Assembly (NCBI GenBank): GCA_017474455.1
Contig: JAFVHP010000033.1
Span: 1-64,000 of the forward strand
Length of the DNA: 64,000 bases
Reading direction: 5' to 3'
From: Lachnospiraceae bacterium
GTDB taxonomy: Bacteria; Bacillota; Clostridia; Lachnospirales; Lachnospiraceae
A model generated the notes under the pieces. The model ran no database searches. It was not told the DNA's origin and worked only from the letters and a program-made list of their open reading frames with translations. This document shows positions 1 to 64,000 of the stretch, in pieces; position 1 is the first letter of the stretch; each line of letters opens with the position of its first letter. The translations under genes were made by a program, and so were the position numbers.

Positions 1-43
1 ACTGAAAATCCTCGTGTCACTGGTTCGATTCCGGTTCTAGGCA
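1..43 (+). tRNA. tRNA-Phe (GAA), 3' part
   Basis: The window opens inside the anticodon arm. The loop CTGAAAA gives anticodon GAA. The anticodon 3' strand, a five-base variable loop, a T-arm (ACTGG paired with CCGGT around TTCGATT) and the acceptor 3' strand TCTAGGC plus discriminator A follow in order. CCA is not encoded. The 5' half lies outside the window. Confidence 0.85.
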
Positions 44-47
44 TTGG

Positions 48-80
48 AACGGGAACAGGTCATTCCTGTTCCCGTTTATT
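48..80 (+). terminator. Hairpin between tRNA-Phe and tRNA-Lys
   Basis: A perfect 12-bp stem (48-59 with 65-76, loop TCATT) is followed by a T-rich stretch. It probably ends the tRNA-Phe transcript, or acts as a partial stop before tRNA-Lys only 16 bases further on. Confidence 0.6.
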
Positions 81-95
81 TAGTTCTATGGTTAA

Positions 96-168
96 GGGTG
101 ATTAGCTCAGGTGGTAGAGCACTTGACTTTTAATCAAGTTGTCGCGGGTTCGAGTCCCGCATCACTCA
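96..168 (+). tRNA. tRNA-Lys (TTT)
   Basis: A complete 73-nt cloverleaf. Acceptor GGGTGAT pairs with ATCACTC (one G-U), the anticodon stem CTTGA/TCAAG encloses loop CTTTTAA with anticodon TTT, and the T-arm is GCGGG/CCCGC. The discriminator is A, and CCA is not encoded. Confidence 0.96.
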
Positions 169-239
169 TACAAACAATTTAAAAAGTTTCGTTGTCACGG
201 ATAATCGGGTAATAACAGCTGTTACGGGAGGTTATTGCT

Positions 240-392
240 ATGGCAGGAACAGGGGATGTGGCAGTCACGATCGCGGTCATTGCTTTCTTTGCGCTGGCTG
301 CTGTGGGGATCATCGCGGCAGTGATCGCTGCAGCGGCGGTGAGTTCCGTAGAAAGCGGTCAGGGTAAGGAATCAGGTCTGGATGAGGACTGA
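240..392 (+). CDS. Small membrane protein, 50 aa
   Basis: A 50-codon gene with a good ribosome site (GGGAGG, about 8 bases before ATG) and its own terminator. Residues 7 to about 34 form one long Ala/Ile/Val-rich hydrophobic helix, followed by a short polar tail ending in Asp-Glu-Asp. That is the layout of a single-span small membrane protein. I do not recognise a family. It sits alone between tRNA-Lys and its terminator, in the same direction, and could be co-transcribed with the tRNA because no clear promoter is visible in the 71 bases between them. The start, the Shine-Dalgarno spacing and the terminator make it a credible gene despite its size; its function is unknown. Confidence 0.6.
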   Translation: MAGTGDVAVTIAVIAFFALAAVGIIAAVIAAAAVSSVESGQGKESGLDED

Positions 393-434
393 TATTCACG
401 CAGCCTGAAGATAGAATCATGAGTAAAGTTTAAT

Positions 435-467
435 GGGCTGACGCAATTATATGCGTCAGCCCTTTTT
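435..467 (+). terminator. Intrinsic terminator after the 50-aa gene
   Basis: A perfect 11-bp stem (435-445 with 452-462) with loop ATTATA, followed by TTTTT. Confidence 0.85.
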
Positions 468-469
468 AT

Positions 470-1087
470 GTCCTGTACATTCTCTAAGTACTGTTTGTTT
501 TCTCAAAGGTCCTGCTGTCCCGGTTGTCCCAGTCGAGTTCAGTTGTTCCGGCGTCCCGGTTGAGTTCAGCTATTCCTGCTGTCCCGGTTGAGTTCAGCTA
601 TTCCTGCTGTCCCAGTTGAGTTCAGCTGTTCTGGCGTCCCGGCGGAAGATTCTGCAATATTGCATATGGAGGCAGTAGTTACATAAGCTTAATAGGTACA
701 TAAAACTAGATAGTTTGCAGAATATACATATTGAAGTCGCTCATTGTATATAGTAATAGGTATCCGCGGACATCCTGGATGCAGAAAGTACAGATGGAAG
801 ATTCCCTTTTTGATTATCGGTCGGTATCGCATTGAATCGGTAGTACATATTGGATCAAAGCAGAATCAGGTTTAGAGGGTATCCGCAGAAGATAAGAATG
901 AATGATGTTACATATTGATGGATCAGGAATTAAGGTACAATATGTATTCCGGCAGGATAACAGAATGAAAGGATCAGATTAAACAGGCAAAGGGAGGATA
1001 CAGATATGTAAATTATGTCAGCCTTGCCTTGTTTACCCGAGTTCCGATGCTTAGAGCGTAATAAGATCACAGCGTTCAAAACTGAAA
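470..1087. other. Non-coding stretch
   Basis: No gene is supported here. The first part holds the 28-bp tandem repeats. From about 650 the DNA is AT-richer and has recurring short motifs (GGTATCCGC twice, TACATATTG three times) but no open frame with a ribosome site. It may be decayed mobile DNA; nothing identifies it. Confidence 0.4.
511..642. repeat. Degenerate 28-bp tandem repeat, about 4.5 copies
   Basis: Units start at 511, 548, 575, 603 and 631 (spacings 37, 27, 28, 28). Each carries GTCCC(A/G)GTTGAGTTCAG with small changes; the first unit has an extra internal GTCCC segment. There is no open frame and no spacer/repeat alternation, so this is a minisatellite and not CRISPR. Confidence 0.8.
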
Positions 1088-1120
1088 GGAGCGCCGAACT
1101 GTGAAAAAGTTCGGCGCTCC
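1088..1120. terminator. Bidirectional hairpin terminator
   Basis: A perfect 13-bp stem (1088-1100 with 1108-1120). It lies just downstream of the minus-strand acetyltransferase stop and on that strand is followed by TTTCAGTTTT, so it most likely ends the four-gene minus operon. Confidence 0.75.
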
Positions 1121-1144
1121 CTGATTATTTTACGTGTTTCCGGG

Positions 1145-1798
1145 TCATACGGTAACGGTGCAGTCTCCAAGGATCTCGGGGTGGTTCTTCATGGTGTCGG
1201 CCTCGGTGATCTCTCTGATCACGCGGCAGGGATTGCCGGCCGCAAATGTACGGGGCGGGATATCCCTTGTGACAACGGCGTTTGCGCCGATGACGCAGCC
1301 TTCACCGATGGTGACACCGGGACAGATAACGACGTTCGCCCCGATCCAGCAGTAATTGCCGATGGTGACGGGCTTTGCCCAGCAGGCTTTGACATTTCCG
1401 TCAGGATCTTTAACGCCGCCGCGGCGCTCTTCCAGGATCATGGGATGGAGCGGTGTTACGATGGTGCAGTTAGGGCCGAAGGCCACGCCTTTTCCGACCG
1501 TCACCTGCGCGTCATCCTGGCAGGTAAAGCCGTAATTGATGAAAACGCCGTCGTCGAGCTTGGTGTGGCAGCCGTAATGGAAGAAGATGGGGCCCTGTAC
1601 GCGTACATTTTCGCCGAGTTCTCCGATCAGCTCCTGCAGGATCGCTTTCCTTTTCTCGTATTCGTCTTCGTGAGTCATGCTGTAATCGGTACTCAGGTTG
1701 TGAGCCTTGAGTTTGAGGGCAACAAGCTCCGGATCGCCGGGCGAGAACATAATGCCGTCATAGATCCTTTTTTCTTCTCTTGTCAGTTCTCTATCCAT
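1145..1798 (-). CDS. Sugar O-acetyltransferase, maltose acetyltransferase type
   Basis: A 217-residue enzyme of the Maa/LacA/NodL family, which moves an acetyl group from acetyl-CoA to a sugar hydroxyl. The N-terminal helical Maa motif (about residues 1-55, including YDGIMFSPGDPEL) leads into left-handed beta-helix hexapeptide repeats. The likely catalytic histidine is His118 in TPLHP, and IGANVVICPGVTIGEG is a classical hexapeptide stretch. I chose the ATG at 1798 over an upstream start at 1843 because GGAG lies seven bases before it and the family begins this way. It is the last gene of the minus operon after the GNAT gene (71-bp gap). The sugar acceptor cannot be told from sequence. Confidence 0.88.
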   Translation of the reverse strand: MDRELTREEKRIYDGIMFSPGDPELVALKLKAHNLSTDYSMTHEDEYEKRKAILQELIGELGENVRVQGPIFFHYGCHTKLDDGVFINYGFTCQDDAQVTVGKGVAFGPNCTIVTPLHPMILEERRGGVKDPDGNVKACWAKPVTIGNYCWIGANVVICPGVTIGEGCVIGANAVVTRDIPPRTFAAGNPCRVIREITEADTMKNHPEILGDCTVTV

Positions 1799-1869
1799 GT
1801 CATTCTCCAATCTTTTCAGTATATTGCCGGTCAACAGGTGCATGTATTGCTGTAACGCTTAAGCTGCGG

Positions 1870-2694
1870 TTACATTCGTTTCGTTGCAAGTTCCGCCCAC
1901 GCGGGCAGAAAGCCTGCCCCGAGGGCAACCTTCTGCGAGGCTATGTGGGACATGGATGTTCCGTAATAAGGAAGCTTCCCTTTTCTTATTATCTCGTTTT
2001 TAAGCAGTGTGACCAGATGTTTCGCAATTCCTTTTTGCCTGGCGGAGGGTGCGATGTTGATCCCGATCTGCCACATCGTGGGGCTGTCCGCGCTGGCGCC
2101 TGCCATGCCCAGAATCTCTTCGGCACCGCCTTCGCCCGGATCCTTCACTGCCGCGACACCGAGGACGTCCGGCGCTTCTTCCAGGAAGGTGAAGGCTTCC
2201 GTAAAACGGGGATCCCCGCGGAATTGTTCTATTGAGACATGGTCATACCATCGGATCCCGTAGGCACAGCGGCCTGTACGGACGGGTGCATCATGATCGG
2301 CCCGGTCAGGATCGCTGACAGGATCCCTGTCATGATCCCTGCCATGATCCCTGTCAGGGTGCGTATCCGGGAGAAAGAAAGGATGCATGGTTTCTACAGC
2401 ATATCCGTATTCACGGATCTTTGTCTCCAGCTCATAAAGCGTCTGCGCATCGAAGAACCAGTCGGAGATAGTATCGGCATACTTCTGGCGGCACCAGTCT
2501 ATTATGGCGGGTGAACCGGTAAAAAGGAGCTTACCGTTTACGACGGCGATCTTAAGAAAGCATTCTTCGGACTCCCGGAAGCGGCGTCTGCCCTCCCGGA
2601 AGCTGTGCAGTGTGAAGTGGTTGGCGTTATCGGAAACGTCTTCCGGGCTGCAGCAATAATCAAGAGCCAGCTGCCGGCTCAATATCTCATTCAT
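1870..2694 (-). CDS. GNAT family N-acetyltransferase with an Asp/Arg/His repeat
   Basis: A 274-residue protein whose second half fits the GNAT fold: an acetyl-CoA loop around SARQKGIAKHLV, followed by SHIASQKVALGAGFLP and a closing beta strand. The first 110 residues form an N-terminal domain I cannot assign. Between them, at about residues 110-135, is a hydrophilic repeat of four-residue steps (DRDH, GRDH, DRDP, SDPD) coded by a 12-bp DNA repeat. The repeat is in frame, so it looks like a tolerated linker expansion. The gene follows the peroxiredoxin-like gene with 4 bp between them in the same operon. The acceptor is unknown. Confidence 0.8.
   Translation of the reverse strand: MNEILSRQLALDYCCSPEDVSDNANHFTLHSFREGRRRFRESEECFLKIAVVNGKLLFTGSPAIIDWCRQKYADTISDWFFDAQTLYELETKIREYGYAVETMHPFFLPDTHPDRDHGRDHDRDPVSDPDRADHDAPVRTGRCAYGIRWYDHVSIEQFRGDPRFTEAFTFLEEAPDVLGVAAVKDPGEGGAEEILGMAGASADSPTMWQIGINIAPSARQKGIAKHLVTLLKNEIIRKGKLPYYGTSMSHIASQKVALGAGFLPAWAELATKRM
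2307..2366. repeat. 12-bp tandem repeat inside the GNAT gene, 5 copies
   Basis: Units begin at 2307, 2319, 2331, 2343 and 2355 with consensus CA(G/T)GATCCCTG(T/C). The unit length is a multiple of three, so the repeat adds four-residue steps to the protein without a frameshift. Confidence 0.8.
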
Positions 2695-2698
2695 GGTC

Positions 2699-3241
2699 TC
2701 AGTCCAGTATCCTTATGAGTTCATCGGCTGTCGCGGAATCAGCGGCTTCGGCGGCGTAACGGGCGTACAGGACGTTCAGGTCAGGATCGATGACGAACGT
2801 CGCGGGCAGCTGCAGTTCCTCGCCTTCAAAATCGCCGTGCTGGTAGCCGCCCGCCTTGACTCTTTCGATCTTGGCGGGTGCCTTGGGACCCATCATGTTT
2901 TCCATGGAAGCGGCCGCGGGAATTTCAAGAAGTTTATACAGTTCCTGTCCGGGATCACAGATGACGGGATAGGGAAGGCTTTTGCCGTCCAGGGCTGCGG
3001 AGAGTTTTTCCGGGTCGGACTGGAGGACGACGTAGAACTGGCCGCCGTTTGCCGTTATATCTTCAAATCTTTCCGCATAGTCGTGCATATCCAGCTGGCA
3101 GAACGGGCAGCCGTAATAGCGAAGAAAGACCAGCGCTGTCTTGCCTGCCGCTTTGGCGGCTTCAGAGATCTTCAGGTCTTTTTCGCTGATCGTCCGAAAG
3201 GTGAAATCAGGCAGTTTGCTGCCGGGAGTGAGTTTTGCCAT
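2699..3241 (-). CDS. Peroxiredoxin-like (AhpC/TSA) protein
   Basis: A 180-residue thioredoxin-fold protein. Residues 1-35 are the peroxiredoxin entry (PGSKLPDFTFRTI), followed by ALVFLRYYGCPFC with Cys45 and Cys48. The CxxC arrangement replaces the usual PxxxTxxC motif of typical peroxiredoxins and matches peroxiredoxin-like proteins that may reduce peroxides or act as thiol reductases. A later FVIDPDLNVLYARY strand is typical of the fold. No signal peptide, so it is cytoplasmic. It is the second gene of the minus operon (45 bp after the mechanosensitive channel gene, 4 bp before the GNAT gene). The substrate and reducing partner are not evident. Confidence 0.85.
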   Translation of the reverse strand: MAKLTPGSKLPDFTFRTISEKDLKISEAAKAAGKTALVFLRYYGCPFCQLDMHDYAERFEDITANGGQFYVVLQSDPEKLSAALDGKSLPYPVICDPGQELYKLLEIPAAASMENMMGPKAPAKIERVKAGGYQHGDFEGEELQLPATFVIDPDLNVLYARYAAEAADSATADELIRILD

Positions 3242-3286
3242 TTTGTCTCCTTTCTGTCTCCATTCTGTATCCGTTACAGGACCGGA

Positions 3287-4210
3287 TCAGGTCCCTGCGG
3301 GATCTGTCTGTGTCTGATGATCCCAGTCTTTCTCATGCAGTATGACGTTGGTATATGCGTAAGGGATCTCGATGCCGTTGGCGGCAAGTGCCTCGAAGAC
3401 ACGGGTATTGACGGAGTCCCGGACCACTTCGGTCGAATCGTCGCTCTGATAATAGACGGTAGCTGACATGATCAAGGCGCTGCCGGACAGTTCAAAGAAA
3501 TAGACCGGTGCGTATTCCATCGTGCCGTCAGGCAGGCGCTTGCCGGGGATGGTATGAGGCGAGCCGGCAATGGCTTGCCTGATGGTCTGCCGGGCCTTCT
3601 CTATGTCGGAATCATAGCTGACAGGGTATTTGAGCAGGATGGAGCGGGGAATATCGTTATAGCTGTAATTCAGGATAGAATAGCCATTCAGTTTGCTGTT
3701 GGGGATGACGGTACGGATCGTATCGATCCTTCTGATCACGACGTGGCGCATGGTAATACTCTCCACGATACCCGCGGTGCCGTCTTCCAGTTCGATCCTG
3801 TCACCTATGTCGAAAGGACGGTAGAGGCTGATCTGCAGACCCGAAAGGATATCTTTGATGATGTCCTGGGCGGCAAAACCGACGATAGCCGTAATGAGGG
3901 CGGCGCTTCCGAACAGCGACTGCCGGAGGCGGTCAAAGTTGAATGGTATGACGATAAATGCGACTGTGATGGCAAACGCGAACACCCTTTCCAGGAACTG
4001 GGTGTAGAGCGAACGGCCTCTCTTTATTTCCAGTTTTTTGAAAATGTATTTGTTCAGCTTCTGGGCTCCTCTCCAGAGCAGGAAAAGGAGGAGCAGGAAA
4101 AGGGCGCCGATGAACAAAAAGACCGCGATGGCTAAGAGCGTGGCGCTTGTCCTGCTCAAAGCTCCCATGGCCTGAAGGTCGTTGATTATGTCGGTGATTT
4201 CATTAAACAT
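3287..4210 (-). CDS. Small-conductance mechanosensitive channel, MscS family
   Basis: A 307-residue inner-membrane channel that opens under membrane tension to release solutes on osmotic downshock. Three membrane segments are visible: about residues 22-47 (very hydrophobic, Leu-rich), 70-87 and the pore-lining TM3 near residues 97-118 (ALITAIVGFAAQDIIKDIL). The cytoplasmic beta domain follows (FDIGDRIELEDGTAGIVESI, then IPNSKLNGYSILNYS) and the mixed alpha/beta C-terminal domain completes a normal-length protein. It is the first gene of the minus-strand operon. The order of TM3 and the beta domain makes the family assignment firm, while the exact subfamily is open. Confidence 0.93.
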   Translation of the reverse strand: MFNEITDIINDLQAMGALSRTSATLLAIAVFLFIGALFLLLLFLLWRGAQKLNKYIFKKLEIKRGRSLYTQFLERVFAFAITVAFIVIPFNFDRLRQSLFGSAALITAIVGFAAQDIIKDILSGLQISLYRPFDIGDRIELEDGTAGIVESITMRHVVIRRIDTIRTVIPNSKLNGYSILNYSYNDIPRSILLKYPVSYDSDIEKARQTIRQAIAGSPHTIPGKRLPDGTMEYAPVYFFELSGSALIMSATVYYQSDDSTEVVRDSVNTRVFEALAANGIEIPYAYTNVILHEKDWDHQTQTDPAGT

Positions 4211-4323
4211 CCGGGAAGATCTCCGTTATCTGTACAGAAATGAACGTTAACATCATTATTATAGCTTAATATAGCGTGTTGTACTCTGCAAAAACGGATT
4301 TCGAAGGTTTTTGAAATTTCGGC

Positions 4324-4352
4324 TTGACTTGACATGATGAAAAAGGTAGAAT
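4324..4352 (+). promoter_or_regulatory. Promoter of the trpB T-box transcript
   Basis: TTGACT (4324-4329), a 17-bp spacer and TAGAAT (4347-4352) match the housekeeping promoter pattern. The T-box leader begins a short way downstream. Confidence 0.75.
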
Positions 4353-4375
4353 CTGATTTAATTTAATACCGCTTT

Positions 4376-4657
4376 AAACCGGTGAAGGAGAAATAGTAGC
4401 ATTGCCGCTGGCTTCAGAGAGAGCTGCGGATGGTGTGATCGCAGCAGGCAAATGCAGTGTGAATGGGCTCCTGAGGGCAAACCGAATGCAGGATCATCCT
4501 GTGAAGTAGGGGAGACGGAGAGGGATCTTCGTAAACAATATCCGTACGGAACGACCGTACTTGAGTGGGCGCATTTTATTTGCGTCAAGTTGGGTGGCAC
4601 CGCAGGAGGATGATCATGCTCCTGTCCCTACAGAATGTAGCTGGACAGGAGTTTTTT
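4376..4657 (+). promoter_or_regulatory. Tryptophan T-box riboswitch
   Basis: A T-box leader reads the charge of a tRNA through a specifier codon and an antiterminator bulge. Stem I begins near 4376, and AGAGAGCTGCGGATGGTG is the conserved AG-bulge/loop region. GTGAA is followed by TGG at 4464-4466, the expected position of the specifier, so tRNA-Trp is the likely ligand. The T-box motif TGGGTGGCACCGC lies at 4591-4603. The terminator is a 9-bp stem (4619-4627 with 4643-4651) followed by six T. Uncharged tRNA-Trp should stabilise the antiterminator and switch on the downstream trpB. Confidence 0.93.
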
Positions 4658-4720
4658 ATTTGCAGAGACTTCTGTTCTGAAAGACCAGGGGGCCGCAGGC
4701 AGGCCGAAAGGAGAGACATG

Positions 4721-6103
4721 ATGAGTAAAGCAAACGTACCCTACAAGATGTATCTGGAAGAACACGAGATCCCGACAGCATGGTATAACCTAAGGGCGGA
4801 CATGAAGAACAAGCCTGCCCCGCTGATCCATCCCGGAACCCTGCAGCCGCTGAAATTCGAAGATATGCAGCCTATTTTCTGCGATGAGCTGATCAGGCAG
4901 GAACTCAACGACACGGATCCCTATATCGAGATACCGGAAGAAGTCCTGAATTTCTACAAAATGTACCGTCCTTCACCCCTCGTACACGCGGAGTTCCTTG
5001 AGAAAGCCCTGGATACGCCGGCCCATATTTATTACAAGTTCGAAGGCAACAACACTTCCGGCAGCCATAAGCTCAATTCCGCCATCGCGCAGGCCTACTA
5101 CGCCAAGAAGCAGGGCCTGAAAGGCGTTACGACAGAGACCGGCGCGGGCCAGTGGGGCACCGCCCTTTCCATGGCATGCGCGTTCTTCGGCATCGACCTG
5201 AAGGTTTATATGGTCAAGGTCTCATACGAGCAGAAGCCTTTCCGCCGTGAGGTCATGAGGACCTACGGCGCGTCCGTAACACCTTCGCCTTCCATGGAGA
5301 CCAACATCGGCCGCAAGATCAACGAAGAGTTCCCCGGGACGACAGGGTCTCTGGGCTGCGCGATCTCCGAGGCCGTGGAAGTGGCTACTTCCCTCGAAGG
5401 ATACCGTTATGAGCTGGGCAGCGTCCTTAACCAGGTACTCCTCCATCAGTCGATCATCGGTCTCGAGACCTATACCGCCTGCAAGAAATACGGAATCAAG
5501 CCCGACGTTATCGTCGGCTGTGCCGGCGGCGGTTCCAACCTGGGCGGCCTGATCGCTCCTTTCATGGGCGAAAAGCTCCGCGGCGAAGCGGATTACAGGA
5601 TCGTCGCGATCGAGCCCGCGTCCTGCCCCAGCTTTACCAGAGGCAGATATGCCTATGACTTCTGCGATACGGGCATGGTCTGCCCGATGGCCAAGATGTA
5701 CACCCTCGGCCACGACTTCATTCCTTCCGCCAACCATGCCGGCGGCCTCCGCTATCACGGTATGAGCCCTATCCTTTCCCAGCTTTACGCGGACGGCCTG
5801 ATGGAAGCCCGTGCCGTTGAGCAGACTTCCGTATTTGAAGCGGCTGAACTCTTCGCCCGCACGGAAGGTACACTGCCCGCTCCCGAATCCAGCCATGCGA
5901 TCAGAGGCGCCATCGACGAAGCACTTAAGTGCAAAGAGACCGGCGAAGAGAAGACCATCATCTTCGGGCTGACCGGTACCGGCTACTTCGACATGACTGC
6001 CTATGAAAGCTTCAACAACGGCAAGATGACCGATTATATCCCTACGGACGAGGATCTGGAAAAAGGATTTGCCGGGATCCCGAACGTGGAGATCAATTTC
6101 TGA
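4721..6103 (+). CDS. trpB: Tryptophan synthase beta chain, TrpB2 type
   Basis: A 460-residue pyridoxal-phosphate enzyme that joins indole and serine to give tryptophan. The PLP lysine is Lys117 in GSHKLNSA and the phosphate loop GGGSN is at 269-273. The long N-terminus, the GSHKLN rather than GAHKIN motif, and the length are typical of TrpB2, the form that often works without TrpA. No trpA or other trp gene is near, which fits an indole-salvage role. ATG at 4721 was chosen because AAGGAG lies seven bases upstream; ATG at 4718 is too close. Expression should follow tRNA-Trp charging through the T-box. Confidence 0.94.
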   Translation: MSKANVPYKMYLEEHEIPTAWYNLRADMKNKPAPLIHPGTLQPLKFEDMQPIFCDELIRQELNDTDPYIEIPEEVLNFYKMYRPSPLVHAEFLEKALDTPAHIYYKFEGNNTSGSHKLNSAIAQAYYAKKQGLKGVTTETGAGQWGTALSMACAFFGIDLKVYMVKVSYEQKPFRREVMRTYGASVTPSPSMETNIGRKINEEFPGTTGSLGCAISEAVEVATSLEGYRYELGSVLNQVLLHQSIIGLETYTACKKYGIKPDVIVGCAGGGSNLGGLIAPFMGEKLRGEADYRIVAIEPASCPSFTRGRYAYDFCDTGMVCPMAKMYTLGHDFIPSANHAGGLRYHGMSPILSQLYADGLMEARAVEQTSVFEAAELFARTEGTLPAPESSHAIRGAIDEALKCKETGEEKTIIFGLTGTGYFDMTAYESFNNGKMTDYIPTDEDLEKGFAGIPNVEINF

Positions 6104-6176
6104 TCCGGACTGCGCGGCCGTTTCCGGCGGCACGATAACAGGCCCCGCACTTTTTTTTGAAGCCGGACGCCCAAAT

Positions 6177-6217
6177 GCCCTGCCATGTTGTATACTTGTA
6201 CGGTGGCAGGGCTTTTT
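6177..6217 (+). terminator. Intrinsic terminator after trpB
   Basis: A 9-bp stem (6177-6185 with 6204-6212) followed by TTTTT. The next gene starts 32 bases later. Confidence 0.8.
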
Positions 6218-6248
6218 ATGCGGACGGGACCGGAAGGAGAACGGTTTA

Positions 6249-6848
6249 ATGGGCATTGAGGCAAAAGGACAGGCGGACGGGAAGAATACATCCGTTCCTG
6301 TGCCGGTGGAGACGGAACGCAAATGGATGGTCACGGGATGGCCGGAAGATGCGGGCGTTTCCGGACTTGCGCTGATTAAGGAAGAACTGATGCGCCAGGG
6401 ATATGTCTCCGTTTCGCCGACTGTCAGGATCCGGAGTGAAGAGACCCTTGTCCCTGCAGGCGGCGGCAGCGTCTGCATGCTCTGTTTTAAATCTTCCGGC
6501 TTTATGAGCAGGAAAGAAGTGGAATTCGCGATACCGGAGGACAGATTCGCCCAGATAGAGCAGATCATCGGGGCGCCGCTGATCGGGAAAGTCCGCCGCA
6601 CCTATGCGCTGCCGGATGGCAGGCATCTGGAAGTCAATCATGTGGACGAAGGCCTTCCGACTGAATTCTGGTACGCGGAGATCGAGTTTGCCTCTGAAGA
6701 GGACGCGGTACAATATGCCCCGCAGGCGGAAAAGCTGAAAAGCTACCTGTCGGATGAAGTAACGAATGAACCGGGCCAGTCCATGGGGGCTTACTGGGCA
6801 TATACCCGGCTCGGCAATACGGACATACCCTGGAAAAGAACGGAATAA
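6249..6848 (+). CDS. CYTH domain protein (triphosphate tunnel enzyme family)
   Basis: A 199-residue protein with the CYTH signature ExExK at residues 21-25 (ETERK) after a short polar leader. A VRIRSEE arginine strand and later basic strands (KVRRTY) are what line the tunnel in this family. Relatives hydrolyse inorganic triphosphate or thiamine triphosphate, or act as class IV adenylate cyclases; sequence alone does not decide which. The ATG at 6249 has AAGGAG about nine bases before it. The gene lies after the trpB terminator and 34 bp before the DUF1846 gene, possibly as a two-gene unit. Confidence 0.8.
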   Translation: MGIEAKGQADGKNTSVPVPVETERKWMVTGWPEDAGVSGLALIKEELMRQGYVSVSPTVRIRSEETLVPAGGGSVCMLCFKSSGFMSRKEVEFAIPEDRFAQIEQIIGAPLIGKVRRTYALPDGRHLEVNHVDEGLPTEFWYAEIEFASEEDAVQYAPQAEKLKSYLSDEVTNEPGQSMGAYWAYTRLGNTDIPWKRTE

Positions 6849-6882
6849 ACGGACAGTTCGAATATAAGAGGAGAGACCCGCT

Positions 6883-8361
6883 ATGCTGAAAGACCGTATC
6901 GGATTTGATTCGGAAAAATACCTTGCCCTCCAGTCGGAGCACATCAAAGAGCGTATTTCCCATTTCGGAAAGCTTTACCTGGAATTCGGCGGAAAGCTGT
7001 TCGACGACTACCACGCGTCGCGCGTGCTGCCCGGGTTTGCACCGGACAACAAGCTCAAGATGCTGGAACAGTTAAAGGACAGAGCGGAGATCGTGATCGC
7101 CATCAGTGCGGATGCGATCGAAGAGAACAAGATCAGGGGCGACCTGGGCATCACCTATGATGCTGAAGCACTGCGCATCAAGCAGCAGATGGAGAGCAGG
7201 GGCTTCTACGTCAGCAGCATCGTCCTCACCAGATATACCGGGCAGCCGGCAGCGGTACGCTTCCGCGAAAGGCTCCAGTCCATGGGCATCCGGTGCTATC
7301 TGCACTACATTATTGACGGTTATCCGAACGACATCGCCACCGTCATCAGCGAGCGCGGCTACGGAAAGAACGAGTTCATAGAAACGACCAGGGAACTGGT
7401 CGTCGTAACGGCGCCCGGACCCGGCAGCGGCAAGATGGCCACCTGCCTGTCCCAGCTTTACCACGAACATAAAAGAGGCGTGAACGCCGGATACGCGAAG
7501 TTCGAGACATTCCCCGTCTGGAACCTTCCGCTGCGCCATCCCGTCAATATCGCCTATGAGGCAGCGACAGCCGACCTGAACGACGTGAATATGATCGACC
7601 CCTTCCATATGGAAGCGTACGGCGAGATGACGGTCAACTATAACAGGGACGTGGAGATCTTCCCTGTGCTTTCCGCTATCTTCGAAGCGATCATGGGCGA
7701 ATGCCCCTACAAATCCCCGACCGATATGGGCGTGAACATGGTTGGCTTCGCGATTTGCGACGACGAAGTATGCCGGCAGGCAGCCAAGGAGGAGATCCTC
7801 CGCAGATACTATAAAGCGGCCGCTGACGTGCGCAAAGGCCTGGCCCCGAAGGATGAACTGTATAAGCAGGAACTGCTGCTGAAACAGGCAGATATCAAAC
7901 CCCAGGACCGCAGCGTAGTCCCGCCTGCCCTCCTGCGCCAGGAAATCACCGGACACCCTGCCATGGCCATCGAACTGACCGACGGCACCATAATAACCGG
8001 CAAGACCTCGGACCTTCTCGGCGCAGCTTCGGCCGCCATACTGAACGCCCTCAAAGTTTATGCGGGCATCGACGATTCGGTCAAACTCATTTCCGCCCAG
8101 TCCCTCGAGCCCATCCAGCTCCTCAAGACTAAATACCTGGGCGGCCATAATCCCAGGCTCCATTCGGATGAGATCCTGATCGCGCTTTCTTCCAGCGCGG
8201 CCGTCAATCCGACAGCCACCCTCGCCATCGAACAGCTGCACAAACTGCGCGGTGCGGAGGCCCACTCCACCGTCATCCTTTCCCAGGTCGACGAGAACAT
8301 GTACAGGCGCCTCGGCATCAACCTCACCTGCAGCCCGTATTATGAGAAAGACTTTAGTTAA
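6883..8361 (+). CDS. DUF1846 domain-containing protein
   Basis: A 492-residue cytoplasmic protein that matches the DUF1846 family along its whole length, starting with IGFDSEKYLALQSEHIKERI and including VVVTAPGPGSGKMATCLSQL, a P-loop-like turn. The family is widespread in Firmicutes and has a known structure, but I know of no settled function. The ribosome site AGAGGAGA precedes the ATG. The final codons run into the left arm of a large inverted repeat, so the hairpin begins inside the stop region. Confidence 0.9.
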   Translation: MLKDRIGFDSEKYLALQSEHIKERISHFGKLYLEFGGKLFDDYHASRVLPGFAPDNKLKMLEQLKDRAEIVIAISADAIEENKIRGDLGITYDAEALRIKQQMESRGFYVSSIVLTRYTGQPAAVRFRERLQSMGIRCYLHYIIDGYPNDIATVISERGYGKNEFIETTRELVVVTAPGPGSGKMATCLSQLYHEHKRGVNAGYAKFETFPVWNLPLRHPVNIAYEAATADLNDVNMIDPFHMEAYGEMTVNYNRDVEIFPVLSAIFEAIMGECPYKSPTDMGVNMVGFAICDDEVCRQAAKEEILRRYYKAAADVRKGLAPKDELYKQELLLKQADIKPQDRSVVPPALLRQEITGHPAMAIELTDGTIITGKTSDLLGAASAAILNALKVYAGIDDSVKLISAQSLEPIQLLKTKYLGGHNPRLHSDEILIALSSSAAVNPTATLAIEQLHKLRGAEAHSTVILSQVDENMYRRLGINLTCSPYYEKDFS

Positions 8362-8545
8362 AGATCAGCACCACGGGAGAGATAAAAATCGCCGGAGGAG
8401 AGCTTGCTCTCACTCCGGCATTTTTATTCTCTCCCGTGGCGGACAGGGCGCGCAGCGCCCCTGTCCGGCCCTATGAATAAAATGCTCCGCATTTCATTCA
8501 CAGGGCAGATCTTTAACTAAAAGAGCGGAGCATTTTATGAATAGA
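8352..8545. repeat. Composite hairpin element after the DUF1846 gene
   Basis: An outer inverted repeat of 14 bp (8353-8366 with 8508-8521) encloses three hairpins: 8371-8439 (9-bp base CCACGGGAG/CTCCCGTGG with a further GCCGGAG/CTCCGGC stem), 8441-8466 (GGACAGGGCG with one bulge) and 8468-8506 (imperfect). A further partial copy of the AAAATGCTCCGC segment, inverted, sits at 8525-8544. No transposase gene is present. It probably acts as a terminator, and may be a small palindromic mobile element. Confidence 0.65.
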
Positions 8546-9240
8546 GGTGGTGATCTTTAACGATGTGGTGGGAGCCAAAAGGCGCAGAGCGCCCCTGTTT
8601 TGTATAGCTTGCTTCTCTGTTTACATTTACTGCTGCCGGTGCTACGCTAACCATGATCCCCCGGTTCAGGGATGAGGGCGCCTTTATGGTGTCCGGCCCG
8701 CATTCAGAGCAAATTCTAATAGAAAACCCGTTGATATGCAGGGCCGCCGGGGGATTTTTTATGCCCGTTTACAGGGGCGGCATATGCAATTGCCGGACTT
8801 CAAAAATCAGATGCCGATATGGCTTGCTTTCGCGAATAGTTGAGCCATAATTGAGGGCTTTTACAGGAGTATCAGCCCGGTTCTATAGATATAGAGTCCT
8901 GTTTTTCTGATTTTATCTGTGATTCCATTGAATCGAATTTCAAATCACGCGTAATTAAAGCATATAAAAACCGAAAAACCATAGGAAGATATGCTGCTTA
9001 CCACTCAACTATTCGTTAAATACACACGAAGGCATAGTAATTAGCGATCAGAGGCGCAGAGTCATACTATAAATCTCAAGATTGTGCAGAGTTATCTGTA
9101 GTAAATGGGATAGACTAGTTTAAGTGTACCTATAGATATGACAAATTTGATAGTTTATCTATACATTTCACTCGGGGATAACAAAGCAGGAGCCGGAACA
9201 AGCACCTGATGCACCATAGGATGGATTCCTTAGGACCGAT
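8546..9240. other. Non-coding stretch, AT-rich in the second half
   Basis: No convincing gene. ATCCCCCGG at 8656-8664 pairs with CCGGGGGAT at 8747-8755, which runs into six T: a terminator-like stem closing an 82-base loop that could mark the end of an unrecognised RNA. From 8833 the DNA is AT-rich, with the 12-bp inverted repeat listed separately. Confidence 0.4.
8833..9015. repeat. 12-bp inverted repeat flanking AT-rich DNA
   Basis: CGAATAGTTGAG (8833-8844) and its exact complement (9004-9015) bound 183 bp of AT-rich, non-coding DNA. The size and ends would suit a MITE remnant, but no target-site duplication was identified. Confidence 0.4.
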
Positions 9241-10059
9241 TCATCTAAGAAATATCAGATATTTCACCACCGCCAGCACCGTCAGGTGCGCCGGATAGTA
9301 GATATAAAAGAACCATTTGTTGAAATGGCCGCCCTTCCGGTTCATGATCACATCCGTTTCCGCCTCCGCAGAATTTTCTCCTCCGTCATACAGATACAGG
9401 CACACCACCCCGGAGAGCAAAGGCGTAATCATGGTGAAAAAGGCGTGCAGAAGAGCCGCCGCAGGAGCATAGCCGTACGGAGGCAGGGTAAAGGAGAGAT
9501 AATTGAAGCCGCCGAATATCAGCGAAGCATAGACAAAGGCCAGGAAGCGTCCGCGCCTGTCACGGGCCATCGAAAGGAATATCGTAAACAGTGCCGGGAT
9601 ACAGGCCCAGTCGCAGAAGACTGATAGGGCTGTAAGTCCCATGAGTATTAGCGAACGTTTTGCAGACCGGGGCATAGTATCCAGGATCTGGTTGATATAC
9701 AGGCAGATCAGCAGGGTGAACATAATGTTGGCCTGCGGGTATCCAAAGGCCAGATAATAAGGGATCTGGGAGAGCAGGCCGAAGACAAACAGCCTTCCCT
9801 TGTACTTCTTCAGGTCGGAGGTGAACCGGTAGCCTTCCGCCAGAAGGAAAGTCATCGCCAGGGCGGTAAAGTAACCGATATCCGTGAGCAGCTCATAAAT
9901 GGCTGTGCCTTCTGTGAGCAGCGCGTTGGCGATATGGTTGCAGGTCATGGCGATGACGGCGGTATATTTGATGGTATTGCGGCTGAGCCGGACCGGTCTG
10001 TTCATAGAACGAATTGTACGACACTGCGGGGAAAAGGACAAACAGACAGCTTTTTTCAC
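9241..10059 (-). CDS. TraX family membrane protein
   Basis: A 272-residue polytopic membrane protein resembling TraX, the family named for the F-pilin N-acetylase but common in Firmicute chromosomes without conjugation genes. The first helix carries IKYTAVIAMTCNHIAN, where the conserved acidic/His pair of the family (usually DH) is NH here. About seven hydrophobic segments follow. The start is uncertain: a GTG at 10059 gives the longest frame, while ATG at 10005 would begin nearer the usual TraX N-terminus; neither has a clear ribosome site. It is divergent from ftsH. The acceptor is unknown. Confidence 0.75.
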   Translation of the reverse strand: MKKAVCLSFSPQCRTIRSMNRPVRLSRNTIKYTAVIAMTCNHIANALLTEGTAIYELLTDIGYFTALAMTFLLAEGYRFTSDLKKYKGRLFVFGLLSQIPYYLAFGYPQANIMFTLLICLYINQILDTMPRSAKRSLILMGLTALSVFCDWACIPALFTIFLSMARDRRGRFLAFVYASLIFGGFNYLSFTLPPYGYAPAAALLHAFFTMITPLLSGVVCLYLYDGGENSAEAETDVIMNRKGGHFNKWFFYIYYPAHLTVLAVVKYLIFLR

Positions 10060-10091
10060 AGGATTTTCACTCTTTTTTAAGGACGGTCAGA

Positions 10092-10121
10092 TTGAACGGC
10101 GGATACGATCCATAGTATCAT
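10092..10121 (+). promoter_or_regulatory. Possible promoter of ftsH
   Basis: TTGAAC (10092-10097), an 18-bp spacer and TATCAT (10116-10121). A small hairpin (CCGGGC/GCCCGG, 10132-10148) follows in the leader. Weak match. Confidence 0.4.
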
Positions 10122-10180
10122 TATGAATATCCGGGCTGAATGCCCGGGGAAATTTATAGACAGTTGAGGACAGCAGATAA

Positions 10181-12547
10181 ATGTACGATAACAGCAGAAT
10201 TGAAATACCTTATGAATACGCGGACGGCGGAAACGGCGGCGGATATAACGGAAACAATAACCGCGGCGGTAACGGACGCGGGAACGGGAGCGGAAACGGG
10301 AACGGCCAGCAGGGACCCGGCAGGCAGAACCTGCTCGTCATGCTGGTGGCAACGCTCCTTGCGCTTTTGTTTATCAGTTATTTCGTGCGCGGGATCAACA
10401 ACGAGACAACGAGGGAGATCCCCTATAACCAGTTCATCAGCCTGATCGATGAGGGCAAGGTCGAATCGGTCACGATCGAGGCAGACCGGATCGTCATCAC
10501 GCCGAAAGAAGGGGCATCCATCAGCGACGAAGAGAAAGAATCGTCTTCCCTGACGCCCCTGCCGCTGAAGATCACCTATTATACCGGCAAGATAGAGGAT
10601 GATGACACGCTGACGGCGAGACTTCTTGAGCATGATATCGAAGTCAGCGGCGAAGTTCCCGACGGATCTTCGTTCATCGTTTCCCTGCTCCTGACCTACA
10701 TCCTGCCCATCGTGCTCATGTGGGTGCTGCTCGGCATCCTCTTCCGCAGGATGGGAAGGGGCGGCGGCATCATGGGTGTCGGCAAGAGTACTGCCAAGGA
10801 ATATGTCCAGCGGGAGACCGGCGTGACCTTCGCGGATGTTGCCGGCGAAGACGAAGCCAAGGAGTCGCTGGAAGAAGTCGTAGATTTCCTGCATAATCCC
10901 GAAAGATACCAGGGCATCGGCGCGAAACTCCCCAAAGGCGCACTGCTCGTAGGGCCTCCCGGAACCGGTAAGACCCTGCTCGCGAAGGCAGTGGCCGGCG
11001 AGGCGAAAGTGCCGTTCTATTCACTGGCAGGCTCCGATTTTATCGAGCTGTACGTCGGTGTCGGCGCTTCCAGGGTGCGCGATCTTTTCCGCGAGGCGAC
11101 CAAGAACGCGCCCTGTATCATATTTATCGACGAGATCGATGCCATTGGCCGCAGCAGGGATTCCCGCTTCGGCGGCGGCAACGATGAGAGGGAGCAGACT
11201 CTGAACCAGCTCCTTTCCGAGATGGACGGCTTCGAACCTTCGAAAGGTATCCTCGTTCTCGGCGCGACGAACCGTCCCGAGATCCTGGACAAGGCGCTGC
11301 TGCGCCCCGGCCGTTTTGACAGGCGGATCATTGTGGACAGGCCTGACTTAAAAGGCAGGATCGCGATCCTGAAGGTACATGCCAAAAACGTAAAGATGGA
11401 CGAGACAGTCGATCTGGAAGAGATCGCGCTGGCGACCAGCGGGGCCGTGGGCTCGGAACTGGCCAATATGATCAATGAAGCCGCGATCAATGCGGTCAAG
11501 AACCACAGGGAATATGTCAGCCAGAAAGACCTGTTTGAAGCAGTGGAGCAGGTCATGGTGGGCAAGGAAAAGAAGGACCGCGTCATGAACATGGAAGAGC
11601 GCAGGATCGTTTCCTTCCACGAAGTCGGCCATGCCCTGATCAGCGCGGTCCAGAAAAACTCGGAGCCCGTGCAGAAGATCACGATCGTACCGCGTACCAT
11701 GGGCGCGCTGGGCTATGTCATGCAGGTGCCGGAAGAAGAGCGCTACCTGAATACCAAGGCCCAGCTCCACGACATGATCGTGGGACTGCTCGGCGGGCGC
11801 GCGGCGGAAGAACTCAAATTTGAAACTGTAACCACAGGCGCTTCCAACGACATTGAAAAAGCCACCGACATCGCTAGAAGGATGGTCACCCAGTACGGCA
11901 TGAGCGACCGCTTCGGCCTGATGGGCCTGACCACGATTGAGAGCCAGTACCTGGAAGGACGCCAGGCCATGAACTGCGCGGATGCCACGGCGGCCGGCGT
12001 TGATGAAGAAGTGCGCAGGATACTGGAGCAGTGCTACACGGAGGCGAAGGCTATCCTTTCCGAGAACCTGGACGCCCTGGACGTCATCGCCGAATTCCTG
12101 ATCAAGGAAGAAACGATCACCGGCAAGCAGTTCATGCAGATGTACCGCAAAGTCAAAGGACTTCCCGAGCAGGAAGACAAGACACGGGACGAGATCGAAC
12201 TGGAAAAGATCCGTGCGGGCAGGGGGATCGCGGATACAGCCGCGGCTGCCGGTAAAGCGGAAACAGCAGCGGGACCGGCAGGATCCGGGGACGCGGCGGT
12301 AATGGAACCTGCAGAAGAAACAGGACCCGCGGAACAAACAGCACCTGCAGAAGAGACAACTCCTGCAGAACAGCCAGTTCCTGCAGAAGAAGCAGCTTCC
12401 GCGCAGGAAACAGCTCCTGCAGAAGAAGCAGCAGCGGAACAGACGCCGCCTTCGGAGGAAACGGCTCCCGCGGATAACGTCGTGTACGGCAGGTTTTCCG
12501 GGGCAAAGCTGGACCGCCCGGATCCGTCTTCAGACCGTCAGGAATAA
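10181..12547 (+). CDS. ftsH: ATP-dependent zinc metalloprotease FtsH
   Basis: A 788-residue membrane-anchored AAA protease that degrades unfolded and short-lived membrane and cytoplasmic proteins. It has a Gly/Asn-rich cytoplasmic leader (about 17-48), TM1 near 51-69, an extracytoplasmic domain, TM2 near 166-188, Walker A GPPGTGKT (258-265), Walker B IIFIDEID, and the zinc motif HEVGH at 480-484 (usually HEAGH; both zinc histidines and the Glu are kept). The family ends near residue 665. Here an extra tail of about 120 residues is rich in Ala, Pro and Glu with repeated PAEE steps. Both low-complexity ends are unusual; the core is intact. Confidence 0.96.
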   Translation: MYDNSRIEIPYEYADGGNGGGYNGNNNRGGNGRGNGSGNGNGQQGPGRQNLLVMLVATLLALLFISYFVRGINNETTREIPYNQFISLIDEGKVESVTIEADRIVITPKEGASISDEEKESSSLTPLPLKITYYTGKIEDDDTLTARLLEHDIEVSGEVPDGSSFIVSLLLTYILPIVLMWVLLGILFRRMGRGGGIMGVGKSTAKEYVQRETGVTFADVAGEDEAKESLEEVVDFLHNPERYQGIGAKLPKGALLVGPPGTGKTLLAKAVAGEAKVPFYSLAGSDFIELYVGVGASRVRDLFREATKNAPCIIFIDEIDAIGRSRDSRFGGGNDEREQTLNQLLSEMDGFEPSKGILVLGATNRPEILDKALLRPGRFDRRIIVDRPDLKGRIAILKVHAKNVKMDETVDLEEIALATSGAVGSELANMINEAAINAVKNHREYVSQKDLFEAVEQVMVGKEKKDRVMNMEERRIVSFHEVGHALISAVQKNSEPVQKITIVPRTMGALGYVMQVPEEERYLNTKAQLHDMIVGLLGGRAAEELKFETVTTGASNDIEKATDIARRMVTQYGMSDRFGLMGLTTIESQYLEGRQAMNCADATAAGVDEEVRRILEQCYTEAKAILSENLDALDVIAEFLIKEETITGKQFMQMYRKVKGLPEQEDKTRDEIELEKIRAGRGIADTAAAAGKAETAAGPAGSGDAAVMEPAEETGPAEQTAPAEETTPAEQPVPAEEAASAQETAPAEEAAAEQTPPSEETAPADNVVYGRFSGAKLDRPDPSSDRQE

Positions 12548-12636
12548 GAACGTAAGTAAAAAGGTAAGTAAGGACGCAGCAGACAACAGCACAGCAGCAG
12601 GCAAAACGAAGTATTTCTTAATGGGGGGTGAGCACT

Positions 12637-13761
12637 ATGATGAAGAAGAGAGTTGTTAAGGCGATCGTACCATTGCTGGTGATCCTGGCGTTTCTGTTCA
12701 GCGCCGTCCCGGTCATGGCGGAGGAAGAAGAGGACGGGACCGGCGTGTTTACCTTTGAAGACACGGAATACCACGTCTACTATGTGGGTTCCGAAATTGT
12801 CGATTCGGAACTGAACGTCTCCATAGGCGGATTTGGCAGCACGCTGCAGATCCGCAACGGAAAGATCATGATCGTAGCCTGGGCTTCTGCGGTCGTTGAC
12901 GGGGTCGAGATCGATTCCTACCAGGTATCGACCAGTTCCGACGGCATATATACATACCTTCTCGAGACAGACCAGCTGCCTGAAAAGGTCCTGCTGTACC
13001 CTGTAGAGCAGGACGAGCCGATCGTTCTCTGGGAAGGGGAACCGGGCACCGCACCTGCCGGAAGCGCGGGAGGCAGTGAAGAACAGGAAGAGGAGACCGG
13101 CGATGCTGCGGATGCTGCTCTGCCGGCCGAGATGATCGGCGCCTGGCACGGTACCGGGACACCTAAGAACGGCGGGCCGTCCATAGATCTCAGTGCCGTT
13201 ATCGAGGCGGACGGGACAGGCGAATATGTATTTATCCAGGATGATTACACAGAGAGCTATCCCTTCACGATCTCCAATGAAGACAACAGATTTTCGGTAG
13301 ATATTCCCGAGGATAATTACCTGGGCATCAGCGCCTGCGGCGGGACCTGGGAGTATACGGACGGCATACTGAAGCTGGATATCACGACCGAATTTGCCGG
13401 CGGCGGAAGCTATTCCTATACTGCCGAATGTGAGAAAGAAGAGGCAGAAGAACAGCCGGCGGAAGATGCTGTTGAGGAACCTGAGGAAGAAGCACCGGCA
13501 GCTGAAGATAACGAACCATATGATATCGTGCTGCGGACCCTGCAGGACGGAGAGATCCTGGAAAAAGGCTTTGCGGGCGAGGCCGCGGGAGCGCTGCAGG
13601 AGCTGCTGGGCGTCTTCGGAGAGGACGTCCCTGCCGATGGCATCATAGGACAGGCCACAATGAAAGCGCTGCACCTTCTGCAGGAGGAAGCCGGGCTGGA
13701 TATGAGCGACGTGTTGGATGCCGAAGGATTTGAACAGCTGATGGACAGCCTGCGGAACTGA
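12637..13761 (+). CDS. Exported protein with a C-terminal peptidoglycan-binding-like domain
   Basis: A 374-residue protein with a signal peptide (basic start, hydrophobic 10-22, cleavage likely after VMA near residue 28). Two beta-rich segments follow, separated by a Glu/Ala/Gly linker (about 145-165), then an acidic linker (about 275-300). A final 65-residue domain (LQELLGVFGEDVPADGIIGQ and onward) resembles a PGBD-type wall-binding repeat. The middle segment (GAWHGTGTPKNGG) looks like a lipocalin-like stress domain. Start: a GTG at 12628 would leave no room for a ribosome site, so ATG 12637 is used. It is followed 18 bp later by a lipoprotein gene that also starts with a GTWQDEG strand. Function unknown. 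Confidence 0.75.
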   Translation: MMKKRVVKAIVPLLVILAFLFSAVPVMAEEEEDGTGVFTFEDTEYHVYYVGSEIVDSELNVSIGGFGSTLQIRNGKIMIVAWASAVVDGVEIDSYQVSTSSDGIYTYLLETDQLPEKVLLYPVEQDEPIVLWEGEPGTAPAGSAGGSEEQEEETGDAADAALPAEMIGAWHGTGTPKNGGPSIDLSAVIEADGTGEYVFIQDDYTESYPFTISNEDNRFSVDIPEDNYLGISACGGTWEYTDGILKLDITTEFAGGGSYSYTAECEKEEAEEQPAEDAVEEPEEEAPAAEDNEPYDIVLRTLQDGEILEKGFAGEAAGALQELLGVFGEDVPADGIIGQATMKALHLLQEEAGLDMSDVLDAEGFEQLMDSLRN

Positions 13762-13779
13762 TAAGGGAGGACGACGGAC

Positions 13780-14112
13780 ATGAAAAACAGGACAATAAGA
13801 GCCCTTGCGGCATTGCTGCTGGTACTGTTGATGATCTGCGGCTGCGGAGGAAAAGCAGCCAAAGCGGCAAACGCAGCTGTCGGGACCTGGCAGGATGAAG
13901 GGAAAAACGTCACCTTCGAGTTTAAGAACGACGGGACCGGGACCCTGAAGATCTATGTAGCCATGTTTAAATCCACGACGGAGAACGAGATCGAATATAT
14001 CTGCGAAGACAACACGATCCGTTGGAGGATGCCCGGCGAGGAGGAATACGAGACCTTTACCATTTCGAACGATGCGATCGAATACGGCGGAATGGAGCTG
14101 AAGAAACAGTAA
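13780..14112 (+). CDS. Small lipoprotein
   Basis: A 110-residue protein with a lipoprotein signal (hydrophobic run, lipobox LMICGC with Cys at about 24). The mature part is a short beta-rich domain ([15 protein letters not shown], then [11 protein letters not shown]), similar in style to the GTWxG strands in the upstream exported protein. It lies 18 bp after that gene and 13 bp before uvrC. It is probably anchored to the outer face of the membrane. No family recognised. Confidence 0.75.
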
Positions 14113-14125
14113 ACGGGAAGGTGAA

Positions 14126-16072
14126 ATGCCTTTTAATATAGAAGAAGAACTCGGCGCCCTTCCGCACAAACCGGGCGTTTATATCATGCACGACGATAAG
14201 GACACGATCATGTATGTCGGCAAAGCGGTCGACCTGCATAACCGTGTCCGTTCGTATTTCCGGAAGATCGTCGGCCGCGGGCCGCAGATCGACCTGATGG
14301 TGCGGCAGATCGCGTATTTTGAGTATATCGTGACCGATTCGGAACTGGAGGCCCTGATCCTGGAGAACAACCTGATCAAGGAAAACCGCCCGAAGTACAA
14401 CACGATGCTCAAGGATGACAAGACCTATCCTTATATCAAGGTCACGGTGAACGAAAGCTACCCGAGGATACTGTTTTCCAGGCAGCTGAAAAAAGACAAG
14501 GCCAGATATTTCGGCCCGTTTACGTCGGCCGCGGCCGTAAAAGACACGATCGAACTACTGAACCGCATGTACGGCCTCCGCGATTGCCGCAGGGACCTGC
14601 CGAAGGATATCGGCGTCGAAAGGCCCTGCCTGAATTACCATATGGGCCGGTGCCTCGCGCCCTGCACCGGAAAGGTAAGCGAAGATGAGTACGCCGAAAG
14701 CGTTTCCCTGGCGCTGGAATTCCTTTCGGGCAATTACGGCGTGGTCATCCAGGACCTGAAAAAGCGGATGGACAAGGCTTCGGAGGACATGAATTTCGAA
14801 GAAGCCATCCGGTACCGCGACCTGCTTTCCAGCGTGAAACAGACGGCGCAGAAACAGAAAATGTCCGGCAACACAGGTGAAGACAGGGATATCCTCGGGA
14901 TCGCCGTAGAATCGGAGAATCCCGACGCAGACGGCGTTATCCAGACCTTCTTTATCAGGGACGGCAGGCTCATCGGCCGGGAACACTTCTACATGACCCA
15001 CGTCGGAGCCAGGTCCAGGGGCGAAGTGCTTTCCGAATTCGTCAAACAGTTCTATGCCGGCACACCCTTTATACCCTCTCAGATCCTCCTGCCGGAGCCC
15101 ATCGAAGACAAGGAGATCATCGGACAGTGGCTTTCTGCCAGGAAAGAACAGAAAGTGGAACTGGTAGTGCCGCTAAAAGGCCGCAAGGAAAAGCTCGTGG
15201 AACTGGCCGGGGAAAATGCGGCGCTGATCCTTTCAAAAGACAGGGAACGGTTCAAGAGGGAAGAAGGCAGGACCATCGGCGCGATGAAGGAACTGGCCGC
15301 TCTTCTCGGCATGGGAAGCCTGAACCGGATGGAAGCCTACGATATCTCCAATATCAGCGGATTTGCCAATGTGGGCTCCATGGTCGTATATGAAAAAGGA
15401 AAACCCAAGAGGAGCGATTACCGCAAGTTCAGGATCAGGTCGGTCACCGGGCCGGATGATTATGCCTGCATGAGGGAAGTCCTGACCAGGCGCTTCAGGC
15501 ACGGCCTGGAGGAGAGGGAAGAACTCTCGAAGAATGACATGGACGAGAGCCTCGGGAGCTTTACCAAATTCCCGGACGTGATCATGATGGACGGCGGCCG
15601 CGGCCAGGTCAATATCGCCCTTTCCGTGCTGCAGGAACTGTCGGTCAATATTCCGGTCTGCGGGATGGTAAAAGATGACCATCACCGCACCAGGGGCCTG
15701 TATTTCAATAACGAAGAGATACCGATAGACGATCATTCCGAAGCGTTCAAACTGATCACCAGGATGCAGGACGAAGTGCACCGCTTCGCCATTGAATACC
15801 ACAGATCGCTGAGGTCCAGGTCCCAGGTGACGTCCAGGCTGGACCAGATCCCCGGTGTCGGCCCTGCCCGCAAAAAGGCGCTGATGAGGGAGTTCAGGTC
15901 GATCGACGACCTGGCGGCCGCGACCGCGGAAGAGATCGCGCTGATACCGGAGATACCCGAGACCCAGGCGCAGGTCATCTATGATTTCTTCCATAACGGA
16001 TCCGCCGCCCCCGCGGATCCCGGGAATCCCGAAGATACCACTGATCCCGCCGATGATGACGTTAGTAGTTGA
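14126..16072 (+). CDS. uvrC: Excinuclease ABC subunit C
   Basis: A 648-residue nucleotide excision repair nuclease that makes both incisions around a lesion marked by UvrAB. The N-terminal GIY-YIG domain begins [20 protein letters not shown], a UvrB-binding UVR motif lies near 200-235 ([19 protein letters not shown]), the RNase H-like C-nuclease domain has [12 protein letters not shown], and the tandem helix-hairpin-helix end has [15 protein letters not shown]. The length is normal apart from a short Pro/Asp-rich extension. A ribosome site (GGGAAGGTGA) precedes the ATG. No uvrA or uvrB is in the window. Confidence 0.97.
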
Positions 16073-16132
16073 CTTGTATTCATGATAGAATTAATCAGGC
16101 AGTCAGAATACTGTAATCGTCATTTGTTATAA

Positions 16133-16270
16133 ATCCGCCGGAATATACAGGCAGCCGAGGCGCCTTAGCGAGCGGCCGGCACTTATGCACCGTATTTTGG
16201 TGCATTACGTGCCGATGCCAGCGAGGTTAGAGCGGGAGCGTGCCCGAGGCGCCTGTATATTCCGGCGGAT
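16133..16270. repeat. Long palindromic element between uvrC and hprK
   Basis: Perfect 20-bp arms (16133-16152 with 16251-16270) enclose a central hairpin: CGGCAC (16177-16182) with GTGCCG (16209-16214) and, inside it, TATGCACC with GGTGCAT. GAGGCGCC occurs in direct orientation near both arms. No open frame. It could be a transcription-unit boundary, a structured RNA, or a non-autonomous mobile element. Confidence 0.75.
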
Positions 16271-16316
16271 CATAGAACATAAATAATCGCAATCACTGAT
16301 GAGGGATTCAAAGCAT

Positions 16317-17261
16317 ATGGCCAGTGTCAGATTAAGTGAAGTAGTTGAAAAAATGCATCTGAAAAACCTTACGCCGGGGATCGACCTGAACGAGATCCGG
16401 ATCAGGCAGCAGGACATCAACCGTCCGGCGCTCCAGCTGGCCGGGTATCTGGAGCACTTTGAAGCCAGCCGGATACAGATCGTCGGCTATGTTGAACATT
16501 CCTATATGCAGAGCATGGGGAAAGCCCGCAAGGAGGAGATATATAACAAGATCCTTTCCATGGATATCCCCTGCGTGGTCTTCTGCAGGGAACTGATGCC
16601 GGACGAGATCTTTCTTGAAACGGCGGCCAGGAATAATGTCGCGGTCCTTGTCACCAAAGTGTCGACCAGCGCATTCATGGCTGAAACGATCCGTTTCCTG
16701 AATGAAAGACTGGCGCCCAGCATTTCCATCCACGGCGTTCTGGTGGATGTATACGGGGAAGGCGTCCTGATCATCGGGGAAAGCGGCATCGGTAAATCCG
16801 AGACGGCGCTTGAACTGATCAAAAGGGGACACCGGCTGGTTTCGGATGACGTTGTCGAGATCAGGAAACTGAGCGACGATACGCTTGTCGGGACAGCGCC
16901 TGACATAACGAAATACTTTATCGAGCTCCGCGGCATCGGCATTATCGACGTCAAAGCCCTGTTCGGCGTATCCAGTGTGCGTGACGAAGCCGGCATCGAC
17001 CTCGTGATCCAGCTGGAAGACTGGAGCAAGGACAAGGAGTACGACAGGCTCGGCCTGGAAGAAGAATATACGGAATATCTGGGGAACAAGGTGGTCTGCC
17101 ATACCATACCGATCCGTCCGGGGCGGAATCTGGCCCTGATCTGCGAATCGGCAGCCGTTAACCACAGGCAGAAGAAGATGGGTTATAACGCCGCGCAGGA
17201 GCTTTACAAGCGCGTCCAGGATTCCCTCGCAAGGAAGCGGAACCTGGATGACGAGGATTGA
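16317..17261 (+). CDS. hprK: HPr kinase/phosphorylase
   Basis: A 314-residue bifunctional enzyme that phosphorylates HPr and Crh on Ser46 and removes the phosphate, so linking glycolytic flux to catabolite repression. The N-terminal domain has the family sequence IRIRQQDINRPALQLAGY. The kinase domain has Walker A GESGIGKSETALEL and the capping-region sequences LVSDDVVEI and LRGIGIIDVKALFG. ATG 16317 is preferred: the upstream ATG at 16299 lacks a ribosome site, while GAGGG precedes 16317 by about 11 bases. It heads an operon with murB, rapZ, whiA and a Crh-like HPr, the likely substrate. Confidence 0.96.
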   Translation: MASVRLSEVVEKMHLKNLTPGIDLNEIRIRQQDINRPALQLAGYLEHFEASRIQIVGYVEHSYMQSMGKARKEEIYNKILSMDIPCVVFCRELMPDEIFLETAARNNVAVLVTKVSTSAFMAETIRFLNERLAPSISIHGVLVDVYGEGVLIIGESGIGKSETALELIKRGHRLVSDDVVEIRKLSDDTLVGTAPDITKYFIELRGIGIIDVKALFGVSSVRDEAGIDLVIQLEDWSKDKEYDRLGLEEEYTEYLGNKVVCHTIPIRPGRNLALICESAAVNHRQKKMGYNAAQELYKRVQDSLARKRNLDDED

Positions 17262-17267
17262 CGGGCA

Positions 17268-18329
17268 ATGGCGGATATGAAAATATCGGAAGACAGGGAA
17301 CTGATTTCGGCGGTCAGCGCTGTGCTCGGCTGTCCGGGAAACGGCGAAGGAGACGGCTCAGGGACCGCAGGATCCGGGAGGATCAGGCTTCTGGAGCCGT
17401 TGTCGGCGCACACCACCTTTAAGTGCGGCGGGCCTGCGCAGCTTTTCATCGAAGCGGGAAACGACGATGAACTGGCCGGGCTGCTGCGTCTTTTTAAGGA
17501 AAGGAACGTCCCGTATTTCATCCTGGGCAGGGGGAGCAACCTGCTTGTCTCGGATGACGGGTTTAACGGCGCGGTCGTCTGCCTCGGCGGCGCGTATTCG
17601 ACGATAGGGATCTGCAGCGGATCATCTGAAAACTGCAGCGGTGAATACAGCAGCAGTGAAAGCGGCCCGGACGGGGAGAAGACCGGCGGGACCGTTGTGG
17701 AAGCCGGCGCCGGTGCGTCTCTTGCCGCATTGAGCGGCTTTGCGCGGGACCACAGCCTGGACGGCCTTGCGTTTGCCTGCGGCATTCCGGGCTCTGTCGG
17801 CGGCGGGATCATCATGAATGCGGGCGCCTACGGCGGTGAACTGAAGGATGTCGTCCTTTCCGTGGATGTGATGGATCCTGTGAGCATTGAGATCTTTACT
17901 GTGCCGGCTCCGGAAATGGAATTCGGGTACAGGACGAGCCGGGCGAAAAAGGAAGGGTTTATCGTGCTGAGGGCCCGGTTCGGGCTGGCGAAAGGCGACA
18001 GGGAGGCGATCGCCGCAAAGATGGAGGATCTGCTTCTGCAGAGAAGGCAGAAACAGCCGCTGGAATACCCCAGTGCCGGCAGTACTTTCAAGCGCCCGGA
18101 AGGATACTTTGCGGGCAAACTGATCCAGGACGCGGGACTGAAAGGCTTTTCAGTCGGAGGCGCACAGGTTTCCGAAAAGCACAGCGGCTTTGTGATCAAC
18201 CGCGGTGGGGCGTCAGCCGCCGACGTGGCAGAACTGATCGAAACGGTGCGCAGGAAGGTATATGAAGACAGCGGTGTGATGCTTGAGCGGGAAGTCATAT
18301 ACCTGGGATTCGACGATACAGATAAATAG
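17268..18329 (+). CDS. murB: UDP-N-acetylmuramate dehydrogenase
   Basis: A 353-residue FAD enzyme that reduces UDP-GlcNAc-enolpyruvate to UDP-MurNAc in wall synthesis. Seen: the FAD-binding segment GRGSNLLVSDDGFNG, GIPGSVGGGIIMNAGAYGGE, the type II-like AGSTFKRPEG stretch with the catalytic serine region, and HSGFVINRGGASAADV near the end. A Ser/Gly-rich insertion (about 116-141) and a Gly-rich N-terminal loop (about 23-38) are absent from standard MurB and look like surface-loop expansions. It starts six bases after hprK. Confidence 0.95.
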   Translation: MADMKISEDRELISAVSAVLGCPGNGEGDGSGTAGSGRIRLLEPLSAHTTFKCGGPAQLFIEAGNDDELAGLLRLFKERNVPYFILGRGSNLLVSDDGFNGAVVCLGGAYSTIGICSGSSENCSGEYSSSESGPDGEKTGGTVVEAGAGASLAALSGFARDHSLDGLAFACGIPGSVGGGIIMNAGAYGGELKDVVLSVDVMDPVSIEIFTVPAPEMEFGYRTSRAKKEGFIVLRARFGLAKGDREAIAAKMEDLLLQRRQKQPLEYPSAGSTFKRPEGYFAGKLIQDAGLKGFSVGGAQVSEKHSGFVINRGGASAADVAELIETVRRKVYEDSGVMLEREVIYLGFDDTDK

Positions 18330-18350
18330 GAACAGGGGAAATCAGTATAT

Positions 18351-19205
18351 ATGCGTTTCGTTGTCGTTACGGGGATGAGCGGCGGAGGCAAGGCCACCGC
18401 CGTCAATATGCTGGAAGATGAAGGCTTCTACTGCGTGGACAATCTTCCGGTACGTCTGGTCGATAAATTCATGGAGCTTGTCTTCCGGCCGGGAAGCGAG
18501 ATCGAAAAGGTCGTGCTCGGCCTGGACGTGCGTGCCGACAGGTCTTTCGACAACGTGGAAGAGGTGCTGGCAACACTGCGCGACAGAGGCTATGATTACG
18601 AGATCCTTTTCATGGATGCTTCGGACGAGGTCCTTGTCAAACGCTATAAGGAAACGCGGCGGGCCCATCCCATGGCCCCCGACGGCAGGGTGCAGGACGG
18701 TATTGCCAGAGAGCGGGAGATCCTCAGGAATATCAAAGCCAAGGCGGATTATGTGATCGATACTTCGCATCTTCTGACCCGGGACCTGAAGCAGGAGCTG
18801 GTCAGGATCTTCGTCGACGACGCGCATTATAATTCGCTGATGATCAACGTGATGTCGTTCGGTTTCAAGAACGGGATCCCCACTGACGCGGATCTTGTTT
18901 TTGACGTTCGGTTTCTGCCGAACCCCTATTATATTGAAGAACTGAAGGAATATACGGGCTTGGACGAGCCTGTGCATTCCTATGTCATGGGATTTCCGCA
19001 GACTGCGGAGTTCCTGGACAGGCTGGAAGATATGCTTTCTTTCCTTATCCCTTATTATGTGAGCGAAGGAAAGAACCAGCTGGTCATCGCGGTCGGCTGT
19101 ACCGGCGGGCATCACAGGAGCGTGACGATCGCCATGGAGATCTATGACCGCCTGAAGGGAAAGGGAGACTACGGGATCCAGCTTATTCACAGGGATATAC
19201 ACTGA
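18351..19205 (+). CDS. rapZ: RNase adapter / nucleotide-binding protein RapZ (YvcJ)
   Basis: A 284-residue protein of the RapZ/YvcJ family: an N-terminal P-loop domain and a C-terminal domain ending in IAVGCTGGHHRSVTIAMEIY. In enterobacteria it controls GlmZ/glucosamine-6-phosphate; in Firmicutes it binds nucleotides and its role is less clear. The P-loop reads GMSGGGKA, with Ala in place of the Ser/Thr that normally follows the Lys, and a Thr one place later. The other hallmarks (CVDNLPVRL, FDVRFLPNPYY, FLIPYY) are intact. In Bacillus yvcK lies between this gene and whiA; here whiA starts two bases after the stop. Confidence 0.94.
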   Translation: MRFVVVTGMSGGGKATAVNMLEDEGFYCVDNLPVRLVDKFMELVFRPGSEIEKVVLGLDVRADRSFDNVEEVLATLRDRGYDYEILFMDASDEVLVKRYKETRRAHPMAPDGRVQDGIAREREILRNIKAKADYVIDTSHLLTRDLKQELVRIFVDDAHYNSLMINVMSFGFKNGIPTDADLVFDVRFLPNPYYIEELKEYTGLDEPVHSYVMGFPQTAEFLDRLEDMLSFLIPYYVSEGKNQLVIAVGCTGGHHRSVTIAMEIYDRLKGKGDYGIQLIHRDIH

Positions 19206-19207
19206 CT

Positions 19208-20125
19208 ATGTCTTTTTCATCGAGAGCTAAGGAAGAGATCGCGGGCATCGTCCCGCAGGCCAGACACTGCCGCGAAGCCGCCCTCTGCGCTGTTATGGAA
19301 TGCGCGGGCGGATTTCTTTACGAAGGATCCGACGCGTCCTCGGATACAAAGCCTTCGGGGATACGGCTGGATTCCGATAATCATTTAGTTCAGGGAAAGT
19401 TCTTTACAATACTTCAAAAAGCAACTAATATATGTTTTACGTGGCAATTTCAGGGAGTAAAGGGTGAAATAACTGACAATGACGCCGACGGCGCAGGTAT
19501 TGCGGCTGTTTATGAGATTTGTCAGAAAACCGACAGACTCCTTGAGCAGCGGGAGTGCTGCAGAAGGGCATGGCTGCGGGAAGTCTTCTTGTGTACCGGT
19601 TCCGTTACCGATCCGGCGAGGGAATACCACATGGAGTTCGCCTGCGGAAAAGGCAGCCTGGCCGACAGGCTGATCAGGGTCCTTTCTGTTCTCGGCATTC
19701 CGGCAAAAGAAATGAGGCGGAAGAACAACCGCGTCGTGTATATCAAGGACTCGGCCGCTATCGGCGACGTACTTTCGCTGACCGGCGCACATACATGTTA
19801 CCTGGAACTGGAAAACGCGCTTATCTTAAAGGATATGCGCAATTCCATCAACAGAAGGGTAAACTTTGAAACGGCGAATATCGTCAAAGCTGTCGGTGCT
19901 GCCCAGCGGCAGATAGATGACATCCGCCTTTTGGAAAAAAGAGGAGTCCTGAAAACACTTCCCGAGACACTGCAGCAGATAGCGAGCGTCCGCCTGCAGT
20001 ATCCGGATGCAACCTTGAAAGAACTGGGAGCAAGCCTTAACCCGCCGGTAGGGAAATCCGGCGTCAACCACCGACTGCGCAGACTGCAGGAACTCGCGGC
20101 GCAGTCCGATGATTTGGGAGGATGA
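19208..20125 (+). CDS. whiA: Sporulation/cell-division regulator WhiA
   Basis: A 305-residue DNA-binding protein with the WhiA layout: an N-terminal LAGLIDADG-like domain starting SFSSRAKEEIA and a C-terminal helix-turn-helix with ETLQQIASVRLQYPDATLKE and SKSGVNHRLRRL-type sequence (here GKSGVNHRLRRL). In Actinobacteria it drives sporulation septation; in Bacillus it affects division and chromosome segregation. It lies in the conserved hprK-murB-rapZ-whiA-HPr string and overlaps the region holding the next gene's ribosome site. Confidence 0.95.
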   Translation: MSFSSRAKEEIAGIVPQARHCREAALCAVMECAGGFLYEGSDASSDTKPSGIRLDSDNHLVQGKFFTILQKATNICFTWQFQGVKGEITDNDADGAGIAAVYEICQKTDRLLEQRECCRRAWLREVFLCTGSVTDPAREYHMEFACGKGSLADRLIRVLSVLGIPAKEMRRKNNRVVYIKDSAAIGDVLSLTGAHTCYLELENALILKDMRNSINRRVNFETANIVKAVGAAQRQIDDIRLLEKRGVLKTLPETLQQIASVRLQYPDATLKELGASLNPPVGKSGVNHRLRRLQELAAQSDDLGG

Positions 20126-20127
20126 TT

Positions 20128-20382
20128 ATGACAAAAAAATCTATGAAGATCGATCTGCCCGGAGGCCTGGAAGCCAGATCAACTGCAGAACTGGTCCAGC
20201 TGGCTGTAAAGTACGACAGCCGTATCTACATTGAATCCGGCACGAAAAAGGTCAATGCCAAGAGTATTATGGGCATGATGTCTCTTGAGCTCGAAAGAGG
20301 CGCGGAGATCAACGTTTACGCCGACGGTGATGATGAAACACAGGCGATCGAGGAAATGGATCAGTTCCTTCTGGGAGCATAA
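20128..20382 (+). CDS. Crh-like HPr family protein without the active histidine
   Basis: An 84-residue HPr fold. Where PTS HPr has the phosphoacceptor in G-I-H-A-R-P, this protein has GGLEARST, so His15 is Glu. The Ser46 site recognised by HPr kinase is kept (NAKSIMGMMSL, nearly identical to Bacillus Crh, which has Gln at position 15). It cannot carry PTS phosphate but could be serine-phosphorylated by the HprK of the same operon and act as a CcpA cofactor. The start is ATG 20128, six bases after GGGAGG; ATG 20122 touches the ribosome site. It is the last gene of the operon, followed by a strong terminator. Confidence 0.88.
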   Translation: MTKKSMKIDLPGGLEARSTAELVQLAVKYDSRIYIESGTKKVNAKSIMGMMSLELERGAEINVYADGDDETQAIEEMDQFLLGA

Positions 20383-20423
20383 GAGTGGATGACTGCATCA
20401 TTCACCCGATGCAAAAGAACAAT

Positions 20424-20462
20424 AAAACAGCGTCCCGTATGACACCGGGACGCTGTTTTTCT
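20424..20462 (+). terminator. Intrinsic terminator of the hprK-crh operon
   Basis: A 14-bp stem, AAAACAGCGTCCCG paired with CGGGACGCTGTTTT, followed by T and C. Confidence 0.9.
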
Positions 20463-20602
20463 TCAAAGGGAGGATGCCAAGTGCTGCATCACCTGGCATT
20501 GATTATGAAAAAGTTTACTTTTGACACTATCAGTGTAAAGCGTAAATGTATACACAATATGATGGCATATTGAAGTTTTATTAAATAAAATGTGAACCGT
20601 AT

Positions 20603-21538
20603 ATGAACAGAACACCAGTAAATACGGGCCTTGAGAAGGTTTTCTTCATATATGAAGACGCGTCTGACACAGCTGTTCAGAAAGAGATCAGCCTGGCCGT
20701 TGGGAATCTTGAACATGACGGCGTGAAGGCAGAAGGCATTGCGGCGGAAAAGTTCATGCCGGACCCCGGGGCGCTCAAACTGCCGGAAAATGGCGGTTCC
20801 ATGCTGTTTATCACGGACAGTCCCCTCCTATTTAAATATCTTCTCAAAGCGGGCATGCCTGCGGCAGCCTGGGTGCATGAAAAGCCGCGGGAGGAGCCTG
20901 CCGGCCGCGGGGAGGACTTTGCCGGCGCCGCTTACCTTGTGGAAGAGCCCAGATATATCGATACGGATTCTTTCATAAAGATCTACGAAAGGCTTAAAGG
21001 CCTTCCCTGGACGATACTCGAAACTAAGCGGTGCATCGTGCGGGAGCTGGAAGAAGCCGATGCGCCGGACGTGCTCGCCCTTTATGACGAGGCAGCCCTT
21101 GGTTTTGTGGAAAGTCCCGCGCGGAACGCGGATGAAGAGGCCGGGATCCTTGCGGCATACAGGCAAAAAGTGTACGGTTTCTTCGGATACGGGACGTGGG
21201 CCGTTATCGAAAAAGACAGCGGACGGCTGATCGGCAGGGCCGGATTTGAGCCTTTTGAACGAAAGAACGGATCGATGTCGTTCGGGTATATCTTCCATCC
21301 GGACTTCAGGGGAAAGGGATATGCCGGAGAAGTCTGCGCAGCCCTTGTGGAATACGGTTTTGAAATACTCGGCTTTACCGCCGTGGAAGCGGATACAGAC
21401 CAGGGAAATACAGCTTCCGCAAAGCTCCTGCAAAGGCTCGGGTTCGTCCCGGTGAACGGCCGCGATAAAACGGACACAGATAATGAGGATGCGGGCAATG
21501 TCCTGACATTCCGGCGAGAAAGACCAGAAAAGGAGTAA
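20603..21538 (+). CDS. GNAT acetyltransferase with an N-terminal accessory domain
   Basis: A 311-residue two-part protein. Residues 1-125 form an alpha/beta domain with a HAD-like feel (MLFITDSPLLFKYLLKAGM, then a short variable stretch ending AAYLVEEP), but I see no complete HAD catalytic set. Residues 130-311 are a RimJ/RimL-type GNAT domain with CIVRELEEADAPDVLALYD, the acetyl-CoA loop HPDFRGKGYAGEVC and NTASAKLLQRLGF. This fusion is common in Lachnospiraceae without a known substrate. It ends two bases before the aminotransferase start, so they are probably co-transcribed. The ribosome site is weak. Confidence 0.8.
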   Translation: MNRTPVNTGLEKVFFIYEDASDTAVQKEISLAVGNLEHDGVKAEGIAAEKFMPDPGALKLPENGGSMLFITDSPLLFKYLLKAGMPAAAWVHEKPREEPAGRGEDFAGAAYLVEEPRYIDTDSFIKIYERLKGLPWTILETKRCIVRELEEADAPDVLALYDEAALGFVESPARNADEEAGILAAYRQKVYGFFGYGTWAVIEKDSGRLIGRAGFEPFERKNGSMSFGYIFHPDFRGKGYAGEVCAALVEYGFEILGFTAVEADTDQGNTASAKLLQRLGFVPVNGRDKTDTDNEDAGNVLTFRRERPEKE

Positions 21539-21540
21539 AT

Positions 21541-22728
21541 ATGATCAATCAGCACTATCTTGACATGCTTTCCAACAAGTCAGTCATCCGTGAACTCTCA
21601 GAGTATGCCACAGCGAGGGGAAAAGAGATCGGATATGAAAATGTATTCGATTTCAGCCTCGGGAACCCTTCTGTCCCGACGCCCGAAGCCTTTACCCTGG
21701 ATTCTGTCAGACTGCTGAATGAAATGGAGCCGGTAGCCCTCCACGGCTACAGCCCCAGCCTGGGTATCCCGGAAGTAAAGCAGGACGTAGCCGATTCATT
21801 GAACAGAAGGTTCGGAATGGACTATAAGGCGGGGCACATATTCCCTGCCGCGGGCGCGGCCGGCGCCATCGCCCATGCCCTGCGCGCGGTGACCGTTCCG
21901 GGTGACGAAGTACTCGTCTTTGCACCTTTCTTCCCCGAATATGTTCCTTATATCAACGATACAGGCGCCAGGATCAAGGTGGTGCCCGCCAGGTTCGAGG
22001 ATTTCCAGATCAACTTTGAAAAGGCGGAAGAAATGCTGACCGAAAACGTGGCGGCAGTCCTCATCAATACGCCCAACAACCCTTCCGGCGTCGTTTATTC
22101 CGATGAGACGTTAAAACAGCTCGCGGACCTTCTGGAGAGGAAATCCGCGCAGTACGGCCACAATATTTTCCTGATCTCCGACGAACCCTACAGGGAGATC
22201 GCTTTTGACGGCAAAACAGTACCGTACACAGCGCACTATTATCCGCATACGCTGACCTGCTACTCCTTCTCCAAGAGCCTGTCCATTCCCGGGGAACGCA
22301 TCGGCTACATCGCGGTCAATCCTGCCTGCGAACATGCGGACGATCTGGTCGCGATGTTCGGGCAGATCTCCAGAGGCATCGGGCATAACTGTCCGTCGGC
22401 CCTCATCATGCGGGCTATGGCGGACACGGTGGACCTGACTTCTGACCTTTCCGTTTATGAAACCAATATGAACCTGCTGTACGACAAATTTAAGAGCCTC
22501 GGCTTTACCGTACAGCGTCCGGGCGGGACATTCTATATTTTCCCGAAGGCTCTGGAAGAGGACGCGGTGGCCTTCTGCAAAAAGGCGCTGAAATACGATC
22601 TCATCCTTGTGCCCGCGGACGGATTCGGCGCGCCCGGCTACTTTAGGATCGCCTACTGCATAGATACGGAAAAAGTGGAGAGATCCCTGCCCGTGTTCGA
22701 ACGCTTTGTAAATGAGGAATACAGATAA
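21541..22728 (+). CDS. Pyridoxal-phosphate aminotransferase, class I/II (aspartate aminotransferase-like)
   Basis: A 395-residue fold-type I aminotransferase. LINTPNNPSGVVYSD holds the substrate-recognition Asn-Pro stretch, ISDEPYREI the PLP-ring Asp/Tyr, and SFSKSLSIPGERIGY the PLP Lys and phosphate-binding Arg. The N-terminus (YLDMLSNKSVIRELSEYA) and DFSLGNPSVP match a branch common in Clostridia annotated as aspartate or general amino acid aminotransferase. AAAAGGAG precedes ATG. uppP begins two bases after the stop. The amino donor is not settled by sequence. Confidence 0.88.
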   Translation: MINQHYLDMLSNKSVIRELSEYATARGKEIGYENVFDFSLGNPSVPTPEAFTLDSVRLLNEMEPVALHGYSPSLGIPEVKQDVADSLNRRFGMDYKAGHIFPAAGAAGAIAHALRAVTVPGDEVLVFAPFFPEYVPYINDTGARIKVVPARFEDFQINFEKAEEMLTENVAAVLINTPNNPSGVVYSDETLKQLADLLERKSAQYGHNIFLISDEPYREIAFDGKTVPYTAHYYPHTLTCYSFSKSLSIPGERIGYIAVNPACEHADDLVAMFGQISRGIGHNCPSALIMRAMADTVDLTSDLSVYETNMNLLYDKFKSLGFTVQRPGGTFYIFPKALEEDAVAFCKKALKYDLILVPADGFGAPGYFRIAYCIDTEKVERSLPVFERFVNEEYR

Positions 22729-22729
22729 A

Positions 22730-23566
22730 ATGATACTTGAGATCATAAAAGCCGTCATTTACGGCATAGTAGAAGGGATCACCGAATGGCTCCCGGTCAG
22801 CAGTACGGGCCATATGATACTGCTTGGCGAACTGGTAAAGCCAAATGTATCGGAAGAATTCATGGACCTGTTCATGGTCGTGATCCAGCTGGGGGCCATC
22901 ATCGCGGTGATCCTTACCATGTGGAGGCGCATATGGCCTTTCGGGGCCGGCAGGAGGGACGGGGGTCCTTTCCATATTAAAATGGAGACGCTAAGGCTCT
23001 GGGGCCTGGTGCTGATATCCTGCGTTCCCGCCGCCGTGATCGGCATTCTTTTCGATGATTTTCTGGACGCGCACCTGCAGAACTGGATCTGCGTTTCGAT
23101 CATGCTGATCGTGGTCGGCCTGCTCTTTATCGTGGTGGAAAGCCTGATCAGGGGAAAAGAACCCTCCGTGAACAGCCTGTATGAACTGACGGTAAGGGAT
23201 GCGCTGATCATCGGCCTCTGCCAGGTCGTCGCGGCCGTGCTGCCGGGGACGTCCCGTTCGGGCGCGACCATCATCGGCGCCCTTCTTCTGGGCATTGCCA
23301 GGACTGTGGCGGTGGAATATACATTTATACTGGCGATCCCGGTCATGGCAGGCGCCAGCCTGCTGAAGATCCTGAAATTCGAAGGACAGATCGCCTCGTC
23401 GGAGATCGCCTTCCTGGCAGTGGGAATGATCACGGCCTTCGCGGTCTCCATGCTAGTGATCCAAGGGATCCTGCAGTATATCCGGACCCATGACTTTAAG
23501 ATCTTCGGCTGGTACAGGATCGTTCTCGGTGTGATCGTGATCTTTTTCTTCGGTATCTTCAGGTAA
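22730..23566 (+). CDS. uppP: Undecaprenyl-diphosphatase (BacA family)
   Basis: A 278-residue integral membrane enzyme that recycles undecaprenyl pyrophosphate to the monophosphate carrier used for wall synthesis; family members give bacitracin tolerance. Motif 1 is GIVEGITEWLPVSSTGHMIL (catalytic Glu and Ser/Thr) and motif 2 is LPGTSRSGATI with its Arg. About eight hydrophobic segments are present, normal for BacA. ATG 22730 gives the family's usual start (MILEIIKAVIYG); an upstream ATG at 22712 would overlap the aminotransferase gene and adds a non-conserved leader. Confidence 0.95.
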   Translation: MILEIIKAVIYGIVEGITEWLPVSSTGHMILLGELVKPNVSEEFMDLFMVVIQLGAIIAVILTMWRRIWPFGAGRRDGGPFHIKMETLRLWGLVLISCVPAAVIGILFDDFLDAHLQNWICVSIMLIVVGLLFIVVESLIRGKEPSVNSLYELTVRDALIIGLCQVVAAVLPGTSRSGATIIGALLLGIARTVAVEYTFILAIPVMAGASLLKILKFEGQIASSEIAFLAVGMITAFAVSMLVIQGILQYIRTHDFKIFGWYRIVLGVIVIFFFGIFR

Positions 23567-23616
23567 GGACGAACGGCCGCTTTACACATTGCTGCTGATA
23601 CCATGTGAACGGAATT

Positions 23617-25929
23617 ATGATGGACGAAAAGATAGTTTTTCCCGCGGATGACGCGGAAGATATCCGCGGGACAGTTGAAATGGATACTGAACAGATGCTG
23701 CAGGGATCCGCGGAGGAAGAGGATCTTGCCGGAGGACCCGCTGAAGCAGGGTATGCGGACGAAGGACCGGCGGAGCCCATGGAAACGGAAGAACAGCCTC
23801 CTGTACCGGAAAAGACTATAGTGACCATAGAGGCCATTATGGCGGCCCTCGCGGCTTCTAAAGAAGAGGAAGAGGCTGCAGAAGAAGCCGGAGATGATGT
23901 GGCACCTGAGGAAACCGTACCCGCGGATGATCCGGCAGAGGACGTCATGCCGGCAGACATACCGGAAGGCATACCGGCGGCTGTGCCGGGGCATATTTCG
24001 GAATGGCGCCTCGAAGAGGAGTACGACGAGGCAGGAAACGAAGCGGGAACCGAAGGCCAGGCGGCAGCAGAGCCGGTGCCGGATATGGGCCGCGGTTCCT
24101 TCAGGATCCCGCAGAAGTTCTGGATCTGCCTGGCCGCGCTGGCGGCGTTTTTGTGGATCCTCCTGCTCCTTAAGTGGGGATCCGCGGAAAAGGAGGACTT
24201 TGTAGCGGCGACCGAGCCGATCCCGGAAGAGCATTATGAGCTGCTTGCCCAGGAGGAAGAGGCGGCGGAAGAGGCTTTGGAAGCTGCCGGGGAAGATGCG
24301 GCACCCGAGGAAGAGCCCATAGAAGAACCCGAACCGGAGCCCGAACCGGAACCGGCTGTGCACTATATCGAGCCCTATGAAGGAGCTCTCGGCATTATCA
24401 GCACCCGTATCGAGAACGGATATGTGAATGTGAGCGTACGCGGTGAAAATGACAACCTGCTGCAGACGGACGACGGCGTATACCACCTGTTTGCCCAGGA
24501 GATGTACCAGAGCGGTACAGAAGGAGTCGAAGTTGCCCAGTTCAGTATTGCCGGGCTCGAGCAGGCGATTCTTGACGCGGCGGAATCAGAGGAAACGGTG
24601 CCCGGCGACGTCAATAAGATGACTTTCAGCTTCCCTCTTAACAAGAATTCCGATTCTTCCAACCTTTACCGGCGGTTTTTCGTCGGTGTCATCTCCAACG
24701 GGGAACGCGTAGCCGTAACTTCCAAAAGATATGTGGAAAACCCTTCCGCCTGTTCGGAGCGGGCGACAGCTAGGAACGACCACGGCAAGAAAGGGATCCT
24801 GCCGGCAGCGGCGCTGATCCGTTCAAACGGCGTGGCCGCCATGGGCGCGCAGCAGGCAATCTACAATATGACCCTTGGTTCCATCTGCGCCGGCAGTGGG
24901 ATCAACTATACCTACAACGGAAAGACTTATTCCTTCAGCTCCTCGCTGATCAGCCAGTATGATATCGTCGTGCAGCGCCTCAATGAACAGGGGGCGCAGG
25001 TAACGATGGTCATCCTGAACGATCCGGCCGGCGACGCTTCCCTTATCCACCCCGACTCCAGGGGCGGCAGCGGTCACTATTACGCGTTCAACTCAAGGGA
25101 AAAAGCGGGCATAGAGCGCCTGGAAGCGGCGGCCGCTTTCGTTTCGGAGCGCTACTCGGGCACAGGCCACGGTACTGTCGATAACTGGATCGTGGGAAAC
25201 GAAGTGAACGCCAGGGCGGACTGGCATTATATGGCGGATGTCGGGCTTTACAATTTCGCCCAGGCCTACGCGGATTCCTTCCGGATCATTTACAACGCGA
25301 TCAAGAGCCAGAACGGCAACGCACGGATATATATCAGTATCGACCAGCAGTGGGCGTCGACAGCCAATGCGGCCCGTTATTACAGCGGGAAGAGCTTCCT
25401 GTCCGCCTTTGCCGAGATCATGAGGAAAGAAGGGGACCTGGACTGGCATGTGGCCATCCATCCCTATAACGTCCCGCTGTACGACCCCTACGCCTGGAGA
25501 CCGTCTTCCAAAACGCCCCACAGCCAGGATGCGGCATATATCTCCATGCAGAACATCGACGTACTGACGGATTTCCTCAGCCAGCCGCAGATGCTGGCAC
25601 CGGACGGGCTGGTCCGCTCCGTCCTCTGCAGCGAAGTCGGCTATACGTCGTCGCAGGGGGAGGGCATCCAGGCCGCAGCTGTGGTCTTCGGATACCTTCA
25701 GGCTGTGCATAATTCCCATATCGACGGATTTATCCTCTCCAGAGAGCTGGACGACTACGGCGAGATCGCCCAGGGACTTGCGCTGGGCCTGCTCAACGGG
25801 GCTGCCGCGCCTAAGCTCGCATATGCTTTTTACCAGGCGATGGGCACAGAAGCGGAACCGCAGTTTGTCCAGCAGGCGCTGGCTGTTATGGGTGTCCCCG
25901 ACCTGAATTCGATCATTACGTACCGATAA
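23617..25929 (+). CDS. Membrane-anchored DUF5722-type protein with a very acidic N-terminus
   Basis: A 770-residue protein in three parts. Residues 1-165 are acidic low complexity (many Glu/Ala/Pro). A single membrane helix lies at about 168-187. The rest is extracellular: an acidic Pro-Glu stalk (EPEPEPEPEP), a beta domain and a glycoside-hydrolase-like TIM-barrel region with NWIVGNEVNARADWHYM (an NE pair placed as in family A acid/base sites), WHVAIHPYN and VLCSEVGYTSSQGEG (a second Glu). I assign this region to the DUF5722 family; a polysaccharide-acting role is inference. The start could also be a GTG at 23605. A terminator follows. Confidence 0.75.
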   Translation: MMDEKIVFPADDAEDIRGTVEMDTEQMLQGSAEEEDLAGGPAEAGYADEGPAEPMETEEQPPVPEKTIVTIEAIMAALAASKEEEEAAEEAGDDVAPEETVPADDPAEDVMPADIPEGIPAAVPGHISEWRLEEEYDEAGNEAGTEGQAAAEPVPDMGRGSFRIPQKFWICLAALAAFLWILLLLKWGSAEKEDFVAATEPIPEEHYELLAQEEEAAEEALEAAGEDAAPEEEPIEEPEPEPEPEPAVHYIEPYEGALGIISTRIENGYVNVSVRGENDNLLQTDDGVYHLFAQEMYQSGTEGVEVAQFSIAGLEQAILDAAESEETVPGDVNKMTFSFPLNKNSDSSNLYRRFFVGVISNGERVAVTSKRYVENPSACSERATARNDHGKKGILPAAALIRSNGVAAMGAQQAIYNMTLGSICAGSGINYTYNGKTYSFSSSLISQYDIVVQRLNEQGAQVTMVILNDPAGDASLIHPDSRGGSGHYYAFNSREKAGIERLEAAAAFVSERYSGTGHGTVDNWIVGNEVNARADWHYMADVGLYNFAQAYADSFRIIYNAIKSQNGNARIYISIDQQWASTANAARYYSGKSFLSAFAEIMRKEGDLDWHVAIHPYNVPLYDPYAWRPSSKTPHSQDAAYISMQNIDVLTDFLSQPQMLAPDGLVRSVLCSEVGYTSSQGEGIQAAAVVFGYLQAVHNSHIDGFILSRELDDYGEIAQGLALGLLNGAAAPKLAYAFYQAMGTEAEPQFVQQALAVMGVPDLNSIITYR

Positions 25930-25935
25930 ATACAG

Positions 25936-25977
25936 ACTCCTTCATCTCCATGCAGGCATGGCGTGAAGGAGTTTTTT
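25936..25977 (+). terminator. Intrinsic terminator after the DUF5722-type gene
   Basis: ACTCCTTCA (25936-25944) pairs with TGAAGGAGT (25964-25972), with an inner CCATGC/GCATGG stem, followed by TTTTTT. Confidence 0.88.
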
Positions 25978-26014
25978 ATATGACTTGTAAAGCACACATT
26001 TGTAAATATGTACG

Positions 26015-26043
26015 TTGACATCTAAAATATGTTGTGCTATAGT
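26015..26043 (+). promoter_or_regulatory. Strong promoter of the Lys/Ala-rich gene
   Basis: A consensus TTGACA (26015-26020), a 17-bp spacer and TATAGT (26038-26043). About 100 bases of leader follow before the ATG. Confidence 0.85.
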
Positions 26044-26147
26044 ACGGTCGTTTGAAATTGTGTGTATTGTTTATACAATTAGTTCAGCTCCGGTAAGAGG
26101 AGCAGCATTGCCATATGCGAACAAATGCGAACGAAAGGAGCAGAAAA

Positions 26148-26666
26148 ATGGCTGAGGAGAAGAAAACAAAACCTGTAGCAACGGTAAAGACTGAGACACT
26201 GAAGGCTGCGGATACAGCTAAGGAAACCGTTAAAGCTGAAGAACCCGCAAAGAAGACCGTTAAGGCCGCTGCAAAGAAGGCTACTGCCAAATCTACAGCC
26301 AAGGTTAAGGAAGTTAAGGAAACTGTTAAGGAAGCAGTCAAGGAAGCTGCCGCCCCTGTAAAGAAGGCTGCTGCGAAGACTACTGCTAAGGTTGCTGCTG
26401 CAAAGCCCGCAGCAAAGACTGCCGCTAAGAAGGCAGCTCCTGCAAAGAAGGCAGCTAAAGCAGCTGAGACTTCTTACAGTGTTTCCCTTCAGTACCAGGA
26501 TAAAGAATGGAATGTCAAAGGCCTCGTAGAATCCGCAAAGGATGTATGGGTCTATGATATGGGCCGCAAGGCTGAAGACTTCAAGGATGTCGAGCTTTAT
26601 GTCAAGCCCGAGGATTCAAGAGTTTACTTCGTAGTCAACGGAGAATCCGGAAGCTTCGCGCTTTGA
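26148..26666 (+). CDS. Lys/Ala-rich histone H1-like protein with a DUF6465-type C-terminus
   Basis: A 172-residue protein. Residues 1-110 are almost entirely Lys, Ala, Thr, Val and Glu with repeated KKA, AKK and VKE steps, like the tails of histone H1 and of bacterial H1-like or HU-fusion proteins, and so likely to bind DNA or RNA. The last 62 residues form a small globular domain (SYSVSLQYQDKEWNVKGLV, later VWVYDMGRKAEDF) that I believe is DUF6465, a Lachnospiraceae family of unknown function. AAAGGAG precedes the ATG by seven bases. A near-consensus promoter suggests abundant expression; codons are simpler and more AT-rich than in neighbouring genes. A terminator and the 90-bp array follow. 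Confidence 0.82.
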   Translation: MAEEKKTKPVATVKTETLKAADTAKETVKAEEPAKKTVKAAAKKATAKSTAKVKEVKETVKEAVKEAAAPVKKAAAKTTAKVAAAKPAAKTAAKKAAPAKKAAKAAETSYSVSLQYQDKEWNVKGLVESAKDVWVYDMGRKAEDFKDVELYVKPEDSRVYFVVNGESGSFAL

Positions 26667-26694
26667 TCCTGAAATAAGTAATAAGGAATAAAAA

Positions 26695-26721
26695 ACCCAG
26701 TGCCGGCGCACTGGGTTTTTT
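26695..26721 (+). terminator. Terminator of the Lys/Ala-rich gene
   Basis: ACCCAGTGC (26695-26703), loop CGGC, GCACTGGGT (26708-26716), then T. The stem is identical to the one that ends the fourth 90-bp unit. Confidence 0.9.
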
Positions 26722-26730
26722 ATGACTATT

Positions 26731-27090
26731 ATTCTAAAGCTGTAATCCTATACCATTTCAATCGGCCCGCTTGAGCGGGACGAGGAACCCGGCGTGCTGA
26801 CGCCGGGTTTTTTTATTATTATTCAGAAGCTGTAATCCTATATCATTTCAATCGGCCCGCTGTAGCGGGCCGAGGAACCCGGCGTGCTGACGCCGGGTTT
26901 TTTTATAATTATTCTAAAGCTGTAATCCTATACCATTTCAATCGGCCCGCTTGAGCGGGACGAGGAACCCGGCGTGCTGACGCCGGGTTTTTTAAATTAT
27001 TATTGTAAAGCTGTAATCCAATATCATTTCAATCGGCCCGCTTTAGCTGGACGAGGAACCCAGTGCGCAGGCACTGGGTTTTTTTATTTT
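26731..27090 (+). repeat. Four tandem 90-bp units, each ending in an intrinsic terminator
   Basis: Units start at 26731, 26821, 26911 and 27002. Each has a conserved 35-base lead (AAGCTGTAATCC, then ATTTCAATCGG), a short hairpin (GCCCGC with GCGGG) and a 9-bp stem followed by six to eight T. Units 1-3 use ACCCGGCGT/ACGCCGGGT (at 26787-26808, 26877-26898 and 26967-26988). Unit 4 uses ACCCAGTGC/GCACTGGGT (27058-27079), so the stem changes on both sides and pairing is kept. No open frame or clear promoter is seen within a unit. The array lies between the Lys/Ala-rich gene and hrcA. It could be an array of small RNAs or a multiple terminator block. Confidence 0.9.
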
Positions 27091-27119
27091 TATTTTATAA
27101 GTTTTTATCGACGGTTCAG

Positions 27120-27148
27120 TTGACATAGTCAGAGGGCAGTGCTATTTT
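27120..27148 (+). promoter_or_regulatory. Promoter of the hrcA-dnaK operon
   Basis: TTGACA (27120-27125), a 17-bp spacer and TATTTT (27143-27148). The CIRCE element begins 13 bases after the -10 box, where HrcA would block initiation. Confidence 0.8.
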
Positions 27149-27161
27149 ATGGAAGTAAGAA

Positions 27162-27188
27162 TTAGCACTCGAATTGAGTGAGTGCTAA
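27162..27188. promoter_or_regulatory. CIRCE operator (HrcA binding site)
   Basis: TTAGCACTC, nine bases, GAGTGCTAA: an exact match to the CIRCE consensus inverted repeat. It lies between the promoter and hrcA, so the operon is expected to be repressed by its own first product and released on heat shock. Confidence 0.97.
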
Positions 27189-27226
27189 CAAAAGCGGAAG
27201 GTTTTACAGAACAGAAGCTGAAACAG

Positions 27227-28252
27227 GTGGAACTGCAGGATAGGAAGATGAAAATATTACGGGCTGTCATCCGCAACTACCTGGAAACGGGCGAGCCTGT
27301 AGGCAGCAGGACGATATCCAAATACACGGACCTTAACCTGAGCAGCGCGACGATAAGGAACGAGATGTCGGACCTGGAAGAGATGGGGCTGATCAAACAG
27401 CCGCACACATCCGCCGGAAGGATACCTACGGACGAAGGCTACCGGCTGTACGTCGACGACATGCTCAAGGAAGAACGCCGGGAAGTCGAAGAGATGAAGA
27501 GTCTCCTGGTCTCGAGAGAGGACCGGCTGGAGAATATCCTTAAGGAAGTGGCAAGGCTCCTGGCAGCGAATACGCAGTATACTTCGCTGATATCCGCGCC
27601 CATGATACAGCAGAACAAGATCAAGTTCATCCAGCTTTCGCAGGTGGACCCGGAACATCTGCTGGCGGTCATAGTAATAGAAGGAAATATGATCCGCAAC
27701 TCGATGATCCGCGTGGAACAGGAACTTACGCCGGAAACGCTGCTGATGCTGAACATGCTGCTGAACACGAACCTGAACGGCCTGCCGGTGGACCAGATCA
27801 ACCTGGGCCTGATCGCGAAGATCAAGAAGGAAGCCGGCATCCACGAGACGATCATCGAAGACGTGATCGATGCCGCAGCCGAAGCGATCAAGCCGGATGA
27901 AGACCTGCAGATCTACACCAGCGGCGCTACGAACATTTTCCGGTATCCCGAGCTTTCGGATAACGAGAGGGCCAGCGAACTGCTGGGAGATTTCGAGGAA
28001 AAGCACGTTCTGAAGAACATCGTCCAGGAAAGCCTGCAGGACGTGAACGAGACCGGCATCCAGGTATATATCGGCAATGAAATGCCGGTGGACAGCATGA
28101 AGGACTGCAGTCTGGTGACGACCACTTACGACTTGGGAGACGGGATGAAAGGTACGGTCGGCATCATCGGGCCGAAGCGGATGGACTACGACAGGGTGGT
28201 CAGTGTATTGAAGGAGATATCGAGGCACCTGGACGACCTGTATAAGAAATAA
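27227..28252 (+). CDS. hrcA: Heat-inducible transcription repressor HrcA
   Basis: A 341-residue repressor that binds CIRCE; its folding by GroE links repression to chaperone load. The N-terminal winged helix has GEPVGSRTISKYTDLNLSSATIRNEM and HTSAGRIPTDEGYR; the C-terminal GAF-like domain ends VGIIGPKRMDYDRVVSVL. The start needs care: the reading frame stays open back to a GTG at 27182, but that lies inside CIRCE. The GTG at 27227 gives VELQDRKMKIL, aligning with the usual MELDERKLKIL start, though its ribosome site is poor. ATG 27248, with a GGATAGGA upstream, is the alternative. Confidence 0.94.
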   Translation: MELQDRKMKILRAVIRNYLETGEPVGSRTISKYTDLNLSSATIRNEMSDLEEMGLIKQPHTSAGRIPTDEGYRLYVDDMLKEERREVEEMKSLLVSREDRLENILKEVARLLAANTQYTSLISAPMIQQNKIKFIQLSQVDPEHLLAVIVIEGNMIRNSMIRVEQELTPETLLMLNMLLNTNLNGLPVDQINLGLIAKIKKEAGIHETIIEDVIDAAAEAIKPDEDLQIYTSGATNIFRYPELSDNERASELLGDFEEKHVLKNIVQESLQDVNETGIQVYIGNEMPVDSMKDCSLVTTTYDLGDGMKGTVGIIGPKRMDYDRVVSVLKEISRHLDDLYKK

Positions 28253-28281
28253 AACAGCAAGGAGGATCAAGCAAAAGGATC

Positions 28282-28995
28282 ATGATGGAAGATTTAAGGA
28301 AAGATCAGGAGATCACCGAAGATATAACCGAAGATCCGGATCTGCAGGAAGCAGGAACTGACACTGCTGCAGAAGCTTCTGAAGAAGAAATAAACGCCGC
28401 CGGTTCAGCTGAGGAACCTGCCAAAGAGGAAGGCGCCGCGGAACCGGAAGCATCCGATGAAGGCGAAGAAGCGGCGAAGGAAGAGGAACCCGCGGAAGCA
28501 GATGCCGAAAAGAAGGGCTTTTTCGGAAGGAAAAAGAAGGAAGATAAAGAAAAGGCCGCCCTGCAGGCGAAGGTAGAAGAGCTGGAGGACAGGACCAGGC
28601 GCCAGATGGCCGAGTTTGAGAACTTCCGCAAGAGGAGCGACAGGGAAAAGGCGCAGATGTTCTCGATGGGAGAACAGAACGTACTGGAAAAGATCCTTCC
28701 TATCATCGATAATTTTGAGCGCGGTTTCGATACCGTCGCGCCGGAAGACCAGGATGACGCTTTTGTAGACGGTATGCGCAAGATATACGCGCAGCTGATG
28801 AAGCAGATGGAAGACCTGGGCGTAACACCGATCGAAGCGCTGGGCAAAGAATTCGACCCGAACTTCCACAACGCCGTGATGCAGGTGCAGAGCGAGGAAT
28901 ATGAACCGGGCGTGGTCGGACAGGAGCTGTTAAAAGGTTACATGTATCACGACAGCGTCTTAAGGCACAGCATGGTAGGCGTTGTCAGCGAATAG
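28282..28995 (+). CDS. grpE: Nucleotide exchange factor GrpE
   Basis: A 237-residue co-chaperone that releases ADP from DnaK. The first 85 residues are acidic and disordered (Glu/Ala-rich), longer than in most GrpE, followed by a long helix (KVEELEDRTRRQMAEFENFRKR) and the beta domain (LGKEFDPNFHNAVM, then GYMYHDSVLRHSMVGVV). Two ATG codons in tandem (28282, 28285) are possible; the AAAAGGAT and GGAGG upstream do not separate them. It lies between hrcA and dnaK in the CIRCE-controlled operon. Confidence 0.95.
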   Translation: MMEDLRKDQEITEDITEDPDLQEAGTDTAAEASEEEINAAGSAEEPAKEEGAAEPEASDEGEEAAKEEEPAEADAEKKGFFGRKKKEDKEKAALQAKVEELEDRTRRQMAEFENFRKRSDREKAQMFSMGEQNVLEKILPIIDNFERGFDTVAPEDQDDAFVDGMRKIYAQLMKQMEDLGVTPIEALGKEFDPNFHNAVMQVQSEEYEPGVVGQELLKGYMYHDSVLRHSMVGVVSE

Positions 28996-29077
28996 AAAAA
29001 ACCGTGTCATTTTTGACCGTGACGATATATCCGGAACACAGTAAATAAGCGAAATACAGATAAATAGAAGGAGATAG

Positions 29078-30955
<1,878 letters not shown>

Positions 30956-31023
30956 GCCTGAGCGTCCCTTTACAGGCATTGCATTCGGGCAGCAGAATTA
31001 AGTACGATAGAGAACTGACGTCA

Positions 31024-31066
31024 GGGAAATCCGCGGGAGCCGGCAAACCGGCTCTGCGGGTTTCCC
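31024..31066 (+). terminator. Stem-loop between dnaK and dnaJ
   Basis: GGGAAA and CCGC...GGAGCCGG on the left pair with CCGGCTC...GCGGG and TTTCCC on the right around loop CAAA. No long T run follows, so it may attenuate or protect the dnaK message and not stop all transcription. Confidence 0.55.
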
Positions 31067-31115
31067 GATTGTCGCGATTATACGAAATAACAGTTAAAGG
31101 AAGAACAAGTAAGCG

Positions 31116-32288
31116 ATGGCTGAACAGAAGAGAGATTATTATGAGGTGCTGGGACTTTCAAAGGGAGCCAGCGACGATGAGATAAAGAAGGCCTACAGAG
31201 TACTGGCCAAGAAATATCATCCCGATATGAATCCCGGAGATAAGGAAGCAGAAGCCAAGTTCAAGGAAGCTTCGGAAGCGTACGCAGTCTTAAGCGATCC
31301 CGAAAAGAGGGCGCAGTATGACCAGTACGGCCACGCGGCCTTTGACGGGAACGGAGGCTTCGGCGCGGGCGGCTTTGATTTCAACAGCGCTGATTTCAGT
31401 GATATATTCGGCGATATATTCGGCGATCTGTTCGGCGGTTCCAGGAGGACCAGGAGCGCGGGCAGCGGCCCCATGAAAGGTGCCAATATCAGGACCAGCG
31501 TCCGCATCACCTTTATGGAAGCGGTCTTCGGCGTGGAAAAGAACATCACCCTGGACATCAAGGATCCCTGCCAGACCTGCGGCGGCAGCGGCGCGAAGCC
31601 CGGCACCAGCCCCAAGATGTGTCCCAAATGCGGCGGCAAGGGCCAGGTAGTCTTCACCCAGCAGTCTTTCTTCGGTATGGTCAGGAACGTGCAGACCTGC
31701 CCGGACTGCAGCGGCAGCGGCAAGATCATAGAGGACAAGTGCCCGGACTGCGGCGGCACAGGCTACAAATCGAGCCGGAAGACCATCAGCGTCTCGATCC
31801 CTGCCGGTATAGACAACGGCCAGAGCGTCAGGATCAGGGAAAAAGGCGAACCCGGCATCAACGGCGGGCAGAGAGGCGACTTGCTGGTGGAAGTGCTGGT
31901 GGCCCAGCATCCCACATTCATCAGGCAGGACTATGATATCTATTCGACCGTAAAGATATCCTACGCGGTAGCGGCCCTCGGCGGTTCTGTCGTTATCGAT
32001 ACCGTGGACGGCAAAGTCATTTACGACGTCAAGGCCGGTACGGCGACGGATACCAGGGTAAGGCTCAAGGGCAAGGGCGTGCCGACCCTGCGCAACCAGA
32101 ATACCCGCGGCGACCATTACGTCACGCTGGTCATCGAAACGCCGACAAAACTCAGCAAGGAAGCGAAGGAACTTCTGAAGAAGTTCGACTCCCTGACAGG
32201 CAATTCCCTGGAAGCGGCTGAGGCTGTCGAGAAAGGCGGAAAGGACAAGGGACCGGACGAAAAGAAGAAACGTTTCTGGAAATCATAA
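31116..32288 (+). CDS. dnaJ: Co-chaperone DnaJ (Hsp40)
   Basis: A 390-residue type I J-protein that delivers clients to DnaK and triggers ATP hydrolysis. The J domain (1-70) carries KYHPDMNP with its HPD. The Gly/Phe region has repeated FGDIFGD steps. Four zinc motifs follow in order ([32 protein letters not shown]). The two C-terminal beta domains and a Lys-rich end complete a normal-length protein. AAAGGAAG precedes the ATG. It sits 160 bp after dnaK behind a stem-loop. Confidence 0.97.
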
Positions 32289-32318
32289 ACAGGACGGACG
32301 GAAAGGAACGATAACTGA

Positions 32319-33365
32319 ATGAAATGGATGCGTTTTCAGATCAGGACGCGTGTTGAAGCCGAGGATATCCTCGTTTCCGGAATGCAGGATATCGGGCTTC
32401 ACGGAGCCCAGATAGAGGATCATGTACCGCTGACGGCTGCGGAGAAAGAGCAGATGTTCGTTGACATTCTGCCGGACGCGCAGCCGGACGACGGCAGCGC
32501 GGTCCTCAGTTTTTTTGTTGAAGAAACGGAAGCAGGCACCCTGGTGCTCGACGGGGAAGAAAAAACGCCGGATGAAGTAAAAGCCGGGATCGAAGAGCAG
32601 ATCGAAGAGATGCGGCAGTACTGCGATTATATCGGGGACGGGGCCGTAACGGTATACGAAACGGAAGATATCGACTGGATCAATAACTGGAAACAGTATT
32701 TCCACCAGTTCATGATCGACGATATCCTGGTGATCCCTTCCTGGGAAAAGGTGGAGATACAGCCTGACGGTACTCCGGCAGACGACGGCCCGACGGCCGT
32801 ATTCGGCGATCCGGAGAAGAAGCCCTTTAACCTGGTGTTCCATATCGACCCCGGCACGGCGTTCGGGACAGGCATGCATGAGACGACGCAGCTCTGCATC
32901 CGCGAGATACGGAAATTCCTGCGCCCGGACACGAAGATCCTCGATATCGGCACAGGCAGCGGGATCCTGGGCATCCTTTCGCTGATGCTCGGTGCGGACA
33001 GCGTCGTCGGGACGGATCTGGATCCCTGCACGGTCCCCGCGGTCAGCGAGAACCTGGAAGCGAACGGCGTCGATCCGTCGAAGTTCACGCTGCATATCGG
33101 CAATCTGATCAGTGACCAAAAGCTGCAGGATGAGGTCGGCTATGAAAAGTACGACATCGTGGTCGCCAACATCCTGGCGGACGTCCTTGTAATGCTGACG
33201 CCCTCCGCGGTGGCCGCGCTGAAGCCGGGCGGCGTCTTTATCACCTCCGGGATCATCGACGGTTACGAAGACACCGTGAAGGATGCCATGGTCAAAGCAG
33301 GCCTCACCATCGAAGAGGTCACGGACCAGGGCGAATGGCACTGCGTGACCGGAAGGAAAGCCTGA
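32319..33365 (+). CDS. prmA: Ribosomal protein L11 methyltransferase
   Basis: A 348-residue SAM-dependent enzyme that methylates L11. The N-terminal L11-binding domain includes WINNWKQYFHQFMIDDILV, and PGTAFGTGMHETTQLC is the hallmark linker motif. The Rossmann domain has ILDIGTGSGILGILSLMLGA (motif I) and YDIVVANILADVLVML (motif IV). An acidic, non-conserved insertion (about residues 55-95) makes it slightly longer than usual. It is the sixth position of the heat-shock run, 30 bp after dnaJ and 3 bp before rsmE, the common Firmicute order. Confidence 0.95.
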   Translation: MKWMRFQIRTRVEAEDILVSGMQDIGLHGAQIEDHVPLTAAEKEQMFVDILPDAQPDDGSAVLSFFVEETEAGTLVLDGEEKTPDEVKAGIEEQIEEMRQYCDYIGDGAVTVYETEDIDWINNWKQYFHQFMIDDILVIPSWEKVEIQPDGTPADDGPTAVFGDPEKKPFNLVFHIDPGTAFGTGMHETTQLCIREIRKFLRPDTKILDIGTGSGILGILSLMLGADSVVGTDLDPCTVPAVSENLEANGVDPSKFTLHIGNLISDQKLQDEVGYEKYDIVVANILADVLVMLTPSAVAALKPGGVFITSGIIDGYEDTVKDAMVKAGLTIEEVTDQGEWHCVTGRKA

Positions 33366-33368
33366 CAT

Positions 33369-34142
33369 ATGCTGCAGATCTTTTGCGACCCTTCTGAATT
33401 AGCCATGGCTGCGGAGACCGGGATGCTGGTCCTTTCGGATGAAAGGGCGCACCATATTCGGGACGTCCTGCGGATGAAGCCCGGTGAGGAACTCCTGGCC
33501 AAAGCCGGCGGGGACGGAGAGGGGGAATATGATCCCCGGGAATACAGGTTCGCCATTGAATCGGCTGACAGGGATGAAGTCATCTTAATGCTCCGCACGG
33601 TCAGGGAGCATGATACCGAGCTGCCCGTAAAGGTCAGCCTCTACCAGGCGCTTCCCAAGGCGGACAAGATGGAGCTCATCGTACAGAAGGCTGTCGAGCT
33701 GGGCGTATGTGAGATCGTCCCGGTGGAGAGCAGCCGGTGCATCGTGAAGCTGGATGACAATAAGAAGGAAAAACGGCGCGAAAGATGGCAGTCCATCGCG
33801 GAGTCGGCGGCCTCGCAGTGCGGAAGGGCCTTTGTGCCGGCTGTCCGCAGTCCCATGCGGATCGCGGCGGCCTTTGCCGAAGCCGAAAAGAATGCGGACG
33901 TCTGCGTGATACCCTATGAACTGCAGGAGCCCGGCAGCACCGGACACCTCCTCAAGGGCCTTGCGCCGGGGACAAGGATCGCCGTCTTTATCGGTCCGGA
34001 AGGCGGGTTTGAAGCCGGCGAGATAGAAAAGGCAAAGGAACACGGCATAGAGCCTGTCAGCCTCGGCAGGCGCATACTCAGGACGGAAACGGCGGGACTG
34101 GCGTTCCTGTCCTTCCTGGTCTGGCTGTATGAAGTGGAATAA
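33369..34142 (+). CDS. rsmE: 16S rRNA (uracil-1498-N3) methyltransferase
   Basis: A 257-residue SPOUT-family enzyme that makes m3U1498 in 16S rRNA. The PUA-like N-terminus has DERAHHIRDVLRMKPGEEL; the knotted domain has QALPKADKMELIVQKAVELGV, SSRCIVK and IGPEGGFEAGEIEKAKEHG with LGRRILRTETAGL. Length is normal. It starts three bases after prmA, the usual pairing, and ends 11 bases before the cysteine desulfurase gene. Confidence 0.95.
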   Translation: MLQIFCDPSELAMAAETGMLVLSDERAHHIRDVLRMKPGEELLAKAGGDGEGEYDPREYRFAIESADRDEVILMLRTVREHDTELPVKVSLYQALPKADKMELIVQKAVELGVCEIVPVESSRCIVKLDDNKKEKRRERWQSIAESAASQCGRAFVPAVRSPMRIAAAFAEAEKNADVCVIPYELQEPGSTGHLLKGLAPGTRIAVFIGPEGGFEAGEIEKAKEHGIEPVSLGRRILRTETAGLAFLSFLVWLYEVE

Positions 34143-34153
34143 GTGAACAGTTT

Positions 34154-35344
34154 ATGATGAAAGAGATCTATCTTGATAATTCCGCCACCACAAGGGTATT
34201 CCCCGAGGCGGCGCAGCTCATGTCCGAAATATACCTGAACGAATACGGCAATCCGTCCAGCATGCATCACATGGGCGTCATTGCCGAGCGCAGGATCATG
34301 GAAGCGGGGAATATCCTCGCGGATATCCTGAAAGTGAACAGGAAGAACCTGATCTATACTTCCTGCGGATCGGAATCCGACAACCTGGCCATTATCGGCG
34401 GGGCCCACGCAAATGCAAGGAACGGGAAGCATGTTATCACCTCAGCCATCGAGCACCCCGGCGTCAGTGAAGCGTTCGCGCATCTGAAGGAGGAAGGCTA
34501 TGAAGTCACAGTCCTGCCGGTGGACAGGTACGGCAGAGTCTCCGTAAGCGCGCTGGAAGAAGCCGTGCGGGATGATACTGTGCTGGTCTCCGTCATGCAC
34601 GTCAACAACGAGCTGGGGAGCGTGCAGCCGGTGGAAGAACTGGCGGCGGCCATTAAGAGAAAGAATCCGAAGACCCTTTTCCATGTGGACGCGGTCCAGA
34701 GCTTCGGCAAGTTCAGGATAAACCCGAAGCGCGCGGGTATAGACCTTCTTTCCGCCAGCGGGCACAAGATCCACGGTCCCAAGGGAGTGGGACTTCTGTA
34801 TATCGCGGACAAGGTCCGTGTGGAAAACCTGATATACGGCGGCGGCCAGCAGCAGGGCCTGCGCAGCGGGACCGAGAACGTGGCCGGCATCGCGGGTATG
34901 GCGCTGGCGGCCAAAATGCTTTATGATGACCTGGACCGGGAAACAGAGCGCCTGTATGGCATGAAGAAGGAATTTATCAGCAGGATCCTGCAGATCCCGG
35001 GCGTATCTGTCAACGGGATCGAATTCGGCGAGGGCGCAGAGCCCCTTCTGGATCCGGCCAGAACAGCGCCGCATATCATCAGCCTTTCGGCGAAGGACGT
35101 GAGGGCGGAAGTCCTGCTGCACGCCCTGGAAGAGAAGGGCATATATGTATCGGCAGGCAGCGCCTGCGCCAGCAACCGGCCGCATATCTCCGAAACGCTG
35201 ACGGCGATCGGCCTGAAAAAGGACCTCCTGGATTCGACAGTCAGGGTCTCCATGTCCGTCATGACGACGCAGGAAGAGATGAACGCGGCAGCAGACGCGC
35301 TGAAGGAACTGATCCCGTTCCTGTCCCGTTTCAGGCGCCATTAA
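34154..35344 (+). CDS. Cysteine desulfurase (NifS/IscS-like)
   Basis: A 396-residue PLP enzyme that takes sulfur from cysteine as a persulfide. The PLP lysine is in SASGHKIHGPKGVGLLY, the cofactor-aspartate loop in FHVDAVQSFGKF, and the active cysteine in SAGSACASN. It lies directly before thiI, and the pair is the standard Firmicute set in which a dedicated NifS-like desulfurase (NifZ in Bacillus) supplies sulfur for 4-thiouridine in tRNA. ATG is doubled at 34154/34157 and the ribosome site is weak. Confidence 0.93.
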   Translation: MMKEIYLDNSATTRVFPEAAQLMSEIYLNEYGNPSSMHHMGVIAERRIMEAGNILADILKVNRKNLIYTSCGSESDNLAIIGGAHANARNGKHVITSAIEHPGVSEAFAHLKEEGYEVTVLPVDRYGRVSVSALEEAVRDDTVLVSVMHVNNELGSVQPVEELAAAIKRKNPKTLFHVDAVQSFGKFRINPKRAGIDLLSASGHKIHGPKGVGLLYIADKVRVENLIYGGGQQQGLRSGTENVAGIAGMALAAKMLYDDLDRETERLYGMKKEFISRILQIPGVSVNGIEFGEGAEPLLDPARTAPHIISLSAKDVRAEVLLHALEEKGIYVSAGSACASNRPHISETLTAIGLKKDLLDSTVRVSMSVMTTQEEMNAAADALKELIPFLSRFRRH

Positions 35345-35369
35345 AGTCACAGAAAGGACCAACTCCATC

Positions 35370-36575
35370 ATGCAGTACCAGTCATTTTTGATAAAATACG
35401 CGGAAATAGCGATCAAGGGAAAGAACAGGCATATCTTTGAAGACGCGCTTGTAAAGCAGATCAAGATCGCCCTCAGGAAAGTGGAAGGCACATTCTCCGT
35501 AACAAGGGAATACGGCAGGATGTTCGTCAGCGCGCAGGGCGATTATGACTATGATGAGGCGGTGGAAGCTTTAAAGCATGTATTCGGCATCGTCGGTATC
35601 TGCCCCGTCGAAGTATCTGACGTGGACGCGCCGGATAAGCTGAAGGAAAAGGCCGTCTCTTTCTTCGGCCGCGAGTATCCGGATACCGATAAGAGCTTCA
35701 AGGTGCATGTCAGGCGCCTCGACAAGAGATATCCCCTTGATTCCCAGCAGCTCAATGCCATGATCGGCGAAGCGATCCTGGAAGCATATCCCTCCACCCA
35801 TGTGGACGTGCATGAGCCCGATATCATGCTGCAGGTGGAGATCAGGGAGAAAGTCTATTTCTACTCCCATGTGATCCCCGGACCCGGCGGGCTTCCCGTC
35901 GGCAGCGGCGGTAAGGCGATGCTCTGTCTTTCAGGCGGTATAGATTCCCCGGTCGCGGGCTATATGATCGCGAAAAGGGGCATCAAGCTGGATGCTGTGT
36001 ACTTCAACGCTCCGCCCTACACCAGCGAGCGCGCTCTGCAGAAAGTCATCGACCTGGCAGCTGTCATCGCGAAGTATACAGGCCCGATCTACCTGCACAA
36101 CATCAATTTCACGGCCATCCAAATGTACATCTACGAGAAATGCCCGCACGACGAGCTGACCATCCATATGCGCAGGTATATGATGCGGATCGCGGAACGC
36201 CTGGCCCGTGATAACGAATGCGGCGCCATCATCACAGGCGAGAGCGTCGGCCAGGTCGCGTCCCAGACCATGGCTTCCCTGCAGGCCACCAACGAAGTCT
36301 GCACCCTGCCCGTATTCAGGCCGCTCATCGGCTTTGACAAGGAAGAGATCATCACAGTGTCCAAGAAGATCGGCACCTACGAGACCTCCATCCTTCCCTA
36401 TGAGGACTGCTGCACGATCTTCGTGGCGAAGCACCCGGTCACGAAACCCAACGTGGACGTGATCCGCAGGCATGAAAAGAACCTTTCGGAGGACATCGAC
36501 AGACTCTTCGAGGAAGCCATCGCGACGGATGAAGTGATCATTGTGGGGAAAGAAGACGTCAGGCAGATGGCCTGA
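35370..36575 (+). CDS. thiI: tRNA uracil 4-sulfurtransferase ThiI
   Basis: A 401-residue enzyme that activates U8 of tRNA with ATP and inserts sulfur to give s4U. The N-terminal ferredoxin-like and THUMP domains (about 1-165) come first. The PP-loop is CLSGGIDSPVAGYM near residue 190, followed by VYFNAPPYTSERA and GESVGQVASQTMASL. The enterobacterial C-terminal rhodanese domain is absent, as is normal in Firmicutes, so sulfur transfer relies on the adjacent desulfurase. AGAAAGGACC lies upstream of ATG, and a terminator follows. Confidence 0.96.
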   Translation: MQYQSFLIKYAEIAIKGKNRHIFEDALVKQIKIALRKVEGTFSVTREYGRMFVSAQGDYDYDEAVEALKHVFGIVGICPVEVSDVDAPDKLKEKAVSFFGREYPDTDKSFKVHVRRLDKRYPLDSQQLNAMIGEAILEAYPSTHVDVHEPDIMLQVEIREKVYFYSHVIPGPGGLPVGSGGKAMLCLSGGIDSPVAGYMIAKRGIKLDAVYFNAPPYTSERALQKVIDLAAVIAKYTGPIYLHNINFTAIQMYIYEKCPHDELTIHMRRYMMRIAERLARDNECGAIITGESVGQVASQTMASLQATNEVCTLPVFRPLIGFDKEEIITVSKKIGTYETSILPYEDCCTIFVAKHPVTKPNVDVIRRHEKNLSEDIDRLFEEAIATDEVIIVGKEDVRQMA

Positions 36576-36629
36576 CATAAGGCCTGACATAAGGCGCGGG
36601 GAGTTATTGGCGCACCCCTGGACATGATA

Positions 36630-36659
36630 AGGACCGGCGCTTCCGGCCGGTCCTTTTTT
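36630..36659 (+). terminator. Intrinsic terminator after thiI
   Basis: GGACCGG (36631-36637) pairs with CCGGTCC (36647-36653) and is followed by TTTTTT. It likely ends the chaperone/tRNA-modification run. Confidence 0.88.
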
Positions 36660-36705
36660 ATATCGGTATTATGTAAAACTGAAGATGCCGTACTGACGGG
36701 ATGGC

Positions 36706-36939
36706 TTACTGTACCAGATAGGGTGTCAGTACTTCCATGATCTCGTCAAGATTGTCGTCGGCATGGATGGAAAGTTCGATCGGCCTGGAAAGATCCAGTG
36801 AAAAGATGCCCATGATCGACTTCGCGTCTATAACGTATCTGCCCGAGACCAGATCGAAATCATAATTGAATTTTGTGATATCATTGACGAAAGATTTGAC
36901 TTTGTCAATTGAATTCAGGGATATCATAACGGTCTTCAT
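36706..36939 (-). CDS. HPr-like protein without the active histidine
   Basis: A 77-residue protein. Its second half is clearly HPr: DAKSIMGIFSLDLSRPI matches the Ser46 region, the site used by HPr kinase. The first half (MKTVMISLNSIDKVKSFV) aligns with HPr but the G-I-H-A-R-P active-site loop is gone, so it cannot take PTS phosphate from Enzyme I. The ATG at 36939 has GGAGG about eight bases before it; the open frame extends 20 codons further without a start signal. It is divergent from mtaB. This type is common in Lachnospiraceae; its function is not known to me, and a Ser-P signalling role is inference. Confidence 0.85.
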   Translation of the reverse strand: MKTVMISLNSIDKVKSFVNDITKFNYDFDLVSGRYVIDAKSIMGIFSLDLSRPIELSIHADDNLDEIMEVLTPYLVQ

Positions 36940-36992
36940 ATTGGTATTCCTCCACTTTGCAGCGTATAACTTTACAGCTTCATAATAAGGTG

Positions 36993-38381
36993 ATGGCAAA
37001 TATTAGTCAATCCAAAAGTGCCGCCGCGAAAAGGGCGGCTTTTCATAACCTGGGATGCAAGGTCAACAGCTACGAGCTGGATATGATCAGGCAGGAATTC
37101 CTGGACAACGGCTTTACGGAAGCGGATTTCGACGAGGCGGCGGACGTTTACATCGTCAATACCTGTACGGTCACCGGCATCGCCGGCAAGAAGAGCCGCC
37201 AGATGCTCAGGAGGGCCAGGCGGACGAACCCGGATGCGGTCGTGATCGCCGTCGGCTGTTATGTGGAAACGGAGCCGGAAGCCCTGGAGGACGGCATCGC
37301 CGACCTTCTGATCGGCAGCAGGCAGAAGCTGAAGACGTTTGAGATCTACAGTGAGTACCTGAAAGGGAAGACACAGCCGGCCGCAGAGGAACGTTCGCCG
37401 TTCCCGGAGCACGGAAAAGTACTGTCCCGCCCGGAAAGGACAAGGGCGGATATCAAGGTGCAGGACGGGTGCGACAGGTTCTGTACATATTGTATCATCC
37501 CGTACGCCAGGGGCAGGATCACCAGCCGCCCTGCGGAGGATGTGACTGCGGAACTGGCCGCGCTTTCGGCGGCCGGGATAAAGGAAGCGGTGCTTTCCGG
37601 CATCCACATCGGATCCTATGGCGCCGACCTGGGGCAGGATCCCCGGCGGGCGCTGACAGACCTGATCCGTGCCTGCGCTGCCGTTGACGGGATAGACAGG
37701 GTCAGGATCGGTTCCATCGAACCCGTTTTCGCGGACAGGGAAACGGTCAGGGAACTGTCCGGGATAAAGGAACTCTGCCCGCATTTCCATCTGTCGCTCC
37801 AGAGCGGCTGCGATAAAACACTGCGCAGGATGAACCGCCGGTATACCGCCGCTGAGTACAAAGAGAGCGTAGGCTTTTTGCGGGAGTATTTCGACCGGCC
37901 GGCCCTGACGACGGATGTGATCGTCGGTTTCCCCGGCGAGACGGACGAGGATTTTGAAGAGAGCCTCTCCTTTGTGGAAGAGACCGGCTTCTATATGGTC
38001 CATGTCTTCAAGTATTCGAAGAGGAAAGGTACCCCTGCCGCTTCATATCCAGACCAGGTGCCCGAAGAGGTCAAGAATAAGAGAAGCGATATCCTGCTGG
38101 ACCTGACGGCCGGACAGGCAAAAAGATACAGAGAGCAGTTCGCGGGGGAAGAGGCCGTCATTTATCCGGAACAGATCTTTACCGCGGGCGGCAGGGCTTA
38201 CTGCACGGGCCATACCGAACGCTACCTGGAAGTCTGCGCACCCCTTTCGGGCGACGCGGAACTCTCCGGTGAGCTGCCGGATGTCATGACCGGACGCCTC
38301 GTGCTGCCGGCGGGCACAATTCTGGATGACCTGCGGGAGGCGGATGCCGGAGGCATGCTGCTTCTGGAGAGAGATGCGTAA
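36993..38381 (+). CDS. mtaB: tRNA t6A37 methylthiotransferase MtaB
   Basis: A 462-residue radical-SAM enzyme that converts t6A37 to ms2t6A37 in tRNAs. The UPF0004 N-terminal domain has HNLGCKVNSYE and VNTCTVTGIAGKKSRQ; the radical-SAM cluster is CDRFCTYCIIPYARG, and a C-terminal TRAM-like domain follows (about 390-460). HNLGCKVN and the TRAM form fit MtaB better than MiaB. Start at ATG 36993, with only a weak AAGG close upstream. The stop codon falls at the beginning of an 18-bp tandem repeat. Confidence 0.94.
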   Translation: MANISQSKSAAAKRAAFHNLGCKVNSYELDMIRQEFLDNGFTEADFDEAADVYIVNTCTVTGIAGKKSRQMLRRARRTNPDAVVIAVGCYVETEPEALEDGIADLLIGSRQKLKTFEIYSEYLKGKTQPAAEERSPFPEHGKVLSRPERTRADIKVQDGCDRFCTYCIIPYARGRITSRPAEDVTAELAALSAAGIKEAVLSGIHIGSYGADLGQDPRRALTDLIRACAAVDGIDRVRIGSIEPVFADRETVRELSGIKELCPHFHLSLQSGCDKTLRRMNRRYTAAEYKESVGFLREYFDRPALTTDVIVGFPGETDEDFEESLSFVEETGFYMVHVFKYSKRKGTPAASYPDQVPEEVKNKRSDILLDLTAGQAKRYREQFAGEEAVIYPEQIFTAGGRAYCTGHTERYLEVCAPLSGDAELSGELPDVMTGRLVLPAGTILDDLREADAGGMLLLERDA

Positions 38382-38496
38382 TCAGCTTGTTTTTCGTGTT
38401 TAGCTTGCTTTGCGTAATTAGTTCATTTTGCACGTTTGGCTTGTTTTGTGCCTTTAGCCCATTTTGCGCGCTTGGCTTGTCTTGCATCTTTAGCGG
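38376..38496. repeat. 18-bp tandem repeat, six copies plus a partial
   Basis: Units start at 38376, 38394, 38412, 38430, 38448 and 38466, followed by a 13-base partial copy. The consensus is roughly GCRYRTTTRGCTTGTTTT with alternating variants. It begins within the last codons of mtaB. On the minus strand it would encode a six-residue repeat (QNKLIT-like), but no start or ribosome site supports a gene. Confidence 0.85.
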
Positions 38497-38946
38497 ACTG
38501 AAATACGGAAAAATACTGGTTTCAACCGCTGAAAACGGCATCGGACCGGCGTCTTTTCAAGATGCAAAGATGACGTGGGCGGTTACATTATCACGGCACC
38601 AGGATTGCAGCCGCTGTAAAAGAACATTCCGGACCGAAATTCATTATGATTTAGGGGCAGAAAGCGTTATTTGCGGCAGATTCAGCGGATATAACCGGCA
38701 CATTCAGGTTTTGTAACCGCCCGGACATGCACAATGAATGGACTCAGCAGTGAAAAATGAATTCCGGAAGCAGCCACAACAGTGTGATATGGACAATGCA
38801 GCCGCTGGATAGCCGACTTGCCGCCGTAAAGCCTTCGCTTGGACCGGTAACCTGATCATGATCGACAATCTTTGCCCGAACCGGTAACCGGACCGTGAAA
38901 GACAGCTTTCCGGGGCTTCCTGGGCAGGTGAAAACAGGAGCAAGTC
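38497..38946. other. Non-coding stretch before ireB
   Basis: No open frame with a ribosome site. CCGGTAACC occurs twice (near 38846 and 38880) and GCCGCTG/GCAGCCGC motifs recur, but no long hairpin or known RNA is recognised. Confidence 0.4.
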
Positions 38947-38975
38947 TTGAGTTATGCCCTTACATCATGTAAACT
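38947..38975 (+). promoter_or_regulatory. Promoter of the ireB-ruvX operon
   Basis: TTGAGT (38947-38952), a 17-bp spacer and TAAACT (38970-38975), about 45 bases before the ireB ATG. Confidence 0.65.
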
Positions 38976-39021
38976 GGTTAAGATCAGGAATTATATGCAA
39001 TGCTTCGAAAGGATGCGCATT

Positions 39022-39312
39022 ATGAATGAAGACAGACTCTACGGAATGGATGAAGATCTTGAGAATACCCAGTACTTCAGCATCTCTTCTGAACAGGAGA
39101 GCGGCGTGAAGAAGGTGCTGTCCGTTGTTTTTGAAGCGCTTTCGACCAAGGGATATGATCCGGTCAACCAGATCGTCGGATATATCATGTCAGGGGATCC
39201 TACCTATATAACCAATTATATGGGCGCCAGGAGCCTGATCATGAAAGTGGAGCGCGACGAGCTGGTCGAGGAGATCCTCCAGAAATACATTCAGTCCAAC
39301 GGATGGGCCTGA
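39022..39312 (+). CDS. IreB family regulatory protein (UPF0297)
   Basis: A 96-residue protein matching IreB/YrzL along its length (DLENTQYFSISSEQES, GYDPVNQIVGYIMSGDPTYI). In Enterococcus IreB is phosphorylated on threonine by the kinase IreK and affects cephalosporin tolerance; the threonine-containing N-terminal stretch is present. ATG 39022 is used because AAAGGA lies about nine bases upstream; an ATG at 39013 is too close. It heads the Firmicute cluster IreB-RuvX-DUF1292, with an 11-base gap to ruvX. Confidence 0.94.
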   Translation: MNEDRLYGMDEDLENTQYFSISSEQESGVKKVLSVVFEALSTKGYDPVNQIVGYIMSGDPTYITNYMGARSLIMKVERDELVEEILQKYIQSNGWA

Positions 39313-39322
39313 GCGCGTCAGC

Positions 39323-39754
39323 ATGAGACTGATGGGGCTCGACTACGGGTCAAAGACAGTGGGGGTCGCGCTTTGCGATCCGCTGCTTATGACGGTCCGG
39401 CCGCTGGAGGTCATACGCCGCAGGAAGGAGAACCACCTGCGTCTGACCCTTGCCAGGATAGAGGAACTGGTCAGGGAGTATGATGTCCGGCGCATCGTCG
39501 TGGGACTGCCCCTGAATATGGATGATACAGCCGGAGAGCGCGCAGAGCTCTCCGAATTATTTGCGGGAGAAGTTGAAAGAAGGACCGGTATCAGCTGCGT
39601 GATGCAGGACGAGAGGCTTTCCAGCATGGAAGCGGAAGAAGAACTGCGGATGATGGGCGCTGATTTCGGACAGACTAAGGAAGCAGTCGATATGTACGCA
39701 GCCGCGGTGATCCTCCGGGATTATATCGCGCAGCATAAAGAAGAGCTGGAATAA
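39323..39754 (+). CDS. ruvX: RuvX/YqgF putative pre-16S rRNA nuclease
   Basis: A 143-residue RNase H-fold protein of the YqgF family, proposed to process the 16S rRNA 5' end and also described as a Holliday junction resolvase-like protein. The first catalytic Asp is in MGLDYGSKTVGVAL, followed by VVGLPLNMD with the family Pro/Asn, DERLSSMEAEE with the Glu, and a final Asp in KEAVDMYAAAVIL. Length is typical. The DUF1292 gene begins on the next base after the stop. Confidence 0.93.
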   Translation: MRLMGLDYGSKTVGVALCDPLLMTVRPLEVIRRRKENHLRLTLARIEELVREYDVRRIVVGLPLNMDDTAGERAELSELFAGEVERRTGISCVMQDERLSSMEAEEELRMMGADFGQTKEAVDMYAAAVILRDYIAQHKEELE

Positions 39755-40057
39755 ATGGATAAAAAAGGGATCATACGCTTCACGCCGGAAGAAGGCGGGG
39801 AACCGGATACATTTTATATAATCGACCAGGTCACCTTCGCGGGTACGGATTACCTGATGGTGACGGACGTGGATCCGCAGAGTGAAGAAGAAGCGGACGA
39901 AGAAGACGGCATCGCGCTCATTTTAAAGAATATGACGCCCGGGAAAAAGGAGAACGAGAGCGTGTATGAGATCGTCGAAGATGATACGGAGTTAAGTGCA
40001 GTCAGCACTTTATTTAAAGACGCGTTGGATGAGTTTGGAATAGAATTGGAGGAATAG
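39755..40057 (+). CDS. DUF1292 family protein (YrzB-like)
   Basis: A 100-residue acidic protein. The core IIDQVTFAGTDYLMVTD and ESVYEIVEDDTELSAVSTLFKD matches DUF1292 (Bacillus YrzB), always found after RuvX in Firmicutes. The function is unknown. Asp and Glu are dense throughout, especially EEEADEEDG in the middle. It abuts ruvX with no gap, so the two are probably translationally coupled. A large hairpin element follows. Confidence 0.9.
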   Translation: MDKKGIIRFTPEEGGEPDTFYIIDQVTFAGTDYLMVTDVDPQSEEEADEEDGIALILKNMTPGKKENESVYEIVEDDTELSAVSTLFKDALDEFGIELEE

Positions 40058-40081
40058 GGCCTGCTTTAAGACTGGCAAAAT

Positions 40082-40245
40082 GCAGCAGTCATCTGCACAG
40101 CGCATCTCCGGGGACGCTTGCGCTATGATATCGCTCGTCGCGTTACATAAAGCAGCAAAACGTGCGCAGGCGCACGTTTTGGACGCTGCTTAAGTAACGA
40201 CGGCGATATAATCCCCAGAGTATGCGCAATGCAGACGCTTGCTGC
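40082..40245. repeat. Large hairpin element C, before RNase J
   Basis: The outer arms are imperfect (40082-40105 with 40222-40245). Inside, CGTTAC (40141-40146) pairs with GTAACG (40194-40199), and a perfect 10-bp stem AAAACGTGCG (40157-40166)/CGCACGTTTT (40171-40180) is capped by CAGG. It shares the inner CGTTACATA...AAGTAACGA pair and the CAGG apex with the element at 46711-46893, although the stems differ. It is non-coding. Confidence 0.75.
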
Positions 40246-40285
40246 GCATACGCAGTCTGCGGAGCAGCCGCGAAAAAGAGAGAAG

Positions 40286-41986
40286 TTGAGTAAGAGAAGT
40301 AAAGTGAATAATGGGGATCTGCCGAAGATGAAGATAATACCCCTCGGCGGGCTTGAGCAGATCGGAATGAACATTACCGCCTTCGAGTACGGAGACAGTA
40401 TTATTGTCGTGGACTGCGGCCTGGCTTTTCCAGAAGACGAGATGTTCGGCATCGATATGGTGATACCGGATGTGACGTATCTGGAAGAGAACATCGATAA
40501 GGTGAAAGGGTTCGTCATCACCCACGGCCATGAGGACCATATCGGGGCGCTTCCCTATATCTTAAGGAGCGTCAATGTGCCTGTATATGCCACCAGGCTG
40601 ACGATGGCGATCATTGAGAACAAGCTTGAGGAGCATAAGCAGGTCGAAAGTACTAAAAGGCACGTCTGCACGTTCGGGCAGACGATAGAGCTGGGCGATT
40701 TTTCCGTCGAGTTCATCAAGACCAACCACAGCATAGTGGATGCGGCGGCGCTGGCGATCACCTGCGCGGCCGGAACGGTCATCCATACGGGCGATTTCAA
40801 GGTGGACTATACGCCGGTATTCGGCGACGCGATCGACCTGGCCCGCTTCGCGGAGCTGGGCGAACAGGGCGTACTGGCGCTGCTGTGCGATTCCACGAAT
40901 TCAGAAGAGCCGGGCTTTACGGAATCGGAAAGGACGGTCGGCACTGCGATCGACCGGATCTTTGAGCAATACAGCGGGACGAGGATCATAATCGCGACCT
41001 TCGCTTCCAACGTGGACAGGGTGCAGCAGATCGTCAATTCCGCATGCAAATACGGGCGCAAGGTGGTCGTGGAAGGCCGCAGCATGGTCAATATCATAGA
41101 GACCGCGGAGCCCCTTGGCTGCCTGAAGATACCGGATAATACGCTGGTGACTGTCGACGACCTGAAGCTTTATCCCGAAGCGAAAACTGTCATCATCACG
41201 ACGGGTTCGCAGGGAGAGAGCATGGCGGCCTTAAGCCGTATGGCCGACGGGACGCATAAAAAGGTCACGATCGGCCCCGGGGATACGGTCATCTTTTCGT
41301 CCGACCCGATACCCGGCAACGAGAAAGCCATCACCGGCGTCATCAATAAGCTCTTAAAGAAGGGCGCGGAGGTCATCTTCCAGGATGTCCATGTTTCCGG
41401 GCACCCGAAGCAGGAGGACGTAAAACTCATTTATACGCTGGTGCGGCCGCGGTTCGCCATCCCGGTGCACGGGGAATACAGGCATCTCAAGGCCCAGGCG
41501 AAGATCGCTGCGGAGCTGGGCATACCCTCCGACCGGGTCTTCATCCTGAGGAACGGCGATATATTGGAATTGGATGGCGAAAATGCTAGAATGAATGGTC
41601 ATGTGCAGACAGGCGGCGTGTTCGTCGACGGCTTCAGCGTCGGCGAAGTCGGCAGCAGCGTTCTGCATGACAGGCAGAAGCTGGCGGACGAAGGCATCGT
41701 CATCGTGAGCCTTGCTCTGTACTATGACGAAGGCGTGCTGGCGGCGGGACCGGAAATGACATCCAGGGGCTTCATTTATGAGAAGCTGGATGAAGTCGAC
41801 GAGAACAAGGCGGAAGCGGAAGCGGCCCTGCGGGAAGCAATTATGGACTGCATCGCGTCTACCGATCTTTCGAACGGGCAGAACCGCAACCGTCTGCGCA
41901 ATACCATAAAGGACTGCCTCGGCAGTTATTTCTGGAAAAGGATCAAGCGGCGTCCGATGATACTGCCGATCATCCTGGATATCTGA
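40286..41986 (+). CDS. Ribonuclease J
   Basis: A 566-residue metallo-beta-lactamase/beta-CASP nuclease, combining 5'-3' exonuclease and endonuclease activity in mRNA turnover and rRNA maturation. The zinc motif is THGHEDHIGALPY; HTGDFKVDYTPV, LLCDSTNSEEPGFT and the beta-CASP motifs SGHPKQEDV and IPVHGEYRHL follow. The start is uncertain: TTG 40286 (MSKRSKVNNG) follows AGAGAGAAG and suits an RNase J leader, whereas the upstream open frame lies inside the hairpin element. ATG 40328 would start exactly at KIIPLGG. It is inserted in the cluster that in Bacillus runs yrzB-yrrL. Confidence 0.93.
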   Translation: MSKRSKVNNGDLPKMKIIPLGGLEQIGMNITAFEYGDSIIVVDCGLAFPEDEMFGIDMVIPDVTYLEENIDKVKGFVITHGHEDHIGALPYILRSVNVPVYATRLTMAIIENKLEEHKQVESTKRHVCTFGQTIELGDFSVEFIKTNHSIVDAAALAITCAAGTVIHTGDFKVDYTPVFGDAIDLARFAELGEQGVLALLCDSTNSEEPGFTESERTVGTAIDRIFEQYSGTRIIIATFASNVDRVQQIVNSACKYGRKVVVEGRSMVNIIETAEPLGCLKIPDNTLVTVDDLKLYPEAKTVIITTGSQGESMAALSRMADGTHKKVTIGPGDTVIFSSDPIPGNEKAITGVINKLLKKGAEVIFQDVHVSGHPKQEDVKLIYTLVRPRFAIPVHGEYRHLKAQAKIAAELGIPSDRVFILRNGDILELDGENARMNGHVQTGGVFVDGFSVGEVGSSVLHDRQKLADEGIVIVSLALYYDEGVLAAGPEMTSRGFIYEKLDEVDENKAEAEAALREAIMDCIASTDLSNGQNRNRLRNTIKDCLGSYFWKRIKRRPMILPIILDI

Positions 41987-42038
41987 TCCGCCAAAGGCGC
42001 GGATGCCGGCTGCGGCCGGGCCGCGGGATGGATGAATT

Positions 42039-42596
42039 ATGAGTGGAAAAGCATCTGTTTTTGACATAGCGCTTACCGTACTGAAATATGTACTGATCGT
42101 GGTGATCATTATGCTGTTCGTCAGCCGGGCCCATGAGTTCTATGATATGGGCTACGGTATCTTCATGCAGAAAGGTATGGATGAAGAAGGACAGGGGCAT
42201 GATGTCGTGGTCGTGATCGACAATGAAGGCTCCGACGCGAACGCGATCGGCCGGATACTGGAAGGGCACGGCCTTATCGAGAACAGGAACATCTTCCGCG
42301 TACAGGAACTGTTCTCCGCCTATCATGACGACGAGATAGCGCCGGGCACCTACACGCTGAGCACGGAAATGACGGTCGAGGAAATGCTCGGCGTCCTGAC
42401 GGGGAATATCGAGTACAAGCCGGAGAATACGGCTGACCTGATCCCGGGCGCGGCGGTACCTGCCGATACGGGTGTTGGCGACGGGACAGAGGGCCAGGCA
42501 GGATACGGCACGGATGAAGGGATCACCGAATGGGAAGATGTCGGCGGCAGCGGCACGGAAGGAACCGGCCAGGAGGGCGGCGAAGGCAGGCCATGA
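42039..42596 (+). CDS. Short MltG/YceG-like membrane protein
   Basis: A 185-residue protein with a cytoplasmic start, one membrane helix (about 10-28) and an extracytoplasmic segment resembling the N-terminal LysM-like part of MltG (IGRILEGHGLIENRNIFRV, then GTYTLSTEMTVEEML). The catalytic YceG domain with its Glu is absent: the protein ends in a Gly/Thr/Glu-rich tail. It occupies the yrrL (mltG) position of the Bacillus cluster, before trmR. It may be a short, non-enzymatic family form common in Lachnospiraceae. It overlaps the next gene by four bases (ATGA). Confidence 0.75.
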   Translation: MSGKASVFDIALTVLKYVLIVVIIMLFVSRAHEFYDMGYGIFMQKGMDEEGQGHDVVVVIDNEGSDANAIGRILEGHGLIENRNIFRVQELFSAYHDDEIAPGTYTLSTEMTVEEMLGVLTGNIEYKPENTADLIPGAAVPADTGVGDGTEGQAGYGTDEGITEWEDVGGSGTEGTGQEGGEGRP

Positions 42597-43288
42597 ACGG
42601 GACGGATACGGATACCTTTATCGAATGGATGAGCGCGGCTGTGCCGGGATCCCTGGGAAAGCTGGAAAAAGAAGCCCGCGCCAAAGGCGTGCCCGTGATC
42701 CGGAAAAGCGCGCAGTCCTTTCTTGGGTTTTTCTGTACATTGCTGAAGCCGGACCGCATCCTTGAGATAGGAAGCGGCGTCGGCTTTTCTGCTTTGCTGA
42801 TGAGGAATTACGTCTGCTGCAGGATCCTGGGCATCGAACTGGACAGTGATCGGGCCGCGGAAGCTGAGAAAAATATCCGCGAAGCCGGCTTTTCCGATGA
42901 TATAGAGATACGCTGCGCAGATGCGGCGGACGTGCTCAGGGAACTGGCCGGCGGTGAAGGACAGGATGGGGCGGAGCACTTTGACCTGGTCTTTCTGGAC
43001 GGGCCGAAGGGACAGTATCTGCAGTATCTCCCTTATATTGAAAAGCTGACCCGCGAAGGCGGCGTCCTGGCTGCGGACAATCTTTTAAAGGAAGGCGAGA
43101 TCTTAAGGTCCCGGTACGCGGTAACGCGCAGGAACCGGACGATCCACCGGAAGATGAGGGAGTTCATTACCGAAATGACCCGTTCCGGCAGGTGGCAGAC
43201 AATGCTCATCGGCGACGGCGACGGTATGCTCGCCGCTGTGAGAAAGCCGGATGCGGCCCCGGATACAGGAACAGACCGGACGGTCTGA
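42593..43288 (+). CDS. O-methyltransferase, TrmR (YrrM) type
   Basis: A 231-residue SAM enzyme of the catechol O-methyltransferase-like family. Motif I is ILEIGSGVGFSALLMR, then LGIELDSD, FDLVFLDGPKGQYLQYLP with metal/acidic residues, and LAADNLLKEG. In Bacillus TrmR methylates 5-hydroxyuridine at tRNA position 34 to 5-methoxyuridine. The U32 peptidase gene next door is related to the enzyme that makes ho5U34, supporting this role. It starts inside the upstream stop codon, with GGCGAAGGC as a modest ribosome site. Confidence 0.88.
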   Translation: MNGTDTDTFIEWMSAAVPGSLGKLEKEARAKGVPVIRKSAQSFLGFFCTLLKPDRILEIGSGVGFSALLMRNYVCCRILGIELDSDRAAEAEKNIREAGFSDDIEIRCADAADVLRELAGGEGQDGAEHFDLVFLDGPKGQYLQYLPYIEKLTREGGVLAADNLLKEGEILRSRYAVTRRNRTIHRKMREFITEMTRSGRWQTMLIGDGDGMLAAVRKPDAAPDTGTDRTV

Positions 43289-43297
43289 TGGTGATAT

Positions 43298-44578
43298 ATG
43301 CAGAATAACACAGGAAAAAAACCTTTGCTGCTTTGCCCGGCAGGTTCTCCGGAGACCCTCAGGACCGCCGTCAGGTACGGTGCGGACGCAGTGTATCTCG
43401 GCGGGGAGGCTTTCGGACTCAGGGCGAACGCCAGGAACTTTTCCCGGGAAGAGATGGCGGACGGGATAAAGTATGCGCACGAACACGGCGTAAGGGTCCA
43501 TGTGACGGCGAATATTCTGGCCCATGAATATGACCTTGCGGAAGCGACACAGTACTTCAGGGAGCTCTCGCACCTTAAGCCGGACGCGCTGCTGATCGCC
43601 GATCCCGGCATGTTCATGCTGGCCAGGCAGTACTGCCCGGATGTTCCGCTGCATGTTTCCACACAGGCGAACAACACCAATTCCGGGACGTTCAGATTCT
43701 GGTATGAGCAGGGCGCGAAGTGCGTGGTCTGCGCCAGGGAGCTTTCCCTTAAGGAGATCGCCGACATTTGCAAAAATGTGCCGGACGATCTGGAGATAGA
43801 GGCTTTCGTGCACGGCGCCATGTGCATCTCCTATTCGGGCAGGTGCCTGATGTCCAGTTTTATGGCGGGCAGGGATGCCAACAGGGGCGAATGCACCCAT
43901 CCCTGCAGATGGAAATACGCGCTGATGGAAGAAAAACGTCCCGGCGAATACTTCCCCGTTTTCGAAAACGACAGGGGTAGCTACGTGATGAATTCCAGGG
44001 ACCTCTGCATGATAGAGCATATCCCGGAGCTCATAGAAGCGGGAATTGACAGCTTTAAGATCGAAGGTAGAATGAAGACAGCCCTGTATGTGGCGGCACT
44101 GACAAGGGCCTACCGCAGGGCGATCGACGACTGGTTCGAAGATCCTGCGCTCTACGAAAAGAACATGCCCTGGTACAGGGAAGAAGTCAGGATGTGCACA
44201 TACAGGGACTTTACGACGGGCTTCTATTTCGCGAAACCGTCGGAGAACGACTTTGTATATGCCAATAACACATATAAGAGCGACGCCGTCTACATAGGCA
44301 CGGTCGAGGAGACCGACGAAGCCGGCCGGGCCGTGATCTCCCAGAAGAATAAATTTTCGGAAGGCGACGGGATCACAGTGATGAAGGCCGACGGCCGCAA
44401 TATCCGCTGCCGGGCCGCGCTCCTTCAGGATGAGGAAGGAAACCGGATCCCGGACGCGCCGCATCCGAAACAGAAGATACTGGTCACGCTCGAAAGATAT
44501 GACGGTAAAACAGACAGTCCTGCCGAAGCGGGAGACATACTCAGGACAGAAACTGTCCGGACGGAGGGAAATGCCTGA
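43298..44578 (+). CDS. Peptidase U32 family protein (TrhP-like tRNA hydroxylation enzyme)
   Basis: A 426-residue U32 protein. Despite the name, close relatives (YegQ/TrhP, YrrN/YrrO) form 5-hydroxyuridine at the tRNA wobble base, with prephenate as a required metabolite. The family marks are [41 protein letters not shown], the Cys-rich signature [17 protein letters not shown] and [11 protein letters not shown], and SFKIEGRMK. It directly follows the TrmR-like gene and overlaps the glutamine synthetase start by one base. Bacillus has two tandem U32 genes here; only one is present in this window. Confidence 0.92.
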
Positions 44579-46701
44579 TGACAGATAGGATAAACAAGGA
44601 ACCGCGGGTCGAAGAGATCTTTGCCAGCAACGTGTTCACGCTGGAAAAGATGCGGGAGAGGCTGCCGAAGAATGTCTATAAGGCTGTCCTTGAGGTCATG
44701 GAAAACGGCGGGGAGCTTTCGCTCAAAGATGCGGACGTCGTGGCCAAGGCCATGAAGGACTGGGCTGTCGAGAACGGCGCGACGCATTATACCCACTGGT
44801 TCCAGCCCCTTACCGGCACCACGGCGGAGAAACACGACTCCTTCGTTTCCATTCTGGATGACGAAGGCCATATGATGATGGAATTCTCCGGCAGGCAGCT
44901 GATCAAGGGCGAACCGGATGCCTCCAGTTTCCCTTCCGGAGGCCTGCGCACCACTTTTGAAGCCAGGGGCTATACATCGTGGGATATCACGTCCCCCGTT
45001 TTCTTAAAAGAGTCCGGCACCGGCAGGACGCTCTGCATTCCGACGGCGTTCTGCTCCTATAAAGGCGAAGCGCTCGACAAAAAGATGCCGCTCCTGCGTT
45101 CAACGGAGGCCCTTTCGCAGCAGGCCATGCGTATCGTCCGGCTGTTCGGCAACACCACGTCCAAAAAAGTCGTGACCTATACCGGCGCCGAGCAGGAATA
45201 CTTCCTGGTCGACCGGAACTTCTTTATGCAGCGCGCGGACTTAAAGTTCGCGGGACGCACGCTTTTCGGCGCGCCGGCCCCCAAGGGCCAGGAGATGGAC
45301 GACCATTATTTCGGCGTCATCAGGGAACGCGTCGGCAATTTCATGCGCGACCTGAACACGGAGCTGTGGAAGCTCGGCGTGCCGGCCAAGACCCAGCACA
45401 ATGAAGTGGCGCCAGGCCAGCATGAGCTTGCCCCGGTCTTTGAAAGGGCCAATATCGCCTGCGACCATAACCAGCTGGTCATGGAAGCCATGAAGAGGGT
45501 CGCCGTCCACCACGATCTGCGCTGCCTTCTGCACGAAAAGCCCTATGCCAGCGTCAACGGTTCCGGCAAGCACAACAACTGGTCCCTCGCGACGGACGAC
45601 GGCATCAATCTGATCGATCCCGGAGACACACCGGAGCGCAACATCCAGTTCCTCCTGGTACTGGCCTGCATCCTGAAAGCCGTTGATACCCATGCGGACC
45701 TGCTCCGCCAGAGCGCCTCCGTCGTCGGCAACGACTTAAGGCTCGGCGCCAACGAAGCGCCGCCGGCGATCGTTTCCGTTTTCCTCGGTGAACAGCTCGA
45801 GGACGTAGTCAGACAGCTGGTGGAGACCGGCGCCGCGACCGGCCATATCGGGGGCGGCAGGCTCCGTACCGGCGTTTCCACCATGTCCGATATCGCCAAG
45901 GACGCGACGGACAGGAACAGGACTTCGCCCCTTGCCTTTACCGGCAACAAATTTGAATTCAGGATGGTAGGCTCCTCGGACTCCGTTGCAGGCTCCACGA
46001 CCACCCTCAACGCGATCGTCGCCGAAGCTTTCTCCGAAGCGGCGGACGAACTGGAGCAGGCCGAGAACTTCGACATGGCCGTCCATGACCTGATCAAGAA
46101 ATACCTGACCGAGCACCGCCGCATCATCTTCAACGGCAACGGCTACGCCCCCGAGTGGGTGGAAGAAGCGGCGCGGCGCGGCCTTCCCAATATCCCCAAC
46201 ATGCTGGCGGCAGCGGAAGCGCTGACCACGGACAAAGCGGTCGCCCTTTACGAAAAGTTCGGCATTTTCACCAGGCCCGAACTGGAATCCAGGAAAGAGA
46301 TCGTCTACGACTATTACGCCAAGACCATCAATATCGAAGCGCTCACCATGATCGACATGGCCGGCAGACAGATCATCCCCGCCTGCATGCATTATGAGAA
46401 GGAACTGGCGGAGACCGTCGTAGCCGTACACGGCGCGGGGGCAGACACCACCACGGAGGAGAGACGCCTTGCCCAGGTCGCCGCGCACATCAACGAAGCG
46501 CAGAGCGCCCTGGAAGCCCTCACGGCAGCCGCCGGAAAAGCGCAGGGCATCGGCGACGTGCATGAAAAGGCACTTTTCTACAGGGATAAGATCGTACCCC
46601 TGATGCAGGACCTGAGGACGCCCTGCGACCAGATGGAAGTGCTGGTCGACCGCAGCATGTGGCCGTTCCCGACGTACCAGGATCTGATGTTCGAAGTGTA
46701 A
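44578..46701 (+). CDS. glnN: Glutamine synthetase, type III
   Basis: A 707-residue GSIII-type enzyme that makes glutamine from glutamate and ammonia. The length (about 700 rather than 450-470) and the regions [13 protein letters not shown]-like N-terminus (here [14 protein letters not shown]), [30 protein letters not shown] and [10 protein letters not shown] are specific to type III, the form of Bacteroides, cyanobacteria and many Clostridia. The C-terminal helical extension is present. It overlaps the preceding U32 gene by one base (TGATG), so it is probably translated from the same message. No nitrogen regulatory site was recognised. Confidence 0.95.
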
Positions 46702-46710
46702 TGGAAAACC

Positions 46711-46893
46711 CTTCCGGACAGGTGATATGCATGAACTTTCCGGAGGCGCTTTCGCTTGGTTGCGCTTGCTCACGTTACATAGGACGCCAAGCGCAGAAAT
46801 CTGAACAGGTTCAGCTTTCTGCGCTTATACGCCGTCCAAGTAACGAGTAGCGCAAACACTCCGGAAATGTTCACACATATCACCGGTCCGGAG
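46711..46893. repeat. Large hairpin element D, between glnN and trkA
   Basis: The outer arms of about 35 imperfect bp (46711-46745 with 46859-46893) include TCCGGAC(A/C)GGTGATAT. Inside lie CGTTACATA and AAGTAACGA, a GGACG/CGTCC pair and a stem AAGCGCAGAAA/TTTCTGCGCTT capped by CAGG. The inner CGTTACATA/AAGTAACGA pair and the CAGG apex match the element before RNase J. It is non-coding, beginning ten bases after glnN stops. Confidence 0.75.
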
Positions 46894-46938
46894 CAGCATA
46901 CCTCGTAAAAAGAAGAGATTTAGTGTAGCAGGTGCAGT

Positions 46939-48306
46939 ATGAAGATCATAGTAGTAGGCAGCGGCAAAGTAGGCGGTACGATAACGCAGCAGCTCGTCAG
47001 GGAAGGACATGACGTAGCGGTGGTCGACAACGATCCCGCGGTCGTGGAGGATCTGACCAATTCCCTGGACGTTATGGGCGTGATCGGCAACGGCGCCAAT
47101 TATTCGGTCCTGAAGGACGCAGGCATTGAGGACGCGAACCTCCTTCTGGCCGTGACCGGGGAGGACGAACTGAACCTGCTCTGCTGCCTTCTGGCAAAAC
47201 AGGCGGCGGGCTGCAAGACGATCGCCCGTGTACGGAACCCCGAATACAGGCAGGAGATCGACCTGATCAGGGAACAGCTGGGCCTTTCCATGATCGTCAA
47301 TCCGGAGTACGCGGCTGCCGCTGAAATGGGGAGGATCCTGAGGACGCCTTCCGCCATCAAGATCGAGACTTTTTCCAGAGGCCGGGTTGAGCTGATGAAG
47401 GTCGTTATACCGAAGCATTCCTCCATTGACGGTGTAAGGCTGGTGGATCTGCCTTCGGTGACAAAAACGGAAGTACTGGTCTGCGCGGTCGAAAGAGGAG
47501 ACGAAGTCAGTATCCCTTCCGGGCAGTCTGTCCTCCATGCGGGAGATAAGATCAGTATTGTGGCGACACCGGAGAATGCGCGGACATTCTTTGCGAATGT
47601 CGGTATCGAGACGAGGCGGATAAAGAATGTCATGATCGTCGGCGGCAGCAGGATCGCTGTTTATCTCTCCCATATCCTGAAAAGAGCGGGGGCCGATATC
47701 ACTATCATTGAAAAAAATCCGGAAAGATGCCAGATGCTGTCGGAAGAGCTTACGCATGTTACGGTGATCAACGGGGATGCCACCGACAGGGAGCTTCTCC
47801 TCGAGGAAGGGATCCGCGATATGGACGGGTTCGTATCGATGACCGGCATCGACGAGGCCAACATCTTTCTTTCCCTCTTTGCCAAGAGCTGCTCGAACGC
47901 CAAGATCATCACAAAGGTGAACAGGATCAAGTTCGACGAGATCATTGAGTCCTTTGACCTGGGCAGCGTGATCTATCCCAAGAGGATCACTGCCGAACAG
48001 ATCACGGCCTATGTCAGGGCCATGCAGAATTCGATGGGCAGCAATAATATCGAGACACTGTACAACATCATCGAAAACAGAGTGGAAGCGCTGGAATTCA
48101 ATGTGCGCGAGGAATCCTTCGTGACGGGCATCCCGTTAAGCGATCTTCAGACGAAACCGAACGTACTGATCGCGGGTATCAGCAGGGACAACAGAACGAT
48201 CATACCGAACGGCCAGAGCCGCATACAGGTCGGGGACGCGGTCATAGCGGTCACGACCCAGCAGGGCGTGGACAACCTGACCGATCTGTTTGAAATGAAC
48301 GTATAA
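46939..48306 (+). CDS. trkA: Trk potassium uptake regulator TrkA
   Basis: A 455-residue cytoplasmic ring-forming subunit that gates TrkH in response to nucleotides. Two RCK repeats are seen: the first Rossmann motif is VVGSGKVGGTITQQL (residues 4-18) and the second VGGSRIAVYLSHIL near 234, each followed by an acidic ribose-binding residue (VVDNDP and IIEKNP) and a TrkA-C domain. Length equals Escherichia TrkA. It is followed 51 bp later by trkH, giving a complete Trk system. Confidence 0.96.
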   Translation: MKIIVVGSGKVGGTITQQLVREGHDVAVVDNDPAVVEDLTNSLDVMGVIGNGANYSVLKDAGIEDANLLLAVTGEDELNLLCCLLAKQAAGCKTIARVRNPEYRQEIDLIREQLGLSMIVNPEYAAAAEMGRILRTPSAIKIETFSRGRVELMKVVIPKHSSIDGVRLVDLPSVTKTEVLVCAVERGDEVSIPSGQSVLHAGDKISIVATPENARTFFANVGIETRRIKNVMIVGGSRIAVYLSHILKRAGADITIIEKNPERCQMLSEELTHVTVINGDATDRELLLEEGIRDMDGFVSMTGIDEANIFLSLFAKSCSNAKIITKVNRIKFDEIIESFDLGSVIYPKRITAEQITAYVRAMQNSMGSNNIETLYNIIENRVEALEFNVREESFVTGIPLSDLQTKPNVLIAGISRDNRTIIPNGQSRIQVGDAVIAVTTQQGVDNLTDLFEMNV

Positions 48307-48357
48307 GGAACAAAAAGCGGGGACCGGGGGATCCGCGGGAGCCGGAGCAGCGTAAAG

Positions 48358-49863
48358 ATGAATCTGAAAGTCATATTTTATATCCAGGGGATCATACTGA
48401 AGTTTGAGGCAGCCTTTCTGATGCTGCCCTGTATCGTGGCATTCATATACAGGGAAAGGCAGGGGCTTGTCTATCTGGTGCTGGCCCTTCTGTGCCTGGC
48501 GGCCGGGACCCTGATGACCCGCAGAAAACCGGGCAATATGACGATCTACGCAACCGAAGGACTGCTCTCCGTAGCCTTTGCCTGGATCCTGCTCAGTCTT
48601 ACCGGCGCGGTCCCGTTCGTACTGACCGGAGACATACCGCGTTATATCGACGCCGTATTTGAGACGGCTTCCGGTTTTACCACAACGGGGGCCAGCATCC
48701 TGACGGATGTCGGCGCGCTGACCAAGAGCGGCCTGTTCTGGCGCAGTTTTACCCATTGGATCGGCGGGATGGGCGTGATCGTGTTCGTCCTGGCCATTAT
48801 GCCGATGATGGGCGGCTACAATATGCACCTGATGCGGGCGGAGAGCCCGGGCCCTACTGTCGGCAAACTGGTGCCCAAGATGCGCGACAGCGCGAAGCTC
48901 CTTTATATCATCTATCTCGCGCTTACCCTTGCCGAGACCATCATCCTCTTCATTACGGGTCTGCCGCTGTTTGACGCGCTGACGATATCGTTCGGCTCGG
49001 CCGGTACCGGAGGTTTTGCCGTACGCAGCAGCGGTATGGCGGATTACTCCATACTTTCCCAGGCAGTGATCGCCGTATTCATCGTCATGTTCGGCATCAA
49101 CTTCAACTTCTACTATCTGATCCGGGGAAAGGACAGGAAGCAGGCCTTTAAGATGACGGAGGTCAAGGGCTACCTGATCCTGATCGCGGTATCTGTCGCC
49201 GCGATCACAGCCGATCTTCTTTTCTATCACACATACCTGAATCCGGGACGCGCGCTGCACGAAGCCTTCTTCCAGGTGGGTTCGATCATCACGACGACCG
49301 GTTTTGCGACAGCTGACTTTAATGTCTGGCCGTCCCTTTCGAAATCGATCCTGCTCATTCTGATGTTTATAGGCGCCTGTGCAGGGTCCACGGGCGGCGG
49401 CTTCAAGGTATCGCGTGTGCTGATCTTGGCCAAGTCTTTCAAGCAGGAAGTCATCCGGCTGCTGCATCCCCGCAGTGTCATCACCGTCAAGATGGACGGG
49501 AAAGCCCTGGATAAGGAGACCGTACGGCAGGTCGCGGTCTACGCGGCGGTCTATATCGGCGTATTCGTCGCTTCCTTCCTGCTGATCAACGTCTTTGAGG
49601 AACATGACATGGAGACGACGTTTTCGGCCGTGACCGCCTGCTACAACAACATCGGTCCCGGTTTTTCACTGGTCGGTCCCATGGCCAATTATTCATTTCT
49701 CAGTGTGCCGGCCAAGCTCATCCTTATCTTTGACATGCTCGCCGGACGTCTGGAACTGTATCCGATCCTGATACTCTTTGTGCCCGAGGTGTGGACGAAA
49801 GCGAAAAAGCAGGCTGCTGAGGACGCAGCCAGAAGAAAAAGATACAGGGGCGGTGCAGTATGA
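48358..49863 (+). CDS. trkH: Trk potassium transporter subunit TrkH
   Basis: A 501-residue polytopic membrane protein that forms the K+ pore. The four pore-loop repeats with selectivity-filter glycines are visible: ETASGFTTTGASIL, GSAGTGGFAVRSSGM, ITTTGFATADFNVW and CYNNIGPGFSLVGPM. GACAGSTGGGFKVSRV is another TrkH hallmark. The order and length are normal. The next gene starts four bases inside its stop codon (ATGA), indicating translational coupling. Confidence 0.96.
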   Translation: MNLKVIFYIQGIILKFEAAFLMLPCIVAFIYRERQGLVYLVLALLCLAAGTLMTRRKPGNMTIYATEGLLSVAFAWILLSLTGAVPFVLTGDIPRYIDAVFETASGFTTTGASILTDVGALTKSGLFWRSFTHWIGGMGVIVFVLAIMPMMGGYNMHLMRAESPGPTVGKLVPKMRDSAKLLYIIYLALTLAETIILFITGLPLFDALTISFGSAGTGGFAVRSSGMADYSILSQAVIAVFIVMFGINFNFYYLIRGKDRKQAFKMTEVKGYLILIAVSVAAITADLLFYHTYLNPGRALHEAFFQVGSIITTTGFATADFNVWPSLSKSILLILMFIGACAGSTGGGFKVSRVLILAKSFKQEVIRLLHPRSVITVKMDGKALDKETVRQVAVYAAVYIGVFVASFLLINVFEEHDMETTFSAVTACYNNIGPGFSLVGPMANYSFLSVPAKLILIFDMLAGRLELYPILILFVPEVWTKAKKQAAEDAARRKRYRGGAV

Positions 49864-52355
49864 ATAAAGCGCACGGACAGTTTCACTGGTTAAAGACAGT
49901 GATCATACTGGCCGCAGCGGCAGCCGTTCTGGCCGCCATCGTCTTCGGCACGGCTTTTGCCGGACGGGGCAGCAGGCCGGATATCGTTTATTTGAACGAT
50001 TCGTTCAGGACTGCCCAGGAAGTTGACGGGGAACTGTATATCTTTGACAGCTGGAGGCTGGATGAGAATTACGGCGGTACGGACAGGCGCATCGTATCTC
50101 CCGTATTCTATCTCCGGAACGGTATTTACCGGATCACAGCCGAATATAACTCGGGCATGGATGCGGAAATGCTGATGGAGCATGGCGCGCATCTGTCGCT
50201 GGTGCCGGAAGAGGAGATCCCGGACCAGCCGGACCCTGCCCTGTACAGCGAGTCGGCCATGCTGACCTCCAAAATGGTGCTGTCAGGCGATCCTGCGCCG
50301 GACACCGTCACCATCAGGGCTTATATTTCCTATAATGGCGCGAGTGCCAAGATCAAAGTCGGCGTTGACGACGGTATGCCTGCCGACGTTACTTTATACA
50401 GCGCCGCCATCCGGTATCTGCCGGCAAGGACCGCTGCCGCACGGTTCATCACGTGGCTGCCGGCCGTATGGCTGGCCGTCCTGGTCGTTCTGTTCATTCT
50501 GGACAGGAAGAAAAACGCCGGGAAGGAGAGCACAGGGAAGGAGAGCGGCAGCCGTCTGCGTGAGAACGCGCCGGCCGTCATCTGCCTTGCTGCCATTGCC
50601 TTTCTTTCCTGTCTGCCCGTACTGACAGGCCGGGTGCCGGACGGGAGCGACCTGCGGTTCCATTATTACAGGATCTATTCCATAGCCGAGGGGATCTCGG
50701 CAGGTGTCTTCCCGGTCAGGATCCAGTCGGGATGGATGAACGGGTTCGGTTATGCCAACGGGATCTTTTATCCTGACGCCATGCTGTATCTGCCGGCCAT
50801 CCTGTACTGTCTGGGGATCAGGATGGACAGGGCCTACATGGTCATGGCTGTCTTTATCCAGTGCCTGACAGCCGTTCTTTCTTATCTTGGCTTTTACGGG
50901 ATCGCCCGCAGCCGCTCCGGCAGAAATATCGCCCGGTTCGCCGCGCTCTGCGGTTCCGCGCTTTATACGATGTCGCTGCCGCTTCTGTACAATCTTTTCA
51001 GTATGGCCGGCGTCGGCGCCGCGGCAGCTTCGGCTTTCGCGCCGCTGGTACTGATCGGCATGCACAGCATCTACCGCAACGGGCAGGCGGATAGCCCGGC
51101 AGAGGGTCGGCTTAAAGGACCCGCCCTGCTGGCGCTCGGCATGGCCGGTATGCTGTCCAACCATCTGATGAGTTTCCTGTTCGCCTTCGTTTTCCTGCTC
51201 GTTTACGCGCTGATGTGCGGAAGGCGTACGTTCAGGAAGGATACCCTGACAGGCATTCTGGCGGCGGCTCTTATGGCTGCGGCCGCCACGGCTTTTGTAT
51301 GGCTCCCGTTCATAACGGAACGCCTTTCGATGAGCGATATGCGCGGTTCGGAACGGCACTGGAGGCTCATGGACAATGCGGCGACGCCCGCGGAGCTGTT
51401 CGCGACAGCGTATTCCGTGAACACGACGGAGTTCAGGATCAATGTGACCGGCCTTTTAAATGCGCCGACAAGGGGCCTCGGCGTCATGTCCCTGCTGATC
51501 CTTGTGATAACGGCCTGCATCCTGGTCAGGATGCACGGCAGGGGAAAAGATGACCCGGACGACAGGATGGGGCGTCTTCTGGGATGCTTTGTGCTGACAC
51601 TGCTGATCATCCTGGTCTCTTCCACATGGATGCCCTATGACGCGGTAAAGGCATATCTGCCCGGGGTATATGGCGTGATCGAAAAGATACAGTTCCCGCT
51701 CCGGGTCCACCCGGCAGCATCGCTCCTGATCGCGTATATGGCCGTGCAGGATATCCTCCTGGTGCCGGAGCTGGATATACCGGCCGGGAAAGATACGGCC
51801 GCAAAGGCTGCCGCCTGTACGGCTGCCGCTTTTATAACGGTGCTGGCCGTACTGCAGGGCACCGGTTATCTTTCACAGTATAATAACGAAACGGCGCCTT
51901 TCCGGTATGCCGCCCGCATGCAGGATTTGAAAAACTATGTTTCCGGCGGGGAATACCTTCCGGCGTATTTTGATCCGCAGGCTACGCTGGTCCCGGATGA
52001 GGGGCTCTACGATACCTCCGCGGTCAGTGCCAAGATCATATCGCGCGGATACAACAGTATCTCCATGCACGTGGAGAACAGGGCGGGATTACCGGCCAGG
52101 GTCGTTTTCCCGCTGACATATTATCCGGGATACAGGGTCCGGGCTGTTGAGGACGGACAGGCTGCCGCGGCAGCATCCCGAGTGGAAATGGATGAGAAGA
52201 CCCAGCGGGCATCGGCAGTGGTCCCGGCGGGCTTTGCCGGTACCGTCACTGTGTATTTCAGGGAACCGTGGTACTGGAAGGCGGCCTGGCTGGTCTCGGC
52301 GGCGGCAGTCGTCTGGATGCTGGCAGTACTTTTCAGGAAGAATAAAGGATCTTGA
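49860..52355 (+). CDS. Large polytopic membrane protein (GT-C / YfhO-like)
   Basis: An 831-residue protein. One membrane helix (11-33) is followed by an extracytoplasmic beta-sandwich-like region (about 40-190), then many hydrophobic segments from about 195 to 650, and a second extracytoplasmic beta domain with a final helix. The loop after the second helix carries GRVPDGSDLRFHYYRIYSIAEGI with acidic residues placed as in GT-C glycosyltransferases, and QSGWMNGFGYANGIFYPDAMLYL resembles 6-pyruvoyl-tetrahydropterin-synthase-related/YfhO membrane proteins. A lipid-linked sugar transferase role is inference. It overlaps trkH by four bases. Confidence 0.7.
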   Translation: MNKAHGQFHWLKTVIILAAAAAVLAAIVFGTAFAGRGSRPDIVYLNDSFRTAQEVDGELYIFDSWRLDENYGGTDRRIVSPVFYLRNGIYRITAEYNSGMDAEMLMEHGAHLSLVPEEEIPDQPDPALYSESAMLTSKMVLSGDPAPDTVTIRAYISYNGASAKIKVGVDDGMPADVTLYSAAIRYLPARTAAARFITWLPAVWLAVLVVLFILDRKKNAGKESTGKESGSRLRENAPAVICLAAIAFLSCLPVLTGRVPDGSDLRFHYYRIYSIAEGISAGVFPVRIQSGWMNGFGYANGIFYPDAMLYLPAILYCLGIRMDRAYMVMAVFIQCLTAVLSYLGFYGIARSRSGRNIARFAALCGSALYTMSLPLLYNLFSMAGVGAAAASAFAPLVLIGMHSIYRNGQADSPAEGRLKGPALLALGMAGMLSNHLMSFLFAFVFLLVYALMCGRRTFRKDTLTGILAAALMAAAATAFVWLPFITERLSMSDMRGSERHWRLMDNAATPAELFATAYSVNTTEFRINVTGLLNAPTRGLGVMSLLILVITACILVRMHGRGKDDPDDRMGRLLGCFVLTLLIILVSSTWMPYDAVKAYLPGVYGVIEKIQFPLRVHPAASLLIAYMAVQDILLVPELDIPAGKDTAAKAAACTAAAFITVLAVLQGTGYLSQYNNETAPFRYAARMQDLKNYVSGGEYLPAYFDPQATLVPDEGLYDTSAVSAKIISRGYNSISMHVENRAGLPARVVFPLTYYPGYRVRAVEDGQAAAAASRVEMDEKTQRASAVVPAGFAGTVTVYFREPWYWKAAWLVSAAAVVWMLAVLFRKNKGS

Positions 52356-52467
52356 TCCGGATATACGGCAGCAGAAGTTGTGCGGGAAGCAGCAGAAAAC
52401 AGAACCGTTGCCGGTATGCCGTAAAAATGCCGGAATGGGAAAGAGTGTTTTGAAAGAGAGGGGAAAA

Positions 52468-53700
52468 ATGGAAAAGAAACGTTGGCTGATACTGGCAGCG
52501 AGCTGCCTGGTCACACTCTGCATAGGTTCGCTCTATGCGTGGAGCGTCTTTGCTTCGCCCATGGCGGAATACCTGACGGAACTTACAGGTAAGGAGATCG
52601 TCAGTCTGGCGATCGTCTTCACCGTGGCGAACGCCGTGGGCCCTATCACAATGATAAGCGGCGGTTTTATCAATGACAGGCTCGGACCGAAACTGGTCCT
52701 CATCATCGGCGGCATCCTGTTCGGCGCCGGCATGATCGGGTCGGGATTCGCGAAGTCGGTTCCCATGCTGATCGTTACCTACGGCCTCGGTGTCGGCCTC
52801 GGTGTCGGAATGGTCTACGGGACGATCGTCTCCAACGCAGTCAAGTTCTTCCCGGATAAAAGAGGATTCGCCGGCGGACTGACGACGGCCTGCTATGGCG
52901 GCAGTTCGATCATTATCCCGATCATCGCCACGATGCTCCTGAAGAACCATCATATTACCTCCGCGTTCAAGATCATCGGCCTCGTTATGATGATCATTAT
53001 CGTGGCCTCCGCCTTCGTGATCGAAAAGTGCCCCGATAATTTCACCGTTTCCGGGACCGGAAGCGCGAAAGCGGCAAACGCGAAACAGAACGCGCCCGCA
53101 AAGAAGCAGTACCGTTATGATGAGATGCTGAAAACGCAGGAATTCTACCTGATGCTCGTTATCCTGACCTGCGGCGCCTTTGCCGGAATGATGATCATTT
53201 CCCAGGCTTCTTCCATTTCACAGCGGATGATGGGAATGACAGCCCAGAAGGCAGCGGCGATCGTCTCGGTCATCGCCCTGTTCAATATGCTCGGCAGGCT
53301 TGCCTCCGGCTCGCTTTCCGACAAGCTCGGCCCGATCAATACCATGCGGATCACCTTTGCGGGATCGCTCATTTCCGGCATTCTGCTCTTTGCCTGTCAT
53401 GAAGGCTCAGCCGCTCTGTACTATCTCGGACTTGCCGTCGCCGGCTTCTGCTTCGGCAGTATCATGGGCATTTATCCCGGCTTTACGGCCAGCCAGTTCG
53501 GCAGCAAGAACAACAGCGTCAACTACGGCATCATGTTTATCGGTTTTGCGCTGGCAGGCCTGTTCGGCCCCATGATCATGAACTCGATCTACAATTCAAG
53601 CGGCAGGTACCAGCCGGCCTTCCTTGTGGCTGCTGCCCTGGCTGTTGTCGGTGAAGTCCTGATCGTATTTCTGGACCGCAGACTGAAGGCTGCCGCATAA
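52468..53700 (+). CDS. MFS transporter, oxalate/formate antiporter (OFA) family
   Basis: A 410-residue transporter with about twelve membrane helices. The N-terminus RWLILAASCLVTLCIGSLYAWSVF and the segments YGLGVGLGVGMVYGTIVSNAVKFFPDKRG and GAFAGMMIISQASSISQ are typical of the OFA family, which exchanges small carboxylates; the substrate here is not known. A basic cytoplasmic loop (about 190-220) joins the two halves. ATG 52468 follows AGAGGGGAA; longer in-frame starts upstream run over non-conserved sequence. It lies 112 bp after the membrane protein gene. Confidence 0.88.
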   Translation: MEKKRWLILAASCLVTLCIGSLYAWSVFASPMAEYLTELTGKEIVSLAIVFTVANAVGPITMISGGFINDRLGPKLVLIIGGILFGAGMIGSGFAKSVPMLIVTYGLGVGLGVGMVYGTIVSNAVKFFPDKRGFAGGLTTACYGGSSIIIPIIATMLLKNHHITSAFKIIGLVMMIIIVASAFVIEKCPDNFTVSGTGSAKAANAKQNAPAKKQYRYDEMLKTQEFYLMLVILTCGAFAGMMIISQASSISQRMMGMTAQKAAAIVSVIALFNMLGRLASGSLSDKLGPINTMRITFAGSLISGILLFACHEGSAALYYLGLAVAGFCFGSIMGIYPGFTASQFGSKNNSVNYGIMFIGFALAGLFGPMIMNSIYNSSGRYQPAFLVAAALAVVGEVLIVFLDRRLKAAA

Positions 53701-53721
53701 CGACCCCGCCTGCAGGCCTCG

Positions 53722-53750
53722 TGGACACTACACACAGATAAGAGTATAAA
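53722..53750 (+). promoter_or_regulatory. Promoter of the DUF2974 gene
   Basis: TGGACA (53722-53727), a 17-bp spacer and TATAAA (53745-53750). The ATG lies only 17 bases beyond the -10 box, so the leader would be about 10 bases or fewer. Confidence 0.6.
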
Positions 53751-53767
53751 GTGGTCACACAGAGAAA

Positions 53768-55435
53768 ATGGATAAGCTTGTCGATTACATCAAATGGGTT
53801 GGTTCTTTAGATTTTGAAAAGTATCCATTCAGGGAAGCGGATGCCCTGGTTCTCTGTGTGATCTCTTATTTTGACTTAAAACCGGTCTTTGATCCGGATA
53901 AGCACGAATTGCCCGCACCGCGCGTAAAGGATTGCCTCGGGATGATAGAAAAAGGCGAAGCCAGGCTGTGCATCACCGGCGGCGACATGGGCAATACCGA
54001 GATCTTCGAAGCAGCGGCGAAGTCTGTCCGCTTCGGAAATCTGTTCATGACCGATTATGTAGATATCCTCCGGCAGGATCCCGCCCTGCAGTACGCTTCC
54101 GTCACTTTCCATGACGATCTTTCCGATAACGGGAAGTTTTCTTTCATTGCTTACCGGGGGACCGACAACACCATAGCGGGCTGGAAAGAGGATTTCATGA
54201 TCTCTTTCACGCAGACGCAGGCACAGCAGATGGCCGCTTCCTACGCGGAAGAAATGATCATGAAAAAGGAATATGCCGGACAGGACCGCAAATGGTATAT
54301 CGCCGGGCACTCCAAAGGCGGGAACCAGGCCTTGTATGCGGCCTGCTGCTTAAGCGATAAAGCCTGGGATAAGGTCGAAAGAGTATACCTTTTGGACGGC
54401 CCGGGCCTGTGCAGGGAAGTTATGGACCTTAGTCTTGTCGACAGGATAGATCCGAAAACGACCAGGATCATACCGGAGTTTGATATCATCGGCAAACTAT
54501 TTGAGCCGAAGATCACGGACACACGGATCATACACAGCAGCAGGAAAGGACTGGAACAGCATTCGCTGGCTTCCTGGATGGTGGACCATGGCGATCTTTC
54601 CGATGTGGAAAGGAACGACCCGCGCGCCAGATGGATAAATGAATCCTTCGACGCCTGGATCGAAAACATCGCACCTGCGGACAGGCAGATCTTCATTGAT
54701 GAATTCTTTGGTTCCATGCTCGAAGGCGGTATGGATAACCTGGATGAAATGAAGCCGGATACCCTGCGCGCCGCGATCCTGAACTTCCGCGGAAAGAGCG
54801 AGACGTCAAAGAAGACTCTTAACGAACTGACAGGCAGGGCCATATTCGGCGAAGACCTGGACCAGCTGAAGACCTCGGACAAACGGTTCAAAGGGATCTG
54901 GAACTGGATCAGATACAGCCGCCTTGCACACAGCATCGCGCTGATCGCCGGCGGGATCGCCATTCTCCTGATGTCAGACAGTATCCTGGATGTTGTTGCT
55001 TTCCTTCTTGTCGTTTCGATCGCACTTTTGCAGACAGTACTGACTTTCCGTTTTCTGAAAAGGAATCACTGGGACCTGGAAGCGGGTAAGGATAGAATGC
55101 TGCTGATGATCATATTGATCGCACTTGTCGTGATCCTGATCATCAAGGAAGACGCGATGTTCCTTTTGGGGAGCCTGATCGCGGGCGTCCTCTTCCTGAT
55201 CGGCTCCTATTCAACCGGCATCAAGGCCTTCCGCCAGAGGCACAGACCGTTTTATCGGACGCTCTATATCCTGGAATGCATTTTCTGTGCAATATTCGGC
55301 CTGAGTTTTCTGGTGATCCCGCGGGCTACCGTCTATGCCTATTCGCTGTCCATCGGAACATGCGCGTTCGCGGACGGCCTGATCAGACTGGTCTATATCC
55401 TGGTCAAACATCTGACCGCTCGGGAAACGATATAA
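53768..55435 (+). CDS. DUF2974 (Mbeg1-like) alpha/beta hydrolase with a membrane tail
   Basis: A 555-residue protein. The first 380 residues match DUF2974, a lipase-like family: FIAYRGTDNTIAGWKEDF is the oxyanion region and AGHSKGGNQA holds the nucleophile Ser182 in G-H-S-K-G. A likely catalytic Asp lies near IPEFDIIGKLF and a His near QHSLASWMVDHGD. Residues about 395-545 contain six short membrane helices in the style of DUF308/HdeD proteins. The fusion suggests an enzyme held on the inner face of the membrane. Substrate unknown. Confidence 0.85.
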   Translation: MDKLVDYIKWVGSLDFEKYPFREADALVLCVISYFDLKPVFDPDKHELPAPRVKDCLGMIEKGEARLCITGGDMGNTEIFEAAAKSVRFGNLFMTDYVDILRQDPALQYASVTFHDDLSDNGKFSFIAYRGTDNTIAGWKEDFMISFTQTQAQQMAASYAEEMIMKKEYAGQDRKWYIAGHSKGGNQALYAACCLSDKAWDKVERVYLLDGPGLCREVMDLSLVDRIDPKTTRIIPEFDIIGKLFEPKITDTRIIHSSRKGLEQHSLASWMVDHGDLSDVERNDPRARWINESFDAWIENIAPADRQIFIDEFFGSMLEGGMDNLDEMKPDTLRAAILNFRGKSETSKKTLNELTGRAIFGEDLDQLKTSDKRFKGIWNWIRYSRLAHSIALIAGGIAILLMSDSILDVVAFLLVVSIALLQTVLTFRFLKRNHWDLEAGKDRMLLMIILIALVVILIIKEDAMFLLGSLIAGVLFLIGSYSTGIKAFRQRHRPFYRTLYILECIFCAIFGLSFLVIPRATVYAYSLSIGTCAFADGLIRLVYILVKHLTARETI

Positions 55436-55524
55436 AATAAAAGCAGAAAAGGCTTGCAAAATCCCGCGGGGCAACTTATAATCTATATCCGTAGCACCCC
55501 TTAAGGTGCGCACAAACTGAATAT

Positions 55525-55597
55525 TGGGCTATCGCCAAGCGGTAAGGCAACGGACTCTGACTCCGTCATTTCGAAGGTTCGAATCCTTCTAGCCCAG
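55525..55597 (+). tRNA. tRNA-Gln (CTG)
   Basis: A complete cloverleaf. Acceptor TGGGCTA pairs with TAGCCCA, the anticodon stem ACGGA/TCCGT encloses loop CTCTGAC with anticodon CTG, and the T-arm is GAAGG/CCTTC. The discriminator is G, and CCA is not encoded. The CTG anticodon reads CAG; a TTG isoacceptor is presumably elsewhere. Confidence 0.95.
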
Positions 55598-55643
55598 GGA
55601 ATAAAAAAGAAACGGCAAAGCCGTTTCTTTTTTATTCCCTGGG
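55593..55643 (+). terminator. 24-bp terminator hairpin overlapping the tRNA-Gln 3' end
   Basis: A perfect 24-bp stem (55593-55616 with 55620-55643) with loop AAA and a T-rich right arm. Its first five bases are the last bases of tRNA-Gln, so terminator folding would compete with the acceptor stem until the tRNA is trimmed. Confidence 0.85.
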
Positions 55644-55745
55644 CGGACTTTTGAATACAAGGCAGCAGCGTATATTCTTTCCGGAAAACCTGCGAAGCAG
55701 GTTTTGCCGCAGAGCGCTGGCTCTGCGGCTATCTAGCCCAGTCGA

Positions 55746-55797
55746 AAATCAAGGACTTCCATCAAGCAACGTGGAAGTCCTTTTTTTGTTGATTTTA
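55746..55797 (+). terminator. Terminator of the AAGGACTTCCA type, first copy
   Basis: AAGGACTTCCA (55751-55761) pairs with TGGAAGTCCTT (55772-55782) and is followed by five more T; the stem can be extended by AAAATCA with TGATTTT. Confidence 0.85.
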
Positions 55798-56037
55798 TGC
55801 GGGTTTCCGAACATTTCTATATGCCAAGATGCGGCGTCTTAATCCGTCAAGATACCCCTATTTCTAGGACAGATTGGTGTCAAAATTGGTGTCAAGATTG
55901 GAGTCAAAAACCCAGTATTTTTGCGGGCTTGAAGAAACAATAGTAGTTCTTAATTGGTGTCAGTGCAAGCTGAGTAGCAGCTCTCAACATAATAAAACTT
56001 CTTTGTTTTGCGTAATCTTTTATCTGACCTGATATTT

Positions 56038-56072
56038 AAGGGCTTCCGTCAAGTATGATGGGAGTCCTTTTT
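56038..56072 (+). terminator. Terminator of the AAGGACTTCCA type, second copy
   Basis: An imperfect hairpin AAGGGCTTCCGTC with GATGGGAGTCCTTT, loop AAGTAT, followed by T. It resembles the copies at 55746 and 57383. Confidence 0.65.
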
Positions 56073-56153
56073 ACATTGATTATCCGGCCGCTTATGGGTT
56101 ACATGGTACAATAATTATATAGTCACCAGTGTTCTTAATGTGGAGGTATATCA

Positions 56154-57320
56154 ATGAAAAAGAAAGTATTCGCAATCTTGGCGGGGATGCTTGCTATAAC
56201 ACTTGTCGCTTCTCCGTTTACGTCGATGAAAGCCTATGCTGAGCCGGCTGAAGTCCTTGAAGTGGAAGAGGAGGATGAGGCTGAAAAAGAGGATACAGAA
56301 TTTGCCGATCCAAACGAATTCTTTGAGGTGCTTTTAGAAGCAATCGAAGCAAGGAATGCAAACATAGAGTCTTCGGAAGTACTTGATGTGGACGATGAGA
56401 TAGTGTACAGATTCACAAAGGAATATGAGATAGTCGCAGAATACGAAAAGGCCATATTTGAAGAGAAAGATCTGGATGCGGCTGTGCAGATTTATTTCAA
56501 CGCGCTAAAGTCATTAATGCTGTATGAACCTTTCGTAGATTATTACTCGATAGATCAGCCAGACCGCTCATATGTTTTTGAGTTAGCAGGAGCTTCCCTG
56601 TATTACGCTGCACTGGATTATATACAGGAGAATTATGACCTGGAATTGCCTGAGGAAGAGGTAGACAGTATTGAGGGAATGTATGAGTTCTATGTGCCTT
56701 TTCTTGAGCATATGCGGGGAGATTCCGACAGTACAGAACCTGCGTCAGTTCATGAGCCTGAAGATGACGAGGAAGCTTCGGAAGCCGCATCAGAGAAGTC
56801 GTTTGACATTATCTTTGAAGATGACGGTTCTGGCGAAGATAAGGATGATGAGCAGGGCATAAAAGAATGTTATGTAACAGACCGCGATCTGGCATTTGAA
56901 GGAGAATGCGGACCTATTATGTATACGATTAACAGTATACAGATAGCGGATATGATTATTCATGATGAATCAACCGCAAATATTCTAGATGTTGAGATGG
57001 ATGAAAGCTTTGTACTGATTGGTATAGATATCACGGTTGAGAATACCTCTGAAGATGATGTTAATTTCTACCCGGAAGACAGTACGATCATAACCAACAC
57101 AAAAGCACAAATAGATGCAAATTATTGGACATCTGATTCCTTTGGGAAGTTTATGGGTGAAGTTGAGAAGAACGGGCAGATCTTTTTCATTATACCTGGT
57201 GAGGAAGCAGAGAGTATTACCTCTTTTACATGGCGGATCGATGCTCCTTATGACTCTAATTCTTATGAGGACGTAGGAGAGGACATTAAGATTTCTTTCG
57301 GAATTAAAGAAGAACCGTAA
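56154..57320 (+). CDS. Secreted acidic protein with a DUF4352-like C-terminus
   Basis: A 388-residue protein with a signal peptide (MKKKVFAILAGMLAITLVAS; cleavage after AYA near residue 29). The next 200 residues are acidic and mostly helical with no family I recognise. A very acidic linker (about 195-230) follows, and the last 140 residues form a beta-sandwich-like domain (SFVLIGIDITVENTSEDDV, IIPGEEAE) in the style of DUF4352, a surface domain of unknown role. A ribosome site (GGAGG) precedes it. Its codons are clearly more AT-rich than the housekeeping genes, pointing to recent arrival with the tRNA-Gln region. Confidence 0.75.
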   Translation: MKKKVFAILAGMLAITLVASPFTSMKAYAEPAEVLEVEEEDEAEKEDTEFADPNEFFEVLLEAIEARNANIESSEVLDVDDEIVYRFTKEYEIVAEYEKAIFEEKDLDAAVQIYFNALKSLMLYEPFVDYYSIDQPDRSYVFELAGASLYYAALDYIQENYDLELPEEEVDSIEGMYEFYVPFLEHMRGDSDSTEPASVHEPEDDEEASEAASEKSFDIIFEDDGSGEDKDDEQGIKECYVTDRDLAFEGECGPIMYTINSIQIADMIIHDESTANILDVEMDESFVLIGIDITVENTSEDDVNFYPEDSTIITNTKAQIDANYWTSDSFGKFMGEVEKNGQIFFIIPGEEAESITSFTWRIDAPYDSNSYEDVGEDIKISFGIKEEP

Positions 57321-57382
57321 GGTAAAGAGCTACTAGACCCTGTTGCATATTAGAGTAGTAACTTATTCTACTGTTACAAGAT

Positions 57383-57416
57383 AAAGGCTTTCGTCAATTG
57401 AGATGGAAGCCTTTTT
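57383..57416 (+). terminator. Terminator of the AAGGACTTCCA type, third copy
   Basis: AAAGGCTTTCGTC pairs with GATGGAAGCCTTT around AATTGA and runs into TTTTT. It ends the secreted-protein gene. Confidence 0.8.
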
Positions 57417-57439
57417 ATTGGATAATTATCTCCTACGCG

Positions 57440-57474
57440 TTGACTTTCTCCTATTAATGGGCATAATTTAGGAG
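57440..57474 (+). promoter_or_regulatory. Promoter and inverted-repeat operator of the fic gene
   Basis: TTGACT (57440-57445), a 16-bp spacer and CATAAT (57462-57467) form the promoter. CTCCTA (57448-57453), fifteen bases, TAGGAG (57469-57474) spans the spacer and the -10 box, so a bound protein would block it. A further CTCCTA half-site lies just upstream near 57430. The same CTCCTA-N15-TAGG arrangement recurs right after the gene. Confidence 0.6.
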
Positions 57475-57496
57475 TATAGAAAGGCGCAGGTGCATT

Positions 57497-58594
57497 ATGA
57501 GACAGTTTGATTACAAAAAGTACAAAACATATCGTTGGGATAATGAGATCTTGAATTACCTTTCTCAGATACATGAGTATAAAGGGAAACAGGAGTTATT
57601 TCTTAGGCAAAAACCTGTTGAAATGGAAAGGCTTGTAGAGGTTGCCAAGGTTCAGTCTATTGAATCATCCAATAGAATTGAAGGTATTATAACGACAAGA
57701 ACCAGAATTGGACAGCTGGCTAAGGAAAAGACAACACCAAAAAATCGAGATGAAAGAGAAATAGCCGGTTACAGGGATGTATTAAATACAATTCATGAAA
57801 ATTATGAGTATGTTCCGGTAAATGGAAACATCATACTTCAGCTGCATCGTGACTTGATGCAGTATGCGGAAACAGGAAACGGCGGAAGATATAAAATTAC
57901 ACAGAACTATCTGAAAGAAACGAAAGAAGACGGAACAGAGGTGATTCGTTTTACACCTGTACCTCCTTATGAAACTGAACCCTGTATCAATGCTATATGT
58001 GAGAATTACAATTTCATGATGGAAGATGCATCGGTTGATCCGTTACTTATTATTCCGGTATTTTTGCATGATTTCCTTTGTATTCACCCGTTCAATGATG
58101 GCAACGGCAGAATGAGTCGATTGCTTACGCTGCTGCTTTTATATAGATCCGGATATCTTGTAGGTAAATATATCAGTATTGAGAAGCATATCGAAAAGAC
58201 TAAAGATGCTTATTATGATGCTCTTGAGGATTCATCAGCAGGATGGCATGAGGAAGAAGACGATCCGACCGTCTTTGTAAAGTATTTGCTCGGCGTGATA
58301 CTTGCCTGTTATCGGGAATTTGAAAGCAGGGTAAACATCATTAGTGACACCACAGTAATATATGAAACTGAGACGGGGAAGAAAAAAGTCATTACGATAA
58401 AGAGTAAGGCTTTTGATATCGTAAAAGCATCCGTTGATACAAAAATCGGGAAGTTTACTAAACGTGAAATAGTAAATATATGCCCAAGCATAAGTGAAAA
58501 ATCTGTTGAGGCTTCATTGAAGAAGCTTTTAGATGAAGGTTATATAGTGAAACATGGATCAGGAAAAAGTACTTTTTATTCTAAAAAGTTTTAA
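57497..58594 (+). CDS. Fic family protein with a C-terminal winged helix
   Basis: A 365-residue Fic protein, usually an AMP-transferase acting on protein hydroxyls. The active motif HPFNDGNGR is at 197-205 with catalytic His197. The inhibitory helix motif (S/T)xxxE(G/N) is present in SSNRIEG (57-63), so it is a class II Fic, auto-inhibited by its own N-terminus. The last 65 residues (about 300-365) read as a winged helix (FTKREIVNICPSISEKSVEASLKKLL), fitting DNA binding and self-control through the flanking inverted repeats. It is AT-rich compared with core genes and alone between accessory remnants, so probably acquired. No antitoxin gene is adjacent. Confidence 0.9.
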   Translation: MRQFDYKKYKTYRWDNEILNYLSQIHEYKGKQELFLRQKPVEMERLVEVAKVQSIESSNRIEGIITTRTRIGQLAKEKTTPKNRDEREIAGYRDVLNTIHENYEYVPVNGNIILQLHRDLMQYAETGNGGRYKITQNYLKETKEDGTEVIRFTPVPPYETEPCINAICENYNFMMEDASVDPLLIIPVFLHDFLCIHPFNDGNGRMSRLLTLLLLYRSGYLVGKYISIEKHIEKTKDAYYDALEDSSAGWHEEEDDPTVFVKYLLGVILACYREFESRVNIISDTTVIYETETGKKKVITIKSKAFDIVKASVDTKIGKFTKREIVNICPSISEKSVEASLKKLLDEGYIVKHGSGKSTFYSKKF

Positions 58595-58597
58595 ATT

Positions 58598-58624
58598 CTC
58601 CTAAATACAGAACTAAATTAGGTG
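58598..58624. promoter_or_regulatory. Inverted repeat after fic, matching its operator
   Basis: CTCCTA, fifteen bases, TAGGTG: the same half-sites and spacing as the repeat over the fic promoter, with one mismatch. It begins three bases after the fic stop. Confidence 0.5.
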
Positions 58625-58661
58625 AAAAGCAATTGCCGTGACAATCCATGCTTCTTATCAT

Positions 58662-59062
58662 TCAGTTTCTCGTTCCAAACGTATCAAACATCGTCGCATA
58701 CGTTACGACCGGTATTTTCTTTTCCCTGCAATACGACAAAATGGCTCTTAAGTCCTTCTCTCCGGTGAACGTCTTTCCTTCTCCGAAATCATAGGTATGC
58801 ACCATGAACCTCAGCCAGGTATGATTAAGGTACGCATCGTCAATAAGTTTCTTTATGCTCTCCGGATCCTGGTTGATGCTCTTTCTCCCCAGGGTGTAAT
58901 TCCCGGCGGTGCCCATATCGGAGTATTCATAGTTGTCAATGAGCCAGGTCTCTATGAGCTCTGAGCCGGAAATAGCTCCGTATTTGTCTGACGGTTATCC
59001 ATCCCGTGATGGATAGTGCCAGTATGATCAATCCAAGGAGCACTATGCTTTTTTTTATTCAT
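58662..59062 (-). pseudogene. Polysaccharide deacetylase remnant
   Basis: On the minus strand an ATG at 59062 begins MNKK and, after a one-base slip in a run of eight A, a typical signal anchor (KSIVLLGLIILALSITGW). The frame then changes again, and from about 58984 the sequence reads as the C-terminal end of a NodB-type polysaccharide deacetylase (ELIETWLIDNYEYSDMGTA, ending VTYATMFDTFG). The catalytic middle is missing. It is therefore a degraded gene with at least one frameshift and a large internal deletion. Confidence 0.6.
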
Positions 59063-59174
59063 ATCTTCTTCCGCAAAGCCTTTAATTCGGTTTCATCCGG
59101 TCTTGATGATCCCGTTCAGTGATTCGCTGACAGGCATCTGTCCATGAGAAGAGTATACCGCAAAATGCGGAAAC

Positions 59175-59252
59175 TTAACCGCCCTCCTTCAGGCGCTTGA
59201 AGATCTCGGCCCACGCCGGTATCGCGACATACCACAGCATGTCGGCGGGATC
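59175..59252 (-). pseudogene. Short C-terminal coding remnant
   Basis: Twenty-five codons in frame before a stop (DPADMLWYVAIPAWAEIFKR and onward), with GC-rich codons like the core genome, preceded by an in-frame stop at 59261. It looks like the surviving end of a lost gene. The family is not recognised. Confidence 0.3.
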
Positions 59253-59459
59253 GTGTAATCAGACTGTCGGAACTAAATAGCGCGTCTGACGGCAATGAGA
59301 TATCTGATTGTTGGTACAAAAAGGTTAGATTTGTGTTCGGCTTTTTACATATGTCAAAATCAGATTTATACAACTCCTTTTATGCCTGACATGGTTTACT
59401 CATATTGTGAGATCTCAGAAACAGGCATTACTTCAAATGTTATGAAAAGGAGAAAGGAA

Positions 59460-61058
59460 ATGGCAAATCATAAATTTACAAGTGTTGTGATCGCGTCGAT
59501 ACTGGCAGCCTCCTCTCTGGCCGCATGTGCTCCTGCAGCGCCTGAAGCAGCAGGTACTGCTGTGCCTGCTGGCCAGCCTGCAGCAGAAACAGCTGTCGAA
59601 ACGACCGCTGAAGAGACCTCTGAACAGGAAACAGATGGATCCTGGGATGGTGACATTACCGAGATCAATGTGAGCTTACTGACCGGATTCTTCAACCAGG
59701 ATGATTATCCGGAAGTTATTGAAGCAATGAACGAGATCACTGAGAAGAGCATCGGTGTCCGTGTGAATGCCAAATTCAATACGATGGCGGAGTACGGGAC
59801 CCAGCTTGGTCTGGATTTTGCTTCAGGCGAAGATATGGATGTCATCTCCGTCGTAGCAGCACCTCCGGCTGATTTCCTTTCTCTTTCAGCGAACGGACAG
59901 CTCATGGATATTACGGAGTATCTTGAGGAAGACGGCAAAGAAACGCTGGAGCTTTTCGGCGATTATATGGGAGCTGCATCCATAGGCGGAAGCATCTATA
60001 TGGTCCCCTGCTGGCGCAATTACGCGGGAGGTACCTATATCACAATGAGAACAGATACTCTGGAAGAACTGGGACTTCTGGAGACTGCGGAAAACCTGTC
60101 TGACTGGAACACTTATGAACAGATCATGAAGGAGGTCGCGGATAAGACCGACCTTTCACCGATCGTCGGGACCCAGTATATTATCACAGCGAATGGTACG
60201 ATCAATGGCGGGGAGACTTTTGCGGATACGATCAATTACGATTATCTGGGCGATGTCCTCTATCTTGTATATACAGATGATGACGGCAATGTCTCGCTCC
60301 TTCCCGAAACAGATGCTTTCAAGGCGCAGGCTGAAAGAGTCCGCAGATGGTATGATGAGGGACTCGTTTACAAAGATTCCGCTACATTGACGGATACCGA
60401 TAATAATGCACTCGTTTCGGGCGGTGTCGCGTTCTCATTTTATACACCCGGTGAGTTCGGGGCTGCAGAGCGTATGACTGCAAGGCTCGGAATGGAAATG
60501 ACCACCATCGAAGTCAGCAAGCAGGCGACCGGCTCCGCCCCTGTCGTAAGGTTCGGCCTTGCCGTTCCCGTCACCTCTTCGGAACCCGAAGCAGCGGTCC
60601 GATGGATCAATGCCCTGAATACGGATCCTGCCCTTGAGAACCTGATCATCTGGGGTATCGAAGGGAAGCATTACGTAGTTGAGAACGGAGAAGCAGTCTT
60701 CCCCGAAGGCGTAGATGAATCCAACACGACATATCACAGCAACGATTTCCTGTACGGCAACTTCTTCAACTGCCTTCCCTGGAAGGGGCAAGGCGCTGAC
60801 TTCCGTGAACAGGCAAAGGCATACCTGGACGGTGCTCCGATCTCACCCTATCTTGGCTTTGCGGCTGATACCAGCGGTCTTTCCAATACGATAGCCGCAC
60901 TTACTACAGTTACAGAGCGTTACCGCGGCATGATCAACTGCGGCCTGTATTCGGACGATGATTATGAAGAGTATCTGTCGCAGCTTCACGCGGCAGGCGT
61001 CGACGAATACCTGCAGGCATATCAGGACCAGCTGGACGCATGGAAAGCGGCGCGCTGA
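59460..61058 (+). CDS. Extracellular solute-binding lipoprotein (ABC importer type)
   Basis: A 532-residue lipoprotein: signal with lipobox LAAC (Cys23), a Thr/Ala/Glu-rich tether to about residue 60, then a family 1-type solute-binding fold (EINVSLLTGFFNQDDYPEV, later GGSIYMVPCWRNYAGGTYI and AVRWINALNTDPAL). It is longer than maltose-type proteins and close in size to oligosaccharide binders (LplA-like). AAAGGAGAAAGG precedes the ATG; longer in-frame starts are non-conserved. No ABC permease or ATPase gene is adjacent, so it is an orphan or has lost its partners. The ligand is unknown; neighbours are a Nif3-like gene and an AraC regulator. Confidence 0.85.
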   Translation: MANHKFTSVVIASILAASSLAACAPAAPEAAGTAVPAGQPAAETAVETTAEETSEQETDGSWDGDITEINVSLLTGFFNQDDYPEVIEAMNEITEKSIGVRVNAKFNTMAEYGTQLGLDFASGEDMDVISVVAAPPADFLSLSANGQLMDITEYLEEDGKETLELFGDYMGAASIGGSIYMVPCWRNYAGGTYITMRTDTLEELGLLETAENLSDWNTYEQIMKEVADKTDLSPIVGTQYIITANGTINGGETFADTINYDYLGDVLYLVYTDDDGNVSLLPETDAFKAQAERVRRWYDEGLVYKDSATLTDTDNNALVSGGVAFSFYTPGEFGAAERMTARLGMEMTTIEVSKQATGSAPVVRFGLAVPVTSSEPEAAVRWINALNTDPALENLIIWGIEGKHYVVENGEAVFPEGVDESNTTYHSNDFLYGNFFNCLPWKGQGADFREQAKAYLDGAPISPYLGFAADTSGLSNTIAALTTVTERYRGMINCGLYSDDDYEEYLSQLHAAGVDEYLQAYQDQLDAWKAAR

Positions 61059-61076
61059 CGGACTGACAATAGCGAT

Positions 61077-61120
61077 CAGGCGCGGTACCGCTCTCTGACG
61101 GCGGACCGCGCCTGTGTTTT
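61077..61120 (+). terminator. Terminator after the solute-binding gene
   Basis: CAGGCGCGG (61077-61085) pairs with CCGCGCCTG (61106-61114), followed by TGTTTT. Confidence 0.7.
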
Positions 61121-61144
61121 CAATATCGGAATATGAGGAAGCAG

Positions 61145-61975
61145 ATGAAGATCGGAGAAGCAATAGAACGTATCGAAGCATATCACGCGCCGGTAGAAGC
61201 CGGCCGGCAGCTTGTGGACGGCCTGAAGACCGGAGACCCGGATGCGGAGCTGACCGGCATTGCAACGACATGTTCAGCATCGGTAGATGTTATCAGGAAA
61301 GCTGCAGCGGCAGGACTGAACTTTATTGTCTGCCATGAGCCTGTTTTTTATACAACACTGGATAATGACACTTCCTGGCTTGAGGGAAAGAACGAAGTAT
61401 TTGAAAAGAAGCGCGAACTGTGCAGGCAGTACGGGATCGCCATATACCGGGATCATGACAGGATCCATAATGACGGCAAGGCGCCCGGCAGGGTAGACGG
61501 CATTTATTACGGAGTCATGTGCGAGCTCGGATGGGATAAGTACCTGATCGGCGAACCTGTAAGGCCCATGATCTTTGACCTGCCTGAAACGACCGTACGG
61601 GAACTGGCTCTGTTTTTGAAGGAAAAGATCCATACGAACGGAGTGAGAGTGATCGGAGACCCGGATGCAAAGGTATCCAAAGCAGCGTTGTATACGCACG
61701 TCGAGGCATTTACGGGAGATATTGCGTCAACAGAATTCTTAAACCGTGATGACGTGGACGTTATGATCCCTTTGGAACTGATCGACTGGTCTGTATCCAG
61801 CTATGCCCGGGATGCCGAACAGCTTGGACTGAATAAAGCGATACTGAATCTGGGACATTTCAATACCGAAGAACTCGGAATGAAATATGCAGTACGCTGG
61901 ATCAGTGAGATAATGGATCATGAAGTACCGGTAGAATTCATAGCTTCTGCCGATATCGCGCATTATATTATCTGA
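61145..61975 (+). CDS. Nif3-like dinuclear metal centre protein
   Basis: A 276-residue protein of the Nif3/YbgI/YqfO family (PF01784), which forms toroidal oligomers with a two-metal site; some members are annotated GTP cyclohydrolase I type 2. Seen: a histidine metal ligand in FIVCHEPVFY (normally HHP in YqfO), an RDHDRIHND loop with two His, and a C-terminal NLGHFNTEELGMKY carrying His and Glu ligands. It starts at ATG 61145, with GAGGA five bases before; ATG 61133 is possible. Its place between a solute-binding gene and an AraC regulator suggests a catabolic locus; its substrate is unknown. Confidence 0.85.
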   Translation: MKIGEAIERIEAYHAPVEAGRQLVDGLKTGDPDAELTGIATTCSASVDVIRKAAAAGLNFIVCHEPVFYTTLDNDTSWLEGKNEVFEKKRELCRQYGIAIYRDHDRIHNDGKAPGRVDGIYYGVMCELGWDKYLIGEPVRPMIFDLPETTVRELALFLKEKIHTNGVRVIGDPDAKVSKAALYTHVEAFTGDIASTEFLNRDDVDVMIPLELIDWSVSSYARDAEQLGLNKAILNLGHFNTEELGMKYAVRWISEIMDHEVPVEFIASADIAHYII

Positions 61976-62003
61976 TGCTTCCCGGATGGAGGATGCCGGC
62001 ATC

Positions 62004-63122
62004 ATGAGCAGTACCGGAGATATACCTGCCGCAATGCTGTGGGTCAGGAAACTGGATGAACGTCTGCCGCTGCAGGAGAATGAGACCGCCCTTAAGGAGA
62101 TCTATCTTCACGGCGGCAGCAGTTATTTTGATGAGCCCATGCAGACTGACGAGTATAACAGGCTCTGCAGGAGCGACAGGCATTTTCCGTATGCCGGCGC
62201 CTGGGGAGCGGATGGGTTTGAATTTGATGCGTCCGGTGATCCTGCGGGCGGAGAGCCGGATGAAGAAAAGATCGACTTGATACTCCATACGAGATACAGC
62301 CTGCCTGTTATGCACAGCCACCGCTTTACGGAGCTGTTCTATGCTTACAGCGGCGGGGGACGATTGTTTGTAGGCAGCAAAACGCTGGACCTTTCGCCGG
62401 GAGATCTTTGCTTTGTCGCACCGAATACAGAGCACGCGCTCAGTTCGACAGAAGATGACAGCCTGATCGTCAGGATACGGCTGGGGCAGTATTATACCGA
62501 ATCTTCATTCTTAAGGAAATTTGAAGGCCGTTACGTCCTCAGGGACTTTTTCCGCAGAATACTGTACGGGCAGTCTCCAAGCCCTTATCTTCTTTTCCGT
62601 ACAGCCCGTGAGGACGGACAGCCGGATATCTGGTTCCAGGCCAAGATCGCCAGTATTTACTGGGAGGCTAACGGTAAACTGACCGCGTACAGGGAATTCA
62701 TGGAGCTTGAACTCCGGGAACTTCTGATCAACATTGTCCGTTGGTTCGAACTGACAGCTGTGGTTTCCGATCCGGTCTCCGACCGACAGAACGATATCAT
62801 TGCAGCACTCTTGAGCTATCTTTCTGTCAATTTTGCTCATGCCACCCTGAAGGAAACAGCGGAATTTTTCAGTTACAATGAGGCATATATCAGCCGTATG
62901 ATCAAGCGTTATACAGGCAAGAGTTTCAAGGCCCTTCTGACAGAGATCCAGATGACACGGGCGAAAGAACTGATCGAAGAAGGCCGGATGACAATGGCAC
63001 AGATCAGCCGGGAAGTAGGCTGCTGTGATGAGAGCCATTTTAACCACAAGTTCAAAGAACAGTTCGGTATGTCACCGAAGCAGTTCCGCAGCATGGGCAG
63101 GAATTCCCCGAACATAACCTGA
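62004..63122 (+). CDS. AraC family transcriptional regulator with a cupin domain
   Basis: A 372-residue regulator. The N-terminal cupin (about 90-165) has PVMHSHRFTELFYAYSGGG and LSPGDLCFVAPNTEHAL, the usual effector-binding form. The middle is helical. The C-terminal AraC domain (about 270-365) has two helix-turn-helix units, ATLKETAEFFSYNEAYISRM and MAQISREVGCCDESHFNHKF, and closes with KEQFGMSPKQFR. ATG 62004 follows GGAGG by 11 bases; an ATG at 61986 lacks a ribosome site. It follows the Nif3-like gene by 28 bp and probably controls the solute-binding locus. Confidence 0.9.
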   Translation: MSSTGDIPAAMLWVRKLDERLPLQENETALKEIYLHGGSSYFDEPMQTDEYNRLCRSDRHFPYAGAWGADGFEFDASGDPAGGEPDEEKIDLILHTRYSLPVMHSHRFTELFYAYSGGGRLFVGSKTLDLSPGDLCFVAPNTEHALSSTEDDSLIVRIRLGQYYTESSFLRKFEGRYVLRDFFRRILYGQSPSPYLLFRTAREDGQPDIWFQAKIASIYWEANGKLTAYREFMELELRELLINIVRWFELTAVVSDPVSDRQNDIIAALLSYLSVNFAHATLKETAEFFSYNEAYISRMIKRYTGKSFKALLTEIQMTRAKELIEEGRMTMAQISREVGCCDESHFNHKFKEQFGMSPKQFRSMGRNSPNIT

Positions 63123-63204
63123 TATTACGCACATTAACAGATGCAGATCGAATGATGCCGTGGATCCCGGTTTGCAGTGATGAATGATCGAGTGTGAATT
63201 GAGA

Positions 63205-63675
63205 TCAGATCAGGATGGCGCTCCATATAATGATCGCCGGTATCGAGCATAGCGTGGAGAAAACCACCAGCTTTGTTGCAAAGGCAGGATCCCGGTCATA
63301 TTTGGATGCCAGCATAAGGCCTGTGGGGCCATATAGTCCTTCTGCTATCGGATTACCGAGAAATCCCGCGTTGGAGCATATTATTCCGTAGCGGAGATTC
63401 ATAGACCTGTCGGGACTTTCGTTCCTGTAGAGGATTTTGCCGTAAATGACGGAAAAGATCTGGATCCCGACAGAGATCAGTAAGACCGTCACACATTCTC
63501 TGATCAGGTCGGTGGAGAATCTTGTTATAAAGCTGGTTATGATATTGCATGGAAGTACTACGTTGATAACCAGATCCGTCAGGTCTTTCCTGGCCTCGGA
63601 GCTTACTATTCCGAGCTTTCTCACAATGAGGCCCACTATCATTATTCCGAAAACTGTGATCTGCAGAACAAGCAT
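63205..63675 (-). pseudogene. AEC family transporter with a central deletion
   Basis: A 156-residue frame, about half the usual 310. The N-terminal half reads normally (QITVFGIMIVGLIVRKLGI, LTDLVINVVLPCNIITSF, NAGFLGNPIAEGLYGP) and then jumps straight into the C-terminal end (LASKYDRDPAFATKLVVFST, ending in the last helix). About 150 residues of the family are missing while the frame is preserved, so about half the membrane helices are lost. ATG 63675 begins at the family start; a GTG at 63699 adds a Lys-rich leader. Confidence 0.7.
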
Positions 63676-63849
63676 CTTTTTTCTTTTTTTCTCCTTCACA
63701 GGTATCAGGGACCTGGTACATAACGGTATCGTTTATAACTGAATTATAAAGCTCATGCAAACAAAAAACATTGGTACGTAATAGCAGAGTCAGCTTGACG
63801 CCTGGCTTGCGGCACAGTAAGCTGTGCAGAGAATGAGCTGTTAAACCGT

Positions 63850-63887
63850 GGGCGGTGCGGGGAAAGGATCTCCAAACCGCCCGTTTT
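63850..63887 (+). terminator. Weak terminator-like hairpin
   Basis: GGGCGGT (63850-63856) pairs with ACCGCCC (63876-63882), followed by GTTTT. It lies just before the last gene and could be part of its leader. Confidence 0.4.
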
Positions 63888-63909
63888 CAGTCAGAACAGG
63901 GGAAATGCT

Positions 63910-64000
63910 ATGGACAAGAAAAAGGTAATGATACCGATTCCTGTAGAGACACTGCTGAAGTTCCCGATTTTTGGGGAAGCTTTAATGAAAGCACTACCGC
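63910..64000 (+). CDS. Gene start, truncated by the window edge
   Basis: ATG with GGGGAAA about seven bases upstream opens a frame of 30 codons (MDKKKVMIPIPVETLLKFPI and onward) that runs off the window. Too little is present to name a family. Confidence 0.5.
   Translation, partial: MDKKKVMIPIPVETLLKFPIFGEALMKALP

Follow-up and report, generated by a model that had tools for sequence, protein, structure and literature searches.

A tandem array of terminator-bearing hairpin units upstream of hrcA in a Lachnospiraceae bacterium probably consists of copies of a REP-like interspersed repeat

The window analysed here is a 64,000-nt stretch of DNA from the genome of a Lachnospiraceae bacterium (G000, below its own genome). 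Within it, four direct-repeat units of 86 bases each lie between a DUF6465 gene, which has an 11-of-12 promoter match in its upstream region, and a heat-shock operon. The operon opens with hrcA and grpE, both recognised by Pfam matches, followed by dnaK and dnaJ, which were recognised by eye from their translations. In front of it lies a presumed CIRCE operator, and the true hrcA start probably lies downstream of the listed one, after this operator. Each repeat unit runs from a conserved lead through a short hairpin (hp1) to a T-tailed terminator hairpin (hp2), and the features of the region are as follows.

26115-26666, plus strand: DUF6465 gene (PF20069, Pfam match), upstream of the array
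26688-26723, no single strand: bidirectional terminator of the DUF6465 gene; its minus-strand reading is a solo hp2 of the repeat family, with a weak model match at 26690-26765 on the minus strand
26728-26813, plus strand: unit 1, with lead 26728-26761, hp1 26762-26783 and hp2/terminator 26784-26811 with T-tail
26818-26903, plus strand: unit 2, with hp1 26852-26873 (perfectly paired, extra G-C) and hp2/terminator 26874-26901
26908-26993, plus strand: unit 3, with hp1 26942-26963 and hp2 26964-26991
26999-27084, plus strand: unit 4, with hp1 27033-27054 (weakened) and hp2 27055-27082, which has three paired substitutions relative to units 1-3
27120-27148, plus strand: hrcA promoter-like site, TTGACA-17-TATTTT, downstream of the array
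27162-27188, no strand assigned: presumed CIRCE operator of the heat-shock operon, TTAGCACTC-N9-GAGTGCTAA, downstream of the array
27182-28252, plus strand: hrcA open reading frame as listed (Pfam match)

Self-comparison for repeats placed the four units at 26728-27084 with spacings of 90, 90 and 91 nt, the array copies being 83-96% identical to unit 1 over 96 nt. Unit 3 equals unit 1 base for base over 86 bases, and both fold into an unpaired lead, hp1 and the terminator (z -3.29). Unit 2 has the same layout with a few additional lead pairs (z -5.23), and its hp1 shows a G-C pair where units 1 and 3 show G.A. In unit 4 the terminator is kept (z -2.65), with three pairs and the loop of hp2 changed relative to units 1-3; the changed pairs still pair, and the resulting stem, AACCCAGTGC/GCACTGGGTT, is that of the DUF6465 terminator at 26688-26723, the loops being GCAG in unit 4 and CGGC in the terminator. 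The hp1 of unit 4 is weakened by GCTGG in place of GCGGG and is absent from the minimum-energy fold. An earlier sequence-only reading of this DNA had described the four tandem units with their spacing and order of parts, the extra pair in the short hairpin of unit 2, and a terminator stem in unit 4 that is changed on both sides yet paired and matches that of the preceding gene; the repeat comparison and the folds agree with it on all these points. The short hairpin that it saw in every unit holds for units 1-3, while in unit 4 hp1 hardly folds. A 38-nt inverted repeat (26680-26717 / 27057-27094, 87% complementary) brackets the whole array and consists mostly of two terminators and their A/T tails. 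No inverted pair linking both ends of any single unit, as in MITE-type terminal inverted repeats, was found in the self-comparison.

By sequence, all four units have the G+C-rich hairpin followed by a sense-strand T-run that defines an intrinsic terminator. Between the DUF6465 stop codon and CIRCE there are five terminator-like sites, compared with a mean of 0.15 in 20 plain shuffles, and on both strands of 26000-27400, counted in the array or not, there are 10, compared with 1.4 +/- 1.3 in dinucleotide shuffles. This excess is far beyond chance.

HrcA was found in 58 of the 62 genomes of the genus, and 30 loci, the window's own included, were compared, each with flanks of about 1.5 kb unless the contig ended sooner; the closest relative's HrcA is 75% identical. 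Within these flanks the repeat unit was absent from all 29 other hrcA loci. The DUF6465 gene lies upstream of hrcA in 18 of the 29 relatives, and the interval from it to CIRCE holds one terminator-like site in 15 of the 18, none in two and two in one (17 loci counted in one scan, L148 scored separately), against five here. From the DUF6465 stop codon to CIRCE the distance is 109-389 nt in 16 relatives, 741 nt in one and 1101 nt in another; here it is 498 nt. Judged from these comparisons, the array is probably new at the hrcA site and probably grew by local duplication after a copy had arrived, because the four units resemble each other more than they resemble other copies; the array leads (w1-w4) are 0.92 alike among themselves, compared with 0.67 to other copies in the own genome.

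A DNA-level search found the array unit again on contigs 10, 16 and 26 of the own genome. Covariance models were then built from 8 copies (R1), 22 copies (R2) and 26 copies (R3, comprising 25 from the congeners G002 and G048 and one from G203). With R2, the own genome contains 16 strong matches at 11 places (E<=2.1e-9), five of them inside the window (26.7 kb and 55.65 kb); the match at C16:283 kb is without hp2 and that at C15:143 kb has a shortened lead. Own-genome matches on C46 and at C26:112 kb were dropped as unconvincing. The remaining copy in the window is the following.

55651-55733, plus strand: fifth window copy, a congener-type unit without T-tail, directly downstream of a tRNA gene and its terminator

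The 10 bases that end this tRNA gene (TCTAGCCCAG, 55588-55597) reappear at 55732-55741, and the two repeats bracket the tRNA terminator and the fifth copy (55588-55741), resembling a small insertion at a tRNA end. Further along the window, a gene for a Fic/DOC family protein (PF02661) occupies 57497-58591. On contig 39 of the own genome (L056 2682-3097) another tandem repeat, with a period of mostly 52 bases and seven occurrences of CCAGGCCGTATC, adjoins a repeat copy; it is apparently unrelated to the hairpin repeat.

Among relatives the family is patchy, and the carrier counts for genus and family are lower bounds, since fast filters were used and a limited number of candidates was scored per genome. 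Across the 62 genus genomes, R2 at E<=0.01 gave 27 matches in G002, 4 in G048, 8 in G038 and one weak match in G029, some of them partial, so that 5 of 62 genomes count as carriers with the own genome and the single weak match included. Across 397 family genomes, with the best 11 candidates of each scored by R3, there were at least 11 matches in G203, at least 11 in G619, 9 in G436, 5 in G698 and 1 in G662; at least 6 of the 397 genomes are carriers, the own genome included, and the matches extend to four other genera of the Lachnospiraceae. Samples scored with R3 at E<=0.001 gave a single match for G203 (129 kb) and 7 matches, 5 of them strong, for G619 (265 kb), the latter sample taking in contigs already known as copy carriers. 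Ten of the 11 G619 matches consist of the two hairpins only, with the lead uncovered, and the G038 matches are weak and embedded in a longer G038 repeat; either set may be a different family. That longer G038 repeat (L069-L071, L188-L191) is itself dispersed, has conserved flanks outside the two hairpins and is possibly a separate family. In 295 genomes of the order, R2 at E<=1e-4 with the best 15 candidates scored per genome matched G000, G203 and G328. The G328 match (L195) has hairpins without a lead and was dropped as unconvincing, as were the single weak matches in G039 and G029. The exact lead pattern occurs in 47 stretches of genome_contigs, and among the 11 of these inspected by eye the two hairpins were present only in L083, apparently the same as G002; one pattern scan of viral_contigs, with the own-genome sequence type only, gave 0 matches.

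The sequence-only reading had proposed a covariance-model search of relatives in advance, a lack of homologous arrays to count against it, and such arrays do exist elsewhere: tandem copies were found in G000 (C10 and C15:92 kb), G002 (C144 and C167), G203 (C20) and G619 (C50), those of G203 and G619 being about 92 bp apart. Working from one window, that reading had no means of recognising the units as a dispersed structured repeat. In G002 (L066, L067) there are also solo or partial leads without hairpins, either in tandem or as direct repeats of about 36 nt on both sides of a unit, and these look as if the lead can duplicate by itself. A molybdenum cofactor riboswitch match (RF01055) lies at 5098-5290 of the G002 locus L171, about 2 kb from a two-unit repeat array.

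Copies were placed relative to neighbouring genes in the own genome and in G002 and G048 (29 rows for the latter two, 25 from G002 and 4 from G048, without C144b, C47b, C33 and one C31 match and with C63b and another C31 match); of the flanking proteins checked in the own genome and G002, 19 of 20 scored over the Pfam cut-off and one just under. Six own-genome loci lie between convergent genes, with hp2 at -12 to +2 nt from the stop codon of the opposing gene, and the window array is in sense relative to its upstream gene. Many G002 and G048 copies are antisense to their flanking genes, in spacers. There, an antisense stop codon is found within 5 nt of hp2 in 11 of 29 rows, and a start codon preceded by a Shine-Dalgarno (SD) sequence follows the lead at 10-18 nt in 11 of 29 and within 58 nt in 18 of 29, a frequent layout being stop codon, hp2, hp1, lead complement, ribosome-binding site and start codon. 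One G203 copy is placed likewise before a start codon, by eye. For 15 of the 29 rows the scan also reported an open frame on the sense strand, probably the shadow of a real gene. In the own genome 6 of 11 first units closely follow a terminator in a strict scan; insertion always following a terminator was ruled out as a family-wide rule, only 1 of 13 G002 units tried doing so.

T-tails are distributed unevenly. A T-run of at least 5 follows hp2 in 10 of the 16 own-genome matches (leaving aside the run near C16:283 kb, where hp2 is missing), in 1 of 29 G002 and G048 rows and, as a run of 5, in none of 8 G203 copies inspected by eye; T-tails are present in the G436 copies and, as runs of 5 or more, in most of the G619 copies shown. 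Because the T-run is patchy across carriers, termination does not define the family. It is the hairpins, and in most carriers also the lead, that define the element, the terminator being a state of some lineages. In the main subfamily of the own genome hp2 carries a T-tail in most copies, yet 6 of the 16 own-genome matches lack a strong one, so that even here termination is not a fixed property.

Alignment of the copies revealed a conserved architecture with changing stems. Across 20 rows from G000 and G002, little or no variation is seen in the lead core (G-C-G...A-YCA-TTC) or in the hp2 loop G-C-N-G, and three model alignments show the GCNG loop in 20/22, 25/26 and 13/14 of their rows. G203 copies have a less strictly conserved lead, and in most G619 copies it is unrecognisable. 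Between G000 and G002, identity is 0.57 in the lead and 0.36 in the stems. In alignment A5, two-sided changes occur at 20 of 21 pairs, and of 415 cells 92 are two-sided (27.5 +/- 3.6 when shuffled), 13 one-sided and 41 unpaired; in alignment A7, of 482 cells, 164 are two-sided, 6 one-sided and 23 unpaired. Fitting to the model biases both alignments towards pairing, but controls slid by 1-3 columns gave 34-46% paired cells, compared with 90-95%. Template switching predicts few one-sided intermediates, according to PMC8794818, and the scarcity of one-sided stem changes here is as it predicts, strong selection being the alternative. On the element strand G.U pairs outnumber A.C mismatches by 13 to 0 in 30 congener-type rows and by 26 to 7 in own-genome rows, with the outermost two pairs of hp2 contributing most. 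When the hairpins are folded freely, the element strand has 33 G.U pairs and the opposite strand 0. This bias favours RNA structure on the element strand over a role in an opposite-strand mRNA; the lean is weak and comes mostly from those outermost pairs.

The copies are dispersed intergenic palindromes near gene ends and so are REP-like small interspersed repeats in the broad sense. In Di Nocera et al. 2013 (PMC3733652), REPs are described as small palindromic, intergenic sequences in many copies, located in spacers of co-directional and of convergent genes, frequently no more than 20 bp from gene 3' ends and able to supply a stop codon; GTAG REPs are thought to be mobilised by Y1 transposases, and CGTC REPs are without a known transposase. 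The present repeat resembles the REP, BIME and REPIN elements of these GTAG and CGTC superfamilies, as characterised there, in being a multicopy intergenic palindrome near gene ends. It differs from a REP in that its unit spans about 85-92 bp and joins a conserved lead to two different hairpins whose order is fixed, in forming head-to-tail arrays and in often carrying a terminator T-tail. No conserved unpaired GTAG or CGTC tag beside a palindrome was seen by eye in the alignments: hp1 is flanked by AAYCGG or GGGAG, the GTAG inside a few leads (C16_227, C15_92a and one G002 copy) lies about 10 nt from hp1 and is not conserved, and the GACG after hp1 in the own genome is part of the stem foot. 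The Y1 transposase (PF01797) had 0 matches in eight of nine draft genomes with the repeat (G000, G002, G038, G048, G203, G436, G619 and G662, among which G038, G619 and G662 are weaker carriers) and one match, with an internal stop, in the ninth (G698); it was present in five of seven genomes without convincing copies (G039, G015, G016, G042, G059, G004, G051). A RAYT-driven REP was rejected because Y1 is missing from eight of the nine carrier genomes, although in drafts such an absence is not absolute.

Other known elements are similar in part. The BOX, RUP and SPRITE repeats of pneumococcus, which PMC3049150 calls parasitic by common view and almost absent from most related species, are likewise small interspersed Firmicute repeats with extensive secondary structure, a likeness at the level of description. 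The CIR repeats of Caulobacter share a similar size, an intergenic position and two hairpins; as portrayed in PMC2229807, they are about 110 bp long and alphaproteobacterial, with two hairpin arms, a linker and GANTC at a loop, whereas the present repeat belongs to Lachnospiraceae and usually has GCNG as its second loop. Finally, hp2 with its T-tail is like an intrinsic (Rho-independent) terminator in 10 of 16 own-genome copies, in G436 and in most G619 copies shown, and unlike one in G002, G048 and G203, given their near lack of T-runs. At gathering score, Rfam had no match over the units, in agreement with the earlier statement that no named RNA family of this kind is known to it; a recurrent weak resemblance to anti-hemB (26.2 bits against a cut-off of 49.5) was set aside. 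Top-ranked literature matches, including PMC12306157, PMC3049150 and PMC2229807, contained in the portions available no description of such a repeat in Lachnospiraceae. On this analysis we would file the family as small interspersed palindromic repeats, provisionally REP/BOX-like, that lack the GTAG-REP tag and transposase and have no Rfam match.

How the array came to lie before hrcA can be read in several ways. It is very unlikely that the units form a multicopy family of regulatory small RNAs, each with its own promoter, the lead as a single-stranded 5' seed and a terminator, as the sequence-only reading had suggested in proposing a tandem array of terminated small RNAs. The units do have the look of such RNAs, with a mostly unpaired lead that is better conserved than the covarying stems, a 3' terminator and G.U pairs confined in the free folds to the element strand (33 to 0). 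However, upstream of 16 own-genome units a scan for the sigma-70 consensus found no promoter beyond shuffle level: the best match was 8 of 12, which at least 18% of plain shuffles reach; for comparison, the scan scored the hrcA promoter at 10 and that of DUF6465 at 11. The near absence of T-runs from G002 and G048 (1 of 29 rows) and the many antisense copies in spacers also speak against this proposal, and so few one-sided changes would be unusual under selection at the RNA level. A role on the other strand, as an intercistronic mRNA element that shields the ends of upstream mRNAs or adjusts how the following gene is translated, and that was co-opted here as a terminator, is quite unlikely as well. 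It would suit the G002 and G048 copies with hp2 near an antisense stop (11 of 29) and an SD-preceded start past the lead (11 of 29, or 18 of 29 within 58 nt), and the similarly placed G203 copy. Such placement is nevertheless also usual for REPs, which PMC3733652 gives as thought to be selfish; moreover, this role predicts the opposite of the free-fold G.U pattern, the window array lies in sense, and the scan reports a sense-strand open frame for 15 of 29 rows.

The position of the array invites a further explanation, in which selection multiplied terminators as a purpose-built barrier to read-through between the strong DUF6465 promoter and the CIRCE-controlled operon. Five strong terminator-like sites in series, the 11-of-12 promoter match and an operon that begins just downstream of the array all fit such a barrier, but it appears unlikely as the origin of the array, given the single terminator-like site in 15 of 18 relatives with DUF6465 upstream of hrcA and the tandem units at unrelated places in G000, G002, G203 and G619. 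Since units stand in tandem at unrelated loci, tandem growth is a property of the repeat and not of the hrcA locus. The earlier suggestion of a barrier before the heat-shock operon is supported as a possible block to read-through. A purely local terminator duplication, unconnected to any wider family, would finally account for the identity of units 1 and 3 and for the stem that unit 4 shares with the neighbouring terminator, and has virtually no chance of being right, being refuted by the dispersed copies in the own genome and in relatives.

Taken together, the data make it probable that the array consists of head-to-tail copies of a REP-like small interspersed repeat that were amplified locally and act here as stacked terminators. 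The unit of this repeat comprises a lead of about 33 nt followed by two palindromes, the short hp1 and then hp2, whose loop is usually GCNG; the repeat would have spread to many intergenic sites of the own genome, and it occurs patchily in the family. We infer both termination in the cell and, from the dispersal, spread at the DNA level, through some mobiliser or through replication or recombination. One copy may have settled behind the DUF6465 terminator and then multiplied by tandem duplication. Transcripts that pass this terminator would then face four further ones, making a series of five ahead of the hrcA promoter, and these would insulate the CIRCE-controlled heat-shock operon. Because tandem growth is also seen at unrelated loci, such insulation would be a consequence of the repeat and not its reason.

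More speculatively, and with more doubt than belief on our part, the family could be a family-wide, RAYT-independent mobile DNA hairpin element that targets gene ends and carries a terminator in some lineages. Its stems would be renewed as whole palindromes by template switching during replication, not by stepwise compensatory mutation, and each copy would offer a terminator for the next. A new copy supplying the terminator behind which the next can land would explain the head-to-tail arrays.

If the REP-like reading of the array is right, a spreading repeat can supply terminators in these gut bacteria, and the number of terminators at a locus would therefore partly reflect the dynamics of the element. 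The repeat family also offers a natural data set, with paired stem changes and few one-sided intermediates, for testing how palindromes keep perfect pairing, and a case for studying the spread of REP-like repeats without RAYT.
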